NCBI RefSeq assembly: GCF_016863435.1
Contig: NZ_BOOW01000023.1
Span: 124,001 to 188,000, forward strand
DNA length: 64,000 nt
Direction of reading: 5' to 3'
Origin: Sinosporangium siamense
GTDB lineage: Bacteria; Actinomycetota; Actinomycetes; Streptosporangiales; Streptosporangiaceae
Below are positions 1 to 64,000 of the stretch, in pieces. Positions within the stretch are counted from its first letter, which is position 1, and each line of letters begins with the position of its first letter. The notes under the pieces are model-generated. The model made no database searches. It was not told where the DNA came from and saw only the letters and a program-made list of their open reading frames with translations. The translations under genes were made by a program, and so were the position numbers.

Positions 1-1
1 C

Positions 2-451
2 GCCACCATGCGCGAACTCCGCACCACCGTCGCGCTCCTCCGCTCCCCCGGCGAACGCGCGAGCCGCGTGGTCTCCCTGCGTGACGTCGACGCCCTGCTC
101 GCCACCGCACGCTCAGCCGGCATCGACGTCGTCAGCCGCATCGACCCCGCGGTGGCCGGCCTTCCCTCCATGGTCGACGCCGCCGCCTACCGCATCGCGC
201 AGGAAGCCGTCACCAACGTCGTCCGGCACTCAGGCGCCTCTCAAGTGCACATCGAGACCACGATCGCCGACGGCACCCTCACGCTCACCGTCGCCGACAA
301 CGGCAGGGCGAGACCCCCTGCCACCCCCACGGGCCAGGGCATCACGGGAATGACCGAACGTGCCCGCGCCCTCGGCGGCACCCTCACCACCCGCCGCGAA
401 CCGACCGGGTTCACCGTCCACGCCCGCCTCCCCGTGGAGACCCGCCCATGA
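2..451 (+). CDS. sensor histidine kinase, C-terminal part (5' end outside window)
   Basis: The reading frame is open to the left edge, so only the last 150 residues are visible. They carry the end of the dimerisation helix region (a RELRTTVALLR-type segment that follows the HisKA_3 box) and a HATPase domain with an N-box (RIAQEAVTNVVRHS) and a G1 box (VADNGR). This layout is typical of NarX/DesK-type kinases. The stop codon overlaps the start of the next gene (ATGA), so kinase and regulator are translationally coupled and form a two-component pair. The stimulus cannot be read because the sensor part lies outside the window. Confidence 0.9.
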   Translation, partial: ATMRELRTTVALLRSPGERASRVVSLRDVDALLATARSAGIDVVSRIDPAVAGLPSMVDAAAYRIAQEAVTNVVRHSGASQVHIETTIADGTLTLTVADNGRARPPATPTGQGITGMTERARALGGTLTTRREPTGFTVHARLPVETRP

Positions 452-1098
452 TCCGCGTCGTGCTCGTCGAAGACCAGGAACTCGTCCGCGCCGGACTGCG
501 TGCCCTCCTCGGCAACGACCCCGGGATCACGATCGCCGGTGAGGCGGGCTCCGGCCGTACCGGACTGTCACTCACCCGCGAGTTGAAACCCGACGTGGTG
601 CTCATGGACATCCGCATGCCCGACATGAGCGGCCTGGAGGCCACAGCCCTCATCACCGGGGACGAAAACCTGAGGCACACCCGGGTCCTCATCCTGACCA
701 CCTTCGACGACGACGAGGACATCGCCGAGGCCGTGCGCATCGGCGCGGCGGGTTACATCCTCAAGGACATCCCCGCCGACGACCTCCGCCGCGCCGTCCA
801 CACTGTCGCCGCGGGCGACAACTACCTCACGCCCTCCATCACCCGGCGCGTCATGAACCTCGCCCGCGCTCCCCGCCCCGAGCCGCCCGACCCCCGTCTG
901 GCCACTCTCACGCCCCGTGAGCTCGCCGTGCTCCACCGCGTCTCCCTGGGCGAGAGCAACGAGGAGATCGCAGAGGCCCTCTTCATCAGCCCGGCCACGG
1001 CGCGCACCTACATCAGCCGCCTGCTCACCAAACTCGACGCCCGCGACCGCACGGCCCTGGCCGTGCTGGCCCACCGCTCCGGCCTGCCCGACCGCTGA
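448..1098 (+). CDS. NarL/FixJ-family response regulator
   Basis: This 216-residue regulator has an N-terminal receiver domain and a C-terminal LuxR/GerE helix-turn-helix. The receiver shows the acidic pair E8-D9, phospho-acceptor D54 (LMDIRMP), the switch Thr at 84-85 (LILTTFDD) and K106 (ILKD). The DNA-binding domain lies at about 145-210, with the usual LTPRELAVL start and an ISPATARTYISRLL recognition region. Its start overlaps the kinase stop by 4 bp, so it is the cognate partner of that kinase. Its targets are unknown; an exporter or a stress gene outside the window would be usual for the family. Confidence 0.92.
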   Translation: MIRVVLVEDQELVRAGLRALLGNDPGITIAGEAGSGRTGLSLTRELKPDVVLMDIRMPDMSGLEATALITGDENLRHTRVLILTTFDDDEDIAEAVRIGAAGYILKDIPADDLRRAVHTVAAGDNYLTPSITRRVMNLARAPRPEPPDPRLATLTPRELAVLHRVSLGESNEEIAEALFISPATARTYISRLLTKLDARDRTALAVLAHRSGLPDR

Positions 1099-1204
1099 GT
1101 CCGGGGGTTCGCGGACCTTCCGGTACGGCAGAGCCCGCCCCTGCCCTGACGCCCACCGGGCGAGGACATCCACGAGGCGGCGCCCCGGAGGCCCGACGCT
1201 GTCG

Positions 1205-1843
1205 TCAGTCGCCGTCGGCGAGTTCGGCGAGGAGGACGAGGGGGTCGGGCAGCGGGAGACCGGAAGGGGGACGGAGCCAGGTGACGGTGCCGCCGGAGGG
1301 GAGCGTGGACGGCGGGGCGAGGACGTAGCTGTCGCGGCAGTGCCAGCGGAGGCCCGGGGTCTCGTCGATGGTGGCGGGGTCGCAGTCGAGGTCGCAGGAC
1401 CACCACTCGTCGTCGTCTTCGGGGGCTCCTCGGGTGGCGACGAAGAAAAGGACCCGATCGCCTTGCTCGGCGACCGGGCCCGTGGTTTGCCCCTTGGCGT
1501 CCATCCGCTGGAGGGCTGCCATTCCGGCGGCGTGCGGGACGTCGAAGACGTCGAACACCCGGCCGGTGGGAAGGACGATGTTGGCTTCGGGGTCGTGCTG
1601 CCACCAGCGGGTGAGCAGCGAGGTGTCGGTGGTGGCCTGGATGCGCCAGGCGGGGGACAGAGGATGGCCGCCGGGCTCGGGACAGCCGACGCGGTCGCAC
1701 GAGCAGGCTCGGGCTCCTCGGGCGAGCGGATGGGCCCCAGGGGAGGCGGCCCAGCCAAACGAGGCATATTGGAGCACGTTAACGATCATTTTGGTCGGCC
1801 GCGTGCGCCGCTTGCCACGCCGAGCGAGCGGTACCCCCACCAT
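1205..1843 (-). CDS. bifunctional DNA primase/polymerase (prim-pol) domain protein
   Basis: This 212-residue protein resembles the stand-alone AEP/prim-pol N-terminal domain proteins of actinomycetes. Visible family features are an early SFGWAASPGAHPLARG segment, a Cys cluster (CSCDRVGCPEPGGHP), and the VLPTGRVFDVFDVP segment in which the acidic residues D-V-F-D occupy the position of the polymerase metal ligands. The start at 1843 was chosen because GGAGG stands 5-9 nt upstream; the frame is open further upstream but lacks support there. No helicase domain is fused and no integrase or phage gene is nearby, so it may be a chromosomal housekeeping version. Activity is not proven by the motifs alone. 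Confidence 0.8.
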   Translation of the reverse strand: MVGVPLARRGKRRTRPTKMIVNVLQYASFGWAASPGAHPLARGARACSCDRVGCPEPGGHPLSPAWRIQATTDTSLLTRWWQHDPEANIVLPTGRVFDVFDVPHAAGMAALQRMDAKGQTTGPVAEQGDRVLFFVATRGAPEDDDEWWSCDLDCDPATIDETPGLRWHCRDSYVLAPPSTLPSGGTVTWLRPPSGLPLPDPLVLLAELADGD

Positions 1844-2063
1844 TGTGTCCTCCGTCGTCTGTGAGCAGACCCCGGCCATGCCGGGCGCACATCGGGCGGC
1901 CCCGCCTCCCGTGACTTCAGCCCCCAACCCCGAGTGGGACATTCCCCACAAATCAGGACGCTGCACGACAAGCAGCACTGGACTTCGCCACCTGGGACAC
2001 ACCAGCACTTCGTTCTCGCACTCTAACGCACGAGCCCCATCAGGCAGACGCAAACCCCCCAGT

Positions 2064-3047
2064 TCAGAGCCTGCGTGCCACCTCGGTTGCCCAATAGGTG
2101 AGGATCAGATCCGCTCCGGCCCGGCGAATCGCCACAAGTGACTCCATGATCGCTCGGTTGCGGTCGATCCACCCATTGGCCGCAGCAGCCTCGACCATCG
2201 CGTATTCCCCGCTGACCTGATAGGCCGCCACCGGCACGTCCACGGTGTCGCGAACCTGGCGGAGGATGTCGAGATAGGCCAGCGCCGGCTTGACCATCAC
2301 GGCGTCGGCGCCCTCGGCGAGGTCGAGGCGCACCTCGCGTAGCGCCTCGCCGAGCGGCCCCGCGGGGTCCTGCTGGTAGGAGCTGCGGTCGCCGAACTGC
2401 GGTGCGCACTCTGCCGCGTCGCGGAAGGGCCCGTAGAAGGCCGAGGCGTATTTCACGGAGTAGGCCAGGATCGGGATGTGGGCGAACCCGGCCCCGTCGA
2501 GCCCCGCGCGGATGGCGGCCACCTGGCCGTCCATCATGCCGCTTGGCGCGATGACCTGGGAGCCCGCGCGGGCCTGGGCGATCGCGGCGGAGGCGTAGCG
2601 CGCGAGGGTCGCGTCGTTGTCGACCTCGCCGTCCTCGGTGAGGATGCCGCAGTGCCCGTGATCGGTGAACTCGTCCAGGCAGGTGTCGCTCATCACTACG
2701 AGCGCGTCCCCCACCTCGGCCACGACGTCGGCGATCGCACGCTGCACGATGCCGCCGGGGTCGTCGGCGGCTGAGCCGACGGCGTCCTTGACCAGCGGCA
2801 CACCGAACAGGATCATGCCGCCCACCCCCGCCTCGGCCGCCTCGCGGGCGGCCTTGCGGAGCGAGTCACGGCTGTGCTGCACGACACCCGGCATGGAGGC
2901 GACCGGCGCGGGCTCGTCGATGCCCTCTTTGACGAAGACCGGCAGCACCAGATCGGCGGGGTGCAGACGGGTGCCCGCCGTCAGACGGCGCATCGCCGCG
3001 CTTCTGCGCAACCGTCGCGGCCGGGCGACGGGAAACTCCGCGCTCAT
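2064..3047 (-). CDS. hemB: delta-aminolevulinic acid dehydratase (porphobilinogen synthase)
   Basis: Condenses two 5-aminolevulinate molecules into porphobilinogen, the second committed step of tetrapyrrole synthesis. The 327-residue length is normal. Both Schiff-base lysines are visible: K199 in ILAYSVKYAS and K253 in MVKPALAY. The metal-binding segment at about 121-134 reads DTCLDEFTDHGHCG, which keeps two of the three zinc cysteines (C123, C133) but has Asp at the middle position. This mixed site differs from both the all-Cys zinc type and the Cys-less magnesium type. It is the last heme gene of the cluster and is separated from hemD by 137 bp, so it may have its own promoter. Confidence 0.97.
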   Translation of the reverse strand: MSAEFPVARPRRLRRSAAMRRLTAGTRLHPADLVLPVFVKEGIDEPAPVASMPGVVQHSRDSLRKAAREAAEAGVGGMILFGVPLVKDAVGSAADDPGGIVQRAIADVVAEVGDALVVMSDTCLDEFTDHGHCGILTEDGEVDNDATLARYASAAIAQARAGSQVIAPSGMMDGQVAAIRAGLDGAGFAHIPILAYSVKYASAFYGPFRDAAECAPQFGDRSSYQQDPAGPLGEALREVRLDLAEGADAVMVKPALAYLDILRQVRDTVDVPVAAYQVSGEYAMVEAAAANGWIDRNRAIMESLVAIRRAGADLILTYWATEVARRL

Positions 3048-3184
3048 GGGTGGATCCCCCTGTCTCGGGTGGGTAAGCCACTCTCGTCCCGCCTACGGGC
3101 AGTGTCTCACCGGTATGTGGAAACTAGGGGTAAAAGGGCGCAATCTGCGGGAGGACTTATTCCTAATCGGCCCTTCTTCCATGG

Positions 3185-4753
3185 TCAGCGCATGCGCCGA
3201 CGTGCCCCCCTGCGCATCTGCGAAGGCTTGCGCGGGACCTCCCCCGCCTCAAGCGCCGCCTGACGCCCCTTGGCACCGAACTCCGCCAGCGCGGCGGCGA
3301 GCGCGGCGGCGGACGGTTTGTCGGCCATCACGTCGACCCGCAGCCCGAACTCCTCCGCCGTCTTGGCGGTCTGCGGCCCGATGACCGCGATCACGGTGAC
3401 GTGGTGGGGCTTGCCGGCGATGCCCACGAGGTTGCGGACCGTGCTCGACGAGGTGAACAGCACCGCGTCGAACCCGCCGCCCTTGATCGCCTCCCGGATC
3501 GGCGCCGGCGGCGGCGCCGCCCGCACCGTGCGGTAGGCCGTGACGTCGTCGCACTCCCAGCCGAGCTCGGTGAGCCCGGCCACGAGGGTCTCGGTCGCGA
3601 TGTCCGCGCGGGGCAGCAGCACCCGGTTGATCGGGTCGAGCATCGAGTCGTACGGTGGCCACTCGGCGAGCAGGCCCTCGGAGGACTGCTCACCCGTGGG
3701 CACGAGGTCGGGCTTGACGCCGAAGTCGATCAGGGCTCGCGAGGTGGCGTCCCCGACGGAGGCCACCTTGAGCCCGGCGAACGCGCGGGCGTCCAAGCCG
3801 TATTCCTCGAACTTCTCTCTGACCGCCTTCACCGCGTTGGCGCTCGTGAAGGCCACCCACTCGTAGCGGCCGGTGACGAGCCCCTTGATCGCGCGGTCCA
3901 TCTGCTGCGGGGTGCGGGGCGGCTCGACCGAGATGGTCGGCACCTCCTCGGGCACCGCGCCATAGGAGCTGAGCTGCTCCGACAACGCCGCGGACTGCTC
4001 CTTGGTGCGCGGCACGAGCACCCGCCACCCGAACAGCGGCTTGGTCTCGAACCACGACATGCGCTCCCGCATGCCGACGGCGTCGCCCACCACGATCACG
4101 GCGGGCTCGGTCATGCCGGCGTGCTTGAGGTCGGCCTGCAGCCGTCCGAGCGAGGACACCACCGTGTATTGCTCGGTCGTGGTGCCGCCGCAGCTCACCG
4201 CGACCGGGGTGGTGTCGGCCCGGCCGCCCGCGATCAGCGCCTTGGCGATCGGCACCGCCTCCGCCACACCGTTGTAGATCACCAGCGTGCCGGGGCAGTG
4301 GGCGTGCGACGACCAGTCCTGCTCCTGCGCCGCGTCGACGATCCTGAACTCGGGGACTGCGGTCGCCGGGGGGATGCCGGCATAGGTCAGCACGGCAGTG
4401 GCGGGCGGCACACCGGGCACGATCTCGAAGTCCACCTCCGCTTTCACACAGGCCGCGACCTCCTCGGTGATCGACGAGAAGAACATCGGATCGCCCGCGC
4501 ACAGCCTGACGACGATCTTGCCGTCCTTCGCCGCGTGCACGGCGGCCGACGGGAGCTCCCCTTCGGCGATCTCGACGCCTTCCCGGCAGTGGCGCAGCTG
4601 GGCGCCGTATGTCTCACGGTCGAGGACGACGATGTCGGCCCGCGCCAGCAGGTCGGCACCCCGCAGGGTCAGCAGGTGCTCGTCACCGGGCCCGGCGCCC
4701 ACAAAGGCGACGAATCCGGTCTGGTGCTCAGAGGTTGGACTTGCGGAGCTCAA
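3185..4753 (-). CDS. hemD: fused uroporphyrinogen-III C-methyltransferase / uroporphyrinogen-III synthase
   Basis: This 522-residue two-domain enzyme has an N-terminal SAM-dependent methyltransferase (about 12-245) with the GAGPGD loop, VRLCAGDPMFFSS and a PGVPPATA segment. The C-terminal HemD domain (about 255-500) starts with GWRVLVPRTKEQ and carries the VAFTSANAV and LFTSSSTVRNL signatures. HemD cyclises hydroxymethylbilane to uroporphyrinogen III; the methyltransferase half would divert it to precorrin-2 for siroheme or cobalamin. The methyltransferase GDP motif differs from classic CobA, so its activity is inferred. The tail is very basic (MRRGARRRMR). The start overlaps the hemC stop (ATGA). 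Such fusions are usual in actinobacteria. Confidence 0.94.
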   Translation of the reverse strand: MSSASPTSEHQTGFVAFVGAGPGDEHLLTLRGADLLARADIVVLDRETYGAQLRHCREGVEIAEGELPSAAVHAAKDGKIVVRLCAGDPMFFSSITEEVAACVKAEVDFEIVPGVPPATAVLTYAGIPPATAVPEFRIVDAAQEQDWSSHAHCPGTLVIYNGVAEAVPIAKALIAGGRADTTPVAVSCGGTTTEQYTVVSSLGRLQADLKHAGMTEPAVIVVGDAVGMRERMSWFETKPLFGWRVLVPRTKEQSAALSEQLSSYGAVPEEVPTISVEPPRTPQQMDRAIKGLVTGRYEWVAFTSANAVKAVREKFEEYGLDARAFAGLKVASVGDATSRALIDFGVKPDLVPTGEQSSEGLLAEWPPYDSMLDPINRVLLPRADIATETLVAGLTELGWECDDVTAYRTVRAAPPPAPIREAIKGGGFDAVLFTSSSTVRNLVGIAGKPHHVTVIAVIGPQTAKTAEEFGLRVDVMADKPSAAALAAALAEFGAKGRQAALEAGEVPRKPSQMRRGARRRMR

Positions 4754-5661
4754 TGGGACTGCTCCCCCATCAACGTGTCGGCCCCTTCCGCGATCATGGC
4801 GGACGCGAGATCACGCCCGAGCTCCATGGCCGAAGCAGAGGTCCCGGCGGTGGACTTGCGGACCGCGCGTCTGCCGTCGACGTCGACGACGGTTGCGGTC
4901 AGGTTGAGAGTGTGCCCGTCATCGACGGCGAACGCACCCACGGGTGCGGCACACCCCGCTTCGAGAGCGGCGAGCACGGCCCGCTCGGCCGTCACCGCCG
5001 CCCTGGTCTTGGGGTCGTCGAGCACGCCGAGCAGCTCGATCAGATCGGTCCTGCCCGCGAGACACTCGACGGCGAGGGCGCCCTGGCCGGGGGCCGGCAG
5101 CATCTCCTCGACCTCGAAAGTCTGGGCGATCTCGTCGTCGCGGCCGATCCTGAAGAGCCCGGCGGCGGCCAGCACCACCGCGTCCAGCTCACCGGAATGC
5201 ACCTTAGCGATGCGTGTGTCGGCGTTGCCGCGGATCGGGACGTAGGTCAGGTCGGGGCGCAGCATCTTGAGCTGGGCCACGCGGCGCGGCGAGCCGGTGC
5301 CGACAACCGCGCCGGAGCAGAGATCGGCGAGCTTCAAGGGGCCGACGAGCGCGTCGCGGTGGTCGTGCCTGGCCGGGATCGCGGCGAGCGTGAGCCGCTC
5401 GTCGGGGGCGGTCGGCAGGTCCTTCAGCGAGTGCACCGCGAAGTCGATCTCGCCTTCGACCAGCTTGTCGCGCAGCGCGCTCACGAAGACGCCCGTGCCG
5501 CCGAGCTGGGCGAGGTGGGCCTTGGTCACGTCGCCGAAGGTCGTGACACCGACGAGCTCCACCGCCCGGCCCGTCGCGGCGGTGAGCCAGTCGGCCACCA
5601 TCTGCGACTGCGTCGTCGCCATCAGGCTGCGTCGCGTGCCGAGGCGCAGGGCAGCGGTCAC
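4750..5661 (-). CDS. hemC: hydroxymethylbilane synthase (porphobilinogen deaminase)
   Basis: Polymerises four porphobilinogens into the linear tetrapyrrole hydroxymethylbilane. The 303-residue protein has family length. It shows the N-terminal LRLGTRRS segment, the catalytic Asp at 81 in FAVHSLKDLPT, the GTGSPRR and RGNADTR arginine-rich cofactor-binding motifs, and C237 (EAGCAAPVGA), which holds the dipyrromethane cofactor. Its start overlaps the hemA stop and its stop overlaps the hemD start, both by 4 bp, so it sits in the middle of a translationally coupled operon. Confidence 0.98.
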   Translation of the reverse strand: MTAALRLGTRRSLMATTQSQMVADWLTAATGRAVELVGVTTFGDVTKAHLAQLGGTGVFVSALRDKLVEGEIDFAVHSLKDLPTAPDERLTLAAIPARHDHRDALVGPLKLADLCSGAVVGTGSPRRVAQLKMLRPDLTYVPIRGNADTRIAKVHSGELDAVVLAAAGLFRIGRDDEIAQTFEVEEMLPAPGQGALAVECLAGRTDLIELLGVLDDPKTRAAVTAERAVLAALEAGCAAPVGAFAVDDGHTLNLTATVVDVDGRRAVRKSTAGTSASAMELGRDLASAMIAEGADTLMGEQSH

Positions 5662-6965
5662 CGGTCCACCTCCGTGTCGATCGTCTCCGGCCGTCTCACG
5701 GCCTCGGGCACCTTCGGATCCAGATCGAACAGCTCACGCAGGGCCTCCGCATAATGATCGCCTGCTGAGGAGGCGGCGAGCCGTTTGACACGCACAGTGG
5801 GCTCGTGCAGGAGCTTGTCCACCACACGGCGCACGGTCTGGGTCACCTCGTCGCGCACCCGGCCGTCGATCTCGGGAACCCGCGAGACCAGCCTGCCGAG
5901 CTCGGCGGCCACCACCTCGGCCGCCTTGCTGCGCAGCGCCACGACGGTCGGGGTCACCCGGGCCGCGCGCTCGCCTTCCAAATATGCCTCGACCTCGGCG
6001 CAGACGATGCGCTTGGCCGCTTCGAGCGCCTCGTCGCGTCCGCCGCCTCCCGCCCCGAGCCCGGACTCCTGCATGGTCTCAAGATCGATGAGCGTGACGC
6101 CGCCGAGGGCGCGCACAGCAGGGTCGACGTCGTGGGGAAGCGCGAGGTCGAGCAGGACCAGCGGCCTGTCGCGGGCCTCGATCATGTCGGGGGTGATCAC
6201 CAGGTTGCCCGCTCCCGTGCACGACACCACGAGATCGGCCTCGGTCAGCTCGGCCGCCACCTGGTCCAGCCGCACCGCGCGCCCGCCGACCGTCTCGGCG
6301 AGCCGCAGGCCGCGCTCGAAGGTGCGGTTGGCGACCACGATGTCGGTGACGCCCTCACGGACCAGCGTCGCCGCGGTTAGGGCACTCATCGAGCCCGCGC
6401 CGACCACCAGGGCGCTTTTGCCCGCCACCTCGCCGAACACGCGCTCGGCCAGCAGGAGCCCGACCCCGACCAGCGACGCGCCGGCGCGGTCGATGCCGGT
6501 CTCGGTGTGGGCCCGCTTGCCGACCCGGAGCGCCTGCTGTGCGAGCTCGTTGAGTGTCGGGCCGAGCGTGCCGTATTCCTGTGCGAGCTTGAGCGCCTGG
6601 CGTACCTGCCCGAGGATCTGCCCCTCGCCGAGCACCATCGAGTCGAGGCCGCACGCGACGGAGAACAGGTGCTCGACGGCCCGGTCCTCGTAGTGGACGT
6701 ACATGTGCGGGGTCAGCCCTTCGACGGGCACCCCGGAGTGGTCGCTGAGGAGCTGGGTCAGCGCGTTGAGCGCGCCGTGGAACCGGTCCACGTCGGCGAA
6801 GACCTCGACGCGGTTGCAGGTCGAGATGACCATGACCTCGGCCACGGAGGTGTCTTGGTGTGCATCGTGCAGCAGTTTGACCAGGGCGTCACCCGACACC
6901 GACAGCTTCTCGAGCAGCGTGACGGGCGCCGTGCGGTGGCTGACGCCTAGGGCGAGGACACTCAT
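5658..6965 (-). CDS. hemA: glutamyl-tRNA reductase
   Basis: Reduces glutamyl-tRNA(Glu) to glutamate-1-semialdehyde, the entry point of C5-pathway heme synthesis. The 435-residue protein has the catalytic Cys at 50 in VISTCNRVEV, an N-terminal LGVSHRTAP motif, the conserved LGEGQILGQV segment, an NADPH-binding ALVVGAGSMS loop and the C-terminal dimerisation helices. The start overlaps the rex stop by 4 bp (ATGA). This makes entry into the pathway co-transcribed with, and probably controlled by, the NADH/NAD sensor Rex. Confidence 0.98.
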   Translation of the reverse strand: MSVLALGVSHRTAPVTLLEKLSVSGDALVKLLHDAHQDTSVAEVMVISTCNRVEVFADVDRFHGALNALTQLLSDHSGVPVEGLTPHMYVHYEDRAVEHLFSVACGLDSMVLGEGQILGQVRQALKLAQEYGTLGPTLNELAQQALRVGKRAHTETGIDRAGASLVGVGLLLAERVFGEVAGKSALVVGAGSMSALTAATLVREGVTDIVVANRTFERGLRLAETVGGRAVRLDQVAAELTEADLVVSCTGAGNLVITPDMIEARDRPLVLLDLALPHDVDPAVRALGGVTLIDLETMQESGLGAGGGGRDEALEAAKRIVCAEVEAYLEGERAARVTPTVVALRSKAAEVVAAELGRLVSRVPEIDGRVRDEVTQTVRRVVDKLLHEPTVRVKRLAASSAGDHYAEALRELFDLDPKVPEAVRRPETIDTEVDR

Positions 6966-7744
6966 CGCGCCTCCCCGTCATCCGTCGGTCTAACCGACGG
7001 CACCGAACCCAGCGAGCCCAGGACATCCGGAGAGATCGAAAGATCCACCGACTTGGGCCACTCCTCGGCCATTACCGGCCCCCCACTCATACGATCCGCT
7101 TTGCGCTGCTCGTGAAACGCGAGGATCTGCAGTTCAATTGATAGATCAACTTTACGGACATCAACGTCGTCCGACACGGACAAGACGACCGGGGCGAAGT
7201 TCAAAATGCTCGTGACGCCCGCTGATATCACTCGGTCGCAGACCTGCTGGGCCGCCGCGGCGGGAGTCGCGATCACCACGATCGACACGTCCCGTCGCCG
7301 GATCACGGCCTCCAGTTCGTCGATGTGCTCCACATTCAATCCCGCGATGTGGTCGCCCACCACCTCGGGGTCGGCGTCGAAGAGCGCGGCGACCCTGAAC
7401 CCGCGCGACACGAATCCCCCGTAGTTGGCGAGGGCGCGGCCCAGGTTGCCGACGCCGATGATCGCGACCGCCCAGTCCTGGGTCAGGCCGAGCTCGCGCG
7501 AGATCTGGTAGATCAGGTATTCGACGTCGTAGCCGACACCGCGGGTGCCGTATGACCCGAGGTGGGACAGGTCCTTGCGTAGCTTCGCCGAATTCACCCC
7601 CGCCGCCACAGCCAGATCCTCCGAGCTCACCGTCGACACCCCGCGCTCCGCCATCCCGTTGAGCGCCCGCAGATAGAGCGGCAGCCGGGCGACGGTCGCC
7701 TCGGGGATGCCACGTTCGCGAGCTTGGGACAGTCGGCGGGTCAC
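6962..7744 (-). CDS. rex: redox-sensing transcriptional repressor Rex
   Basis: Rex senses the NADH/NAD+ ratio; NADH binding releases it from DNA. This 260-residue protein has the N-terminal winged helix (IPEATVARLPLYLRAL ... GVNSAKLRKDLSHLGSYG) and a Rossmann fold with VAIIGVGNLGRAL, followed by the GVTSILNFAP segment and the domain-swapped C-terminal helix (ELQILAFHEQRK). The start codon is GTG, with CTGGAG about 9 nt upstream. It is the first gene of the rex-hemA-hemC-hemD operon, the same order as in Streptomyces. A palindrome 110 bp upstream matches the Rex operator, indicating autoregulation. Confidence 0.97.
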   Translation of the reverse strand: MTRRLSQARERGIPEATVARLPLYLRALNGMAERGVSTVSSEDLAVAAGVNSAKLRKDLSHLGSYGTRGVGYDVEYLIYQISRELGLTQDWAVAIIGVGNLGRALANYGGFVSRGFRVAALFDADPEVVGDHIAGLNVEHIDELEAVIRRRDVSIVVIATPAAAAQQVCDRVISAGVTSILNFAPVVLSVSDDVDVRKVDLSIELQILAFHEQRKADRMSGGPVMAEEWPKSVDLSISPDVLGSLGSVPSVRPTDDGEAR

Positions 7745-7853
7745 GTGCCGGAGCTCCAGGGGGACAGGTCGTCCGGCGCGGCCCTGCCGCTGGCACGGAT
7801 GCGACGGATTACGGAATCATCGAGGTGAGAACACTGCTCCCCCAGGTTAATCC

Positions 7854-7875
7854 CTTTGTGAACCGACGCACAAAG
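7854..7875. promoter_or_regulatory. Rex operator (ROP) in the rex/glutaredoxin intergenic region
   Basis: A palindrome with perfect 7-bp arms, CTTTGTG-N8-CACAAAG. Its 18-bp core matches the known Rex operator consensus TTGTGAA-N4-TTCACAA at all but two inner positions of the right half. It lies 110 bp upstream of the rex start and about 170 bp upstream of the divergent glutaredoxin gene. It therefore most likely mediates autorepression of rex-hemACD. Confidence 0.85.
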
Positions 7876-8043
7876 TCGCTGTACACAGTCGGCCCCTCTT
7901 CCCTGATCCCGCGCTCCCGCCAAGCCCGCGCACAGCCGGCCTTCCGACCTGCGGAAACCCCGTCCGGCCAGGCCCTGCGGAAAAGGTGAAAGACTTTCAG
8001 CCGGCCGGCGGACCGGCCGGGGACCTCGGCTACGGTGAACGAC

Positions 8044-8289
8044 ATGGCCCACGCTCACCATCGCATCACCCTCCTCGGCAAGCCCGGCTGTCACCTCTGC
8101 GACGAGGCACGCGCCATCATCGAGCGGGTCGCCGGCGACCTCGGCGTGCCATGGGAGGAGCAGGACATCACCCAGTCTCCCGAGCTCAACGAGAAATACT
8201 GGGAGATGATCCCCGTCACCCTCATCGACGGTGTCCAGCACGACTTCTGGCGGGTGAACGAGGCCCGCCTCCGCGCCGCCCTCACCTGA
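8044..8289 (+). CDS. glutaredoxin-family (DUF836-like) thiol protein
   Basis: A small thioredoxin-fold protein of 81 residues. It starts with a beta strand (ITLLGKPGCHLC) carrying the redox CxxC pair, followed by helix 1 (DEARAIIERV), then the cis-Pro motif IPVT before strand 3 (LIDG). The family reduces disulfides or mixed thiols in the cytoplasm; the partner is unknown. It is divergent from rex, which fits a redox context. An in-frame GTG at 8035 is an alternative start; neither has a strong ribosome-binding site, so the first three residues are uncertain. Confidence 0.85.
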   Translation: MAHAHHRITLLGKPGCHLCDEARAIIERVAGDLGVPWEEQDITQSPELNEKYWEMIPVTLIDGVQHDFWRVNEARLRAALT

Positions 8290-8528
8290 ACCGCCGGACC
8301 GGCCCCTGTTCGAACCGGCCTGCCTGAACCGGCGGGCCGGCACGGCCGATCCCGCCCTTCGAAATCTACGCCTGAGACCCGCCGGAGACCACCCCGGTCC
8401 CACCCCCTACCGGCCCCACGGCCGGCAGGGCCACCCCCACGCCCCGGCCAGGGTGGCACACACGATCACTCAAGTCTGATCACAGCGGCCCGACCCGCAC
8501 CCCCAATCACCCGGCGCCGACAAGCGTG

Positions 8529-8606
8529 TACGGCCCAACCCGGCACGGCCCAACCCGGCACGGCGCAACCCGGCACGGCGCAACCCGGCACGGCGCAAGC
8601 CGGGCG
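8529..8606. repeat. 15-bp tandem repeat, four full copies plus degenerate ends
   Basis: The unit CAACCCGGCACGGCG is repeated head to tail at 8536-8595. The first copy differs at its last base, and degenerate partial copies flank the array. In the minus direction it would encode a five-residue repeat (APCRV), but no supported gene covers it. It sits in decayed sequence immediately downstream of the phosphoribosyltransferase remnant. Confidence 0.85.
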
Positions 8607-8659
8607 TCAGCCAACGCCCTCGCCGGGCCGGGGCCGGCTCCGAGGCCGACGCCCTCGAA

Positions 8660-8879
8660 CGTTGCCAGGTCGTCGTCCACCACCACGAAGTCCCGCCCCG
8701 GCAGGTCGGGCGGCGGGCGCCCGCCGCGGTAGGCCGGGGCCTGCCGGGCGGTCCCTTGCACTCCGAGGACGTCACCTTGGCCAGGATCTCCTCGAGGAGG
8801 CCCGGTCTGCGCACCAGCGTGTTGCCGAGGACAAGGTCGCCCCCTCGGCGATGGCGCCGACCCCGAGTTCGGGCAGCGA
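8660..8879 (-). pseudogene. phosphoribosyltransferase remnant, frameshifted and truncated at both ends
   Basis: Three successive pieces in different minus-strand frames line up in the right order with actinobacterial phosphoribosyltransferase-domain proteins. They are PELGVGAIAEG (about 8841-8873), a DLVLGNTLVRRPGLLEEILAKV segment in a second frame, and YRGGRPPPDLPGR with the PRPP-binding-like VVVDDDLAT (about 8660-8731) in a third. The N-terminal part and everything after the PRPP loop are missing. Because frames change at least twice and both ends are gone, decay is more likely than a sequencing error. Confidence 0.7.
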
Positions 8880-8914
8880 TCTACCTGCGCTCGCCGAGCC
8901 CTCGGCGGGGCCGG

Positions 8915-11182
8915 CTAGAGCTGGTACGCCGTGGGCAGGGATACGACCTTGGCCGCGTTGACGTTGATCTCGATGACGTTGGTGGCGAGGACCAGTGTCT
9001 GGCGCTCGGTCACGAAGCGTTCGACGTGTGGCTGGCGCTGGTGGTCCTGGTAGGCGATCTCGTCCCGGTAGATCTCGTAGACGATGCGCTGAAGCGGAGC
9101 CGACTTGACGCTGTGGCAGGCGAAGATCAAGGTGTCCGGTTCGCTGCGGCACACGGCTTCCACCGTGTCGTCGGCGAGCCGGTCGAAGGCGTCGCCCGAG
9201 CCGTCCATGAGGGTGAACACCGTCAGCAGGCCGAAGATGCCGGGCGCGGGGCGGCCCGAGCCGCCGCCCGCCGGCTGCGCGGCTCCGCCGCCCTGGCCGA
9301 AGCGGGCGCTGTCGGCGGTGCCGGGACCGCTGTGAGCACCGTGAGCGGCGTAAGTGCCGTGGCCACCGGGAGAGGTGTGACCGGTGGGAGCGCTGCGGCC
9401 CGCGCCATGGCCGGGAGCCGCGTGGCCGGGGTGAGTGCCGGGATAAGTGCCGTGGGTGCCCGGCTGGTTGCCGTAGTTGGCGACGTCCACGCTGGAGAAC
9501 ATGCCGGTCATGGGCATATCCGGTGACGCCGGCTCGACGCCTGCGGGCCCACCGGGCTGGTTGCCGTAGTTCGCCACGTCGAGGCTGGAGAACGTGCCGG
9601 TCATAGGCATGTCGGGCGAGGCGAGCTCGGCGCCTGCGGGCCCGCCCGGCTGATTGCCGTAGTTCGCCACGTCGATGCCGGAGAACATGCCGGTCATGGG
9701 CATATCAGGGTCGTCGAGGCCACCTTGGGGGGGCCGGGCGTGCGCACCGGAGGAGTGCTTGCCGTCATAGTCGGGCGTCGGGCTGCCGTAGACGGGGACC
9801 CCGGGCGAGGAGCCGTAGTCCGGGCGGAAACCCTTGTCACCCGCGGCCAGGCCGTACGCCTCGATGTCCTCCGGCATGATCTGGCCGGTCGCGGGCCCGC
9901 CGAACGGATCGTCGAGCGACCCGCCGTGCCTGCCGTAGCCGCCCTGCCCGCGATCGTCGAAACCTTGACCGCCGGGCCCCTGCGCACCGGACCCATGTCC
10001 GCCCGATCCATACCCACCGGGTCCCTGAGCACCCGATCCATACCCGCCGGGCCCCTGCCCACCGCGTCCCCGGCCGCCGTGCCCTTGCTCGGCGAAACTC
10101 TGGTCCCCGTAGCCGGGTTCGCCGAAGCCCTGGTCCCCGGGTCTTCCAGGGCCGGGAGGCCGGCCCCTGCCGTACTCCCCGGAGTCGCCGGAGTGCGACG
10201 ACCGGCTGGGGCCGTCGCGGAAGTAGTCGGCGAACGGGTCGTCCTGTCCCGGACCGGCGTGCATGCGGGCGGCGTGGCCCGGCTCGGACTCGCCCGCGCG
10301 GTATTCGGCGACGAGGTCGCCGAGGCCCGACTTGGTGGCGGGGCCGACCTGACGGGAGCGGGAGCCGCGGGGCGCCTGTTCGTGGTCGGGGCCGGGCCGC
10401 GCGCCGGCGCGGGGAGCATCCTCACCCGCGCGGGAGGGGCCCTCGTCTGAGCGGGAGGAGCGTTTCCACCGGTCGGAGTCGATCTCAGCGTCCTCTTCGT
10501 CGTCGTCCTCGTATGGCGCGAGGGGGCGTAGCACGGAATACCAGACCGCGGCCGCCGTGGCGGCGAGCAGGATGACCGCGAACGGTCCCGGCAGCGCGAA
10601 CCTGACCGAGGCGAGGAGCGCGAGGCCGGTGGGGACGAGCACGGCGGCGGCGTGCATGTTGTCGGCGTCGTAGTCGTCGCCGCTCCGCCCGCGCATCACG
10701 GCCATCACGAGGATCCCGATGAGGACCAGCGCGACGGTGATGTGTGTCGCGAGCAGGAGGTAGGCCGGGGGCCACTTCCACTGCGCGTCGGCGTCGGGCA
10801 GCGCCGCGCCGAACTTGTCCGGGGCGTTCAGCGGGTCGAACATGAGCACGCCGACGGCCAGGACCGTGAAGGCGATGCTCAGCAACCAGGTCGCGAACTT
10901 GACCGGGACCTTCTTGGTCAGCAGTTGCACGAGCCCGGCCGCGAGAAAGACCGGCGCGAGGAACGAGCCCGCGAGCTGGTGGATGCGGAAAAAGGCAGGC
11001 CCGAAACCCATCAGATGCCCGGCGGCGACCACGCCGAGGGCCATGCAGACGGACGCGGTGGCGACGCTCCAGCCGATCAACCAGCCGCTGGCGCCGTCGC
11101 GCAGACGGCCGATGAGTGCTCCGGTGGCGATGGCCGCGAGGAGTGCTCCGGCGAACGCGATGACAGCGACGACGACTTCCAT
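8915..11182 (-). CDS. polytopic membrane protein with long repetitive linker and C-terminal ABM (antibiotic biosynthesis monooxygenase-like) domain
   Basis: This 755-residue protein has three parts. Residues 1-260 hold about seven hydrophobic segments. Residues 260-640 are an acidic, then Gly/Pro/Gln-rich linker, with three 31-residue repeats of DMPMTGMFSGIDVANYGNQP type near its end. The last 105 residues (IFGLLTVFTLMDGSG to LPTAYQL) resemble a dimeric ABM ferredoxin-like domain, including the pattern EPDTLIFACHS ... RIVYEIYRDEIAYQDHQ typical of that superfamily. The start at 11182 was chosen because GGAG stands 5 nt upstream. The ABM half faces the cytoplasm or cell wall depending on topology. 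The gene is divergent from bldN. Substrate and function are unknown, and nothing identical is familiar to me. Confidence 0.75.
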   Translation of the reverse strand: MEVVVAVIAFAGALLAAIATGALIGRLRDGASGWLIGWSVATASVCMALGVVAAGHLMGFGPAFFRIHQLAGSFLAPVFLAAGLVQLLTKKVPVKFATWLLSIAFTVLAVGVLMFDPLNAPDKFGAALPDADAQWKWPPAYLLLATHITVALVLIGILVMAVMRGRSGDDYDADNMHAAAVLVPTGLALLASVRFALPGPFAVILLAATAAAVWYSVLRPLAPYEDDDEEDAEIDSDRWKRSSRSDEGPSRAGEDAPRAGARPGPDHEQAPRGSRSRQVGPATKSGLGDLVAEYRAGESEPGHAARMHAGPGQDDPFADYFRDGPSRSSHSGDSGEYGRGRPPGPGRPGDQGFGEPGYGDQSFAEQGHGGRGRGGQGPGGYGSGAQGPGGYGSGGHGSGAQGPGGQGFDDRGQGGYGRHGGSLDDPFGGPATGQIMPEDIEAYGLAAGDKGFRPDYGSSPGVPVYGSPTPDYDGKHSSGAHARPPQGGLDDPDMPMTGMFSGIDVANYGNQPGGPAGAELASPDMPMTGTFSSLDVANYGNQPGGPAGVEPASPDMPMTGMFSSVDVANYGNQPGTHGTYPGTHPGHAAPGHGAGRSAPTGHTSPGGHGTYAAHGAHSGPGTADSARFGQGGGAAQPAGGGSGRPAPGIFGLLTVFTLMDGSGDAFDRLADDTVEAVCRSEPDTLIFACHSVKSAPLQRIVYEIYRDEIAYQDHQRQPHVERFVTERQTLVLATNVIEINVNAAKVVSLPTAYQL
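9458..9706 (-). repeat. 93-bp in-frame tandem repeat (2.7 copies) in the ABM membrane protein
   Basis: Two full 93-bp units (9614-9706 and 9521-9613) and a 63-bp partial third unit (9458-9520). Each encodes 31 residues beginning DMPMTG and containing DVANYGNQPG. The units differ at only a few residues, which points to recent in-frame duplication in the linker. Confidence 0.9.
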
Positions 11183-11401
11183 GGTGACTCCAATGCTGCC
11201 GGACATCGCCCCCGTGCGGGTAGCCGGTGTGGTGGATGACGCACCGATCCGTCCCCTCACGGGAGTGCACGTGAGTGCATCGCTCCACCCGGAAGTCACC
11301 GAATACGTACAACCAGAGACTGCGAAGTGGATTGTGGAATTACGAATTGATTTCTAGAGTGTTCGAGCACGCCGCACCCCCATTCTCCCCAGGGATACCG
11401 G

Positions 11402-12139
11402 ATGCCTGATACATGGCCGTTCGCCGGGCTACTCCCTTCAGCCGCCGCAGGGGTGGCGCAGCCCGCCACGGCGAGCGACCTCGCCGTGCACAAGGACGCC
11501 GTGCACAATGGCGCGCACCGGGACTCCGCCGCGCGCCGAGAGTCCCCCCACAACAACTACACCGTGCATGAGGAGTTCGCACCGTCCAAGAGCGATGATC
11601 TGAAAACGCTGGTGCTGAGAGCCAAGACCGGCGATGCTGAAGCTTTTGGCACGCTCTATGACCGCTATCTCGATCTGGTCTACCGCTACATCTACTTCCG
11701 TGTAGGCTCACACGCCTTAGCAGAAGACCTGACCAGCGAGACCTTCCTCCGCGCGCTACGGCGAATCACGGATTTCACCTGGCAGGGCCGTGATTTCGCG
11801 GCCTGGTTGGTGACCATCGCGCGCAATCTCGTGACGGACCATTTCAAGTCCGGCCGCTACCGTCTTGAGGTGTCCACCGCAGAAGTGCTCGACACGCCTC
11901 TCGACGGTCCGCACATCCCAGAGAACGCTGTTGTGACCGCCATCACATACGAAAAAGTGCTGCGCGCCGTACGCGATCTCAACCCCGAACAACAGGAGTG
12001 TGTGGTCCTCCGTTTCCTGCACGGCATGTCGCTGGCCGAGACCGCAATCATCATGGGCAAGAAGAACGGCGCGATCAAAGCGCTGCAGTTCCGCGCGGTC
12101 CGCGCACTGGCGAGAGCTCTCTCGACCGAACTTCGTTGA
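11402..12139 (+). CDS. bldN: ECF sigma factor of the BldN/AdsA type
   Basis: This 245-residue sigma factor has region 2 at about 70-140 (DAEAFGTLYDRYLDLVYRYIYFRVG, then AEDLTSETFLRALRRI and FAAWLVTIARNLVTDHFKS) and region 4 at about 185-240 (LNPEQQECVVLRFLHGMSLAETAIIMG). A long N-terminal extension of about 65 residues precedes region 2, as in Streptomyces BldN, where the pro-sequence is removed. The next gene is a DUF5667 membrane protein in the position of rsbN, and rex lies nearby, matching the Streptomyces order. In Streptomyces BldN directs genes for aerial hyphae, including chaplins and rodlins; the same role here is inferred. AGGGA upstream supports the start. Confidence 0.9.
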   Translation: MPDTWPFAGLLPSAAAGVAQPATASDLAVHKDAVHNGAHRDSAARRESPHNNYTVHEEFAPSKSDDLKTLVLRAKTGDAEAFGTLYDRYLDLVYRYIYFRVGSHALAEDLTSETFLRALRRITDFTWQGRDFAAWLVTIARNLVTDHFKSGRYRLEVSTAEVLDTPLDGPHIPENAVVTAITYEKVLRAVRDLNPEQQECVVLRFLHGMSLAETAIIMGKKNGAIKALQFRAVRALARALSTELR

Positions 12140-12229
12140 ATGTTCACCTACCGCGTAACCTTGCAGGCGGGCCCGTCGTTAGGCAAGTAACACCGATGGA
12201 TCATCGTGCGGGGGCGGCAGGGAGCGTTC

Positions 12230-12907
12230 ATGCGTAGGTTGCGGCCCGGGCGGCGGCTGCCCAATGCTTCGCGGAGATCGCAGGCACACCTACTGAAACA
12301 CATGGCCGGGATGAACAAACGGCTGGGCGGAGGCCCCAGCCCTGAGTTCCGTGCCCGGCTCAGGGAGGAGCTGGATGCGCTTCAGGCGGACAAGAGCACC
12401 GAGGAGGCCGACGATCCCGCGCCCGCGCCTTCTCGAAGACGAAGATTCCGCCTGCTACCTCAAGCCGTCACCATCGCGCTGACCGGCGCGGTGGTGGTGA
12501 CCGGATTCGCCACGTACTGCTCGGTGCCGGGGGACGTCCTCTATCCGGTCAAACGGGCGGCCGAGAACACCCTCGTCAACCTGAGCACCAGCGACGTACA
12601 GCGCGGCGAGCGCGAACTCTCCTCAGCGCGCACCCGCGCGGAGGAGGTCGCGACCCTGCTCGGCTCCCCCGAACGGGAGGAGCTCGTGGGGACCACCCTC
12701 AAGGACATGGAGGACACCACGCGCCTGGCGATCGCCACCCTCAGCCGGGTCAAGCACCCCGGGGCGCGGCCACACACCGAGCTCCAAAGGTTCGCCAAGG
12801 AGCAGCGCAACATGGTCGAGCCGATGTTGCCCCAGATGGATGCCGAGACCCAGCGCCAGGCCAACGGCTATCTGAATTTGATCGACGGGCTCACCTCGCC
12901 CGGCTGA
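12230..12907 (+). CDS. DUF5667 single-pass membrane protein, probable RsbN-like anti-sigma factor
   Basis: This 225-residue protein has a basic cytoplasmic N-terminus of about 85 residues and one transmembrane segment ([25 protein letters not shown]). The extracytoplasmic DUF5667 domain opens with [20 protein letters not shown] and is then helical. AGGGAG precedes the ATG at 12230. It lies directly downstream of the BldN-type sigma gene, the position of rsbN, whose product inhibits BldN in Streptomyces. The cytoplasmic segment ([19 protein letters not shown]) would be the sigma-binding part. The role is inferred from order and topology. Confidence 0.75.
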
Positions 12908-13083
12908 CCTCGCACAACCGGTTCCGGACACTCCCGGCTCAACCTCACAACGCCCAAGCAACCACACACCACGCATTTCATCGCAATGCCGTACGGCATG
13001 AGCCTCGATCTCAAGGTCCTTTCAACGTGCCGTTAATACGGCTCCTGCGGATTTGTTCGCCGCGACAGTTAAGCTCGTCAGCT

Positions 13084-13962
13084 ATGAGACGGCTACTGCG
13101 ACGGCGCCATGAGGCAGAAGCTGAATTGGCCGGTGAGGTGGCTGCCGCCGCCGCGGTCGTCACCGTGCCCACGGCCGAGCCCGACGTGACGGGGGCGGCC
13201 TTCTTCGACGTCGACAACACGATGATGCGGGGCGCGTCGATATACCACTTCGCCCGGGGCCTTGCGGCCCGCGGGTTGTTCACCACGCGTGATCTGTTCA
13301 AGTTCGCCCTCGGTCAGGCGCTGTTCCGCCTCGGCGGCAGCGAGAACCCCGAGCACATCGCCGAGGCCCGGGAGACCGCTCTGGCGTTCGTCGCGGGCAC
13401 CGAGGTGAGCGAGGTCGTGCGGCTCGGCGAGGATATCTACGACGAGGCGATGGCCGACCGCATCTGGGCCGGCACGCGGGCACTCGCCCAGAGCCACCTG
13501 GACGCCGGGCAGCGGGTGTGGCTCGTGACCGCCACCCCGGTCGAGCTCGCCCGGGTGATCGCGCAGCGGCTCGGCCTCACCGGGGCACTCGGCACGGTGT
13601 CGGAGACCAAGGACGGCGTCTACACAGGACGGCTCGTGGGCGACCTGCTCCACGGCCCGGCCAAGGCGGAGGCCGTACGAGCGCTGGCCCGCCGCGAGGG
13701 GCTTGATCTCAGCCGCTGCACGGCCTACAGCGACTCGGCGAACGACCTGCCGATGTTGTCGATGGTGGGCAACGCCTATGCGATCAACCCGGACTCGGAG
13801 TTGCGCGAACACGCGCGGAGGAACGGCTGGCAGGTGCGGGACTTCCGCACCGGGCGCAAGGCCACGATGATCGGCCTCCCGATCGCGGCGGGCGTGGGCG
13901 CGATCGCCGGTGCCGTCGCCGCGGCAGCCGCCCTCCGCCGCCACTACCGCTCCCGCCACTAG
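13084..13962 (+). CDS. HAD-superfamily hydrolase, SerB-like subfamily IB
   Basis: This 292-residue protein has HAD motif [12 protein letters not shown] at about 38-48, motif [10 protein letters not shown], the conserved Lys region ([13 protein letters not shown]) and motif [17 protein letters not shown]. The insert pattern fits the HAD-IB group (phosphoserine-phosphatase-like, often 1-acyl-glycerol-phosphate or nucleotide phosphatases). A basic N-terminus and a C-terminal hydrophobic, Ala/Gly-rich helix ([22 protein letters not shown]) suggest a membrane anchor. Such proteins often lie beside a PlsC-type acyltransferase, as here, which hints at phospholipid metabolism. The start at 13084 fits the family, but no clear ribosome-binding site is seen. 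Confidence 0.85.
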
Positions 13963-14192
13963 CCCGGCACTGGACGGGCGCTGAGGCGGCCCTGAACCAA
14001 CAGGGCCCCCAACCGCTCACCGCACCGATGCCGCCGCTCACCGCAACGGCTCACGGCCCTACAGGACCCCGGCAAACGGGCGCTCGGGGGGAAGAGCGGG
14101 AGCAGGGCAAGGGCCGAAGCCCGGGAGGGCGGAACCCCCGGGAAGCAGCGAACATTAAGGACCAGGGCGGGAGCCCGAAAAGGCCGGACGCT

Positions 14193-15140
14193 CTAGAAGA
14201 ACGGCGGAAAAGCGTGCCCGCGCCGGAGGCGCAGCTCGTTGAGGATCTGCTGGATGACGTCGCGCACGTGGTCGGTGGTGTTGAAGACCACCATCGGGTC
14301 ATCCGCCGCCGCCGGACCGTATTCGTCGGTGCGGATGGGCTCGCCGAACTCGATCATCCACTTGGACGGCAGCGGCACAAGCCCGAGCGGCCCGAACCAC
14401 GGGAACAGCGGGGTGATCGGCACGTAGGGCACGCCGAGCATGCGGGACAGCAGCGGCACCTCGCCGAGCTTGGGGTAGATCTCCTCCGCCCCGACGATCG
14501 CGCACGGCACGATGGGAACGCCGGCGCGGATGGCCGACGCCACGAACCCGCCCCGCCCGAACCGCTGCAGCCGATAACGCTCGGAGAAGCGTTTGCCGAC
14601 GCCTTTGAACCCCTCGGGGAACACCCCCACGACCTCGCCCTTGCGCAGCAGCCGGTCGGCGTCCTCGGGGCAGGCGAGGGTGTGGCCGGTCTTGCGGGCC
14701 AGGTGGCTGAGGACGGGCAGCTGATAGACCAGGTCGGCGCCGAGCAGGCGGATGCGCCGCCCGACCTCGTCGTGCATGGCGACCTGCATCATCAGGGCGT
14801 CGATGGGCAGAGTGCCGGAGTGGTTGGCGACGACGAGCGCCCCTCCCTCGTCGGGCACGTTGCCGACCCCGACGGTGTCCACCCGGAACCAGTGCCGGTA
14901 GACCGGGCGGACCAGTTCGAGCAAGACCGTGTCGGTCAGCTCGTGGTCGAAGCCGAACTCGTCCACTTCGTAGTCGCCGGTGACCCTCCTGCGCAGGAAG
15001 GACAGCAGGCGCGACAGGCAGTCGCCGTCGGCGGCGGGCTCCTCGTCCACGCCTGAGGCGCGCCACGCCCGGGCCGCGTCGAGCGGGATGACCTTCGCCC
15101 CCTCGGCGTCGTCTGCGTTGTCGTGTGCTGAGTGGTGCAT
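14193..15140 (-). CDS. PlsC-family lysophospholipid acyltransferase
   Basis: This 315-residue protein has the acyltransferase motifs in order: VVANHSGTLPIDALMM (block I, catalytic His), a GHTLACPEDADRLLRKGEVVGVFPEG segment with the block III FPEG, and IVPCAIVGAEEIYP (block IV). The N-terminal 55 residues are a variable linker. It would esterify a lysophospholipid or glycerophosphate with acyl-CoA or ACP at the inner membrane face. The start at 15140 has GAGGGTGAT upstream and lies 4 nt after the SDR gene stop, so the two are one operon. Substrate is not determinable here. Confidence 0.88.
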   Translation of the reverse strand: MHHSAHDNADDAEGAKVIPLDAARAWRASGVDEEPAADGDCLSRLLSFLRRRVTGDYEVDEFGFDHELTDTVLLELVRPVYRHWFRVDTVGVGNVPDEGGALVVANHSGTLPIDALMMQVAMHDEVGRRIRLLGADLVYQLPVLSHLARKTGHTLACPEDADRLLRKGEVVGVFPEGFKGVGKRFSERYRLQRFGRGGFVASAIRAGVPIVPCAIVGAEEIYPKLGEVPLLSRMLGVPYVPITPLFPWFGPLGLVPLPSKWMIEFGEPIRTDEYGPAAADDPMVVFNTTDHVRDVIQQILNELRLRRGHAFPPFF

Positions 15141-15144
15141 CGGA

Positions 15145-16185
15145 TCACCCTCGTGGGTCTGCCCGGTGACGCACCAGTTCGGACAGCGCGTCGACCACGG
15201 CGAGCGGGAGTCCGCCCGGGAGGCCTCGGGCACGGAGAAAGTCGTCGAAGGCCGCGGCGGTCGTAAACTTCGGTTTCCAGCCCAGCTCGGCCGCCAGCTT
15301 GCCGGTGTCGACCGCCCGGCCGTGGCTGAGCAGGCTGAGCTGCTCGGGGGAGAACTCCACGAGCCCGGCCCGGCGTGCGGCCTCACCGAGGAGGCGGAAC
15401 GCGGGTGAGGGCAGCGGCACGGAAGGCTGCCCGGTGCGGCGGACGCACTGGGACATCAGCAGCACGCCGTCGCCTGCCACGTTGAACGTGCCCGGGTGGT
15501 CCTCCATCGCCATGCGGCGCAGCACCTCGACCGCGTCGTCCTCGTGGACGAACTGCAGGCGCGGGTCGAACCCGAGCACGGTCGGCAGGACAGGCTGGGT
15601 GAAGAAGCGCGTGAGCGGCGACTCGACACCCGGGCCCATCATGTTGGCGAACCGGAGCAGCGACACCGTGATGTCGGGACGGCGCCGGGCGAAACCCCGG
15701 ACATATCCCTCGACCTCGGTCGCGTCCTTGCCGTAGCCGTGGCTGGGCGTGTCCGCGGGTTCGAGGTCTTCGGTGAACACGGCGGGGGCGTGAGCGGAGG
15801 AGCCGTAGACCGCCGTGGTGGAGCGGACGACGACACGGCGGACGGTCGCCGACCTCTGGCACGCGGCGAGCAACTGCATGGTGCCGATGACGTTGTGCTC
15901 TTTCATGGACACCCGGCCGGCGCCACGCGAGGGGGCGCTTACCAGGCTCAAGTGCACAACAGTGTCGATGTCCGCAGCCGACATCACATCGGCGATGTCG
16001 GAACTGCGCAGGTCGACCCGGACGAACTGCGCACGACCCGAAGGGTCATACGACCTGCCCTCACCCCAGGGCGGCAAGGTGTCCACTCCGATGACGCTGG
16101 CGACATCCGGGTCGGACGCGAGAACGCTCGCCACTCGGGCGCCGATGTGGCGTGAGACCCCGGTGACAAGCACAGTTTGGGTCAT
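15145..16185 (-). CDS. NAD-dependent epimerase/dehydratase (extended SDR)
   Basis: This 346-residue extended short-chain dehydrogenase starts directly with the Rossmann loop VLVTGVSRHIGARVASVL. It has the NAD-binding DVMSAADIDTVVHLSLVSAP strand, catalytic RSTTAVYGSS and Y-x3-K (YGKDATEVE). The start at 16185 was preferred over upstream in-frame codons because the fold begins there. It is followed 4 nt later by the PlsC acyltransferase and preceded by the bS22 gene 23 nt upstream, so they are probably co-transcribed. The sugar or lipid substrate is unknown. Confidence 0.88.
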   Translation of the reverse strand: MTQTVLVTGVSRHIGARVASVLASDPDVASVIGVDTLPPWGEGRSYDPSGRAQFVRVDLRSSDIADVMSAADIDTVVHLSLVSAPSRGAGRVSMKEHNVIGTMQLLAACQRSATVRRVVVRSTTAVYGSSAHAPAVFTEDLEPADTPSHGYGKDATEVEGYVRGFARRRPDITVSLLRFANMMGPGVESPLTRFFTQPVLPTVLGFDPRLQFVHEDDAVEVLRRMAMEDHPGTFNVAGDGVLLMSQCVRRTGQPSVPLPSPAFRLLGEAARRAGLVEFSPEQLSLLSHGRAVDTGKLAAELGWKPKFTTAAAFDDFLRARGLPGGLPLAVVDALSELVRHRADPRG

Positions 16186-16208
16186 CGGCGCCTCGCAGGT
16201 CCGCGTTG

Positions 16209-16307
16209 CTACTTCTTGTTGCGCCGCTGGATGCGTGTCTTCTTCAGCAGCTTGCGGTGCTTCTTCTTGGCCATGCGCTTGCGGCGCTTCTTGATAACAG
16301 AGCCCAC
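16209..16307 (-). CDS. small ribosomal protein bS22 (AURKAIP1/COX24-domain peptide)
   Basis: A 32-residue, extremely basic peptide beginning [18 protein letters not shown] after a GTG start and ending in RRNKK. It matches the tiny actinobacterial ribosomal protein described in mycobacterial 70S structures as bS22, which is nearly always one residue pattern long. GGGGG lies just upstream of the GTG at 16307. It is easily missed by gene finders because of its size. Confidence 0.88.
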
Positions 16308-16506
16308 GGGACCCCCAGGTAGCGGTAGATGCCGAAACCGGTGCGCGAACACACACCGGCACAACAGACTACCGGCGATCCACGGTAGATCGGTCCCTGG
16401 GGGACACCCCCGCGCATCAGTCACTCACGGCGCACCGTCGCACGCCGCTACGTCACATGAAGCGCCGGCCCCTCGGCGACCTGTCCGGCCCGCCTGGACC
16501 GTGGCT

Positions 16507-16710
16507 TCATCCAGCCGCTATGTAGGCGTCTCGCAGATAGTCGTGCACGGCCTTCTCCGGCACGCGGAACGACCTGCCGACGCGAATGGCCGGCAGCTCG
16601 CCCGAATGCACGAGCCGGTACACGGTCATCTTGGAGACCCGCATAACGGTGGCCACTTCGGCCACTGTCAAGAACTGCACCTCACTGAGAGGTCTTTCGA
16701 CTGCACCCAT
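16507..16710 (-). CDS. BdtA/BldC-like excisionase-family DNA-binding protein
   Basis: A 67-residue MerR-like helix-turn-helix protein consisting almost only of the winged helix: FLTVAEVATVMRVSKMTVYRLVHSGELPAIRVGRSFRVPEKAVHDYL. GAGG stands 8-11 nt before the ATG at 16710. It strongly resembles the protein encoded near bldN in Streptomyces that is known as a BldD target (bdtA), and its position next to the bS22 and SDR genes fits. A role in development is plausible but inferred. It belongs to the same fold as BldC but is not the bldC locus. Confidence 0.85.
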   Translation of the reverse strand: MGAVERPLSEVQFLTVAEVATVMRVSKMTVYRLVHSGELPAIRVGRSFRVPEKAVHDYLRDAYIAAG

Positions 16711-17015
16711 CGGACGCCTCTTCCGCACGTGTATCCGGGTTATCCCCACTGGTGCCATTGCTCACGCACGTCTACTGCTGTCAGCGTAAGTCCGGACCGG
16801 GAGTGAGCAAACCCCTGACTTCCCCGCCCGGCCACCCCCAGCGTCCACGAACCCATAGAAATAGCTGGTCAGTGACCTGAACGTGATCTAGGCCCAGGGT
16901 TGGAACGAACCAACCCCCTCACCATCAGAGTCGCCCAGGATCCACAAAAAGTTTGCAAACGGTAGGCGAGTGACGGGGAACGCAGGCGCGAAATGCAGGT
17001 ATAAGGTGGGCCGAA

Positions 17016-17810
17016 TCATGCTCCTAGGGCGTGCGTGACTCGCGTGACGAGATATTCCGTCAACGGTGCGTAGTGACGCGGGAGCACATTGTCGTCGAGT
17101 GGCACCACCGCGGCCAGCTTGCCCTCCGCCTCCCCGACGAAGAGCGCGGGGTCGTTGCTGTCGGCGAACCCCACCGTGAGAACCCCCGCCTCCCCGGCCG
17201 CCCCCGCCCACCCGTGGTCGGCGATCACCAGGTCAGGCGGCGCGTCCCCCAGCTCGGCGAGCATCTCGCGCATGGGGTCGGCGTCGTGCGAGTGGGTGAA
17301 GGCCCCCTTGTCGGACACCATGGCCACGCTGTCGAGGTAGCGGATCGTCCGGGTGCGCCCGAAGTAGTGGTTCGTGTACTTCCAGCCCTCCGCCGGCGTG
17401 ATCAGTGTCGCCCCCAGCTCGACCGCGAGCCTCGCCAGCGCCAGGTGCACGGTCAGCAGCCCCGTCGGATGCCCGGTGGCCACCAGCACACGCGCCCCGG
17501 GTACGGCGAGAGCCCCCGCCACCACTCCCGCCATCATGTCCAGGGCGTCGATGGTGCGCTCGGGGTCGATCGTGTCCTGTCCGAAGCGGTGCTCGGGGTC
17601 GGCCACGACCCCGGCCGCCTTGGCCATCAGGGCGAGGATCTCGGGAAAGGCCCAGTCCTGCGACAGCGTGAGGCCGAGCATCAGGTAAGGCTCGCGGTTG
17701 GCCAGCGACGCATAATGATCGAGGTTGTTCTCCCGGCTGGTCGCCACCTCTCCGGCTATCCGTGTCTGGATCAGGTGGTCGCGTAGTTCGTCCCGGCTCG
17801 GCAAGGTCAC
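17016..17810 (-). CDS. phosphatase-family protein of actinobacteria
   Basis: This protein of about 264 residues belongs to a family usually labelled phosphatase. Conserved points are the N-terminal PSRDELRDHLIQTRIAGEVATSRENNL segment, the DPEHRFGQDTIDPERTIDAL block, the ATGHPTGLL loop and the DLVIADHGWAGAAG ... VGFADSNDPALF block near the end. The exact substrate is not established from sequence. The start is uncertain: GTG at 17810 was chosen because it avoids overlap with the upstream deacetylase stop (17824) and follows a GAGGG. The two genes are 13 bp apart and probably co-transcribed. Confidence 0.78.
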   Translation of the reverse strand: MTLPSRDELRDHLIQTRIAGEVATSRENNLDHYASLANREPYLMLGLTLSQDWAFPEILALMAKAAGVVADPEHRFGQDTIDPERTIDALDMMAGVVAGALAVPGARVLVATGHPTGLLTVHLALARLAVELGATLITPAEGWKYTNHYFGRTRTIRYLDSVAMVSDKGAFTHSHDADPMREMLAELGDAPPDLVIADHGWAGAAGEAGVLTVGFADSNDPALFVGEAEGKLAAVVPLDDNVLPRHYAPLTEYLVTRVTHALGA

Positions 17811-17823
17811 CTCCGGCAGGCCC

Positions 17824-18987
17824 TCAATCGAGAGGGTCAAGTCCGTGTTGCGGAAAAACCGCCTTCCGGGTCGCCACGATAGCCCGGTCGACGTCGTCTG
17901 CTGGATCGTAACCTTCCCGAAAATCACGGAATTCCGGGCTTCGCCCGTCGGACATGGTCAACGGGGGCACCTCTCCCGTCCGCTCGGCGGCGAACTCCCG
18001 CCATCCCGGCGGGGTCGGCGTCTCCGGGTCGATCGGGTGCCCGGCGACCTCCGCGATCAGGTGGGTCCACGCCCTCGGCACCACCCGGACCAGCTCGTAG
18101 CCGCCGCCTCCGGTGACGAGCCAGCGCCCGCCCGCGGTCTCGTGGGCCAGGTCATGCAACGCGGCATATGCCCTACGCTGCCCGTCCACACTCAGCATCA
18201 GGTGGGCTAGCGGGTCCAGGGCGTGGCTGTCGCAGCCGTGCTGGGTGACCAGCACCTCGGGGGCGAACTCCCGCAGCAGCGGCGGCACGACCGCGTGGAA
18301 GGCCCGCAGCCACCCCGCGTCGCCGCATCCGACGGGCAGGGCGACGTTGACGGCGGTGCCGTCGGCGCCGGTCTCCTCGGGGAAGCCGGTGCCAGGGAAG
18401 AGCACCCTCGGCGTCTCGTGCAGGCTGATGGTGAGCACGCGGGGGTCGTGCGCGAACATCGACTGCACCCCGTCGCCGTGGTGCACGTCCACGTCGACGT
18501 AGGCCACCCGCCGCGCGCCCTGGGCGAGCAGCCAGGCGATCGCCACTCCGGGGTCGTTGTAGACGCAGAAGCCGCTCGCATAACCGGCCATCGCGTGGTG
18601 GAGGCCGCCGGCGACGTTGACCGCGTGCTCGGCCTCGCCGGACCACACGGCGCGGGCCGCCGCCAGCGTCGCCCCGGTGATGAGCGCCGACGCCTCGTGC
18701 ACCCCCGCGAAGGCAGGCGTGTCGCCAGGGCCGAGGCCGACGCTCATGTCGGGCTCGCCGGTCGCCGACACCCGCTTGACCGCCTCGATGTAGTCCCGCG
18801 TGTGCACTAGCGCCAGCTCGTCGTCGGACGCGGGGACACACCCGGACAGCTCGACCCGGTCGAGCACCCCGAGCTCACGGGCGAGCGCCATGGTCAACTC
18901 GACCCGGACCGGGGCCAGTGGGTGCCCCGGCCCGAAATCGTAGGAGGTGAGCTTGTCATCCCAGACGACCCGCACAGACCGGCTCAT
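17824..18987 (-). CDS. acuC: AcuC-type histone-deacetylase-family enzyme
   Basis: A 387-residue zinc deacetylase of the arginase/HDAC fold. It shows the tandem His pair in NVAGGLHHAMAGYASGF, the metal motif VAYVDVDVHHGDGVQ (Asp and His ligands), LFPGTGFPEE, the third ligand region VTQHGCDSHALDP and the C-terminal TGGGGY glycine loop. AcuC removes acetyl groups from proteins such as acetyl-CoA synthetase in Bacillus; the substrate here is unknown. Three start codons lie in a row (GTG, ATG, ATG at 18993-18985). The third has the best spacing to the GAGGAG. Confidence 0.9.
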   Translation of the reverse strand: MSRSVRVVWDDKLTSYDFGPGHPLAPVRVELTMALARELGVLDRVELSGCVPASDDELALVHTRDYIEAVKRVSATGEPDMSVGLGPGDTPAFAGVHEASALITGATLAAARAVWSGEAEHAVNVAGGLHHAMAGYASGFCVYNDPGVAIAWLLAQGARRVAYVDVDVHHGDGVQSMFAHDPRVLTISLHETPRVLFPGTGFPEETGADGTAVNVALPVGCGDAGWLRAFHAVVPPLLREFAPEVLVTQHGCDSHALDPLAHLMLSVDGQRRAYAALHDLAHETAGGRWLVTGGGGYELVRVVPRAWTHLIAEVAGHPIDPETPTPPGWREFAAERTGEVPPLTMSDGRSPEFRDFREGYDPADDVDRAIVATRKAVFPQHGLDPLD

Positions 18988-19135
18988 CATCACTCCTCAC
19001 GCGTGAAGGCAGCCGACGTTACCGTACGGCTAGAGCCTGCGGATCATGGCCTGCGCCACGCAAAGAGCCGCCCACCGAGTCGCCGATAGTCCTTGAACGT
19101 CCACCTTTACATGACACACCGCATAATGTCTGACT

Positions 19136-20329
19136 ATGCGCTTGCAGGGCTTCCGGCCGGCGTGGGATACCGGCCGGGCCCGCGCTGTCGATGTGTTTCT
19201 GGCCGTGGTCGCCTGGCTGGTGGACGTGCTGGCCGTCTTTACTCTGGTCGGCCCCTCAAGCGTTTCCCTCTTCAGCGGCGCAGGCCCCGTCCCGGCGATC
19301 GCCGCCGTCCTGCTCTCGACCCTCGGCTCCCTCGCGCTGCTGAAACGGCGCACGCACCCGACACAGGTCATGTGGATCATCGCGATCCTGGACATGCTGC
19401 GTGCGTTCAGCGGCAGGCCCGACGTCCAGTTGTACGGCTTCGGCCCGTCGGTCGCGACCTACAGCCTCGGCAGATACGCGAGATCCACGCCCTCCTGGAT
19501 CACATGCGCCGCCATCAGCGCGCTCTACCTGAGCTTCTACGCCCTCGCGACCTACATCAAAACCGGCCGCCTGCTCTTCGATGCGACCTACGTCATCGGG
19601 CCTGTGCTGTTCGCCCTTATCGGGCAGCTCGTCCGCGTGCGCGTGGAGCTGCGGCGGCGCTCCGCCAAGGAGGCCGCCGACAACGCCGTCCGCGCCGAGC
19701 GCCGCCGCATCGCCCGCGAACTCCACGACGTGGTGGCCCACCACATCAGCGTGATCAGCGTGATGGTCGGCGCGGGCCGCTCGATCATGACCACCCGCCC
19801 GGACGACGCCCAGGAGGCGCTGGCCACCGCCGAACGCACCGCCCGCGAGGCGCTGAACGAGATGCGGCAGTTGCTGAACGTCCTGCGCGCCGACGGATCC
19901 GACCAGTCCGACGCCGAGGGCGACACCCCCACCTCGGCCGGCACGGCCGGACTGCCCGCCCTCATCGAGCAGGTCAGACAGGCCGGGCTCCCAGCGGAAC
20001 TGACCTTGGAGGGAGAGTCCGTGCCTCTCCCCACCGCGGTGGACCACGCGGTCTACCGCATCGTGCAGGAGGCTCTGACCAACACGCGCAAGCACAGCGG
20101 CGGGGCGCGGGCCAGCGTGCGGCTCGCCTACGGGGACGGCACTGTCGAGGTCGAGGTCCTCGACGACGGGATCGGCGTCTCCGAGGGCGGCGGAGGGTAC
20201 GGACTGTCCGGCATGGCCGAGCGCGTCGCCCTCTGCGGCGGCGAACTCCAGACCGGGCCGCGCCCGGACGGGGGGTTCCGGGTGCGGGCACGGATCCCGC
20301 TGCCCGTGTTGCAGAATGGCGAAGCGTGA
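19136..20329 (+). CDS. membrane sensor histidine kinase (HisKA_3)
   Basis: This 397-residue kinase has four to five N-terminal transmembrane segments (about 18-165) and a HisKA_3 dimerisation helix with the phospho-acceptor H197 in RRRIARELHDVVAHHIS. The HATPase domain carries an N-box (RIVQEALTNTRKHS) and a G1 box (VEVLDDGIGV). No ribosome-binding site precedes the ATG. Instead a -10-like CATAAT sits at 19122-19127, placing transcription initiation at or next to the ATG, so the mRNA is probably leaderless. The stop overlaps the regulator's GTG start. The ABC exporter downstream is the likely target. Confidence 0.92.
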   Translation: MRLQGFRPAWDTGRARAVDVFLAVVAWLVDVLAVFTLVGPSSVSLFSGAGPVPAIAAVLLSTLGSLALLKRRTHPTQVMWIIAILDMLRAFSGRPDVQLYGFGPSVATYSLGRYARSTPSWITCAAISALYLSFYALATYIKTGRLLFDATYVIGPVLFALIGQLVRVRVELRRRSAKEAADNAVRAERRRIARELHDVVAHHISVISVMVGAGRSIMTTRPDDAQEALATAERTAREALNEMRQLLNVLRADGSDQSDAEGDTPTSAGTAGLPALIEQVRQAGLPAELTLEGESVPLPTAVDHAVYRIVQEALTNTRKHSGGARASVRLAYGDGTVEVEVLDDGIGVSEGGGGYGLSGMAERVALCGGELQTGPRPDGGFRVRARIPLPVLQNGEA

Positions 20330-20997
20330 TCACGATTCTGCTCGTCGACGACCACGCGCTCGTACGATCGGGATACCGCATGATCGTCGACGCCCAGCCG
20401 GACATGACGGCGGTCGGGGAGGCCGCCGACGGCGAGGCCGGGCTGGAGCTCGCCCGGCGCACACGCCCGGACGTGGTGCTCATGGACCTGCATATGCCGG
20501 TGCTCGACGGCGTCGAGGCGACGCGGCGGATCGTCGCCGAGCTCCCGGACACCAAGGTGCTCGTGCTCAGCACCTTCGACCTCGACGAGCACGTGGTGGA
20601 CGCGCTGCGGGCCGGGGCCTCGGGCTTCCTGCCGAAGGACATCTCCCCCGAGGAACTGGTCGAGGCCGTGCGCGTGGTGCGGCGGGGCGAGTCGGCGGTC
20701 GCCGCACGGCTACTCACGCGGCTGATCGGCACGTTCGTGCGTGCCCCGCGCACGAAGCCGGGAAAGGCGCCGCCCGCGCTCGCGGCGCTCACCGAACGCG
20801 AGCACGAGATCCTCACCCTCATCGCGAGGGGGAGGTCCAACGCGGAGATCGCCGCCGGGCTCCAGGTGTCGCCGTCGACGGTCAAGAACCACGTGACGAA
20901 GATGTTCGCCAAACTCGGGGTAAGGGACCGCGCACAGGCCGTGATCATCGCCTATGAGACGGGCGTGGTGACTCCCGGATTAGGAACGGAGTACTAG
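20326..20997 (+). CDS. NarL/FixJ-family response regulator
   Basis: This 223-residue regulator begins at a GTG that overlaps the kinase stop (GTGA). Its receiver domain has D8-D9, phospho-acceptor D54 (VLMDLHMP), VLVLSTFD and K106 (FLPKD). The C-terminal LuxR helix-turn-helix (ALTEREHEILTLIARGRSNAEIAAGLQVSPSTVKNHV) is complete. It pairs with the kinase just upstream and precedes an ABC exporter by about 90 bp in the same direction, an arrangement common for exporters induced by antibiotics or envelope damage. Confidence 0.93.
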   Translation: MITILLVDDHALVRSGYRMIVDAQPDMTAVGEAADGEAGLELARRTRPDVVLMDLHMPVLDGVEATRRIVAELPDTKVLVLSTFDLDEHVVDALRAGASGFLPKDISPEELVEAVRVVRRGESAVAARLLTRLIGTFVRAPRTKPGKAPPALAALTEREHEILTLIARGRSNAEIAAGLQVSPSTVKNHVTKMFAKLGVRDRAQAVIIAYETGVVTPGLGTEY

Positions 20998-21084
20998 GAC
21001 CGCCGGGTCACAGTACTCAGGGAGTGCGGGGAAACGGTTCCCGAGGCGGAGGGGCACGCGTCAAGCCGCTGACACGCTTGAGTC

Positions 21085-21996
21085 ATGACCACCATTCAGG
21101 CCATCAACCTCACCAAACGGTATGGCACGACACTCGCGGTGGACGACCTGTCCTTCACGATCGAGCCCGGCCGGGTGACCGGCTTCCTCGGGCCCAACGG
21201 CGCGGGCAAGTCCACCACCATGCGGATGATGCTGGGCCTGGACCGGCCCAGCGGGGGCAGTGTCCGCGTCGGCGGCAAGCCGTACTCCGAACTGCGGCAC
21301 CCACTGCGCACCATCGGCGCGCTCCTCGACGCCAAGGCGGTGCACGGCGGCAGGACCGCCCGCAACCACCTGTTGTGCCTGGCGCAGAGCAACGGCATCG
21401 GGCGTGCCCGGGTCGAGGAGGTCATGGAGACCGTCGGCCTGACCGCCGTGGCCAAGCGCCGCGTCGGCGGGTTCTCGCTCGGCATGGGGCAGCGCCTCGG
21501 CATCGCGGCGGCTCTGCTGGGCGACCCGGAGATCCTCATGTTCGACGAGCCGGTGAACGGCCTCGACCCCGAGGGCATCCGCTGGATCCGCACCCTCATG
21601 CGCGGTCTCGCCGCCGAGGGCCGCACGGTGTTCGTGTCGAGCCACCTCATGAGCGAGATGGCGCAGACCGCCGACCACCTCATCGTCATCGGCAAGGGCA
21701 GGCTCATCGCCGACACCGGCGTGCAGGACTTCATCGCCCGCAGCTCGCAGAGCTACGTGCGGGTGCGCTCACCGCGGATGGCGCAGCTCGCGCCGCTCCT
21801 CACCGGGGCCGAGTTGTCCGCGCACGGCGACCACATGCGGGTGATCGGCCTACCAGCCTCGAAGATCGGCGATGTCGCCGCGGGGGCCGGCATCGCACTC
21901 CACGAGCTGACCGTGGTCGAGCCGACGCTGGAGGCGGCGTACATGGAGTTGACCAAGGACAGCGTGGAATACGCGGGAGAGACGGTGCCGGCATGA
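21085..21996 (+). CDS. ABC-2 exporter, ATP-binding subunit
   Basis: This 303-residue ATPase has Walker A GPNGAGKSTTMRMMLGL at about 36-52, a signature of the relaxed type (GGFSLGMGQRLGIAAALLGDP), Walker B ILMFDEPVNGLDPEG and the H-loop VFVSSHLMSEM. The long C-terminal region (about 215-303) is typical of DrrA/BcrA-type drug and lantibiotic-immunity exporters. The stop overlaps the permease start (ATGA), so the two subunits are coupled. The adjacent two-component system is the probable regulator. Confidence 0.93.
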   Translation: MTTIQAINLTKRYGTTLAVDDLSFTIEPGRVTGFLGPNGAGKSTTMRMMLGLDRPSGGSVRVGGKPYSELRHPLRTIGALLDAKAVHGGRTARNHLLCLAQSNGIGRARVEEVMETVGLTAVAKRRVGGFSLGMGQRLGIAAALLGDPEILMFDEPVNGLDPEGIRWIRTLMRGLAAEGRTVFVSSHLMSEMAQTADHLIVIGKGRLIADTGVQDFIARSSQSYVRVRSPRMAQLAPLLTGAELSAHGDHMRVIGLPASKIGDVAAGAGIALHELTVVEPTLEAAYMELTKDSVEYAGETVPA

Positions 21997-22742
21997 TCGA
22001 CGTGATGCGTTCGGAGTGGACCAAGCTGCGCTCGGTCCGCTCCACGATGTGGACGTTCGGCGTCGGCGTCCTCGCCATGATCGGATTCGGGGCCGGCATC
22101 CCCGCGGCCCTCGTCGCGATGAACGAGCCGGCCGAGATGGAACCGGTCGCGGCGAGCCTGTCCGGGGTCCCCTTCGCCGCGCTGATCTTCGCGTCGCTCG
22201 GCGCCATGGTGATCACCTCGGAATATCGCACCGGAATGATGAGGACCTCCCTCACCGCGGTGCCGCAGCGGCTGAAGCTGCTGGCCTCCAAGGTGCTGGT
22301 GTTCACCCTCGTGGCTCTGCTCGTGGCGCTGTTCTCCACGTTCGCGGCCTTCTTCCTCGGACAGGCGTTCCTCGGCACGGAGAACGCGGCGGCCTCGCCC
22401 GGCGATCCCGGGGTGCTGCGCGCACTGCTCGGCACCGCGCTCTACCTGACCATGAGCGGGCTGTTCGGGCTTGGCATCGGCACGTTCATCCGGCATACGC
22501 CCGGCGCCATCGTCTTGATCGTGGCGCTCATGATGGTCGTCCCGATGATGGGGAACATGCTGCCCGGCGCCATCGGCGAGTTCATCGTGAAGTTCTTCAC
22601 CACCAACGCGGGCCAGCGGGTCGCCTCCGTCGGCGAACAGGCGGGACTGCTCGGCCCGTGGCAAGGCTTCGGCGTCTACGCCCTGTGGGCGGCGGCCGCC
22701 ATGGTGATCGGCGCGGTGCTCCTCAAGCGCCGCGACGCCTGA
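21993..22742 (+). CDS. ABC-2 exporter, permease subunit
   Basis: This 249-residue membrane protein has six predicted transmembrane segments. The N-terminal motif IDVMRSEWTKLRSVRSTMWT and the following VITSEYRTGMMRTSLTAVP are typical of actinobacterial ABC-2 permeases that export peptides or drugs. The last segment ends in LLKRRDA. It is translationally coupled to the ATPase. A GC-rich hairpin 42 bp after the stop probably ends the transcript. Confidence 0.9.
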   Translation: MIDVMRSEWTKLRSVRSTMWTFGVGVLAMIGFGAGIPAALVAMNEPAEMEPVAASLSGVPFAALIFASLGAMVITSEYRTGMMRTSLTAVPQRLKLLASKVLVFTLVALLVALFSTFAAFFLGQAFLGTENAAASPGDPGVLRALLGTALYLTMSGLFGLGIGTFIRHTPGAIVLIVALMMVVPMMGNMLPGAIGEFIVKFFTTNAGQRVASVGEQAGLLGPWQGFGVYALWAAAAMVIGAVLLKRRDA

Positions 22743-22784
22743 CCGACCCCGCGCGGCCCTTGGAGGGCGCGCACCACACGAACG

Positions 22785-22810
22785 CCCGCCGGGGGCATGG
22801 CCCCGGCGGG
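22785..22810 (+). terminator. GC-rich hairpin after the ABC exporter operon
   Basis: Perfect 10-bp stem, CCCGCCGGGG-GCATGG-CCCCGGCGGG, 42 bp downstream of the permease stop. It lacks a T-run, as is frequent for actinomycete terminators. Confidence 0.6.
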
Positions 22811-22883
22811 GACGGACTCCCGCGGCACCGGCCGCAGCGTGTGCTCGCGGGGGCGGGAGCCGGGCCCGTTCAAGGGCCTCGGC

Positions 22884-22994
22884 TCACTCCGCGCGGAGGG
22901 CGGCGACCGGATCCAACCGGCCCGCCCTTCGCGCAGGAGCCAGACCGAAGAACACCCCCACCGCCACCGACACCCCGAAGGCTAAGTCGATGGC
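22884..22994 (-). pseudogene. remnant of an FtsX/MacB-type ABC permease C-terminus
   Basis: About 36 codons in a minus-strand frame different from the MFS gene encode DLAFGVSVAVGVFFGLAPAR followed by RAGRLDPVAALRAE and a stop. This is the hallmark C-terminal transmembrane helix and tail of FtsX/MacB permeases. No more of the protein is present upstream, and the MFS coding end overlaps the remnant by about 13 bp. The rest of the permease gene was therefore lost when the MFS gene came to lie here. Confidence 0.75.
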
Positions 22995-24223
22995 TGAGGG
23001 GAAACTGAGGACAGCGCCTCCACCCGGCGGTCTCTGCGCTCCAGCCGCCGCACGGCGGGCACGATGAGCAGCGTCGACATGCCTGCGACCGCGACCCCCG
23101 CCGAGACCGCCATCACCGTCTCGGCCCCGATCAGGCCCGCCGCCGGTCCGGCGATCATCTGCCCGAAGGGCATCGCGACCATGGAGCCGCCCAGCTCGTA
23201 GGCGCTGACACGGTTGAGCACCGCGGGCTCGACATGCGTCTGCACACTCGTCGCCCACATCACCGACCAGAACGCCCACCCCACTCCTGCCATCACGAAC
23301 CCCGCCATGATGACGGGCAGCGGAGCCCCGAGCGCGAGCGTCAGCGGTTGAAGCGCGAACGCGAACATCGCGGTCGCCCCCGCACGCAGGGGCCGCGCCG
23401 GTCGCACCCTCATCGCGATGAGCCCGCCGACGATCGTGCCGGCGCCCATGGACGACATCACCAGGCCGACCGCCGGCTCGCCGTGGGCGGCGGTAACCAA
23501 GGAGGTCACCAGCGGAATCGTCGGCCCGAACAACGTGATGGCGAAAACCACCCAGACCAGGATCACGCTCCACATCCAGGTTCGAGACCTGAACTCGGTC
23601 CACCCCTCTCGCAGATCGCGGAGGACCGACGTCTTCTCGACCGCCTCGCGGTCGAACCTCACCCGCATCAGGACCAGGCACAACGCGCTGAGCGCGAACC
23701 CCGCGGCCTCCACCGCGAAAACCACCCCGACCCCGGCGACCGCCACCAGCACCCCCGCTAGGCCGGGACCGACGAGCTGCATCATCGACTCGGACACCCG
23801 CAACGCGGCGTTGCCCCGCTGCACGTCACGCGCCACTCGCGGCACGGTGCTCGCCACACCGGGGAGATACATCGCCGTGGCCGCCCCGCTGACCGCCGCG
23901 AGCGCCGCGATCTCCCATAGGGCGGGCCTGCCGGTCAGGAAGAGTACGGCGAGAGCCCCCTGAGACAACGTGCGCACGACGTCGGCTCCCACCATCATTC
24001 GACGTGGCGTGAACCGGTCGCCGAACACCCCGCCGAACAGAATGAGCGCCACCATGGGCGCCATCCCGGCCGCGAGCGCGAGCCCCACCCCGGTCGGTCC
24101 GTAGTCGCGCTGCACACCGAGGGCGGTGGCCACCGGCAACATGCCGTAGCCCAGCATGGAGATGGTTCGGGCGACGAAGAAGAGACTGAAATCCCTGGAC
24201 CATAACGAGGGCCCGTCTGCCAC
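22982..24223 (-). CDS. MFS transporter (EntS-like, MFS_3 type)
   Basis: A 413-residue transporter with twelve predicted transmembrane segments. It starts SRDFSLFFVARTISMLGYGM and carries the cytoplasmic loop GGVFGDRFTPRRMMVGADVVR of the major facilitator superfamily. Family members export siderophores or drugs. The GTG start at 24223 follows ATGAGG with 8-nt spacing. The 3' end overlaps the remnant of an unrelated permease, and remnants of other genes lie upstream, so the gene sits in a region of turnover. The substrate is unknown. Confidence 0.88.
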   Translation of the reverse strand: MADGPSLWSRDFSLFFVARTISMLGYGMLPVATALGVQRDYGPTGVGLALAAGMAPMVALILFGGVFGDRFTPRRMMVGADVVRTLSQGALAVLFLTGRPALWEIAALAAVSGAATAMYLPGVASTVPRVARDVQRGNAALRVSESMMQLVGPGLAGVLVAVAGVGVVFAVEAAGFALSALCLVLMRVRFDREAVEKTSVLRDLREGWTEFRSRTWMWSVILVWVVFAITLFGPTIPLVTSLVTAAHGEPAVGLVMSSMGAGTIVGGLIAMRVRPARPLRAGATAMFAFALQPLTLALGAPLPVIMAGFVMAGVGWAFWSVMWATSVQTHVEPAVLNRVSAYELGGSMVAMPFGQMIAGPAAGLIGAETVMAVSAGVAVAGMSTLLIVPAVRRLERRDRRVEALSSVSPQPST

Positions 24224-24263
24224 GTTTCGACCTCATTTCACCAGATTCGCCGATGAAATGATG

Positions 24264-24279
24264 CCTTCTGAATAGAAGG
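24264..24279. promoter_or_regulatory. inverted repeat upstream of the MFS gene
   Basis: CCTTCT-GAAT-AGAAGG, perfect 6-bp arms, in an AT-richer stretch 41 bp upstream of the MFS start. It could be an operator or a small hairpin; no regulator gene is adjacent. Confidence 0.35.
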
Positions 24280-24384
24280 TTTCCTAATGCTTTTGCCGCC
24301 ACATCTGCGACCGCCAAGAGCCCTTCGAAGGAAGACGGACACACCTGGACCTGCGAGAACAGGCCGAAGGAGAACCGACGCCAA

Positions 24385-24699
24385 CCGACCGCCAACCGGG
24401 GGCGAACCCGACTCGGCCGCCCCCAACCGAGGGTGACACCGTCGAGGTGCCGGCTCCGCCGTCCCAGCCGAACTGGCCGATGGGCCCGTAGTCGCCGCGA
24501 TAGGTGCGCACCGCCGTACCGAAGCCCCAGTCGCCCTGCCGACCCGGCCGACCGGCGGCGAACCCGGCCGAGCGCCGGGCAGAGGTGAGGTCGAATCAGC
24601 CGACCGCCAACCAGAGACGAACCGAGGTCGGCGGACCGCCGGCGACGGGGAACCCTGGCCGGCGAAGCATCGGCCGGCGGCGAACGCCGACCGCCAACC
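24385..24699. repeat. dispersed 13-bp repeat in decayed intergenic DNA
   Basis: CCGACCGCCAACC occurs exactly three times, at 24385-24397, 24600-24612 and 24687-24699, among many related GCCGACCG/GGCGAA words. Apart from a serine-hydrolase remnant on the minus strand, no coding signal is visible between the MFS gene and proC. Confidence 0.65.
24437..24541 (-). pseudogene. remnant of a serine hydrolase (beta-lactamase class C family)
   Basis: A minus-strand stretch of about 35 codons reads GDWGFGTAVRTYRGDYGPIG followed by QFGWDGGAGTS. This matches the region around the C-terminal HxG-like strand of CubicO/beta-lactamase-family serine hydrolases. The catalytic SxxK part and the rest are absent, and after GTS the similarity stops. 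It is a gene fragment, not an expressed protein. Confidence 0.6.
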
Positions 24700-24797
24700 G
24701 GCGAAGCACGGTCGGCGCCGAGCGGAGCCGACCAGCCGCCGACCGGAGGTGCAGCCGAGCCGGCCGAGCGCCGGCTGGAGGCGGACCGGCGCCGAGG

Positions 24798-25592
24798 TCA
24801 GCCGGAGGCGAGTTCGCGGCCGCGGTTGCGGGCGGCCTCGATGGCCGCGAGGAAGGCGGCGCGCACGCTGTGGCGTTCCAGCTCGGCGATCGCGGCGATG
24901 GTCGTGCCGCCCGGCGAGGTGACGGCCTCGCGGAGGATGACGGGGTGCTCGCCCGAGTCGCGCAGCATGATCGCCGCGCCCACGATCGACTGGGTTACCA
25001 TGTCGAGCGCCGCGGCGCGCGGCATGCCGAGCAGGATGCCCGCGTCGACCATGGCCTCGACCAGGTAGAAGAAGTAGGCCGGGCCGCTGCCGGACAGCGC
25101 GGTAGCGGCGTCCTGCTGCGACTCGGGGATGCGCAGGACCTTGCCCACCGGGTTGAGCAGCTCCTCGGTGTGGCGGAGGTGCTCCTCCCCCGCGTGCGCG
25201 CCCGCCGAGATCACGCTCATCGCCTCGTCCACGAGCACCGGCGTGTTGGACATCACGCGCACCACCGGCACGTCGTCACCGAGCCGGGACTCCACAAAGG
25301 CGGTCGTGATGCCGGCCGCAGCCGAGATCACCAGGCGGCCGGCCGGCACATAGGGGCCGATCTCCGCTAGCAGACCCGCCATGTCCTGCGGCTTGACCGT
25401 CAGGATGATCGTTTCAGCGGACTTGGCGGCCTCCACATTGGACACCACCTGCACGCCGTAACTCTCACGCAGCGCCGCAGCCCGCTCAGGTCTGCGGGCC
25501 GTCACCATGATCTGCCCCGGTTTGAACCCCGCGCGCAGCAACCCCGACATGAGGGCCTCGCCCATCTTGCCCGTGCCCAGAATCGCGATCAT
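24798..25592 (-). CDS. proC: pyrroline-5-carboxylate reductase
   Basis: Catalyses the last step of proline synthesis, NAD(P)H-dependent reduction of 1-pyrroline-5-carboxylate. This 264-residue protein starts with the dinucleotide loop IAILGTGKMGEAL, then shows TVKPQDM, VRVMSNTPVLVDEAMS and the family signature LSGSGPAYFFYLVEAMVDAG near residue 165. The ATG at 25592 is preferred to GTG 25601 because the Rossmann strand begins immediately and GAGG lies 9 nt upstream. Confidence 0.96.
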   Translation of the reverse strand: MIAILGTGKMGEALMSGLLRAGFKPGQIMVTARRPERAAALRESYGVQVVSNVEAAKSAETIILTVKPQDMAGLLAEIGPYVPAGRLVISAAAGITTAFVESRLGDDVPVVRVMSNTPVLVDEAMSVISAGAHAGEEHLRHTEELLNPVGKVLRIPESQQDAATALSGSGPAYFFYLVEAMVDAGILLGMPRAAALDMVTQSIVGAAIMLRDSGEHPVILREAVTSPGGTTIAAIAELERHSVRAAFLAAIEAARNRGRELASG

Positions 25593-25754
25593 GTGGCGCA
25601 CCTCGCGGAGTCGATGTGATTGGCGGTGGTGGAAGCGTGGATCCGTGGCCTGAAGCCACCCCGCAGCCTACCGGCGCCCGCCCACCTCACCCCGCACGAC
25701 CACCTCCGCACCACGCCCGTGAACCACCTCGCCGCGAGATCCGTGAGCATAGAT

Positions 25755-26261
25755 ATGCGAATGGGACTAGCAGTCACCGGATGCCTCACACTGATCATGA
25801 GCACGGCGGCGGCCGCGCCCGCGCTGGGCGCCGCCTCGGCCTCCAGGGCCTCCGCCGTACACTCCGGGGCCCCCACCTCACACTCCGGGGCTTCCGCCGT
25901 ACACGACCGACCCGCCGCCTCCCCCAGGCCCAAGGGGCCGCAGCCCACCAAGCCCACCGGCGACGCCCTGAACCCGCGCCCGGTGCAGTGGATCAGCGCC
26001 AAGCCCGTCTCCAAGGGCAAGTACAAGGGCAAGGCGATCAAGCTCGTGTGGTGGTCGGGGGTGGAGCCGTGCCATGTGCTCGACCGGGTCACGGTGAAGC
26101 GCACCGCCAAGCGGCTCGTCGTGACACTGCATGAGGGCGTGGCCAAGAACGCCGCCTCGGTCATGTGCATTGAGCTGGCGATACAGAAAACGACCACGGT
26201 GAAGCTCAAGCACCCGATCGGCAAGCGCAAGATCGTCGACGGGGCCCGTCTCAAGAGGTGA
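25755..26261 (+). CDS. secreted protein of unknown function
   Basis: This 168-residue protein has a signal peptide (MRMGLAVTGCLTLIMSTAAAAPALGAASA), an Ala/Ser/His-rich spacer, and a compact basic C-terminal domain of about 95 residues. The domain contains VQWISAKP, KAIKLVWWSGVEPCHVLDRV and SVMCIELAI. The two cysteines in the domain probably form a disulfide outside the cell. The domain looks conserved in actinomycetes, but I do not recognise a function. No strong ribosome-binding site is seen; ATG 25761 is an alternative start. It is divergent from proC. Confidence 0.72.
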   Translation: MRMGLAVTGCLTLIMSTAAAAPALGAASASRASAVHSGAPTSHSGASAVHDRPAASPRPKGPQPTKPTGDALNPRPVQWISAKPVSKGKYKGKAIKLVWWSGVEPCHVLDRVTVKRTAKRLVVTLHEGVAKNAASVMCIELAIQKTTTVKLKHPIGKRKIVDGARLKR

Positions 26262-26278
26262 GGGGCCCGTTGGGCAGT

Positions 26279-26296
26279 TAGTTGAAACGTCAACTA
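26279..26296. promoter_or_regulatory. MarR-type operator palindrome upstream of the flavoprotein gene
   Basis: TAGTTGA-AACG-TCAACTA, perfect 7-bp arms, 53 bp before the flavoprotein ATG. The TTGA-N4-TCAA core is the type bound by MarR-family repressors. No such regulator gene is in the window. Confidence 0.6.
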
Positions 26297-26348
26297 CCTT
26301 GAGACGTGACGCCTGGCACCAGGCGACACGCACAAGGAGGACACACCC

Positions 26349-27425
26349 ATGAGCGCAACCGTTGCGATCATCGGAGGAGGGTACGGCGGAGCCGCCGCGG
26401 CCAAAGCCCTCGACGACGTCGCCGACGTCATCCTTATCGAGCCCAGGGACGCCTTCGTCCACAACGTCGGTTCCCTGCGCGCGGTCGTGCGGCCCGAGTG
26501 GATGCCGCAGATCTTCTATCCCTACGACAACCTGCTCGCGCGCGGCCGGGTCGTGCGCGACAGGGCTGTCGGCGTGGACGCCGAGAAGGTGACGCTCGCC
26601 TCGGGTGAGACCGTGGCCGCCGACTACATCGTGCTGGCCACCGGCTCCCGCTATCCGTTCCCGGCGAAGAGCAACCTCGACGACACCGCCGCCGCCCAGG
26701 ACAGATACCGCGCCGCGTACCACCAGCTCGCGCCGGCCGAGCGGGTGGTGCTATTCGGCGCAGGACCGGTCGGGCTGGAGTTCGCCGGGGAGATCAAGGC
26801 GGAGTGGCCGGACAAGCAGGTCGTGCTCATCGATCCCGCCGCCGAGATCCTCGCGGACTACGACCGGGAGTTGCGCGACGAGATCCGGTCCCAGCTCGAC
26901 GCCCTCGGCGTGCGCCTGGCGCTCGGCAGCCCGGCCGCCGAGCCGCCGTCGCTCGACGGGGTGCGCGGGGGTTTCACTGTCACCACCGAGGCGGGAGAGT
27001 CCTTCGACGGGGACATCTGGTTCCGCTGCCACGGCGTCTTCCCGATCACCGACTACCTCACGGGCACGCTGTCGTCCGCGAGGCAGGCGGACGGCAGGAT
27101 CCAGGTGGGCGGCACCCTGCAGGTCGCCGGGCACGACTCGGTGTTCGCCCTCGGGGACATCACCACCGTGCCCGAGGCCAAGCGGGCGGGCTCGGCCATG
27201 CGCCACGGCGAGGTGATCGCCGAGAACATCCGCGCGCTCATCGCCGGCGAGGCCGCCGTGACCGAATATGAGCCGAGCAGCGGCTTCATCCTCCTCCCCC
27301 TCGGCCCGAACGGCGGCGCGGGGCAGATGCCCGGCGCCGGCGTCGTCGGGGCGGAGACCGCCTCGCAGTACAAGGGAGCCGACATGATGCTCGGCCGCTT
27401 CAACGAGATCTTCGGACGCGCCTGA
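26349..27425 (+). CDS. NAD(P)/FAD-dependent oxidoreductase (AIF/NDH-like)
   Basis: This 358-residue two-dinucleotide-binding flavoprotein has FAD loop VAIIGGGYGGAAAAKAL at about 4-20, the YIVLATGSRYPFP ATG motif, the NAD(P)-binding VVLFGAGPVGLEFAGEI at about 133-149, and FALGDIT for FAD near the end. It resembles apoptosis-inducing-factor-like and FSP1-like quinone reductases. AAGGAGG, a near-perfect ribosome-binding site, precedes the ATG by 7 nt. A perfect palindrome 53 bp upstream suggests repression by a MarR-type regulator. The last 13 codons and stop form the first unit of a tandem repeat array that continues downstream. Confidence 0.88.
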   Translation: MSATVAIIGGGYGGAAAAKALDDVADVILIEPRDAFVHNVGSLRAVVRPEWMPQIFYPYDNLLARGRVVRDRAVGVDAEKVTLASGETVAADYIVLATGSRYPFPAKSNLDDTAAAQDRYRAAYHQLAPAERVVLFGAGPVGLEFAGEIKAEWPDKQVVLIDPAAEILADYDRELRDEIRSQLDALGVRLALGSPAAEPPSLDGVRGGFTVTTEAGESFDGDIWFRCHGVFPITDYLTGTLSSARQADGRIQVGGTLQVAGHDSVFALGDITTVPEAKRAGSAMRHGEVIAENIRALIAGEAAVTEYEPSSGFILLPLGPNGGAGQMPGAGVVGAETASQYKGADMMLGRFNEIFGRA

Positions 27426-27616
27426 GCCCGCCGTCCGCAGAGAGCTTCAGACAGACCTGAACCCGGCGGTTCGCCGAGAACCCCGGACAGGTCTGAGCCC
27501 GCGGTCCGTCGAGATCTTTGGACAGCTTTCACTCGCGGTCCGTCGAGATCTTCGGACGGCTTTTATCTCGCGGTCCGTCGAGATCTTCGGACCGTCCGAG
27601 CCCGCGGCGCGTCCGC
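27405..27616 (+). repeat. 34-36-bp tandem array seeded by the 3' end of the flavoprotein gene
   Basis: Six consecutive units, each opening with GAGATCTTCGGAC or a variant, start at 27405, 27440, 27476, 27511, 27545 and 27580. The first unit is the coding end of the flavoprotein gene, with its stop codon. Units 3-5 share the tail CGCGGTCCGTC. Each later unit can form a GGTCCG...CGGACC-type stem. The array appears to be reiteration of the gene's terminal sequence. Confidence 0.85.
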
Positions 27617-27700
27617 GGCCCCGCGATCCGTCCGCACCGGTCACCGGCCCGGGCGGCCGGACCGGCGGCCCGCGCGGCCCCCTCGCAGGCCGCGCGGCCG

Positions 27701-27738
27701 GGAAAGGCCGGTACGGCACTGCCGTACCGGCCTTTTCC
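27701..27738. terminator. strong intrinsic terminator
   Basis: Perfect 16-bp stem AAAGGCCGGTACGGCA / TGCCGTACCGGCCTTT with a one-base loop and an A-run/T-run on either side, so it can act in both directions. It lies 280 bp after the flavoprotein gene and isolates the heat-shock operon. Confidence 0.85.
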
Positions 27739-30132
<2,394 letters not shown>

Positions 30133-30157
30133 CCTTCGCGGCGAGGGGAGCACGCTC

Positions 30158-30805
30158 GTGAACACGCGTGAGAACGGGCCCGAGGAGGAGCCGGTGATCC
30201 GCGACAATCGGAAGATCGACCCGAAGACCGGGCAGGTTCGGGACGCCTCGGGCAAACCGGCGGACACGCCGGCGCCGCCCGCGGCCCCCCCGTCCGCAGG
30301 TCCCGCCGAGGCGGCGTCGGGGGCCGACGCCGACCTGGTCGCCCAGCTCGCCGAGCGCACGGGTGACCTGCAGCGCCTGCAGGCCGAATACTCCAACTAT
30401 CGCAAGAGGGTGGAGCGCGATCGGGTCGCAGTGCGTGAGCAGGCCGTGGCGGGAGCGCTGACCGAGCTGCTGCCGGTGCTCGACGACATCGGCCGGGCGC
30501 GCGACCACGGTGAGCTGACCGGGGGCTTCGCCAAGGTCGGCGAGTCGCTGGAGGGCACGCTGACCAAGCTCGGGCTCGAGCCGTTCGGCGCGAAGGGCGA
30601 CCCGTTCGACCCGATGGTGCACGAGGCGCTGATGCACAGCTACTCGAGCGACGTCACCGAGCCGACCTGCGTGGAGATCCTCCAGCCTGGCTATCGCATC
30701 GGCGACCGGGTGCTGCGCCCGGCCAGGGTGGCGGTGGCCGAGCCCGATGACTCGGCACAGAGCGCCGGCCTCGCCGGCGGCGACATCCTCTCCGACGACA
30801 ACTGA
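30158..30805 (+). CDS. grpE: nucleotide exchange factor GrpE
   Basis: Releases ADP from DnaK. This 215-residue protein has a variable, Pro/Ala-rich N-terminus, a long dimerising coiled coil (DLVAQLAERTGDLQRLQAEYSNYRKRVERD) and the C-terminal beta domain with FDPMVHEALMHSYSSDV ... ILQPGYRIGDRVLRPARVAVA. The GTG start at 30158 has GAGGGGAG about 8 nt upstream and lies 25 nt after the dnaK stop. Confidence 0.97.
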   Translation: MNTRENGPEEEPVIRDNRKIDPKTGQVRDASGKPADTPAPPAAPPSAGPAEAASGADADLVAQLAERTGDLQRLQAEYSNYRKRVERDRVAVREQAVAGALTELLPVLDDIGRARDHGELTGGFAKVGESLEGTLTKLGLEPFGAKGDPFDPMVHEALMHSYSSDVTEPTCVEILQPGYRIGDRVLRPARVAVAEPDDSAQSAGLAGGDILSDDN

Positions 30806-30840
30806 CACGGCCCCCACCACAAGCGAAGGATGACGCGTAG

Positions 30841-32031
<1,191 letters not shown>

Positions 32032-32035
32032 GCCG

Positions 32036-32380
32036 ATGGACGCCAACTATTTCAATCTGTCCGACGACACACCGGTCTATGTCATCTCGGTGGCCGCCCA
32101 GCTTTCCGGGCTGCACCCGCAGACATTGCGGCAATACGACCGGATGGGGCTTGTCAGTCCAGGTCGCACGGCAGGCCGGGGGCGTCTCTACTCGACTCGC
32201 GACATCGTGTTGCTCCGCGAGGTTCAGCGCCTCTCCCAGGAGGAGGGCATCAACCTCGCGGGCATCAAACGCATTCTCCAATTGGAGAGTGAAAACCTCC
32301 GCCTCCACGACGAGGTCATGAGGCTGAGGGCTGAGATGGCGACCATTCGCGCGTTGATCCGCTACGAGCTCCCCCCCTGA
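32036..32380 (+). CDS. hspR: heat-shock repressor HspR (MerR family)
   Basis: This 114-residue MerR-type regulator has a winged helix with VYVISVAAQLSGLHPQTLRQYDRMGLVSPGRTAGRGRLYS, then a helical dimerisation tail (ILQLESENLRLHDEVMRLRAEM). HspR binds HAIR sequences and uses DnaK as co-repressor in Streptomyces. Here it closes the operon 4 bp after dnaJ, and HAIR boxes precede dnaK, so feedback autoregulation is expected. Confidence 0.97.
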   Translation: MDANYFNLSDDTPVYVISVAAQLSGLHPQTLRQYDRMGLVSPGRTAGRGRLYSTRDIVLLREVQRLSQEEGINLAGIKRILQLESENLRLHDEVMRLRAEMATIRALIRYELPP

Positions 32381-32535
32381 CGCGTCCGGCCGGCATCTCG
32401 CGGCGCCCTCCACGTTCCACCACGTCACCGGCTCCGGGGCGACCGGCCCGCCGGGCTCTGCCGTACTCAGGTGTGGTCGTGCGTGGCACGGCGCGCAATC
32501 ACCACGGGGTTATGAACTAACGAGGCGGATCACGC

Positions 32536-35118
<2,583 letters not shown>

Positions 35119-35144
35119 GCCTTCGGTCCTCAAGGCCACGGGAA

Positions 35145-35177
35145 GTACGGCGAAGCCCCCGAAAGGCTTCGCCGTAC
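35145..35177. terminator. bidirectional terminator between clpB and the convergent hydrolase gene
   Basis: Perfect 13-bp stem GTACGGCGAAGCC-N7-GGCTTCGCCGTAC, located 27 bp after the clpB stop and 37 bp before the convergent stop. It lacks a long T-run. Confidence 0.8.
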
Positions 35178-35213
35178 CCGCGTGGGCGGCCGGGGCGCCG
35201 CGTCGCCGGTGCG

Positions 35214-36410
35214 TCAGCGGGTGTGGAACTTCACCTCGGGATAGCGCTTGGAGGGGCCGTTGAGCAGCGGCTGGGGTCGCTTGCGCAGGTGCAGGTCGTA
35301 GAAGGCGCCGACATAAGCGCGGGTGATCTCCATCGAACGGGCACCGGAGACCGGCACCCCGAGGTCGAAGTCGAGCTGTTTGAGGATGAGCGGAAAGTCG
35401 GTGTAGGACGCGTGGTGCCCGCCGGCCAGGGTCAGCCAGCGTTTCCACCCGGTCATACGCGTGAAGTCGCGGTCCCATGACGCATTGCCGGCGCCCGGCT
35501 TGCTGAACTGGTCGTCGCCGATCACCATGAACGGCCGGGAGAGGCCGGACTCGGGCAGCGGCACGAAGAACCACCCGTCGAGGTTGACTCCGGCGCGCAC
35601 CCGCGAATCCTTGACCATGGTCCACGCGGAGCTGTTGCCGCCGACGGAGTGGCCCCCCATGGCGATCTTGGTGCGGTCGATCAGCGCGCTGTGTTTCCAG
35701 GCGGGGTTCGGCCCGGTCAGCCGGTCGAGCACGAAGGATACGTCGGCCTGCCGGCCCCTGGTGATCTTGTCACCGGCCTTGTGCGCGTCCTGCTCCTGCT
35801 CCGCGCAGGCGAGGCAGGTGGCCAGTCCGCCCGGAAACTTCGCACCGTATGACTCGTATTTGTGGTCGATTCCCGCCACAAGGTAGCCACGACTCGCGAG
35901 TTCCTCCGCCAGGCTCGTCAGTGAGGTGCGCGGCATCGTGAAGCCCGGGGACAGGACGACCAGAGGCAGCGATCGTTTACGGCCGGCCGGTGGGGCGTCG
36001 GCGACCGCGTGGGTCCTGGTCCTGCCGACCGCCGCCGGGGAGAGCTGGAAGAGTTTCTGCCCTTGCAGCATCATCTCCGCCTCCTCGGTGGTCATATAGG
36101 TCGCCCGCGGGCCACTCGTGGCCTTCGTGGGATACCACAGCGAGACCATGAGTTCCCGCGCCTTCTCCTCGGGCGCCCAGGGGTCGGGGCGGGAGTCGTC
36201 CACCAGATGCAGCGTCGTCGTGCCCACCGCGCGGGGGCCCGTCGGCTGGGGCAGCACGGGGGTCACTCCCGGGTCGGTGGGGGCGGGGCGTGGGGTGGAG
36301 GCCGGCGGGGAGGCGGACGGCGCGGGGGTGGGAACGGCGGCGGCGGGCGCGGCGAACGCGAGCAGGGCGACGCCCGTGGCCAAGACGCCGCGCAGAGGTG
36401 TTGCTGACAT
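35214..36410 (-). CDS. secreted alpha/beta hydrolase (PAF-acetylhydrolase/dienelactone-hydrolase-like)
   Basis: This 398-residue protein has a signal peptide (MSATPLRGVLATGVALLAFAAPAAA), a Pro-rich spacer and an alpha/beta hydrolase fold. The nucleophile elbow is MGGHSVGGNSSAW, the oxyanion-loop region is LPLVVLSPGFTMPRTSLTSLAEELAS, and a late GGHHASYTDFP provides the catalytic His. The pattern fits esterases of the platelet-activating-factor acetylhydrolase group found in actinomycetes. Start 36410 is preferred to ATG 36419 because AGGAG is then 10 nt away instead of 1 nt. Substrate unknown. Confidence 0.85.
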   Translation of the reverse strand: MSATPLRGVLATGVALLAFAAPAAAVPTPAPSASPPASTPRPAPTDPGVTPVLPQPTGPRAVGTTTLHLVDDSRPDPWAPEEKARELMVSLWYPTKATSGPRATYMTTEEAEMMLQGQKLFQLSPAAVGRTRTHAVADAPPAGRKRSLPLVVLSPGFTMPRTSLTSLAEELASRGYLVAGIDHKYESYGAKFPGGLATCLACAEQEQDAHKAGDKITRGRQADVSFVLDRLTGPNPAWKHSALIDRTKIAMGGHSVGGNSSAWTMVKDSRVRAGVNLDGWFFVPLPESGLSRPFMVIGDDQFSKPGAGNASWDRDFTRMTGWKRWLTLAGGHHASYTDFPLILKQLDFDLGVPVSGARSMEITRAYVGAFYDLHLRKRPQPLLNGPSKRYPEVKFHTR

Positions 36411-36773
36411 GGCGTCCATGCTCCTGAAACGGGCGCGGCTCGACCTCGGCTGAAAGATCGGTTGGGGAATGCGACTTTCGACGTCCCCTGCGGCCCGGAT
36501 ATGTCGCAGGTCGGAGACGCACGTCCGCCAGCGGGGGCCGGGGGGCAGATTCCGGCCGATCACGGGCGATCGCCCCGGAGGTCAAGATCAAATCGATGCG
36601 ATGCCCGTCTACGGTGTCTGCCAACGGCCACCCAACACTCCAGCGAGGCAGGTAAGGGCTTGCCCACCATTGGGTTATCCCGGCCTCGGCATTGGGCTAA
36701 CCCGCCGCCCGGTGTCTCTCCCGTGGCTACGTTCGCGTCCGTCGGACAACCGAACACCATCAGGGGGACGCGC
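36411..36773. other. intergenic region between divergent secreted-protein genes
   Basis: 363 bp holding the promoters of the hydrolase (minus) and the secreted low-complexity protein (plus). An open frame continues through it but shows no family motif. AGGGGG near 36762-36767 is the ribosome-binding site of the plus-strand gene. Confidence 0.5.
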
Positions 36774-37574
36774 ATGTTCAACGCATCACGGAAAGTCCGA
36801 GCAATCCTCGCCGCCACCGCCGTGCTCACCACGGCCCAATGGCTGGGCCCCGGCCCGGCGGGAGCGGACACACTTTGCACAGTGGTCGACCCCATGCACC
36901 TCTTCAGCCCGGTCGGCGCGCTCGGTTCGACGGGCACACTCGGTTCGGCAGGCGCCGCCGTCTCGGTCTGCGGCGAGACCCGGGGCGTGTCGACAGTGCT
37001 CAACCCGGCGGGCCAGGCCCCGTGGGTGGCGATCGAGGGGGTGGCGTCGGCACTGGGGTTGTACGGCCTGCCCGAGGCGGCGTCGATCCCGAGCGCCGCC
37101 CGCACCGTGCCCCTGGCCGCCGCGGCTCCGGAGGAGGCCTGGGGCGCGTCCGTGCTGTCCGCCCTCCCCGCCCTGCCCGCGCCGATCCTCGCGGACCGCC
37201 CGGCTCCCGCCCCGGTGCCCCTGTCCATGCCGGGAGACATGGACCGCACAGGAGCCGTCGACCCCACCCTGATAGCCGGTGTCCCCGACTATCCCGGACT
37301 GCCCGCCGTTCCCGACGCACCGGCCGCGTGGCTGCCCCGCCCCGGTGAAGCACACGCGCCGGGGCTCGCGCTCACGACCGGTGACATCCCAGGGCTTTCG
37401 AATCCGGTCGCGGTTCCCCCCGCGGCGGCCCACCCGGTCCCCGCACCGCTCTCAGTGCCCGCTCCGGCCTCGATCCCGGCTCCGGACGCGGTCCCGGACC
37501 CCGCCTCGGCCAGGGCCGCCCTCACCGACACCCTGGGCGGCGCGGGCGCCTCACTCAAGGACAAGCTGGGATAA
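36774..37574 (+). CDS. secreted low-complexity (Ala/Pro-rich) protein
   Basis: This 266-residue protein has a signal peptide (FNASRKVRAILAATAVLTTAQ, cleaved near PAGADTLC). A short N-terminal part has two cysteines (TLCTVV, VSVCGETR), followed by an Ala/Pro/Val-rich tail without recognisable domain, ending DTLGGAGASLKDKLG. AGGGGG stands about 7 nt before the ATG. The composition suggests a cell-wall-associated or surface protein. It is not a chaplin: the chaplin core GNVVS-type motif is missing. Function unknown. Confidence 0.7.
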   Translation: MFNASRKVRAILAATAVLTTAQWLGPGPAGADTLCTVVDPMHLFSPVGALGSTGTLGSAGAAVSVCGETRGVSTVLNPAGQAPWVAIEGVASALGLYGLPEAASIPSAARTVPLAAAAPEEAWGASVLSALPALPAPILADRPAPAPVPLSMPGDMDRTGAVDPTLIAGVPDYPGLPAVPDAPAAWLPRPGEAHAPGLALTTGDIPGLSNPVAVPPAAAHPVPAPLSVPAPASIPAPDAVPDPASARAALTDTLGGAGASLKDKLG

Positions 37575-37753
37575 GGAAAGGCGGGCAGAACGTCTCGTCT
37601 CGCGGGCGAGACTCTCCACCGCAGGCGACGGCAGCGGGCACATCGTCACGCCGCCGCGCCACGCCGGTCACGAGGACACGAGGGCTCTGCCGTACAACGC
37701 GCTCCCCACCCGTCAGGTCCGCTTCCACCGACTGGAGGCCGACTGCGGGGAGG

Positions 37754-37878
37754 GTACGGCGGAGCCCATGCCCGGCCGGAGGCGACTCGAACCGGCCGCC
37801 CCCACCCCGAGTACGGCGGAGCCCATGCCCGGCCGGAGGCGACTCGACCCCACCCGAGGTACGGCGGGGCCCACACCT
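37754..37878. repeat. 37-bp perfect direct repeat plus partial third copy
   Basis: The 37 bp at 37754-37790 recur without change at 37811-37847 (57-bp period). A 3' partial copy beginning GGTACGGCGGGGCCCA follows at about 37858. They lie in the intergenic space between two convergent genes, where no gene is supported. Confidence 0.85.
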
Positions 37879-37894
37879 CGCCAGGTGCGATGAC

Positions 37895-37924
37895 ATGGGT
37901 CACGATCCAAGGATCGTGGCCCAT
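37895..37924. terminator. terminator-like hairpin between convergent genes
   Basis: ATGGGTCACGATCC-AA-GGATCGTGGCCCAT, 14-bp arms with a single G-T wobble. It lies 52 bp before the stop of the minus-strand helical-repeat gene and probably ends transcripts from that side. Confidence 0.7.
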
Positions 37925-37976
37925 TCCTATGTTCCTCTGACCTGTCGAGGAGACCCGGTCCCGGGGGACGTGCCGT

Positions 37977-38564
37977 TCAGGAGATGAGTTCGTCGAGTTC
38001 GTCCTCAGGAAGCCCGAGGTCGACGCGGATGCGATAGCGGGTGCGCAACAGGGCGGAGTGCTCCCCCGTGCCTTTCTGGCCGGAGAGGGCACCTCTGGTG
38101 GCCCATTCGTGCGCCGCGGGCAGATCGCCATACGCGACGAGGGTTTCGGCGACGGTCAGCACGGTCGCGGTGTTCACACCGTCGTCGCAGCGGATCACCT
38201 CGATGAGCTCTCTGGCCTCGTCTGCCCGGTCGAGTTCGAACAAGGTGTCCGCGATGCCCGCTCGGGGATCGACGGCCACTTCGCCTCCGTCTTCGATCGC
38301 ACTTTGAAAACTGGTCAGAGCCCGGACGGCCTGCCCGGCTTGACGCCATTCCTCGGCCGCGAGCATGAGGATCGCGGCTCTGGAGACCTCGCCGGAGTCG
38401 TACGACTGCGCGAGATCGTCGAGTTTCCTCGCGAGAGAAGCGTGGTCGTCAGCCAGCAGAGCCTGTTCCAGCAGCCGATCAAGGTGCTCACGTGTCACAT
38501 GCGCCACACCGCGAGCGTACCTAGCGACGGACCTTTTTGCCGGGACAATACGCGCAGCGGCCAT
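37977..38564 (-). CDS. TPR-like helical-repeat protein
   Basis: This protein of about 195 residues is almost wholly helical. Degenerate TPR pairs are seen in SRAAILMLAAEEWRQAGQAVRALTSFQSAIEDG, GIADTLFELDRADEARELIEVIR and TVAETLVAYGDLPAAHEWATRGA. It has no signal peptide or catalytic motif. The start is uncertain: the first about 20 residues are Arg-rich and may not be translated, and a GTG at 38498 (VTREHLDRLL) is a good alternative. No clear ribosome-binding site is seen. A scaffold or adaptor role is possible; function unknown. Confidence 0.7.
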   Translation of the reverse strand: MAAARIVPAKRSVARYARGVAHVTREHLDRLLEQALLADDHASLARKLDDLAQSYDSGEVSRAAILMLAAEEWRQAGQAVRALTSFQSAIEDGGEVAVDPRAGIADTLFELDRADEARELIEVIRCDDGVNTATVLTVAETLVAYGDLPAAHEWATRGALSGQKGTGEHSALLRTRYRIRVDLGLPEDELDELIS

Positions 38565-38678
38565 CACACAGGTTCGGCAACGTTACGTATATGATTCCCT
38601 ACTCTTTGCGTGTCCTTCCTGGTCAACGGGCATAACCGACAAAGACCGGTGGGTGACGACGCCGAGGAAGGGGCTGCG

Positions 38679-39224
38679 ATGGGGCTGTCCAAGCAGATGA
38701 CCTTCACGGTGATGTGCGCTCTGATCCTCGCTGCAGTGATCCCCGGAGCGGCCGGTTATCTGTCGGGACGGCTTGAGGTCGTGGAGCGTGCCGAGCGGGA
38801 TCTCCGCACCCTGGAGACCCGGCTGGCCGCCGATCGCAAAGCCTGGCGCGGCCGGCTTTCCGAAAGAGACAAAGAGCTGCGCAACACCGCGGCCGGCCCG
38901 ATCCCCGTGACCCGCTGCCCGGCGCGCCCCGAGCGGAAACGATCCCCCGTCCAGGTGACGCGGGAACTCACGGAAAGCCTGCTGATCAGTCAGGCCCCAC
39001 CGCACCACTTCCCCGGCAAACAGGATGAGAAGCTCTCCCGCCTGCCCGAGCTCGATCCCGATCTCGGGAACTGGCCGTTCCCGGGGTCCGGCCGGCCGGA
39101 GGGTACGGCACGGCGCGCCGAATCCGCAGAAGACCACGTGACGCGGCCCCACAGGCCCGGCGGGGCTCTGCCGTACCTCTCCCCCGAGTCCGACATGGAA
39201 GACCTGGCCCCAGACGGCGAGTGA
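38679..39224 (+). CDS. single-pass membrane protein of unknown function
   Basis: This 181-residue protein has one N-terminal transmembrane segment (TFTVMCALILAAVIPGAAGYL), a short coiled coil (LEVVERAERDLRTLETRLAADRKAWRGRLSERDKEL) and a disordered, acidic, Pro-rich tail. GAGGAAGGGG lies just before the ATG at 38679. It ends 6 bp before the convergent TetR gene. It has no recognised domain and may be lineage-specific. Confidence 0.65.
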   Translation: MGLSKQMTFTVMCALILAAVIPGAAGYLSGRLEVVERAERDLRTLETRLAADRKAWRGRLSERDKELRNTAAGPIPVTRCPARPERKRSPVQVTRELTESLLISQAPPHHFPGKQDEKLSRLPELDPDLGNWPFPGSGRPEGTARRAESAEDHVTRPHRPGGALPYLSPESDMEDLAPDGE

Positions 39225-39230
39225 GCCCCT

Positions 39231-39887
39231 CTAGGAGGCGCTGGGGCCAAGCTCCTGCCTCAGGTAGCCCCGCACGAGTTTCTTGGCCTCATCCACGATC
39301 TCAGGCGCTCCCATGGGATCCCGGCGGAACGCCAGCTTGAGCACCGCGTCACCGGCCTCGACGGCCACGAGGACGGCGAGATCGAGTTCCTCGCTGTCGG
39401 CGAGCCCGAACTCCTTCAGCAACAATCCGCGCAGCCGGCCCGCGATCACCGTGTTGTTGTCGGAGGTCGAATCGATGAGGTTGAGGTCGACGACGTCGCT
39501 GAAATGGAGGGAGCGGAATCCTGGCACGCTCCTATGCATGTCGACATATTCATCGATGATGGCGTCGATCGCTGCCCACCAACTGAGATAGTCCTCGCTC
39601 ACGAAGCGACGGCCCACCCGGGTGACGAAGAACTCCACGTTGCGCCTGGTCAGCGCCTCCGCGATGGCCTTCTTATCCGGGAAGAACTGATAGACCGAGC
39701 CGATCGCGACGCCCGCGCGATCAGCGATCCGGGTCGTGGACAGCGCTTCATAGCCGATTTCGTCGAGCAATTCGGCACAGGCGTCGAGCATGCGCTCAAC
39801 TCGCCGCGCGCTGCGGCGCTGGGTGGGACGACGACGGAGGGGGGCGGTCTCCTGTCCCTCTCGATCCTCACAAGGCAGGGTGGACAC
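39231..39887 (-). CDS. TetR/AcrR-family transcriptional regulator
   Basis: This 218-residue repressor has a canonical N-terminal helix-turn-helix: RRVERMLDACAELLDEIGYEALSTTRIADRAGVAIGSVYQFFPDKKAIAEAL. The C-terminal ligand domain (about 90-210) is variable and acidic and resembles the group with EYVDMHRSVPGFRSLHFSD. The GTG start at 39887 follows an AT-rich stretch (GATATATGG), which could be its -10 region. No adjacent transporter gene is present to suggest the target. Confidence 0.88.
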   Translation of the reverse strand: MSTLPCEDREGQETAPLRRRPTQRRSARRVERMLDACAELLDEIGYEALSTTRIADRAGVAIGSVYQFFPDKKAIAEALTRRNVEFFVTRVGRRFVSEDYLSWWAAIDAIIDEYVDMHRSVPGFRSLHFSDVVDLNLIDSTSDNNTVIAGRLRGLLLKEFGLADSEELDLAVLVAVEAGDAVLKLAFRRDPMGAPEIVDEAKKLVRGYLRQELGPSAS

Positions 39888-40103
39888 TCCATATATCTTG
39901 CCCTCTTGGAGCGTTCCGAGTCAGTTCTTACCCAGCAATACCTCAGGCGGACCTTTTCCGTTCTCGGCCGCCCCCGCCTCGGATAACGCGCCGTCTGACC
40001 TGGTCAGGCACCGCGCCGTGCCTATGCCAGGGGCCTGCCGGATGCGGAAGGACGACCTCCCAAGAGAATAATGATCTAGGGAGGTTATCTGTGCGCGAGC
40101 TGA

Positions 40104-41252
40104 CTACCTGGTCGATTCATCCCCCGGAGTGGCGTTAAGTCCGGCACACGTGCGCAGGTTCTTCCACGAGTTCACCGCCTGCCGCTGGGCCGGACCCCGA
40201 AGCGGGACCGGCACTCCACCCTGGATGGTGGCAGGCGTCCACTGGTCCTTAATCACCTTTCTGCCATTGATCGTCAACGTGAGCACACCGGTCTTTCCGG
40301 TCTGTGGCCCCCAGTTGTAGAAGACAAAGTTCCCCAAGCCATAGTTCACATAGCGTCCGCTCATATATCCGCTACCGAGCAAGATGTGCGCGTGCCCACC
40401 GACGATCACGTCGGCGCCGGCGGTGATGAGCTTTCTCGCCAGGCTCCGCTGCACGTCGGTGGGGCAGGCGGCGAGTTCGGCCCCCCAGTGCAGGAAGACG
40501 ATGACGGTGTCGGAGTTGCGGCGGGCCGCACGAACCTCCTGAAGCAACCGCTGCTCGTTCTTCGCCGAGGCCAGCCCGCCCTTGCTGTCGGTGGCGGTCC
40601 ACGCCTGGATGAACTCCGTGTCGAGCACCTGCGTCGCCGCGATCACGGCCACCCGGTTGCCGTTGACCGTTCTGCGGAAGGGGCGATATGCCTGGTCGGC
40701 GTTGTTGCCCACTCCGATCAGCGGGAACTTCGCGCGCCTGGCGTTGGCGAGCGAGTCCTTGAGGCCGCTCTCCATGAAGTCCATGCCGTGGTTGTTGGCG
40801 AGCGAGGCCACGTCCACTCCGGCCGCCCGGAGCGCCGTCAGGGACGACGGCGGCGCGCGGAAGACATATTGCTTGCCGGGCGCGGGCGTGCCGCCGGTGG
40901 TGACCGCGGTCTCCAGGTTGACCATCGCGAGATCCGCCTTGCGCAGGACCGGGGCGATCGGGCCGAGAGCGGTCTTCGGGTTGTTGAGTCTCGGGCGGAG
41001 CAGCCCTTCGAAGTGCACGTCTCCGCCGAAGGCGATGGTGTACGGCTTGCGCTCAAGCTTGTTCTCGGTCGCATGACCGGGTTGCGGGGCACTGGTGTTG
41101 GCCTTGGCCTTGGCCGAGGTCGAGGGCTCCTTGGCCACCCCGGCGGATTCGGCGGCCGAGCAGGCCGCGGCCAGCAGTGCGCTCGCCGTCAGTGCGGCGA
41201 CGCCCGCGAGCCGGCCGGCTCGTGGCGCGCGCCGTCGGCGTGGGGCGGCCAT
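40104..41252 (-). CDS. CapA-family lipoprotein (PGA_cap metallophosphatase fold)
   Basis: This 382-residue lipoprotein has a twin-Arg-rich n-region and the lipobox ASALLAAAC (Cys about 31). After a Ser/Lys spacer comes a calcineurin-like domain of the CapA/PGA_cap type: YTIAFGGDVHFEGLLRPRL, MVNLETAVT, DVASLANNHGMDFMESGL, FLHWGAELAACPTDVQRSLARKLITAGADVIVGGHAHILLG. Family members act in poly-gamma-glutamate capsule anchoring or as surface phosphoesterases; which is true here is unknown. ATG 41252 has GAGATAG upstream; ATG 41297 is an alternative. It is divergent from the Fur-family gene. Confidence 0.85.
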   Translation of the reverse strand: MAAPRRRRAPRAGRLAGVAALTASALLAAACSAAESAGVAKEPSTSAKAKANTSAPQPGHATENKLERKPYTIAFGGDVHFEGLLRPRLNNPKTALGPIAPVLRKADLAMVNLETAVTTGGTPAPGKQYVFRAPPSSLTALRAAGVDVASLANNHGMDFMESGLKDSLANARRAKFPLIGVGNNADQAYRPFRRTVNGNRVAVIAATQVLDTEFIQAWTATDSKGGLASAKNEQRLLQEVRAARRNSDTVIVFLHWGAELAACPTDVQRSLARKLITAGADVIVGGHAHILLGSGYMSGRYVNYGLGNFVFYNWGPQTGKTGVLTLTINGRKVIKDQWTPATIQGGVPVPLRGPAQRQAVNSWKNLRTCAGLNATPGDESTR

Positions 41253-41388
41253 GGTGCTATCTCGGGCCACTGCGTCTATATGGGGAAATCTGTTCATCGT
41301 GCACTGAGCATGCCATCTCTCCGCGGCACGGATGGGACAACTCGCCCAGGGGAGATCCGACCGGGTCCAACTTGGATAGTTCCTTTAC

Positions 41389-41417
41389 TTGAGTCATTCA
41401 ATAAAACGACATACTGT
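41389..41417 (+). promoter_or_regulatory. promoter/operator of the Fur-family gene
   Basis: TTGAGT (41389-41394) and TACTGT (41412-41417) are 17 bp apart and the ATG follows 8 bp later, so the transcript would be leaderless. Within it, CTTGAGTCATTCAATAAAA is strikingly AT-rich and resembles the AT-rich operator of mycobacterial FurA in position and pattern. Confidence 0.5.
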
Positions 41418-41424
41418 GGCATAC

Positions 41425-41841
41425 ATGGGGGATGCCGACGTTTTGCGACAAGTGGGCCTACGGGTGACCGCCGCGCGGTTGGCGATACTGCGAACGGTGC
41501 GGGAGGGGGGCCACCTCGACGTGGACTCCATCCACCGCCGGACGCGGGAGCACGTGGGCCAGGTGTCCCTGCAGGCCGTCTACGACGCGCTGCGCGCGCT
41601 GCACGAGGCCGGTCTTCTCCGGAAGATCGAGCCGATGGGCAGCCCGGCACGCTACGAGGCGCGGGTGGGCGACAACCACCACCACCTCGTCTGCCGGACG
41701 TGCGGCTCGGTGACCGATGTGGACTGTGTGAAGGGGCAGGCGCCCTGCCTCGATCCCACCGACACCAGCGGCTACCTGGTAGACGAGGCTGACATCACCT
41801 TTTGGGGCATCTGTCCGAGATGCCAGACCAAGGGGAACTAA
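41425..41841 (+). CDS. Fur-family regulator (CatR/FurA-like), adjacent to catalase
   Basis: This 138-residue protein has an N-terminal winged helix (LRQVGLRVTAARLAILRTVREGGHLDVDSIHRRTREH ... SLQAVYDALRAL) and a C-terminal metal/peroxide-sensing domain. The His cluster DNHHHLVC, CRTCGSV and a second C-P-R-C pair (GICPRCQ) would form the structural zinc site. It ends 59 bp before katA in the same direction. In Streptomyces, CatR represses its catalase until oxidised by peroxide; the same role is inferred. Earlier in-frame starts (41389, 41416) exist, but the promoter layout favours leaderless translation from 41425. Confidence 0.88.
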   Translation: MGDADVLRQVGLRVTAARLAILRTVREGGHLDVDSIHRRTREHVGQVSLQAVYDALRALHEAGLLRKIEPMGSPARYEARVGDNHHHLVCRTCGSVTDVDCVKGQAPCLDPTDTSGYLVDEADITFWGICPRCQTKGN

Positions 41842-41900
41842 CGGAGTCGTGTCGGCGTAAGCCGTACTCCTTTTCAACGGAGAATCTGGAGGACCGCGCA

Positions 41901-43349
41901 ATGACCGAAAGGCCGATCACCACCACGGACTCGGGGATCCCCGCGCCGAGTGATGAGTTCTCGTTGTCCGTCGGGCCCAACGGCCCCCTGCTTATGCAGG
42001 ACCACTATGTGATCCAGAAAATGGCGCAGTTCAACCGTGAACGTGTCCCTGAACGTGTCGTGCACGCCAAGGGCGGTGGGGCCTACGGCATCTTGCAGAT
42101 CACCGAGGACGTCAGTCAGTTCACCAAGGCGTCGTTGTTCACCAAGGGCAAGGAGACCGAGCTTTTCCTGCGTTTCTCGACGGTGGCCGGTGAGCTGGGC
42201 AGCGCCGACACTGCGCGTGACCCGCGCGGGTTCGCCATCAAGTTCTATACCGACGCCGGCAACTACGACATCGTCGGGAACAACACGCCGATCTTCTTCA
42301 TCCGCGATCCCTCGAAGTTCTCCGACTTCATCCACTCGCAGAAGCGCAGGGCGGACACCCACACGCGTGACAACAACATGCAGTGGGACTTCTGGACCCT
42401 GTCCCCCGAGTCTGCCCACCAGGTGACCTTCCTGATGACGGACCGGGGCACCCCGAAGACCTGGCGCAATATGCACGGCTTCGGCTCCCACACCTTCCTC
42501 TGGTACAACGCGGCCGGAGAGAAGTACTGGGTGAAGTATCACTTCAAGACCGAGCAGGGCATCGAGAACTTCACCGCCGGCGAGGCCAAGGCGATGACGG
42601 CCGAGGACGCGGACTTCCACATCCGCGACCTGCACACCGCCATCGAGCGCGGCGACCACCCGGCGTGGCGGGTCAACGTGCAGATCATGCCGTTCGAGGC
42701 GGCGGCGGATTACCGGTTCAACCCGTTCGACCTCACCAAGGTGTGGCCGCACAGTGACTACCCGGAGATCACGATCGGCCGGTTCGTGCTCAACCGGAAC
42801 CCGGAGAACTACTTCGCCGAGGTCGAGCAGGCCGGTTTCGAGCCGGCCAACCTGGTGCCGGGTATCGGTCCGTCTCCAGACAAGATGCTCCAGGGGCGGC
42901 TGTTCTCCTACCCGGACACCCACCGCTACCGCATCGGCCCGAACTACCTGCAACTTCCGGTCAACGCGCCGAAGGTGCCCGTCCACAGCTACAACAAAGA
43001 CGGCGCGATGAGGTACAAGAACTCCACGGACCCCGTCTACGCCCCGAACAGCGTGGGCGGCCCGGCGGCCGACCCCTCGCTCTACGAGGGGGAGGGCTAC
43101 CACATCTCCGGCGAGATCCTGCGGAGCGCCTACACCAAGCACGCCGAGGACGACGACTACGTCCAGCCGCGTGCCCTGTGGGAGAACGTGCTCTCCGACA
43201 CCGACCGGGCCAACCTGGTGAGCAACATCGTCGGCCACGCCTCCGCGCCGGAGGTCACGACCGAGATGAAGCACCGGGTCGCCGACTACTGGACCAACAT
43301 CCACAAGGATCTCGGCCAGGGCGTGGCCCAGGGGCTCGGCATCTCCTGA
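41901..43349 (+). CDS. katA: monofunctional heme catalase, small-subunit clade 3
   Basis: Dismutates hydrogen peroxide. The 482-residue length fits clade 3. The distal heme site is in RVPERVVHAKGGGAYG (catalytic His), NNTPIFFIRDPSKFSDFIHSQKR contains the conserved Asn, and RLFSYPDTHRYRIGPNY carries the proximal heme-ligand Tyr. GGAGG is 8 nt before the ATG at 41901. It forms an operon-like pair with the Fur-family gene and is probably induced by peroxide. Its heme demand links functionally to the hem cluster at the start of the window. Confidence 0.98.
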   Translation: MTERPITTTDSGIPAPSDEFSLSVGPNGPLLMQDHYVIQKMAQFNRERVPERVVHAKGGGAYGILQITEDVSQFTKASLFTKGKETELFLRFSTVAGELGSADTARDPRGFAIKFYTDAGNYDIVGNNTPIFFIRDPSKFSDFIHSQKRRADTHTRDNNMQWDFWTLSPESAHQVTFLMTDRGTPKTWRNMHGFGSHTFLWYNAAGEKYWVKYHFKTEQGIENFTAGEAKAMTAEDADFHIRDLHTAIERGDHPAWRVNVQIMPFEAAADYRFNPFDLTKVWPHSDYPEITIGRFVLNRNPENYFAEVEQAGFEPANLVPGIGPSPDKMLQGRLFSYPDTHRYRIGPNYLQLPVNAPKVPVHSYNKDGAMRYKNSTDPVYAPNSVGGPAADPSLYEGEGYHISGEILRSAYTKHAEDDDYVQPRALWENVLSDTDRANLVSNIVGHASAPEVTTEMKHRVADYWTNIHKDLGQGVAQGLGIS

Positions 43350-43499
43350 CGGCCGCGGCACGTGCCCCCGGCGCGTGCGCGACATGACCCGAGTACGGCT
43401 CGCGCCATCACCCGGTGGCGTGAGCCGTCGCTCGGGAAGGTTTCGCCCACGACCGGGTCCAGCCTTGTCAAGGAGTTGATCACCACTAGGCTTGCTCAG

Positions 43500-44105
43500 G
43501 TGACTACCGTGCCTTTGCTGGACCGTCTCCACCTCCAAGTCGCATTCGTGCAGGAGATTGACAAGCTCAAGCGCGTGATCCGGAGGAACACCCTTCTGGA
43601 CGGTTCGCGCCGCGAGAACGACGCAGAGCACTCCTGGCAGTTGTGCATGCTCGCCCTGGTCATGGCCGAGCACGCCCCACCCGGCATCGATCTCGAACGG
43701 GTCGTCGCGATGCTCCTCATCCACGACCTGGTGGAGATCGACGCGGGTGACACCTTCATCTACGACGCCGAGGCGGTGCTTATCCAGGCAGAGCGGGAGC
43801 GTCAGGCCGCCGACCGCATCTTCGGCCTGCTGCCCGAGGACCAGAACACCAAGCTGCGTGCACTCTGGGACGAGTTTGAAGACCGGGTCACGCCCGAGGC
43901 AAAATTCGCCAAAGCTCTCGACCGATTCGCGCCGCTGCTCGCGAACCACCACACCGAGGGCGGCACATGGAAGCTTTACAAGGTCACGGCCGACCAGGTG
44001 AGGCGCAACGTGAAGATCATCGACGCGGGTTCGCCCACGCTGGGCGCCTACGCCCGCGAGCTGGTCGAGCTTTCCGTGCAACGGGGGCACCTGGCCGAGG
44101 AGTGA
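43500..44105 (+). CDS. HD-domain hydrolase (YfbR/HDDC2-like)
   Basis: This 201-residue phosphohydrolase has an N-terminal helix (FVQEIDKLKRVIRRNTLLDGSRRENDAEHSW) and the HD motif in LVMAEHAPPGIDLERVVAMLLIHDLVEIDAGDTF. H in AEHSW, HD in IHDL and a later Asp supply the metal site. Relatives hydrolyse deoxynucleoside monophosphates or other small phosphates. The GTG at 43500 is the likely start; the upstream open frame lacks a supported start. It follows katA by 150 bp in the same direction, but the roles are not obviously linked. Confidence 0.82.
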   Translation: MTTVPLLDRLHLQVAFVQEIDKLKRVIRRNTLLDGSRRENDAEHSWQLCMLALVMAEHAPPGIDLERVVAMLLIHDLVEIDAGDTFIYDAEAVLIQAERERQAADRIFGLLPEDQNTKLRALWDEFEDRVTPEAKFAKALDRFAPLLANHHTEGGTWKLYKVTADQVRRNVKIIDAGSPTLGAYARELVELSVQRGHLAEE

Positions 44106-44229
44106 ACACCGGACCACAAGGGTGGATTTCCCGGGATTCATCCGGGTAGGTCACATGATGCGCATTTCACCCCCCACCGCAGGCCGCTCGCGGCCGCAGG
44201 CGGGACGCTCGGCAGGCCGATAGGGGGCA

Positions 44230-45144
44230 GTGGTGAAGGAAGCCGTGAAGCCAGGGCGTAAGACCCTGAAACGCATAGTGCCGCCGGATGATCTCACCGA
44301 CCGGCTCGAACACTCGACCGTGTTCGACGGGCCCATCATCGTGCTCGCCAAGGCCGTCAGACAACGCGTCCGCCCAGGAGCACTGCGCGACTTCCTGCAC
44401 GGTGTGCCGACCGGCAAACCCCTGCATCCCCCGTTCGCCAACTTCACCCTCGGCTGCTGGATGGCGACAGCCGTACTCGATCTCGCCCACGGCGACGGGC
44501 GGGCCACCCGCACCCTTCTCGCGGCGGGCATCGGCGGGGCGCTCCCCACGGCGGCGGCCGGCATCGTCGACTGGTCGTCCCTCCACCGCGAACAGCAGCG
44601 TGTGGGCTTCGTGCACGCGCTGTCCAACGTCACCGCGCTCGGGATGTACACCGCGTCGCTGCTCCTCCGGCTGGCGGGGCGCGAGCGGGCCGGGCGCATC
44701 ACGGGGTTCATGGGCCTCACCGCCGCCACCGTCGGCGGTTATCTCGGCGGCCACATGGCCTACCGGCAGGCGGCCGGGGCCAACCACGCCGAATCGGTCG
44801 CCCATCTCGTGCCGCTCGGGTGGCACGACATGGGGCAGATCAAGAACCTTCCCGACGGGCGGCCGGTCACCCGGCGACTCGGCTACATCGATCTGTTCGT
44901 GCTGCGGCGCGGCACCCAGGTGATCGTGCTCGCCGACCACTGCTCCCACCTCGCCGGGCCCCTGCACCAGGGCAAGATCACCATGCTGAACGGCGAAGTC
45001 TGCGTGACCTGCCCCTGGCACGGCAGCACGTTCCGCCTCGCCGACGGCTCTGTCGCCCACGGACCGGCGACCGCCCCCCAGCCGACCTTCGAGACGCGGG
45101 TCTCGGAAGACGGCATGATCCAGGTCCGCCCGGCTCTACCGTAG
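44230..45144 (+). CDS. DUF2231 membrane domain fused to Rieske [2Fe-2S] domain
   Basis: This protein of about 304 residues has an N-terminal DUF2231 part with four hydrophobic helices (about 65-190, starting GKPLHPPFANFTLGCWMATAVLDL). A Rieske ferredoxin domain (about 205-300) has the cluster ligands in CSHLAGPLH and CPWHGSTF. It is probably a membrane-tethered redox protein feeding electrons to an unknown oxidase or oxygenase; no partner gene is adjacent. Two GTG codons at 44230 and 44233 follow AGGGGG, and the second has better spacing. Confidence 0.85.
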   Translation: MVKEAVKPGRKTLKRIVPPDDLTDRLEHSTVFDGPIIVLAKAVRQRVRPGALRDFLHGVPTGKPLHPPFANFTLGCWMATAVLDLAHGDGRATRTLLAAGIGGALPTAAAGIVDWSSLHREQQRVGFVHALSNVTALGMYTASLLLRLAGRERAGRITGFMGLTAATVGGYLGGHMAYRQAAGANHAESVAHLVPLGWHDMGQIKNLPDGRPVTRRLGYIDLFVLRRGTQVIVLADHCSHLAGPLHQGKITMLNGEVCVTCPWHGSTFRLADGSVAHGPATAPQPTFETRVSEDGMIQVRPALP

Positions 45145-45185
45145 AGGTCGTGGCGGCTCTGCCCGCATGCATCGCCCGCTCCCCC

Positions 45186-45821
45186 TCATTCCTCCGGGGG
45201 CTGGTCCAGGCCCAGTGACCTGACCAGGTCGAGCATCTCGGCGCGGTGCAGTGCCGCCGGGTTGACCGCGACGGGCTGGATGTGGCCGTCGATCTCCAGG
45301 GCCACCAGGCCGTGCATCCTGCCCCAGACGCGCAGGGCGAGCGCCGCGGCGGCCGGCGGCACGTCCGGCAGGTCGGCCCGGATCTTCGCGACGTAGTCGG
45401 GGTTGAGGTCGGACCAGGAGGTGTCCTCGGGCTGGCTGTGGCGCGCGTGCGGCCACGCGACCGCCACCAGGCGGGTCAGCTCGCGGCAGACACGGCGTGC
45501 GGCCTGGTCCACCGGCCCGTCCTCAGGCGGCTGGTAGCCGGGGACGGGGTGGCCGTAGAACAGCCGGAAGCTCTCCGGGTGGGCCAGCGCCCACTCCCTC
45601 AGCGCCTGGCCCCACGCCAGCAGTCTGCCGCCGGAGTCGCCGGCGGGCACGGCATTGGTCGCGCTCTCCGTCGCCTCTGAGAGCGAGGCGGCGATTTCCC
45701 CGATCAGCGCTGTGATCAGGTCGTCCCGGGTGGGGAAGTAGCTGTAGAACGCGCGAGCGGTCATCCCCATCTCGCGGGCGACGCCGCGCAGTGAGATCGC
45801 CCCGGGCCCTCCTTCGGCCAT
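45186..45821 (-). CDS. TetR-family regulator (WHG domain), truncated at its 5' end
   Basis: Residues from MAEGGPGAISLRGVAREMGMTARAFYSYFPTRDDLITALIGEI onward match the TetR helix-turn-helix from the end of helix 1. The C-terminal half is the TetR_C_13/WHG ligand domain (PESFRLFYGHPVPGYQPP ... LRVWGRMHGLVALEI). The expected first about 20 residues, including helix 1, are absent. Upstream sequence instead encodes the opposite-strand DUF1330 fragment. In-frame codons at 45848 and 45965 could still allow translation, but those residues are antisense to DUF1330 and not TetR-like. DNA binding is probably impaired. Confidence 0.7.
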   Translation of the reverse strand: MAEGGPGAISLRGVAREMGMTARAFYSYFPTRDDLITALIGEIAASLSEATESATNAVPAGDSGGRLLAWGQALREWALAHPESFRLFYGHPVPGYQPPEDGPVDQAARRVCRELTRLVAVAWPHARHSQPEDTSWSDLNPDYVAKIRADLPDVPPAAAALALRVWGRMHGLVALEIDGHIQPVAVNPAALHRAEMLDLVRSLGLDQPPEE

Positions 45822-45825
45822 CTGA

Positions 45826-45978
45826 CGCGTCCTGGAATTTCCCGACATGGAGCGGATCCGCGAGTGGTACGACTCCCCCGAATACCGGCACGCCCGGGAG
45901 CTGCGAGAGGGCGGGGTCCGAGTGGGGATGCTGTTCGTCGAGGGCACACCGCCCGAAGGCTTCACCCTCCCGGCCTAG
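45826..45978 (+). pseudogene. 3' fragment of a DUF1330-family gene
   Basis: The frame RVLEFPDMERIREWYDSPEY continues RHARELREGG to a TAG stop and is the C-terminal half of the DUF1330 dimeric alpha+beta barrel, including its W-Y-x-S-P-E-Y signature. A TGA lies directly upstream (45823-45825) and the first half of the domain is missing. It is head to head with the 5'-truncated TetR gene, separated by only a few bases. An ATG inside (45847) might allow a 43-residue peptide, but a folded domain is not expected. Confidence 0.78.
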
Positions 45979-45982
45979 CGCC

Positions 45983-46738
45983 CTAGTCCGTGAGCAACTT
46001 CACGATCGCCGTGATGCCGACCACCACGATGAAGCCGCGCAGGACGGGTGCGGGGAGCCTGCGCCCCACCCTGGCACCGAGATAACCGCCGATGATCGCG
46101 CCAAGGGCCACCATCAGCACGGCGAGCCAGTCGACCTTCGCGACCGCGATGAAGAGTACGGCGGCAGCCGCGTTGACGATCAGCGCGAGCACGTTCTTGG
46201 CCGCGTTGACCCGCTGCAAGTCCTCGTCGAGGAACACCCCGAGCAGCCCGAGCAGCACCACACCCTGCGCGGCGCCGAAGTAGCCGCCGTAGACGCCCGC
46301 GCCCAGCACGCCCGCCCACAACCACGGCCCGCCGTGGGGGTGGGCGTGCTCACGCCGGCGGGCCAGCCAGACGTTGATCCGGGGCTGGAACACGACCAGC
46401 ACACACGCCAGCGCGATCAGGACCGGCACGACGACCCCGAAGACGCTCTGCGGCAGCACCAGCAGCAGCGCGCCGCCGATCAGCGCCCCGGCCAGCGAGG
46501 CCGCGCCGAGCCGGACCAGGCGCTCGCGCTGCCCCTTGAGCTCCTCGCGGTAGCCGAGCGCCCCGGTCAGCGAACCCGGCACCAGGCCGATCGTGTTGGA
46601 CACGTTGGCCACGACAGGGGGCAGGCCCACCGCGAGCAGCGTCGGAAAGGTGATCAGCGACCCTGACCCGACGATCGTGTTGATGCCTCCGGCGGCGATA
46701 CCGGCGGCGAAGACGGCGACGGCCTCCCACGGTGTCAA
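45983..46738 (-). CDS. TauE/SafE-family sulfite/organosulfonate exporter
   Basis: This 251-residue membrane protein has seven to eight transmembrane segments and the two internally related halves of the TauE family. The N-terminal GIAAGGINTIVGSGSLITFPTLLAVGLPPVVANVSNTIGLVPG and the second-half GVYGGYFGAAQGVVLLGLLG are diagnostic. The start is a TTG at 46738 with GGGGGAG upstream. The transported anion is unknown. It shares no obvious operon with its neighbours. Confidence 0.9.
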   Translation of the reverse strand: MTPWEAVAVFAAGIAAGGINTIVGSGSLITFPTLLAVGLPPVVANVSNTIGLVPGSLTGALGYREELKGQRERLVRLGAASLAGALIGGALLLVLPQSVFGVVVPVLIALACVLVVFQPRINVWLARRREHAHPHGGPWLWAGVLGAGVYGGYFGAAQGVVLLGLLGVFLDEDLQRVNAAKNVLALIVNAAAAVLFIAVAKVDWLAVLMVALGAIIGGYLGARVGRRLPAPVLRGFIVVVGITAIVKLLTD

Positions 46739-46791
46739 CGCTCCCCCTTGCTACGGCTAACGCCCGATCGTAGGGCGGTAGCCGTACAAGA

Positions 46792-47589
46792 TCACCCGTG
46801 GGGGTGGGGTCGGGCATACCACCGGCCGTCCATGCCCTGGTCGAGACCGAGCGGGATGCCGAACGTGCGGCTCAGGTTGTCCGCTGTCATCACGTGCTCG
46901 ATCTGCCCCTGCGCCACGGCCGAACCGTGGCGCAGCAGCATGCCGTGGGTGAAGCCCTTCGGCACCTCCTCCACGTGATGGGTGACCATGACCATCGTGG
47001 GCGACCTCGGGTCGAGCGCGAGCGCCGACAGGCGGCGCACGAGGTCCTCCCTGCCGCCGAGGTCGAGGCCCGCCGCCGGCTCGTCGAGCAGCAGCAGCTC
47101 GGGGTCGGGCATGAGCGCCCGCGCGATCTGCACCCGCTTGCGCTCACCCTCGGACAACGTGCCGAACTGCCGCCGGATGAGATGCGCGCACCCCATCTGG
47201 TCGATCAGCTCGACGGCCCGGGTGACGTCGTGCGAGTCGTATTCCTCGGTCCACCGGCCGAAAATGGCATAGGACGCGGTCAGCACCACGTCGATGACCT
47301 TCTCCTCCGGCGGCACCCGGTCCGCCAGCACCGAGCTGGCCACGCCGATGCGGGGACGCAGATCGAAGACGTCCGCCTGTCCCATGCGCTCGCCGAGCAC
47401 CTCCACCACGCCCTCGCTGGGGAACAGCAGTGTGGCCGCGAGCTGGAGCAACGTGGTCTTGCCCGCTCCGTTGGGGCCGATCACGACCCATCTCTCGTCC
47501 TCTCGGACGGTCCAGTCGATGCCGCGCAAGAGCACGGCGCCGTCCCTGCGCAGTGCGACGTCCCGCAGGTGTAGCACCTGGCCGCCCAT
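46792..47589 (-). CDS. ABC transporter ATP-binding protein, stand-alone
   Basis: This 265-residue ATPase has Walker A GPNGAGKTTLLQLAATLL, signature LSEGERKRVQIARALM, Walker B LLLLDEPAAGLDLGG and the H-loop MVTHHVEEVPKGFTHGMLLR. It resembles the ModF/YlmA-like group. The AAGGAGG ribosome-binding site fixes the ATG at 47589. No permease gene is next to it, so it may serve a distant transporter or have a non-transport role. Confidence 0.9.
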   Translation of the reverse strand: MGGQVLHLRDVALRRDGAVLLRGIDWTVREDERWVVIGPNGAGKTTLLQLAATLLFPSEGVVEVLGERMGQADVFDLRPRIGVASSVLADRVPPEEKVIDVVLTASYAIFGRWTEEYDSHDVTRAVELIDQMGCAHLIRRQFGTLSEGERKRVQIARALMPDPELLLLDEPAAGLDLGGREDLVRRLSALALDPRSPTMVMVTHHVEEVPKGFTHGMLLRHGSAVAQGQIEHVMTADNLSRTFGIPLGLDQGMDGRWYARPHPHG

Positions 47590-47667
47590 CCTGGAACCTC
47601 CTTGCGTGGTGATGCTCGCAGTCCCGCAAGCAAACCGTATTGCAGGCCAAGCGCTTATCGTGGACTG

Positions 47668-48393
47668 GTGCACCCTGAATCACCTATCTCGGCCGGGTTG
47701 GTCTGCTGGGGCAACGCCTGGCTCACCGGCCACGTCGGCCTCGACGAGGCCGTTGACCACGTCGAACGGGAAGGTGGGCCCTGCGTCGTCGGCGACGTCC
47801 CCCTCCGGGGCTTCCTCGCCGACCTGAGGGTCGCCGGCATGCACGCGCTCCGGCTGGCGCTGCCGGCGCCCGGCGACCCGCTCGGCCTCACCGGACCGCC
47901 GGCGTTCAACACGCTGGCCATCGACGCCGGCCAGGCGGTCATCGCCGTACTACCCGAACAGAGCGTCGGCCTCGTGCCCGCGCCCGATCTGCGCGGCTCG
48001 TCATACTCCGGTGTGCGCTGGACCGCCCTCCAGGTCAGGGCCACCACACCCGACATCCCCTCGATCGCCGAGGCCGAGCAGGCGTTGTCGGCGGCCATGC
48101 ACGCCGCGACCGAAGCCCTGGCCTCGGTCGACGGGCCCCGCCCGCCCGTGCCTGACGCCGCACTGGCCCGCGCCGCGCAACCCCTCGCACCCGGCTACCC
48201 GGCCCGTGCCCACCGCGTCGCAGTCCTGGCCGCGCGGCTGACGGTGATGCTGCACCTGGCCGAGGAACGCGGCCTGACCGTGGGGCAGATCGCCACCGGC
48301 GACAACGCCCTGCGCGAGCTGGACCGCGCCGTACGGCGAGCCCGCGTGGCCGCCCACCACGCGATCTTCGAACCCAGCCGCCCGCACCGCTAA
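47668..48393 (+). CDS. conserved hypothetical protein
   Basis: This 241-residue soluble protein has no recognised domain. Regular patterning (ISAGLVCWGNAWLTGHVGLDEAVDHVERE, PDIPSIAEAEQALSAAMHAATEAL, LREL-rich C-terminus) and lack of frameshifts support a real gene that looks shared among actinomycetes. The GTG start at 47668 has no ribosome-binding site, suggesting a leaderless transcript. It is divergent from the ABC ATPase. Function unknown. Confidence 0.68.
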   Translation: MHPESPISAGLVCWGNAWLTGHVGLDEAVDHVEREGGPCVVGDVPLRGFLADLRVAGMHALRLALPAPGDPLGLTGPPAFNTLAIDAGQAVIAVLPEQSVGLVPAPDLRGSSYSGVRWTALQVRATTPDIPSIAEAEQALSAAMHAATEALASVDGPRPPVPDAALARAAQPLAPGYPARAHRVAVLAARLTVMLHLAEERGLTVGQIATGDNALRELDRAVRRARVAAHHAIFEPSRPHR

Positions 48394-48584
48394 GCCCTGG
48401 AAGGCCTCAGCCCAGGCTCTGGGAGGCGTCCGTGGAACCCGGCATCCGGCTGTTTCGGCGGGCTTTGCCGTACGGCGGAAGCACGGATGGCGTGGTGCCG
48501 CAGCATTGCCGCCGGAGCGGCGGGCGGCGGTGCTTTGAGGTCAGGCGGGGGCCTCTGCGGGACCCCGGCGTGTCACAGTGCTCC

Positions 48585-48770
48585 CGGCCGGTTCGCGCCG
48601 GGCCTGCCTGACCCGCCTGGACGGGCGTGTGGCTGCCGCGCGCGCGGCCCCGGCCGAAAGCAGGCCCGACCCCCGGCCTAGAGCAGGCCCCCGGCCAGTT
48701 CGCGCCGAGCCTGCTGACCCGCCTGGACGGGCGTGTGGCTGCCGCGCGCGCGGCCCTGGCTGAAAGCTGG
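48585..48770. repeat. 106-bp imperfect direct duplication with a 41-bp identical core
   Basis: The 41 bp at 48610-48650 recur exactly at 48716-48756. Flanking sequence (TTCGCGCC..GCCTGC before, GCCGAAAGC-like after) is also similar. It lies in a 530-bp gene-free stretch (48394-48925) rich in GGCC/GAGCAGG words; no coding potential is supported there. Confidence 0.85.
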
Positions 48771-48875
48771 CGGGGCCCCTGGCCGGGAGCAGGCCCTCGG
48801 CCAGGGCAGAGCCCGGCCTAGAGCAGAGCCCTAGCTAGAGCAGAGTCGGAGCAGGGTCCCGGCCGGAGGGCGGGG

Positions 48876-48911
48876 CCCGATGCCGCGCGGAGTTTCCCGC
48901 ACGGCATCGGG
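48876..48911 (-). terminator. hairpin downstream of the kinase-WD40 genes
   Basis: CCCGATGCCG-N16-CGGCATCGGG, perfect 10-bp stem, 14 bp after the stop of the minus-strand pseudokinase gene. It is probably the terminator of that two-gene unit. Confidence 0.7.
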
Positions 48912-48925
48912 GAGGGGGGTCGGGG

Positions 48926-51900
48926 TCAGGGGGTCGTGCCGAAGCGCCAGATTCGCATCTTCGAATCGGCGCCCGAGGAGACGATCGACAACCTGCCGTC
49001 GCCTCCCACCAAGGGCACGATCGACGTCACATCGCCCTTGTGAGCCCTCTCGATCTTCCCGCGCAGCCTGCCGGTCGTGAGATCCCAGACCCTGATCACG
49101 CCGTCGCCGCTACCCGCCACCACCGTCGTCCGGCCGCCGACCTTGATCGTCGTAAGCGCCTGCACGGTGTCCGTCGGTCCCGCGAGGGACTTGCGTGCGG
49201 CCTTGCGTGTGCGGGCGTCCCAGACGCGGATGCCCCGCTCCGCCCCGGCCGAGAGAACGACGGCACGCTTGTCCAGCTTGGTCAGGGCCAGCGTCTCCAC
49301 CGCCCGGGTGTGCGCCGAGTAGACCTTGCCGTAGCGCTTGCCCTTGGCGATGTCCCAGAGGCGCACGGTTTCGTCCCGGCCGCCGGAGAGCAGGACCTGC
49401 TTCTTCTTTTTCACCTCACCCGACGTCAACCAGTTGACCTTGCCCTTGTGCCCGCGCAGCGGCTTGCCGACCGCCTTGCCGGTCTTGAGGTCGTTGAAGC
49501 GGATCATCCCGGAGCGTCCCGCTGTGGCGACCACCGTACGGCCCTTGCGCTTGACCACGGTCAACGCGGTGATGCCGTTCTTTCCCTTGACGGGGGTGAA
49601 CTTGTCCAAGGACTTGCCGTCCGACAGGCGGAAGACCCGCACCGCGCCGTCGCCGCCGCCGCTCACCGCGACCGGCACCTTGCCGCGCTTGGCGGTGACC
49701 ACCACGGACACCGGCCCCCGGTGCCGCGCCTTGGACTCCCACACCATGCGTCCCGTCCGGATGTTCCACTGCTTGAGCTTGCCGTTCTTCCCGCCGGACA
49801 CGACACGATCCTTGCCGCTCATCGCCGAGACGACCCGCACGCCCGACTTGGCCGCCACACGGTGCCCGTAACCGAGCCATTCCATGCCCGTGGGCGACGC
49901 GGCCACGTGAGAGGAGGACGGCTGCGCCGATACGCCGGGCACGGGCACGCCACTGGGAACCGGCGAAGCTCCCGGCATGGCCGCGACGGGGGCGGAGACC
50001 GACGCGTGGGGCGACGGCCCGTGGTTCACGACCCCGCCGGGAGTGGGCCCCTGAGTCACCGTGCCGCCGGGAACGAGGGTCGACGGCGCACTCGGCGAGG
50101 GGGGACCGTTCACCACTCCGCCGGGCGCCACGGTGGCCGGCACGCCGGGCGACGGAGGGATGGCCGCCGACGGACCGGGCGGGCCGCCTGCCACCACTCC
50201 GGGCAGGTCCGTCACCGGTGCACTGGGCGACGGACCGCTGGTCACGACACCGCCGGGTGACTCGGTCGCCTGGACAGCGGGTGCGACGCTCACCGGCGGG
50301 GAGGCCGGGGGCGCGGCGGGGGACATCGGCGGCGCCGAGGCCACGGCCCGTGTGGGAGCCGTGCGGTCGAGGGTCAACCACGCGGGCACCGCGACCACGG
50401 CCGCCACCGCCACGACCCCCGCCAGCAGACCCACCCGCCGCCTGCGCCGGCTACGGCCCTGGGCCGCCGCGGACCCGTGCTCCCCGGCTGAAGAGGCGCC
50501 GTCCTCGTCCGGGCCGCCCGCGGACTTCCCCGCGCGTGCGGCCAGCCCGACCTCGCCCGAGAGAGCACGCGTCCCGGCCGCCTGGATGCCCCGTCCGGCC
50601 CCACGGCCTGCCTTAGGCCCCTTGGACCGGCCCGGCCCCCCGGAGCCCGCTGAGGAGGATTTACGCCCGCCCGGCGACCCGGCGGCACCCGGGGACTTCT
50701 TCGCCGGTCCGCGCTTCGCGGAGGACCTGCCCGCCTCCGAGGAGGCCGCTTCAGGCCCACCGGACGCCTTGTCCTCACCGGAGGACGCGGCCCCACGCCC
50801 GGCGGACGACCCGCCCGCACCGGAGCCGCTCTTGCCGGAGTCATCGCGAGCCTTGGGCGTCTTCGCCCCGGCGCCGCCGGAGGCCGCACCGCTCTTCGCG
50901 CTCCCGGAGCGACCGGACGCTCCTTCCGAGGCTTCCGCCGTACCGCCCGGTCCGCCGGACGCCCCGGCGGCACCCGCGGAGCCGCTACTCGAGGACTTCT
51001 TCGCCGGCCCGCCCCCACTGGACGAGCCGCCCTTGGAGGAGCCTCCGGAGAGCTTGGAAACCGGCTCCGAGCCGCCGGAGGCCACCGAGGATGCCTTCGC
51101 CGTGGATCCTGCGGAAGCCGTCACCGCGGCGCGATCGGAACCCGTCGTGACGGATTCGACATTCGCCCTGCCGGCTGTCGAATCCGCCGAGATACCGGTG
51201 GTCTCGCCACCGACGCCCCCAGACACGCCGACGGTTGCAGCGGCGCTCACCGGCTTCGCGTCACGTGTCGCCGAGCCCGTGGCGGAGGCCGCCCCTGCCC
51301 CTGCTCCGCCGCCGGCACCCGAGCCGTCCTCAGGGCCCTTGGCCAGGTCGTCGACCGAATACGAGCCCATGGTGCGGCCGGGGTTGCGAGTGGAGGCGCG
51401 GGCGGGGCTCTTGGTGGCGGCTCGTGTGGCCCCGGCGCCTTCGAGGGCGGAGAGGACCGTCCCGATGGCCGGGCGTTCCTCAGGGGTCTTGTCGAGACAT
51501 TTGGCGATGATGGGAGGTATGCCAGGGGGCAGGTCGGGTTCGCCGGTGAGGATGCGATCCATGACCTGTTCGACGGATCCGTCGCCGAACGGCGGGCGGC
51601 CCGTGGTCGCGAAGACGATCACCGCCGCCCACGCGAACACGTCGGCCTCGGGGCCGGGGGTCTCCCCCGCGATCTGCTCGGGCGACATGTAGGCGGGTGT
51701 GCCCACGACCGCGCTGAACATCGTGGCCGCCGACTCCAGCGCGCCCGCCAGCCCCACGCCCGTCAGGCAGGGGCCGTCGTCGGTCATCAGTACCTCGCCG
51801 GGCGCGAAGGCGCGGTGCACGCGCCCGTCGGCGTGGAGGGCGGTGAGGGCTCTGGCGGTGCCCGCGGCGAGGACTCGCCGGTCACGGCCGAGCACGGCGC

Positions 51901-52210
51901 CGGCGAGCGGGGAGCCGTCGACCAGGTCGGTGACGATGTACGGCAGGCCGTCTTCCAGGCCCACGTCGATCACATTGGCGACCTGGGGATAGGCGACATC
52001 GCGCAACGGGGTCATCTCGGCAAGGAACCGGTCGCGCCCCTCGTCTGCCAGCCGGAACCGGGCGTGCAGCAGTTTGACCGCCACCTTGGCCCCGTCGGCC
52101 GCCTGGGCGGTGAAAACCGTACCCTGGCGACCGGAGCCAAGACGGCCGGTGACTCGGTAGCCCCCGAGAACGTCGGGGTCACCCGTCCGTATCGGGCGAA
52201 CGGGCGGCAT
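48926..52210 (-). CDS. receptor pseudokinase with C-terminal WD40 beta-propeller
   Basis: This 1094-residue protein has an N-terminal Hanks-type kinase fold (about 15-255), a very long Ser/Gly/Ala/Lys/Pro-rich linker, one transmembrane segment (VGLLAGVVAVAAVVAVPAWL), a Pro-rich stalk and seven WD40-like blades (LKQWN, VRVFR, IRFND, VRLWD, IRVWD, IRVWD, MRIWR). The glycine loop and ATP-site K46 (VAVKLL) remain. The catalytic loop reads VHRAFAPGEV instead of HRDxKPxN, so the proton-acceptor Asp (A134), the Lys (A136) and the metal-binding Asn (E139) are gone. DFG is GVG (G151). It should therefore be catalytically dead. GAGGAGG supports the start at 52210. It follows an active kinase-WD40 gene by 90 bp. 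Confidence 0.88.
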   Translation of the reverse strand: MPPVRPIRTGDPDVLGGYRVTGRLGSGRQGTVFTAQAADGAKVAVKLLHARFRLADEGRDRFLAEMTPLRDVAYPQVANVIDVGLEDGLPYIVTDLVDGSPLAGAVLGRDRRVLAAGTARALTALHADGRVHRAFAPGEVLMTDDGPCLTGVGLAGALESAATMFSAVVGTPAYMSPEQIAGETPGPEADVFAWAAVIVFATTGRPPFGDGSVEQVMDRILTGEPDLPPGIPPIIAKCLDKTPEERPAIGTVLSALEGAGATRAATKSPARASTRNPGRTMGSYSVDDLAKGPEDGSGAGGGAGAGAASATGSATRDAKPVSAAATVGVSGGVGGETTGISADSTAGRANVESVTTGSDRAAVTASAGSTAKASSVASGGSEPVSKLSGGSSKGGSSSGGGPAKKSSSSGSAGAAGASGGPGGTAEASEGASGRSGSAKSGAASGGAGAKTPKARDDSGKSGSGAGGSSAGRGAASSGEDKASGGPEAASSEAGRSSAKRGPAKKSPGAAGSPGGRKSSSAGSGGPGRSKGPKAGRGAGRGIQAAGTRALSGEVGLAARAGKSAGGPDEDGASSAGEHGSAAAQGRSRRRRRVGLLAGVVAVAAVVAVPAWLTLDRTAPTRAVASAPPMSPAAPPASPPVSVAPAVQATESPGGVVTSGPSPSAPVTDLPGVVAGGPPGPSAAIPPSPGVPATVAPGGVVNGPPSPSAPSTLVPGGTVTQGPTPGGVVNHGPSPHASVSAPVAAMPGASPVPSGVPVPGVSAQPSSSHVAASPTGMEWLGYGHRVAAKSGVRVVSAMSGKDRVVSGGKNGKLKQWNIRTGRMVWESKARHRGPVSVVVTAKRGKVPVAVSGGGDGAVRVFRLSDGKSLDKFTPVKGKNGITALTVVKRKGRTVVATAGRSGMIRFNDLKTGKAVGKPLRGHKGKVNWLTSGEVKKKKQVLLSGGRDETVRLWDIAKGKRYGKVYSAHTRAVETLALTKLDKRAVVLSAGAERGIRVWDARTRKAARKSLAGPTDTVQALTTIKVGGRTTVVAGSGDGVIRVWDLTTGRLRGKIERAHKGDVTSIVPLVGGDGRLSIVSSGADSKMRIWRFGTTP

Positions 52211-52300
52211 GAGCGCCTCCTCGGCACAGACCATGAGAAACATCAGGCTTGAATTTGGGTCCACACAATACGCCGCAAGACGGGCTTATGCCGCCCAGGC

Positions 52301-54721
52301 TTAGGATGCCGGAGCCGCGCTCTTCAGATCCCAGAGTTTGATCTTTCTGTCCTTCCCCGCCGAAAGGACGAGAGTGCGCCCGTCGACCGTGATCACCGAC
52401 ACGGAGTAGACACCGCCCTTGTGCGCCTTCCTGGCCTTGCCGACCTGCTTGCGCTTGGCGGGGTCCCAGACGCGCACGGTGCCGTCGGTGCCGCCGGACA
52501 CGAGGAACGATCGTCCGAGGAGCTCGCCGAAGGCCAGCGAGTAGACGTTGCCCTTGTGACCACTGAGCGGCTTCCCTAGGTTCTTGCGGCTCTTGGGGTT
52601 CCACAGGCGGATCTTCCGGTCCTTGCCGCCCGAGGCGACGACCGTGGTGCCGTCGACCTTCCCGACGGCCACCGAGAAGACCGCACGCTTGTGGCCTCCG
52701 TAGGCTTTGCCGTACTTCTTGCGTTTGGCAAGATCCCACATTCGCAGGGTCTTGTCCTCACTCGCGGAGATCACGATGTCGCGTTTGCCGACGCGGGCGA
52801 AGGCGAGCCAGTTCACGTCCCGGCGGTGTGCCTGGACGGTCCAGACCAGGCGGCGGGTGCGGAGGTTCCACACGCGCAGCATGCCGTCGCCGTCGCCTGA
52901 GACCGCGAGCCACTTGCCCTTGACCTTGCCGATCGCCACCGCGAACACCGCGATCGGGTGCGAGCCGAGGCGGACGCCCTTGCGCTTCTTGAGGTCCCAG
53001 AGCCGGACCGAATGGTCGTATCCCCCGGTCACCGCCACCGGCTTGCCCTTGACCACGGCGGTGGCCACCGCGTAGACCTCGCCCCGGTGGCCGCGCATGG
53101 TGCTCGTCTTCTTGCGCTTGCCGGCGTCCCACAGGCGCAACGTGCCGTCCTGCCCGGCCGACACCAGGGCCTGTCTCTTGCCGATCTCGATCTTCGCCAC
53201 CGACTGCACGGGCTTCTTGTGGCCGCGCATCGACTTGCCGCGCTGACCGCTGATCTCGGGGACCGCGGCCGGCACCGGCACGACGGCCCGCACGTCCGGG
53301 CCGCCGGTGGGGGTGGGGACCGGGGTAACCGGGGTGACCGGGGTGACCGGGGTGACCGGAGAGACCGCGGGCACCGGCGGCGAGTACGGCGGAGCCGACG
53401 GCCTGGCCGACGCCGTCGACTCGGCGATGCTGGTGCTGCTCGTGGGCTCCTCCCGGAAAGCCCCCGGCACGACGAACAGTACGGCTGCCGCCAGCACGAG
53501 AGCCGCGCTGAGCGCCCCGCCCACAGCGAGCGCCCGGCGGCGGCGCGCCGGGCCGCGTTCCTCGGGGTCGGCCTTGAAGAGCGCGTCCGGCCCTTCCTGT
53601 GCGGTGCCCGGGGGTGTGGCCCTGTAGGTGCGGGTGTGGGCGGGAGGTTGCGGGGGGCTCATCGGGTAGGGCGGGGCGAATCGCTTCGGCGGCTCGGCGG
53701 GGGCGGCCGGAGGCGGGGGAAGGGCCGGGCCGCCGGACGGGCTCACCCAGGGCGAGGCGGCCGGGGCGGGCCTGTCCGCGGGCGCGGGTTGTTCGCCTTG
53801 TTCACCGGAGGAGAGAGCACGCGGGTCGGCCGCCATCTGCGATCCGACGGTCAGCGAACGCTCCAGATCCCCGTCGTCTTCCTGCGGGGTGACGACGGGG
53901 ATGGGAAGCTCGTCGTGTTCGGCGAGGAGCTGGAAGAGCGCCTCGGCGGCGGTGGGGCGGTCCTCGGGGCGTTTGCCGAGACACGACTGCACGATGGGGC
54001 GGAGCCGGCCGGGGAGGCTGGAGACATCGGGCTCCTCGTTGATCACCCGGTAGATCACCGCGGGCAGGCTGTCCTGGCCGAACGCCGGGCGGCCGGAGGC
54101 CGCGAAGACCATCGTGATCGCCCAGCTGAACATGTCGCTGGGCGGCCCCACCCGCTGCCCCGCCACCTGCTCGGGCGACATGTACGCCGGTGTGCCGAGC
54201 ACACCGCCGGTCAGCGTCGCCGCCGAGTCGAGCGCACGCGCGATGCCGAAGTCGATCACTCTTGGTCCGTCGGGCCCGATCAGCACGTTGCTGGGTTTGA
54301 AGTCCCGGTGCACGATGCCGGCGCGGTGGATGGCCGCGAGGGCGGTCACCGTGCCCACCGCGAGCCGATAGAGCGCGCCGCCGGACCGCGGGCCCTCAAG
54401 CTGCACCACACGTTGCAGGGACACGCCTTCGACGAGTTCGCTCACGATGTAGGGGCGTTCGCCGTCCATGTAGGCGCCGAGCACCTGGGCGGTGCAGAAC
54501 TGGGCGACTCTGCGGGCGGCGGCCACCTCGCGCAGGAAACGTTCGACGTCGATGCCGGGCTCGTCGAGCCTGGTGTTGAGCAGTTTGATGGCGACAGGCG
54601 AGCCGTCTGGCGTTTCAGCCGCGTAGACGACGCCCTGTGCGCCTTCGCCCAGCCGTCCGGTGATCCGGTGGGCACCGAGCGTCTGAGGGTCGCCGGGCCT
54701 GAGCGGCATTCTCTCCGGCAC
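52301..54721 (-). CDS. receptor serine/threonine kinase with C-terminal WD40 beta-propeller
   Basis: This 806-residue PknB-like kinase has a catalytic domain (about 15-275) with GRLGEGAQGVVY, K46, an intact catalytic loop IVHRDFKPSNVL (D140), DFG (D157) and GTPAYMSPEQV. After a Pro-rich linker and one transmembrane helix (LAVGGALSAALVLAAAVLFVV) and a TPVTP stalk come seven WD40 blades, each ending in LRLWD-type motifs. The kinase is inside and the propeller outside, so the propeller may sense an envelope ligand. The GTG start at 54721 has AAGGGA upstream; ATG 54709 is an alternative. It is upstream partner of the pseudokinase gene. Confidence 0.92.
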   Translation of the reverse strand: MPERMPLRPGDPQTLGAHRITGRLGEGAQGVVYAAETPDGSPVAIKLLNTRLDEPGIDVERFLREVAAARRVAQFCTAQVLGAYMDGERPYIVSELVEGVSLQRVVQLEGPRSGGALYRLAVGTVTALAAIHRAGIVHRDFKPSNVLIGPDGPRVIDFGIARALDSAATLTGGVLGTPAYMSPEQVAGQRVGPPSDMFSWAITMVFAASGRPAFGQDSLPAVIYRVINEEPDVSSLPGRLRPIVQSCLGKRPEDRPTAAEALFQLLAEHDELPIPVVTPQEDDGDLERSLTVGSQMAADPRALSSGEQGEQPAPADRPAPAASPWVSPSGGPALPPPPAAPAEPPKRFAPPYPMSPPQPPAHTRTYRATPPGTAQEGPDALFKADPEERGPARRRRALAVGGALSAALVLAAAVLFVVPGAFREEPTSSTSIAESTASARPSAPPYSPPVPAVSPVTPVTPVTPVTPVPTPTGGPDVRAVVPVPAAVPEISGQRGKSMRGHKKPVQSVAKIEIGKRQALVSAGQDGTLRLWDAGKRKKTSTMRGHRGEVYAVATAVVKGKPVAVTGGYDHSVRLWDLKKRKGVRLGSHPIAVFAVAIGKVKGKWLAVSGDGDGMLRVWNLRTRRLVWTVQAHRRDVNWLAFARVGKRDIVISASEDKTLRMWDLAKRKKYGKAYGGHKRAVFSVAVGKVDGTTVVASGGKDRKIRLWNPKSRKNLGKPLSGHKGNVYSLAFGELLGRSFLVSGGTDGTVRVWDPAKRKQVGKARKAHKGGVYSVSVITVDGRTLVLSAGKDRKIKLWDLKSAAPAS

Positions 54722-54911
54722 GTATGTCCCTTCCCCCTACTCCAGAGCGTGAATACGTCCGCCCCCGCCGCTCTGCTGCGAACAAAGATACGCAAGGATC
54801 GCATATCCTCAAAGATCAACTCTCTTCACATTTATTAGTCATAAGTGGCTAGCGCTCAGTCAACATCGGATAATCGTGGGACTCTGACCTCTACATCGCG
54901 TGGAGCCCCTC

Positions 54912-55604
54912 ATGCGCCGACAGTTCGGCACTCTCATCGGCATTGGGCTGATAGCCCCACTTGCCGTCGCCACGATGCCTGTCGCAGCCTTCGCGGCCTC
55001 ACCTACCAGGGCGGTAGGTGCTACATCGAGCGCTAAAGCACCCTTTTCCAAGTTCAAAGTCGACCTGAGATGGACAAAAGCCACCAAACGCGGCGGAAAG
55101 CTGACATACGCCATTCGCGCCACGAATCTGGGTCCCCACACCGCCGACTACTTCTGGATCGGCGGGTACGTGCCGAACGGTGTCGTGCCGACCCTCTACT
55201 GGGAGGCCGCCAAAGGCACGACGTGCACCTGGGAAGGGCGCTTGTTCTGGTGCTTCACCCCCAATGTCCTCGCCAAGGGGCAGAGCGAGTGGCTTAACTT
55301 CCGCGTCACCATGAAGAAGGGCACCAAGGGCACCGCCGTCGCCAAGCTCGGCGTCGTGGCCTTCGACGTGCCCCAGGGCGCCCACACCCTGAGCAAGGAG
55401 GAGATCAAGGACCTCAACCTCAAGGGCCACTACTACCTGAAGACGGCCAAGAGCACGATCATCACCCCGCCGCCCCCGCGCCGGCCCGGCAAGAAGCGGC
55501 CCCCCGCGCCGCCGCCCCCGCCGCCGCAGCCGCCGAAGCCCAAGTGGAACCCGCCGCCGATCAAGAGCGGCACGCCCGAGCGGAACGAGAAGAAAGACAC
55601 CTGA
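54912..55604 (+). CDS. secreted DUF11-like domain protein with Pro-rich tail
   Basis: This 230-residue protein has a signal peptide (RRQFGTLIGIGLIAPLAVATMPVAAFA) and an Ig-like/DUF11-type domain (about 45-175). The domain contains GGKLTYAIRATNLGPHTADYF and a pair of cysteines (TTCTW, FWCFT). A Pro/Lys-rich tail (PPPPRRPGKKRPPAPPPPPP) may span the cell wall. GGAG stands 6 nt before the ATG at 54912. A paralogue lies at 59316-59885. It is divergent from the kinase-WD40 pair. No sortase motif is present. Confidence 0.82.
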   Translation: MRRQFGTLIGIGLIAPLAVATMPVAAFAASPTRAVGATSSAKAPFSKFKVDLRWTKATKRGGKLTYAIRATNLGPHTADYFWIGGYVPNGVVPTLYWEAAKGTTCTWEGRLFWCFTPNVLAKGQSEWLNFRVTMKKGTKGTAVAKLGVVAFDVPQGAHTLSKEEIKDLNLKGHYYLKTAKSTIITPPPPRRPGKKRPPAPPPPPPQPPKPKWNPPPIKSGTPERNEKKDT

Positions 55605-55622
55605 CCGGCCCCCGGCCGGGGG

Positions 55623-56345
55623 TCAGGCCAGACCGTAACGCACCGCGTAGAGCGCGGCCTGGGTGCGGTCCTGCACGCCGAGTTTCATCAGCACATTGGA
55701 CACGTGGGTCTTGACCGTCTTCTCGGCGACGGTCAGCTCACGGGCGATCTCACGATTGGAACGGCCGAGCGCGATCAAGGCAAGCACCTCGCGCTCACGG
55801 TCGGTGAGCGGGGCGACCGGCCACTCCTCCCCCCGGCGAGCGGCCTCCACCGCGCCACCACCCGGCCCACCCGGCGGCGGACTCGTCAACACCGCGGAGG
55901 CGGCCTCAGGGGCCAGCAGCACCTGGCCCCCGTGGACGGCCCGGATCGCGTGGACGAGCGCCGGAGGATCGACATCCTTGTAAAGGAACCCCGCGGCCCC
56001 CGCACGCATGGCGGGCACCACGTCCCCCCGATCACTCACCGACGTCAGCACGAGCACCCGCGTGCCACCGCCGCACCCGGGCGCCTCCGGGCCCTGAGAC
56101 CTGTCCGGGGCCGGACTCCCACCGGCCGCCGCGAGGGCCGACAGAGCCCCGAGACCGTCGAGCACGGGCATCTTGAGATCCAGGAGCAGCACATCGGGCG
56201 CGAGTGACTCCACCAGCGCGACGGCCTCGGCTCCGTTCGCCGCCTCACCGACGACTTCGATGTCATCCTGGAGGTCCAGGAAGGTCCGCAGCCCCTCCCG
56301 CACAATCGGGTGATCGTCCGCGATCAACACCCGGATCACCGGCAT
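55623..56345 (-). CDS. NarL/FixJ-family response regulator with an unusual insert
   Basis: This 240-residue regulator has a receiver domain with D10-D11, phospho-acceptor D56 (LLLDLKMP) and FLYKD. A Gly/Pro-rich insertion of about 20 residues (GGSPAPDRSQGPEAPGCGGG) sits just before the beta4 strand VLVLTS, where canonical receivers have a short loop. The linker is also Pro-rich, and the LuxR helix-turn-helix (PLTDREREVLALIALGRSNREIARELTVAEKTVKTHV) is complete. GGAGG precedes the ATG. It is downstream of the GAF histidine kinase in the same direction and is its likely partner. Confidence 0.92.
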   Translation of the reverse strand: MPVIRVLIADDHPIVREGLRTFLDLQDDIEVVGEAANGAEAVALVESLAPDVLLLDLKMPVLDGLGALSALAAAGGSPAPDRSQGPEAPGCGGGTRVLVLTSVSDRGDVVPAMRAGAAGFLYKDVDPPALVHAIRAVHGGQVLLAPEAASAVLTSPPPGGPGGGAVEAARRGEEWPVAPLTDREREVLALIALGRSNREIARELTVAEKTVKTHVSNVLMKLGVQDRTQAALYAVRYGLA

Positions 56346-56544
56346 GTGCCCTCCATCGACGTCGCCCCTTCCCATCCCGCCCGGGCCGGAGACCGTCCCC
56401 CTCACACACCCGAACCTGCCCGCCAGGCCACCAGGCGACTTCAACAAATCTCCCCCCGCCGTCCTTCCCCGTAGCCGACTACAGGGGCTCATGCGGCCGT
56501 CCGACCGGCCCCCCAATTCGTTCACCCGCCTGGCACACCACCCG

Positions 56545-56613
56545 CTCACGCGCGGACACCGGGGTGAGAGCACGCGAGCCGAGGTTCTCCTCACACGCGG
56601 ACACCGGGGTGAG
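56545..56613. repeat. 24-bp direct repeat (two copies, 45 bp apart) between kinase and regulator genes
   Basis: CTCACGCGCGGACACCGGGG followed by TGAG at 56545-56568 recurs at 56590-56613 with one change. Each copy ends in inverted CTCAC/GTGAG halves. The location just downstream of the kinase gene and upstream of the regulator gene would suit a regulator-binding site. Confidence 0.7.
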
Positions 56614-56631
56614 CCGCGGGGGCCGGGGGGC

Positions 56632-57810
56632 TCACGTGAGGGTGGTGGGGAGTCCGGTGAGGTGGTCGTTGGGGTGGACGAAGTGCACCGCGGTGCCTTT
56701 GCCCGGTGCGGACGTGACGCGCAGGCGGCCGCCGACAGCCTCGGCGCGGTCGGCCATGGAGGCGAGGCCGAGCCCGCAGGTGGCGCCGATCGCGGGGTCG
56801 AAGCCTTTGCCGTCGTCGCGGACCTGGAGGACGAGCCCGGCGTCGCCCGTGGTGAGGGTGACCTCGACGGTGCCGGCGCCGGAGTGGCGGAGGGCGTTGT
56901 GCAGGGCCTCCTGGGCGACGCGGAGCACCGCGATCTCCACCTCGGGCTCGATCTCGCAGGTCGCCTCGGACTCGAAGACGAGGCAGATGGGGTGCAGCAC
57001 GTCGAGCAGGCCCACGTGTTTGCGCAGGGTCTCGACCAGGCCGTGGCGGGCGAGCTCGGCCGGGCGGAGCTCGACGATCACGGCGCGCAGCTCGGCCAGG
57101 GCCTCGCCGGCGAGGCGCTGCACCCGGTCGAGCTCGGTGAGGGCACGCCCGGTGTCGCTGTGGAGGAGCGCGGCGGCCGACTGGGCGGTGAGCCGGAGTG
57201 AGAACAGCTTCTGGGTGACCGCGTCGTGCAGCTCGCGCGCCATGCGTTTGCGCTCCTCGACGAGCGTCAGCTCTCGCGACCGCTCGTAGAGCCGGGCGTT
57301 GATCAGCGCGATGGCGGCGTGCCCGGCGAAGAGCGTGAGGAGCTCCTCGTCGGCCTCGCTGAAGCCGCCCTGCGCCTGCCGCTTGTTGGCGAGGAAGATG
57401 ATGCCGAGCACCTGGTCGCCGTCGAGGATCGGCACACCGAGGAAGTCTTTGAGCACGGGATGCGCGTCGGGCCAGCCCTCGAAACGAGGATCTTGCCGGA
57501 TGTCGCTCACCCGCGTCGGGCGCGTGTCGCGCAACATCGCGGCCAGCATGCCGTGCTGGCGGGGCAGCGGGCCGATCGCCTCCCACTGCCGGTCGCTGAT
57601 GCCCTCGGCGACGAACTCGGCGAAGGACCCGCTCTCGTCGGGCACCCCGAGCGCGGCATAACGCGCGTTGAGCAACTGCCCGGCCGAGCGCACGATGACC
57701 TGAAGCACCTCGCGCATCGACAAGTGCCGGGTGACGGCGAGCACGGCGGCACTCACCGCGTGCAGCACCGCCCTTGGGTCCTCGTCGGCCCCAGCCCCCT
57801 CCGCCGTCAT
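56632..57810 (-). CDS. soluble GAF-domain histidine kinase (DevS/NreB-like)
   Basis: This 392-residue kinase has no transmembrane segment. A GAF domain (about 30-170, with DFLGVPILDGDQVLGIIFLANK) precedes the HisKA_3 helix, where the phospho-acceptor is H195 in ERKRMARELHDAVTQKLFSLRL. The HATPase domain has VAQEALHNALRHSGAG and VRDDGKGFDP. GAF kinases of this type sense small ligands, heme-bound gases or redox state; no heme-ligand motif can be assigned by eye. ATG 57810 is chosen although GAGGGG is only 1 nt away; GTG 57816 is an alternative. Confidence 0.9.
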   Translation of the reverse strand: MTAEGAGADEDPRAVLHAVSAAVLAVTRHLSMREVLQVIVRSAGQLLNARYAALGVPDESGSFAEFVAEGISDRQWEAIGPLPRQHGMLAAMLRDTRPTRVSDIRQDPRFEGWPDAHPVLKDFLGVPILDGDQVLGIIFLANKRQAQGGFSEADEELLTLFAGHAAIALINARLYERSRELTLVEERKRMARELHDAVTQKLFSLRLTAQSAAALLHSDTGRALTELDRVQRLAGEALAELRAVIVELRPAELARHGLVETLRKHVGLLDVLHPICLVFESEATCEIEPEVEIAVLRVAQEALHNALRHSGAGTVEVTLTTGDAGLVLQVRDDGKGFDPAIGATCGLGLASMADRAEAVGGRLRVTSAPGKGTAVHFVHPNDHLTGLPTTLT

Positions 57811-57936
57811 ACCCCTCACGATAGACGCCGCCACCGACGAAAACACCCGCCCTGCGACCTGGTGCAGACGTCCTAGGTCCAACTGCCGAGTGCCCGGCCG
57901 ATGCGCGGTTGACCTCGCGCTTCGTACGGTCGTGGC

Positions 57937-59040
57937 ATGACCCCGCACGATCCCGGCGGCTGTCCGGATGTGCCCTCGGCGACCACCCGTCCCGCCCACG
58001 CGGAGACGACCGCGTGCGAGCCGCCGAGGGTCCGCGGGCTGGCACGGGACGGGGTCCGGCTGCTCGTGTCCCGGCTAAGCGGCGGCGTCATCGAACATCG
58101 TGTCGTCGCGGATCTGCCCGACCTGCTTCGCCCCGGTGATCTCCTAGTGGTGAACGACTCCGCCGTGCTCCCCGCCGCCGTACGGCTCGACCGGCTGACC
58201 GTGCACTTCATGGCCGCCCGCGAGGACGGCTCGTGGCTGATCGAGTTGCGCTGCCGCACAGGCCGGCCGTACCCCGGGGGCACAAAGGGCGAGTGGTTGC
58301 CGCTGCCCGGCGGCGCGACGCTGCGGTTGCTGCGGCGGGAGACGTCGCGGGCGTGGCGGGCCTCCTTCAATCGGGACGTGGTGCCCTATCTCCAGAGGTA
58401 CGGCACAGCCCGGCATTTGGCGCATGCCCCAGGGGACTGGCCGATCGACGACTATCGGCCGGTGTTCGCCCGGGTCCCGGGGAGCACAGGGGTGCCGGCC
58501 GCCGGGTTGGCGGTGAGCCGCGGGCTGCTGGCGCTGCTGGGGCGGCGCGGAGTGGATATCGCGGTTGTCACGCTGCATATGGCGGCGTGCACGGACGGGC
58601 CGCTGCCGCCGGAGTGGCGTGCAGTGCCGGAGTCGACCGCGCGCCGGGTGATCGCGGCCAGGCGCTCAGGTGGGCAGGTGGTGGCGGTCGGGGCGTCGGT
58701 GATGCGCGCGCTGGAGTCGGCGGTCGCGGAGCCGGAGGCACTCGCGGAGCCGAAGGCACTCGCGGAGCCGAAGGCACCCGCGGAGCCGGAGCCGGAGGCG
58801 TTCGCGGAGCCGGAGCGGGTGCGCGCATGTGCGGGGTGGACCGCGCACACCGTGGGGCCGGACTGCCCGCCGCAAGTGGTGACGGGGCTGATCAGCGGTC
58901 TGCGGCGGCCGGCGCCGGGCCGTCCGTCGGCGGTCGCCGCGGTCGCCGGTGACGCTTTGACCGAGCGTTCATATGGCGAAGCCGTACGCGAAAGGTATCT
59001 GTGGCGGGAGTTCGGCGACGTGCATCTGGTCTGCTGGTGA
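57937..59040 (+). CDS. QueA-like S-adenosylmethionine:tRNA ribosyltransferase-isomerase homologue
   Basis: This 367-residue protein has QueA family features: HRVVADLPDLLRPGDLLVVNDSAVLPAAV near the N-terminus, GVPAAGLAVSRGLLALLGRRGVDIAVVTLHM in the middle, and RSYGEAVRERYLWREFGDVHLV at the end. Bona fide QueA carries APTAGLHFT and VTLHVGxGTF; here those are AAGLAVS and VTLHMAACTD, so it is a divergent member. A loop of repeated AEPEALAEPKALAEPKAPAE units is inserted at about 265-290. No tgt, queC-F or other queuosine genes are in the window. Catalytic function is doubtful. Confidence 0.82.
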   Translation: MTPHDPGGCPDVPSATTRPAHAETTACEPPRVRGLARDGVRLLVSRLSGGVIEHRVVADLPDLLRPGDLLVVNDSAVLPAAVRLDRLTVHFMAAREDGSWLIELRCRTGRPYPGGTKGEWLPLPGGATLRLLRRETSRAWRASFNRDVVPYLQRYGTARHLAHAPGDWPIDDYRPVFARVPGSTGVPAAGLAVSRGLLALLGRRGVDIAVVTLHMAACTDGPLPPEWRAVPESTARRVIAARRSGGQVVAVGASVMRALESAVAEPEALAEPKALAEPKAPAEPEPEAFAEPERVRACAGWTAHTVGPDCPPQVVTGLISGLRRPAPGRPSAVAAVAGDALTERSYGEAVRERYLWREFGDVHLVCW

Positions 59041-59315
59041 ACCTGCCGGTGAACGTGCCGCCGAACCCGCCGGTGAACGTCGCGTTGCGCGAGCGGGCCG
59101 CCACGGAAGAGCACCGAAGAGCGAGGTGGCGCAGGTCAGGCGACCGGAGTTGGCGAGGGTGCGGCCCGCCGGAATTGGGCCGGTCGCTATACGTGATTTG
59201 AAGCCGCCGCTGAGTTACTCCGTATTTGGATTTACCAGACATCACTATGTGTGGTAGAAAATGCGGACTTCGGGAACACCGCAGCGTTCCCCTTTTTTGT
59301 CTTTGGAGACTTTGC

Positions 59316-59885
59316 ATGCGTCCCCCCCTCTCGAAAGTCGCGGTGCTCGCCGTCGCGGCGCCGCTGGCCGGCGCGTTGATGTTCGCCTCCGCCCCGGCCT
59401 CGGCGACCGCCACCGCTCCGACGGCGAAGGCGGCCGCGGTCAAGAAGGCCGACGATCCCTACTCGGTCTTCAACGTCAGCGTCAAGGCGCCCAAGAACGT
59501 CCGCGCCGGCGGCAAGATCACCTACCGCATCACCGCGGTGAACCGCGGCCCGCACCAGGCCGACTACTACTTCGTGGGCGGCATCCTGCCCAAGGGCATC
59601 ACCGGCAACACGTGGTGGGACGGCCCGAAGGACACCGAGTGCGGCAGGGAAGGCCGGGTCTTCTTCTGCGTCAGCCCGCATGTCGCCGAGGTCGGCGACA
59701 AGGAGTGGCTCGACATCGTCGTGCGCTTGAAGAAGCCGACCAAGGGCTACGCCCAGGCGCAGCTCGGTGTGCTCGCCTACGACTATCCGACCGGGGCCGA
59801 GAAGCTCAGCAAGGAAGAGCTCGACGAGCTCGGCGTCAAGTCGTGGTTCTTCTCCAAGAAGGTGAAGACCAGGATCGTGCGCTGA
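59316..59885 (+). CDS. secreted DUF11-like domain protein, paralogue of 54912-55604
   Basis: This 189-residue protein has a signal peptide (SKVAVLAVAAPLAGALMFASAPASA) and one Ig-like/DUF11-type domain with GGKITYRITAVNRGPHQADY and two cysteines (TECGR, FFCVS). The end of the domain reads EKLSKEELDELGVKSWFFSK, closely parallel to the paralogue's HTLSKEEIKDLNLKGHYYLK. It lacks the paralogue's Pro-rich tail. GGAG is 8 nt before the ATG. The upstream 100 bp are AT-rich and probably contain the promoter. A terminator follows at 59922. Confidence 0.83.
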   Translation: MRPPLSKVAVLAVAAPLAGALMFASAPASATATAPTAKAAAVKKADDPYSVFNVSVKAPKNVRAGGKITYRITAVNRGPHQADYYFVGGILPKGITGNTWWDGPKDTECGREGRVFFCVSPHVAEVGDKEWLDIVVRLKKPTKGYAQAQLGVLAYDYPTGAEKLSKEELDELGVKSWFFSKKVKTRIVR

Positions 59886-59887
59886 CT

Positions 59888-59909
59888 TTCATTTCACCGG
59901 TGAAATGAA
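59888..59909. promoter_or_regulatory. 22-bp perfect palindrome
   Basis: TTCATTTCACC joined directly to GGTGAAATGAA, without spacer, starting 3 bp after the secreted-protein stop. Because it has no loop it is more likely a protein-binding site than a terminator, although no promoter is obvious here. Confidence 0.55.
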
Positions 59910-59921
59910 TGACGAAAGGGC

Positions 59922-59951
59922 AACGCCCGGCCGCCTCGCGGGCCGGGCGTT
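59922..59951. terminator. strong terminator between the secreted-protein gene and the convergent ABC operon
   Basis: AACGCCCGGCC-N8-GGCCGGGCGTT, perfect 11-bp stem followed by TCTC. It lies 36 bp after one stop and 20 bp before the other, so it probably serves both directions. Confidence 0.88.
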
Positions 59952-59970
59952 TCTCATGGAGTAAGCGGGA

Positions 59971-61029
59971 TCAGACGTCGTCCCAGCGGAACACCTTGAC
60001 CACGATGATCGAGACGACGGCGGTGAAACCGAGGAGCACCCCCATCTCCATCAGCACCGCCGAGGGCCCCTGGCCGCGGACCATGACGTCGATCATGCCC
60101 TCGTTCAGATAGCGCAGCGGCATCACCTGGGAGACCGCCTGAAGCCAGGAGGGGGCGCCCTCCATGGGGAAGAAGGCCCCGGACAGGAAAGCCATCGGGA
60201 GCACGACGAGGTTGGCGATGCCGCTCGCCCCCTCGGCGGTCTTGGCGACCCCGCCCGCGAGGAGCCCGACGGAGAGGAAGGCCAGCGTGCCGGCGATCAC
60301 CAGAGGGATGCTCATCCACCAAAAGGGGCTGAGGGTGAGACCGAAGTAGGGCGTCATAGCCACTCCGATGAAGATCGCGGTCTGCACCAGGGCGAGCCCG
60401 ACGCTCACCCCGACGCGCGCCGCGACGACGGCGCCGGTCGGGGCGGGCGACAGCCGCAGGCGCCGCAGGATCTTCTTCTGCCTCCAGGTGACCAGCGTCA
60501 TCGCCGCACCGAAGGTCGCGCCCATCGCCACTGCCCAGCCGAGAAGCCCCGGCGTGAGGTATTGGATCGGCTTCAGGGAGGCGTCTTCCACCTGCCTGCT
60601 GTCGAGCGAGTATTTCGGCGGGCGGTCGGCCGTGTTGGCGCTCATGATGAGCGAGTCGAAAACGCCGCGCACGGACCCGGCGCGCACCTGGTCGGCGGCC
60701 GAGTAGTGCAGGACGACGGTGTCGCCGGTCTGTTCGACCACGGCGTCGATGTCACCCGTGCGCACCTTGGCGAGCGCGTCCTCGCGGTCGGTGCTCTTGG
60801 TGAGCGCAGCCACCTCGCCGATGCGCGCCCGCGCGTCGGCGGGCATCTGGTCGACGATCGGGACGGCCCCGATCTGGACGACGTCGGACTTGGAGACTCC
60901 CGGATCCTGGAGAAGCACCCCGAACAGCAGGAGGAACATCAACGGGAACAGGATGGTGAAGAAGACCGAGGCCTTGTCCCGGAGAAAGCCGAGAAGCATC
61001 GCGCGGGAAAGGCTGGACAGGGCGTTCAC
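59971..61029 (-). CDS. ABC-2 exporter, permease subunit
   Basis: This 352-residue permease has one N-terminal transmembrane helix, a large extracytoplasmic loop (about 45-165) and five C-terminal helices, the layout of YhgE/LinH-type ABC-2 permeases. The C-terminal segment SGAFFPMEGAPSWLQAVSQVMPLRYLNEG is the conserved ABC-2 signature. The GTG start overlaps the ATPase stop by 4 bp, so both are coupled. The exported substrate is unknown; drugs or lipids are usual. Confidence 0.92.
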   Translation of the reverse strand: MNALSSLSRAMLLGFLRDKASVFFTILFPLMFLLLFGVLLQDPGVSKSDVVQIGAVPIVDQMPADARARIGEVAALTKSTDREDALAKVRTGDIDAVVEQTGDTVVLHYSAADQVRAGSVRGVFDSLIMSANTADRPPKYSLDSRQVEDASLKPIQYLTPGLLGWAVAMGATFGAAMTLVTWRQKKILRRLRLSPAPTGAVVAARVGVSVGLALVQTAIFIGVAMTPYFGLTLSPFWWMSIPLVIAGTLAFLSVGLLAGGVAKTAEGASGIANLVVLPMAFLSGAFFPMEGAPSWLQAVSQVMPLRYLNEGMIDVMVRGQGPSAVLMEMGVLLGFTAVVSIIVVKVFRWDDV

Positions 61030-61931
61030 GCGCGGTACTCTCGGCCGGTGAGGTGGAGGAAGACGTCCTCAAGGGTGGCTCCGCGCACACGCAGCCCGCC
61101 GAGGGCGCGGCGTTCGGCGAGGGCGGCCAGCAGCGGGGCCGGCGAGGGGGTGGAGAACTGGAGGGACACGCCGTCGTCGGTCACGTCGTCGCCCGGCCCG
61201 GCCAGGGCCTTGGCTTCGGTGAGCGAGAGGAGGCCGCTTTCGATGCTGATGTGGGTCATGGAGTCGAGGCCGCGCACAAGGGTCGCGGGTGCGCCCGACT
61301 GGAGGATCTCCCCCCTGTCCATGATCGCGACCCGGTCGCACAGGGATTCGGCCTCGTCCATGTAGTGCGTGGTCAGCACGACCGTGCGGCCCTGCTTGTT
61401 GATATCGCGCAAGAGGTCCCATAGGTTGCGCCTGGCCTGCGGGTCGAGCGCCGCGGTGGGCTCGTCGAGGAACACGAGATCCGGACCGTGCACGAGCGCG
61501 CAGGCGATGGACAGGCGCTGGGCCTGGCCGCCGGAGAGCTTCTCGGCGGGGGTGGCCGCCTTGTCGGCGAGGCCGACCACTTCGAGCATCTCGTCGGCCT
61601 CGGCCTGGGCTGTGCCGTACAGCGAGGCGAAGGTGCGGATTTGCTCGCGGGCGGTGAGCCGTTCGAAGAAGGCGGATGCCTGGAGTTGTACGCCGATTCT
61701 GGGGAGCAGCTTCGGATTCCTCGGCCAGGGCGATTGGCCGAAGATTTCCACCGTCCCCGAGTCGGCTTGGCGCAATCCCTCGATGATCTCCAAGGTGGTT
61801 GTTTTGCCTGCCCCGTTCGGGCCCAAAATTCCGAAAAACTCGCCTTCTTCGACCTCGAAGGTCACACCGTTCACTGCTTGCACGTCCCCGTATCTCTTCC
61901 GGAGATCACGAACGACGATCGTTTGTCCCAT
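61026..61931 (-). CDS. ABC-2 exporter, ATP-binding subunit
   Basis: This 301-residue ATPase has Walker A GPNGAGKTTTLEIIEGL at about 37-53, signature KLSGGQAQRLSIACAL, Walker B LVFLDEPTAALDPQARR and the H-loop VVLTTHYMDEAESLCDRVAIM. The C-terminal about 80 residues are of the DrrA type. It is first in a two-gene operon with the ABC-2 permease. The promoter would lie in the AT-rich stretch just upstream (61932-61980). Confidence 0.94.
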   Translation of the reverse strand: MGQTIVVRDLRKRYGDVQAVNGVTFEVEEGEFFGILGPNGAGKTTTLEIIEGLRQADSGTVEIFGQSPWPRNPKLLPRIGVQLQASAFFERLTAREQIRTFASLYGTAQAEADEMLEVVGLADKAATPAEKLSGGQAQRLSIACALVHGPDLVFLDEPTAALDPQARRNLWDLLRDINKQGRTVVLTTHYMDEAESLCDRVAIMDRGEILQSGAPATLVRGLDSMTHISIESGLLSLTEAKALAGPGDDVTDDGVSLQFSTPSPAPLLAALAERRALGGLRVRGATLEDVFLHLTGREYRA

Positions 61932-62168
61932 GGATAGGAAGAATAGGGGACTTAATAATCACTAAATTACAAATCACATCACACTAGAAGATCCTCACGA
62001 GAGGGGACGCATCGCTCCGCCCGGCGTGGACGTGTCCGGCCCCGGGCAGTGATGTTCGCCACGGCGTGCCCGGATCGCCGCTGCCCACCAGCGGTTTCAC
62101 CACACAGGCTGTCCGAATAGTGAACCTCGTACTCCCTCACCACCCTCGGCCCAGTAACCTGGGACTCT

Positions 62169-63392
62169 GTGGACCAGCGCACGCTCCTCATCACCCTGAC
62201 CGGCCCCGACCGGCCGGGGGTGACCTCCCGCCTCTTCTCGGTTCTGACGCAGTTCGCCGTCACCGTCGCCGACGTCGAACAGGTTGTCATCCGAGGCCGC
62301 CTCACACTCGGCGTACTCGTCGCCTACGCCGGAGGCGCCCCGAACGGCACCGGCAGCACCCTCGGCGCGCTCTGGAGCGCGATCGAGCAAGTCGCCGAGG
62401 ACCTGGGCATGGAGGTCGAGCTCTCCACCGCCTCCACCGCCAAGGAAAAGCGACGCCGCGGACGCCTGCACATCACCGTGCTGGGCTCCCCGCTGACCCC
62501 TGCCGCCATGGCGGGCATCACGGGGCGCATCGCGGCGGCGGGCGCCAACATCGACCGCATCGAGCGGCTCTCGCACTATCCCGTCACCTCCATCGAACTC
62601 GCCGTCTCGGGGGCCAACCCCGACGCGCTCCGCGTCGAGCTCGCCGCCGAGGCCGCGGCCCAGCAGGTGGACGTGGCCGTGCAGCGGTCCGGCCTGTCGA
62701 GGCGGGTCAAGCGGCTCGTGGTCATGGACGTCGACTCCACCTTGATCCAGGGCGAGGTCATCGAGCTCCTGGCGGCGCACGCCGGGTGCCTCGCCGAGGT
62801 GGAAAAGGTCACCAGTGCCGCTATGCGCGGCGAGCTGGACTTCGCCCAGTCGCTGAGGGAGCGCGTCTCGCTGCTCGCCGGGCTGCCGGAGGAGGTCTTC
62901 GAGCGGGTCAGGAACGAGGTCGTGCTGACCCCCGGCGCCCGCACCCTGGTGCGCACGCTCAAGCGGCTCGACTACCGGTTCGCGATCGTCAGCGGCGGGT
63001 TCACCCAGATCACCGACTCGCTCGTGGCCGATCTCGGCATCGACTACTCCGCGGCCAACACCCTTGAGGTGGAGAAGGGCAAGCTCACCGGGCGGGTCGT
63101 CGGCGAGATCGTCGACCGCCCCGGCAAGGCCCGGGCGCTGCTGCGCTTCGCCGAGCAGGCGAACATCCCGGTCAGCCAGACGGTGGCCATCGGCGACGGC
63201 GCCAACGACCTCGACATGATCGCGGCGGCTGGCCTCGGCATCGCGTTCAACGCCAAACCGGTCGTCCGGCAGGCCGCCGACACCGCCGTCAACGTGCCTT
63301 ACCTGGACTCGATCCTTTACCTGCTCGGCATCTCCAGGGACGAGGTCGAGGCCGCCGACGCCGAGGACGGCGTGCGCGACGCCCCGCACTGA
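62169..63392 (+). CDS. serB: phosphoserine phosphatase with N-terminal ACT domains
   Basis: The last enzyme of serine synthesis. This 407-residue protein has two N-terminal ACT-type regulatory domains (about 5-85, LLITLTGPDRPGVTSRLFSVL, and 98-170, RLHITVLGSPLTPAAMAGITGRIAAAGANIDRI). The HAD phosphatase domain has motif I VVMDVDSTLIQGEVIELLA (D187, D189), IVSGGFTQI and VAIGDGANDLDMI. The ACT domains suggest feedback by serine, as in mycobacterial SerB2. The start is GTG at 62169 without a strong ribosome-binding site. Confidence 0.97.
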   Translation: MDQRTLLITLTGPDRPGVTSRLFSVLTQFAVTVADVEQVVIRGRLTLGVLVAYAGGAPNGTGSTLGALWSAIEQVAEDLGMEVELSTASTAKEKRRRGRLHITVLGSPLTPAAMAGITGRIAAAGANIDRIERLSHYPVTSIELAVSGANPDALRVELAAEAAAQQVDVAVQRSGLSRRVKRLVVMDVDSTLIQGEVIELLAAHAGCLAEVEKVTSAAMRGELDFAQSLRERVSLLAGLPEEVFERVRNEVVLTPGARTLVRTLKRLDYRFAIVSGGFTQITDSLVADLGIDYSAANTLEVEKGKLTGRVVGEIVDRPGKARALLRFAEQANIPVSQTVAIGDGANDLDMIAAAGLGIAFNAKPVVRQAADTAVNVPYLDSILYLLGISRDEVEAADAEDGVRDAPH

Positions 63393-63406
63393 TCCGCGCC
63401 GGTCAC

Positions 63407-63434
63407 GCCCCCGGACCGATGCGATCCGGGGGGC
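63407..63434. terminator. hairpin between serB and the convergent gene
   Basis: GCCCCCGGA-N9-TCCGGGGGGC, about 9-bp stem with one bulged G. It begins 14 bp after the serB stop and ends 8 bp before the stop of the minus-strand gene. Confidence 0.65.
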
Positions 63435-63442
63435 ACGCCGGC

Positions 63443-64000
63443 TCAGCGGCCGGTGAAGAGGGCGCGTATGAACCGCTTGTAGGTGATGTCGCGGTAGGCG
63501 AGGAGTTCCCGGTGGAGTTCCTCGCATTCCCGCAGCGCGGTCATCTGGTCTTTCTTCGCCGCCGCCGCTTTCCGCTTGACCTCGGAAAGGGCTTGAGTGG
63601 CGTTCCTGGCCGCCTGGAAATGCCGGTTGGCGACGTTCACACGTTGTGACTCCTGCTTTCGTTCAAGGTCGTGCCGGCCTTTCTGCCGGTTCAGCTGGGT
63701 CTCGGCATATCCCTGCCGCAGCGCGTGTTCCTCGGCGGCGTAACGGGATTCGATGCGATGAGCGACGTCGCCCGGCAGGACCGCGGGCACCACCGCGTAA
63801 CGCATCGCCGCGTCGAGGTGCGCCTTGCGCCAGGCCATCAGGGCCTGCGCGGACGCCTCCTCGACCCCGGGCACACTGATCCACCGTTGACCCGGGAGCA
63901 GGACACGCACACCGGAGGTCGTCGTCCCGTTCGAGACGGCCACATGCTGGATGTCGAGGAAGTCCGCCGCGGTGACGATGCCGTTGTGACCCAGCCGGCC
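63443..64000 (-). CDS. hypothetical coiled-coil protein (5' end outside window)
   Basis: The frame continues open to the right edge, so the N-terminus is missing; at least 185 residues are visible. The first part (LGHNGIVTAADFLDIQHVAV ... VLLPGQRWISVPGVEEASAQAL) looks globular. From about residue 85 it becomes a long charged helix with coiled-coil character (QLNRQKGRHDLERKQESQRVNVANRHFQAARNATQALSEVKRKAAAAKKDQ). No known domain recognised. It is convergent with serB. Confidence 0.72.
   Translation of the reverse strand, partial: GRLGHNGIVTAADFLDIQHVAVSNGTTTSGVRVLLPGQRWISVPGVEEASAQALMAWRKAHLDAAMRYAVVPAVLPGDVAHRIESRYAAEEHALRQGYAETQLNRQKGRHDLERKQESQRVNVANRHFQAARNATQALSEVKRKAAAAKKDQMTALRECEELHRELLAYRDITYKRFIRALFTGR

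Follow-up and report, generated by a model that had tools for sequence, protein, structure and literature searches.

The window, the whole stretch of 64,000 nucleotides that was analysed (genome G000), contains two adjacent receptor kinase genes on the same strand, an active-type kinase gene followed after a 90-nt spacer by a gene encoding a degenerate kinase domain (Table 1). A first interpretation made from the letters alone, referred to here as the sequence-only reading, had assigned both genes the same kinase-linker-transmembrane-WD40 layout. This was confirmed by the open reading frames, by Pfam Pkinase and WD40 models that matched both proteins and by a hydropathy scan, which found one strongly hydrophobic stretch after basic residues in each. 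Both genes, on the (-) strand, therefore encode a Hanks kinase domain, a linker, one predicted transmembrane (TM) helix and a WD40 propeller, in which seven blades were counted by eye in each protein. In the downstream protein the kinase-like domain is followed by a long Ser/Gly/Ala linker, one TM helix and the seven-blade propeller. The longest open reading frame of this gene, from GTG 52264, has 1112 residues; the start assigned is ATG 52210, behind a GAGGAGG ribosome-binding site, which gives the 1094-residue frame originally proposed.

Table 1. Features of the receptor kinase locus (window positions)
Feature	Coordinates	Strand	Basis
Receptor pseudokinase gene, 1094 aa	48926..52210	(-)	ORF, Pfam matches, GAGGAGG ribosome-binding site
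Pseudokinase domain, residues 1-258	51437..52210	(-)	Pkinase match, alignment, model pLDDT 91.8
Predicted TM helix of pseudokinase, RRRRR just before	50378..50434	(-)	hydropathy scan
WD40 propeller of pseudokinase, predicted extracellular	48929..49840	(-)	domain match, 5yzv match, model superposition
Adjacent active-type receptor kinase, 806 aa, complete VAIK/E/HRD/K/N/DFG	52301..54721	(-)	ORF, domain matches, alignment
Conserved 18-nt motif GCGTATTGTGTGGACCCA, between the two genes, 45 nt before pseudokinase ATG	52256..52273	(-)	motif search
Small protein, signal-like N-terminus, weak DUF11 match	54900..55604	(+)	locus comparison, domain match
NarL/LuxR-type response regulator; longest ORF, true start probably further in	55623..56594	(-)	locus comparison, domain match
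GAF-domain histidine kinase	56632..57999	(-)	locus comparison, domain match
Conserved protein without Pfam or NCBIfam match (CWGNAWLTGHVGLDEAVD stretch), convergent with pseudokinase	47602..48393	(+)	locus comparison
ABC ATPase	46792..47673	(-)	locus comparison, domain match
TauE/SafE permease	45983..46738	(-)	locus comparison, domain match

The motifs of the upstream kinase are complete (VAIK, αC-Glu, HRDFKPSN and DFG), and D140 of HRD and D157 of DFG are both present, as claimed. The downstream protein has VAVK, HRAFAPGE and GVG, so that A134, A136, E139, G151 and V152 stand for the HRD Asp, the catalytic-loop Lys, the Asn, the DFG Asp and the DFG Phe, respectively. The reported loss of the first four, with K46 and the glycine loop kept, was verified residue by residue. 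An alignment of 21 active relatives, including the upstream window gene, showed that D134, K136, N139, D151, F152 and E65 were invariant; the window pseudokinase retains E65 and departs at the other five positions, which argues that the losses are not due to chance. Sequencing error was rejected as their source, since the orthologue in the second species of the genus (G001), 73% identical, has lost the same residues (A, G, E and G, where the window has A, A, E and G). A Hanks-type pseudokinase is defined in the relevant section of PMC12599244 by the absence of at least one of β3-Lys, HRD-Asp and DFG-Asp, and both HRD-Asp and DFG-Asp are absent in G000 and G001.

A census of kinase motifs at loci L001-L060 of these two genomes, a set in which 14 of the 44 G000 kinase matches had no locus and to which only some were added later, listed 54 entries whose motifs were complete, one domain being entered twice in some cases where loci overlapped. 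After entries sharing 30 residues had been combined, 42 groups remained. Two were without a catalytic residue, one comprising the window pseudokinase and its G001 orthologue and the other an unrelated G001 kinase. Besides the orthologue, G001 has an unrelated pseudokinase-like domain at L054 (G001:C52:149020-149736), with the motifs HQGLTPHN and DVA.

When the best seven candidates per genome were scored in a profile search of 341 genomes of the family, the degenerate group had nine members (429-473 bits), with the next match at 301 bits. A search with the 18-nt motif, independent of the profile, returned the same nine genomes of the 341. An order-wide draw of 200 genomes gave no further member, and among the 24 matches listed all were from the same family. 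On the tree the nine degenerate copies formed one clade, with 100/100 support. The upstream active kinase fell in a different clade, which had the same 100/100 support.

The orthologues, in the order G000, G001, G012, G064, G009, G028b, G120, G068 and G098, carry E V A A A A V V V at the αC-Glu position, A A H D D D D D D at the HRD-Asp position, A G K K K K K K K at the catalytic Lys, E E N N N N N N N at the Asn, G G D D D D D D D at the DFG-Asp and V V G A A A A A A at the DFG-Phe position. The DFG Phe was lost in all nine and αC-Glu in eight, G000 alone retaining it. The catalytic base, HRD-Asp, was missing only in G000, G001 and G012, having been lost on the tree at least twice independently, in the window's genus and in G012. 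The HRD Asp, Lys, Asn and DFG Asp were all present in six of the nine, G064, G009, G028b, G068 and G098 with HRD and G120 with HGD. K46 (the β3-Lys), G153, T163 of the activation loop, E178, D190 and R246 were retained in every member, and G25, G27 and G30 were invariant. By this alignment the degenerate group is altered throughout and, within the nine, only the window's genus has lost everything; because six orthologues retain the four residues, inactivity may not hold for the entire group. Conservation of the A134/A136/E139/G151 changes, which the sequence-only reading had raised as a question for related genomes, extends to the same four positions in G001 but not to those six. The distribution of residues suggests a stepwise order, in which the DFG Phe (9/9) and αC-Glu (8/9) would have been the first losses and the HRD Asp, Lys, Asn and DFG Asp would have followed in the window's genus, the fold, the β3-Lys, the glycine loop, the activation-loop Thr and the APE Glu being retained.

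Since K46 and the glycine loop are retained, as ATP binding would need, it is possible on these residues that the pseudokinase binds ATP. Some unusual use of ATP by the domain, as a weak kinase or for AMPylation or another transfer, would be in keeping with 1) the invariance of K46 and G25/G27/G30 in the nine, 2) the main catalytic residues present in six of them and 3) SelO and SidJ, pseudokinases with other activities that are mentioned in PMC12599244. However, neither species of the genus has the metal ligands N139 and D151, the catalytic base D134 or the DFG Phe, and we consider such a use of ATP quite unlikely.

Comparison of G000 with G001 by the NG86 method, in which synonymous sites may be partly saturated, gave a dN/dS of 0.175/0.805 (0.22) for the pseudokinase domain, 0.291/0.661 for the WD40 part of the same protein and 0.67/1.09 for its long disordered linker, so the kinase fold is the best-kept part of the protein. 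The pseudokinase domain resembles in this respect the neighbouring response regulator (0.174/0.904) and histidine kinase (0.179/0.588); the values for the TauE and ABC genes were 0.155/0.563 and 0.047/0.463. The reading frame was open in all nine degenerate orthologues found in the 341 genomes; frame-disrupted relatives, which had been named as a sign of decay, were not found among them. Decay in a gene whose frame is not yet broken would fit the stepwise loss of catalytic residues and the dN/dS of the linker, but a dN/dS of 0.22 across two species, nine open frames, the conserved 5' motif and the confidently predicted fold make it very improbable, and decay of a useless gene was rejected on the dN/dS and the conserved frames. 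The same losses in G001, together with the low dN/dS of the domain, indicate that the downstream gene is a pseudokinase maintained by purifying selection. Selection for a non-catalytic role, as first suggested, is thus supported by an orthologue with the same losses, by the low dN/dS and by an intact predicted fold.

The AlphaFold2 model of the pseudokinase domain, made from 46 sequences, is a complete bilobal kinase (pLDDT 91.8, pTM 0.90) whose nearest PDB structure is PknA (4ow8, TM 0.83). By prediction, therefore, the kinase fold is intact. The weakest region is the activation segment (block mean 63), with a short helix ahead of it. The WD40 part matched the WD40 domain of Thermomonospora curvata PkwA (5yzv) by sequence at 3.2e-25, one among many matches, and the propeller model, built on only two aligned sequences (pLDDT 88.8), superimposed on 5yzv with TM 0.81/0.85.

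Like both window proteins, the WD40 Ser/Thr kinase PkwA (PDB 5YZV is its WD40 domain) has an N-terminal Hanks kinase and a C-terminal WD40 propeller. The pseudokinase shares this layout, with kinase domain and propeller in one chain; it lacks the catalytic residues of the PkwA type, whereas the upstream window gene and 20 further relatives retain them. WD-repeat kinases of bacteria were listed in 2005 (PMC1262709), and this list and the title of a 1996 paper on PkwA indicate that the kinase-WD40 architecture was already known. Nor can it be called rare, as the sequence-only reading did, since a passage in PMC2877116 names WD40 as one of the domains most often tethered to kinases in prokaryotes.

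The pseudokinase was compared with the families in PMC12599244 by the motifs stated there for each. ActPs1 has substitutions at all three canonical residues, and K46 is retained in the window; ActPs2 has the β3 Lys changed to Arg and the HRD Asp to Asn, where the window has VAVK and HRA; ActPs3 has degraded motifs and an activation-loop deletion, and the window keeps VAVK and the loop through the APE Glu; in the pseudokinase members of DLHK, GLW and DYD the β3 Lys motif is replaced, and K46 is present in all nine orthologues. All six families were rejected on these grounds. The pseudokinase domain of MviN (MurJ), an ActPs3 member, is like the window protein an actinobacterial, membrane-linked pseudokinase, and has a non-catalytic recruiting role, as summarized in PMC12599244. 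Unlike the window protein, ActPs3 has VALT for VAIK, an activation-loop deletion and, in the same summary, no mention of WD40. The MviN domain is described there as recruiting FhaA after PknB phosphorylates its tail, and as forming back-to-back dimers (PMC12599244).

A kinase fold without catalysis occurs in other settings as well. EssB and YukC are secretion-system proteins whose architecture and locus are unlike those of the window. They too are presented in PMC12599244 as pseudokinases in which the kinase fold serves as a scaffold without phosphotransfer.

The surroundings of the pair were compared in 15 loci, the window and 14 others. The GAF histidine kinase and the response regulator lay upstream in all 15, and the ABC and TauE genes lay downstream in 13, being absent from the stretches covered for G009 and G064. 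The active gene stood alone in the six loci chosen for close relatives of the active kinase. The DUF11-like protein adjoined the active kinase in seven of the eight loci holding one; it lies between the response regulator and the active kinase, and its relatives were observed elsewhere in several of the same loci.

The motif GCGTATTGTGTGGACCCA was found, allowing at most one mismatch, in 9 of the 341 family genomes, in a single copy each and always 5' of the pseudokinase gene; the reversed motif, as a control, matched in 1 of 341, and two mismatches gave one stray match, in G001, among 12 genomes searched. Its 18 columns were common to 8.8 of the nine rows on average, as against 6.4 for the 33 other gap-free upstream columns. 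The element may be the pseudokinase's own promoter or operator, although a scan of 52150-52450 revealed no sigma-70 promoter or terminator at the motif. An RNA hairpin was rejected as the conserved feature on the folding of five sequences: three of the other clade folded better than most of their shuffles, with z values of -2.63, -1.70 and -1.92 (2, 9 and 7 of 200 shuffles as good), whereas the two of the window's genus folded worse than shuffles (z +1.87 and +1.96).

The sequence-only reading had made the downstream protein an allosteric partner or scaffold of the active kinase beside it, the paired cytoplasmic domains allowing the pseudokinase to switch the active one. The two genes are indeed adjacent on one strand with a 90-nt spacer, the active gene precedes the degenerate one in both G000 and G028, and PMC12599244 reports that bacterial kinases, and the pseudokinase of MviN too, form back-to-back dimers. 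Against this, the twin is absent from seven of the nine orthologue genomes (G001, G012, G009, G064, G068, G098 and G120), which carry the degenerate gene alone; in these genomes the closest relatives of the active kinase reach no more than 62% identity. Among the 341 family genomes, with the best seven candidates scored in each, 45 have an active orthologue (E 1e-120), nine a degenerate one and two both, so that 43 hold the active gene without the pseudokinase. The two genes thus occur together about as often as chance predicts, in two genomes against 1.2 expected (Fisher p 0.34). With the neighbour missing in seven genomes, deleted in G001 and lost, by the remnants described below, in at least three, dedicated partnership with the adjacent kinase is unlikely, and the original proposal was not supported.

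A remnant of the active gene was found in G001 between the response regulator and the pseudokinase (L061:6827-7021). It consists of the last 65 active-kinase residues and the stop, 40 of the 65 being identical to the window's active gene, and scored 231 as protein against a maximum of 63 in 60 shuffles and 64 as DNA against 17.5 in 300 shuffles. In G064 and G009, shorter shards aligned as DNA with the G028 active gene at its 3' end (0/300 shuffles as high each). The same comparison was weak in G120, G068 and G098 (3, 7 and 3 of 300 shuffles as high) and not significant in G012 (17/300), the compared stretches including a few conserved bases just 5' of the motif that slightly help the weak cases. 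Against the window's own active gene, only G001 (0/300) and G009 (1/300) stood out as DNA and the G064 shard was not seen (129/300); as protein, only G001 and G064 scored above 60 shuffles. The remnant and the two shards indicate that the pair is ancestral at least in the lineages bearing them and that the active copy was deleted there. If the active copy was never regained, the gene tree would imply at least five losses, three of them backed by shards.

In a tree of the flanking genes, with some weak branches, G000 and G001 grouped with the active-only G099, apart from the other degenerate genomes. The grouping is consistent with an old pair from which one gene or the other was lost in different lineages; the locus may instead have been transferred. 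A similarity scan of six active-only loci for remnants of the pseudokinase matched just the active gene, the match in the G141 locus extending slightly beyond the stop of that gene. Pairing is possible in the two genomes that hold both genes, G000 and G028. A kinase acting in trans is another possible partner, since G001 carries another WD40 kinase with complete motifs elsewhere (L223, the same gene as L038); a further WD40 kinase of G000, L216, has a weaker WD40 match.

The reading we favor, with a probability of roughly 0.6, is that the downstream gene encodes a maintained non-catalytic WD40 membrane receptor that uses its kinase fold as an interaction module, independently of its twin. It probably signals by contact with its partners rather than by phosphorylating them, and this is the simplest account of a pseudokinase that selection maintains even where its neighbour is lost and its catalytic residues are gone, and whose kinase fold has been preserved more closely than the propeller. 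The gene would have arisen when a PkwA-like WD40 receptor kinase gene, at a conserved locus beside the GAF histidine kinase and the response regulator, was duplicated in tandem long ago. The extracellular propeller would sense or dock, and the intracellular kinase fold would change its contacts with cytoplasmic partners; the protein is probably dimeric, may itself be phosphorylated by other kinases and would not depend on the neighbouring active twin. Several observations weigh against such a receptor: six of the nine orthologues retain the main catalytic residues, G000 still has its αC-Glu, the β3-Lys and glycine loop used in ATP binding are present, two genomes still hold both genes in the same order, the second WD40 kinase of G001 may serve as a trans partner, and the G064 shard was not seen against the window's own active gene. 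More tentatively, a receptor lineage may have swapped a kinase for a pseudokinase, the non-catalytic copy with its own 5' element taking over the locus and the catalytic copy being deleted several times. A receptor of this kind would signal wholly without phosphotransfer, perhaps to the adjacent histidine kinase and response regulator.

No description of a WD40 receptor pseudokinase of actinomycetes was found in the titles, beginnings of abstracts and selected sections searched, and as far as these searches show, what is new here is a non-catalytic, twin-independent variant of the WD40 receptor kinase. Bacterial pseudokinases are characterized in the abstract of PMC12599244 as largely unexplored experimentally. 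The present orthologous group is a graded series from near-complete to fully lost active sites, and species with both genes, with the degenerate copy alone or with the active copy alone are all available. With the series and the distribution together, it can be tested directly if a bacterial receptor functions when it has no kinase activity, and at what stage catalysis was abandoned.

Two further genes recur at the locus. A QueA-like gene (57937-59040, (+); Queuosine_synth, PF02547) lies beside the histidine kinase and was present, by similarity, in 13 of the 15 loci including the window; tRNA-guanine transglycosylase (PF01702) was not found in G000, G001 and G028, and 14 of 14 control genomes were positive. 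The protein with the CWGNAWLTGHVGLDEAVD stretch (47602-48393, (+)) lies next to the kinase locus in 14 of the 15 loci, the window included.
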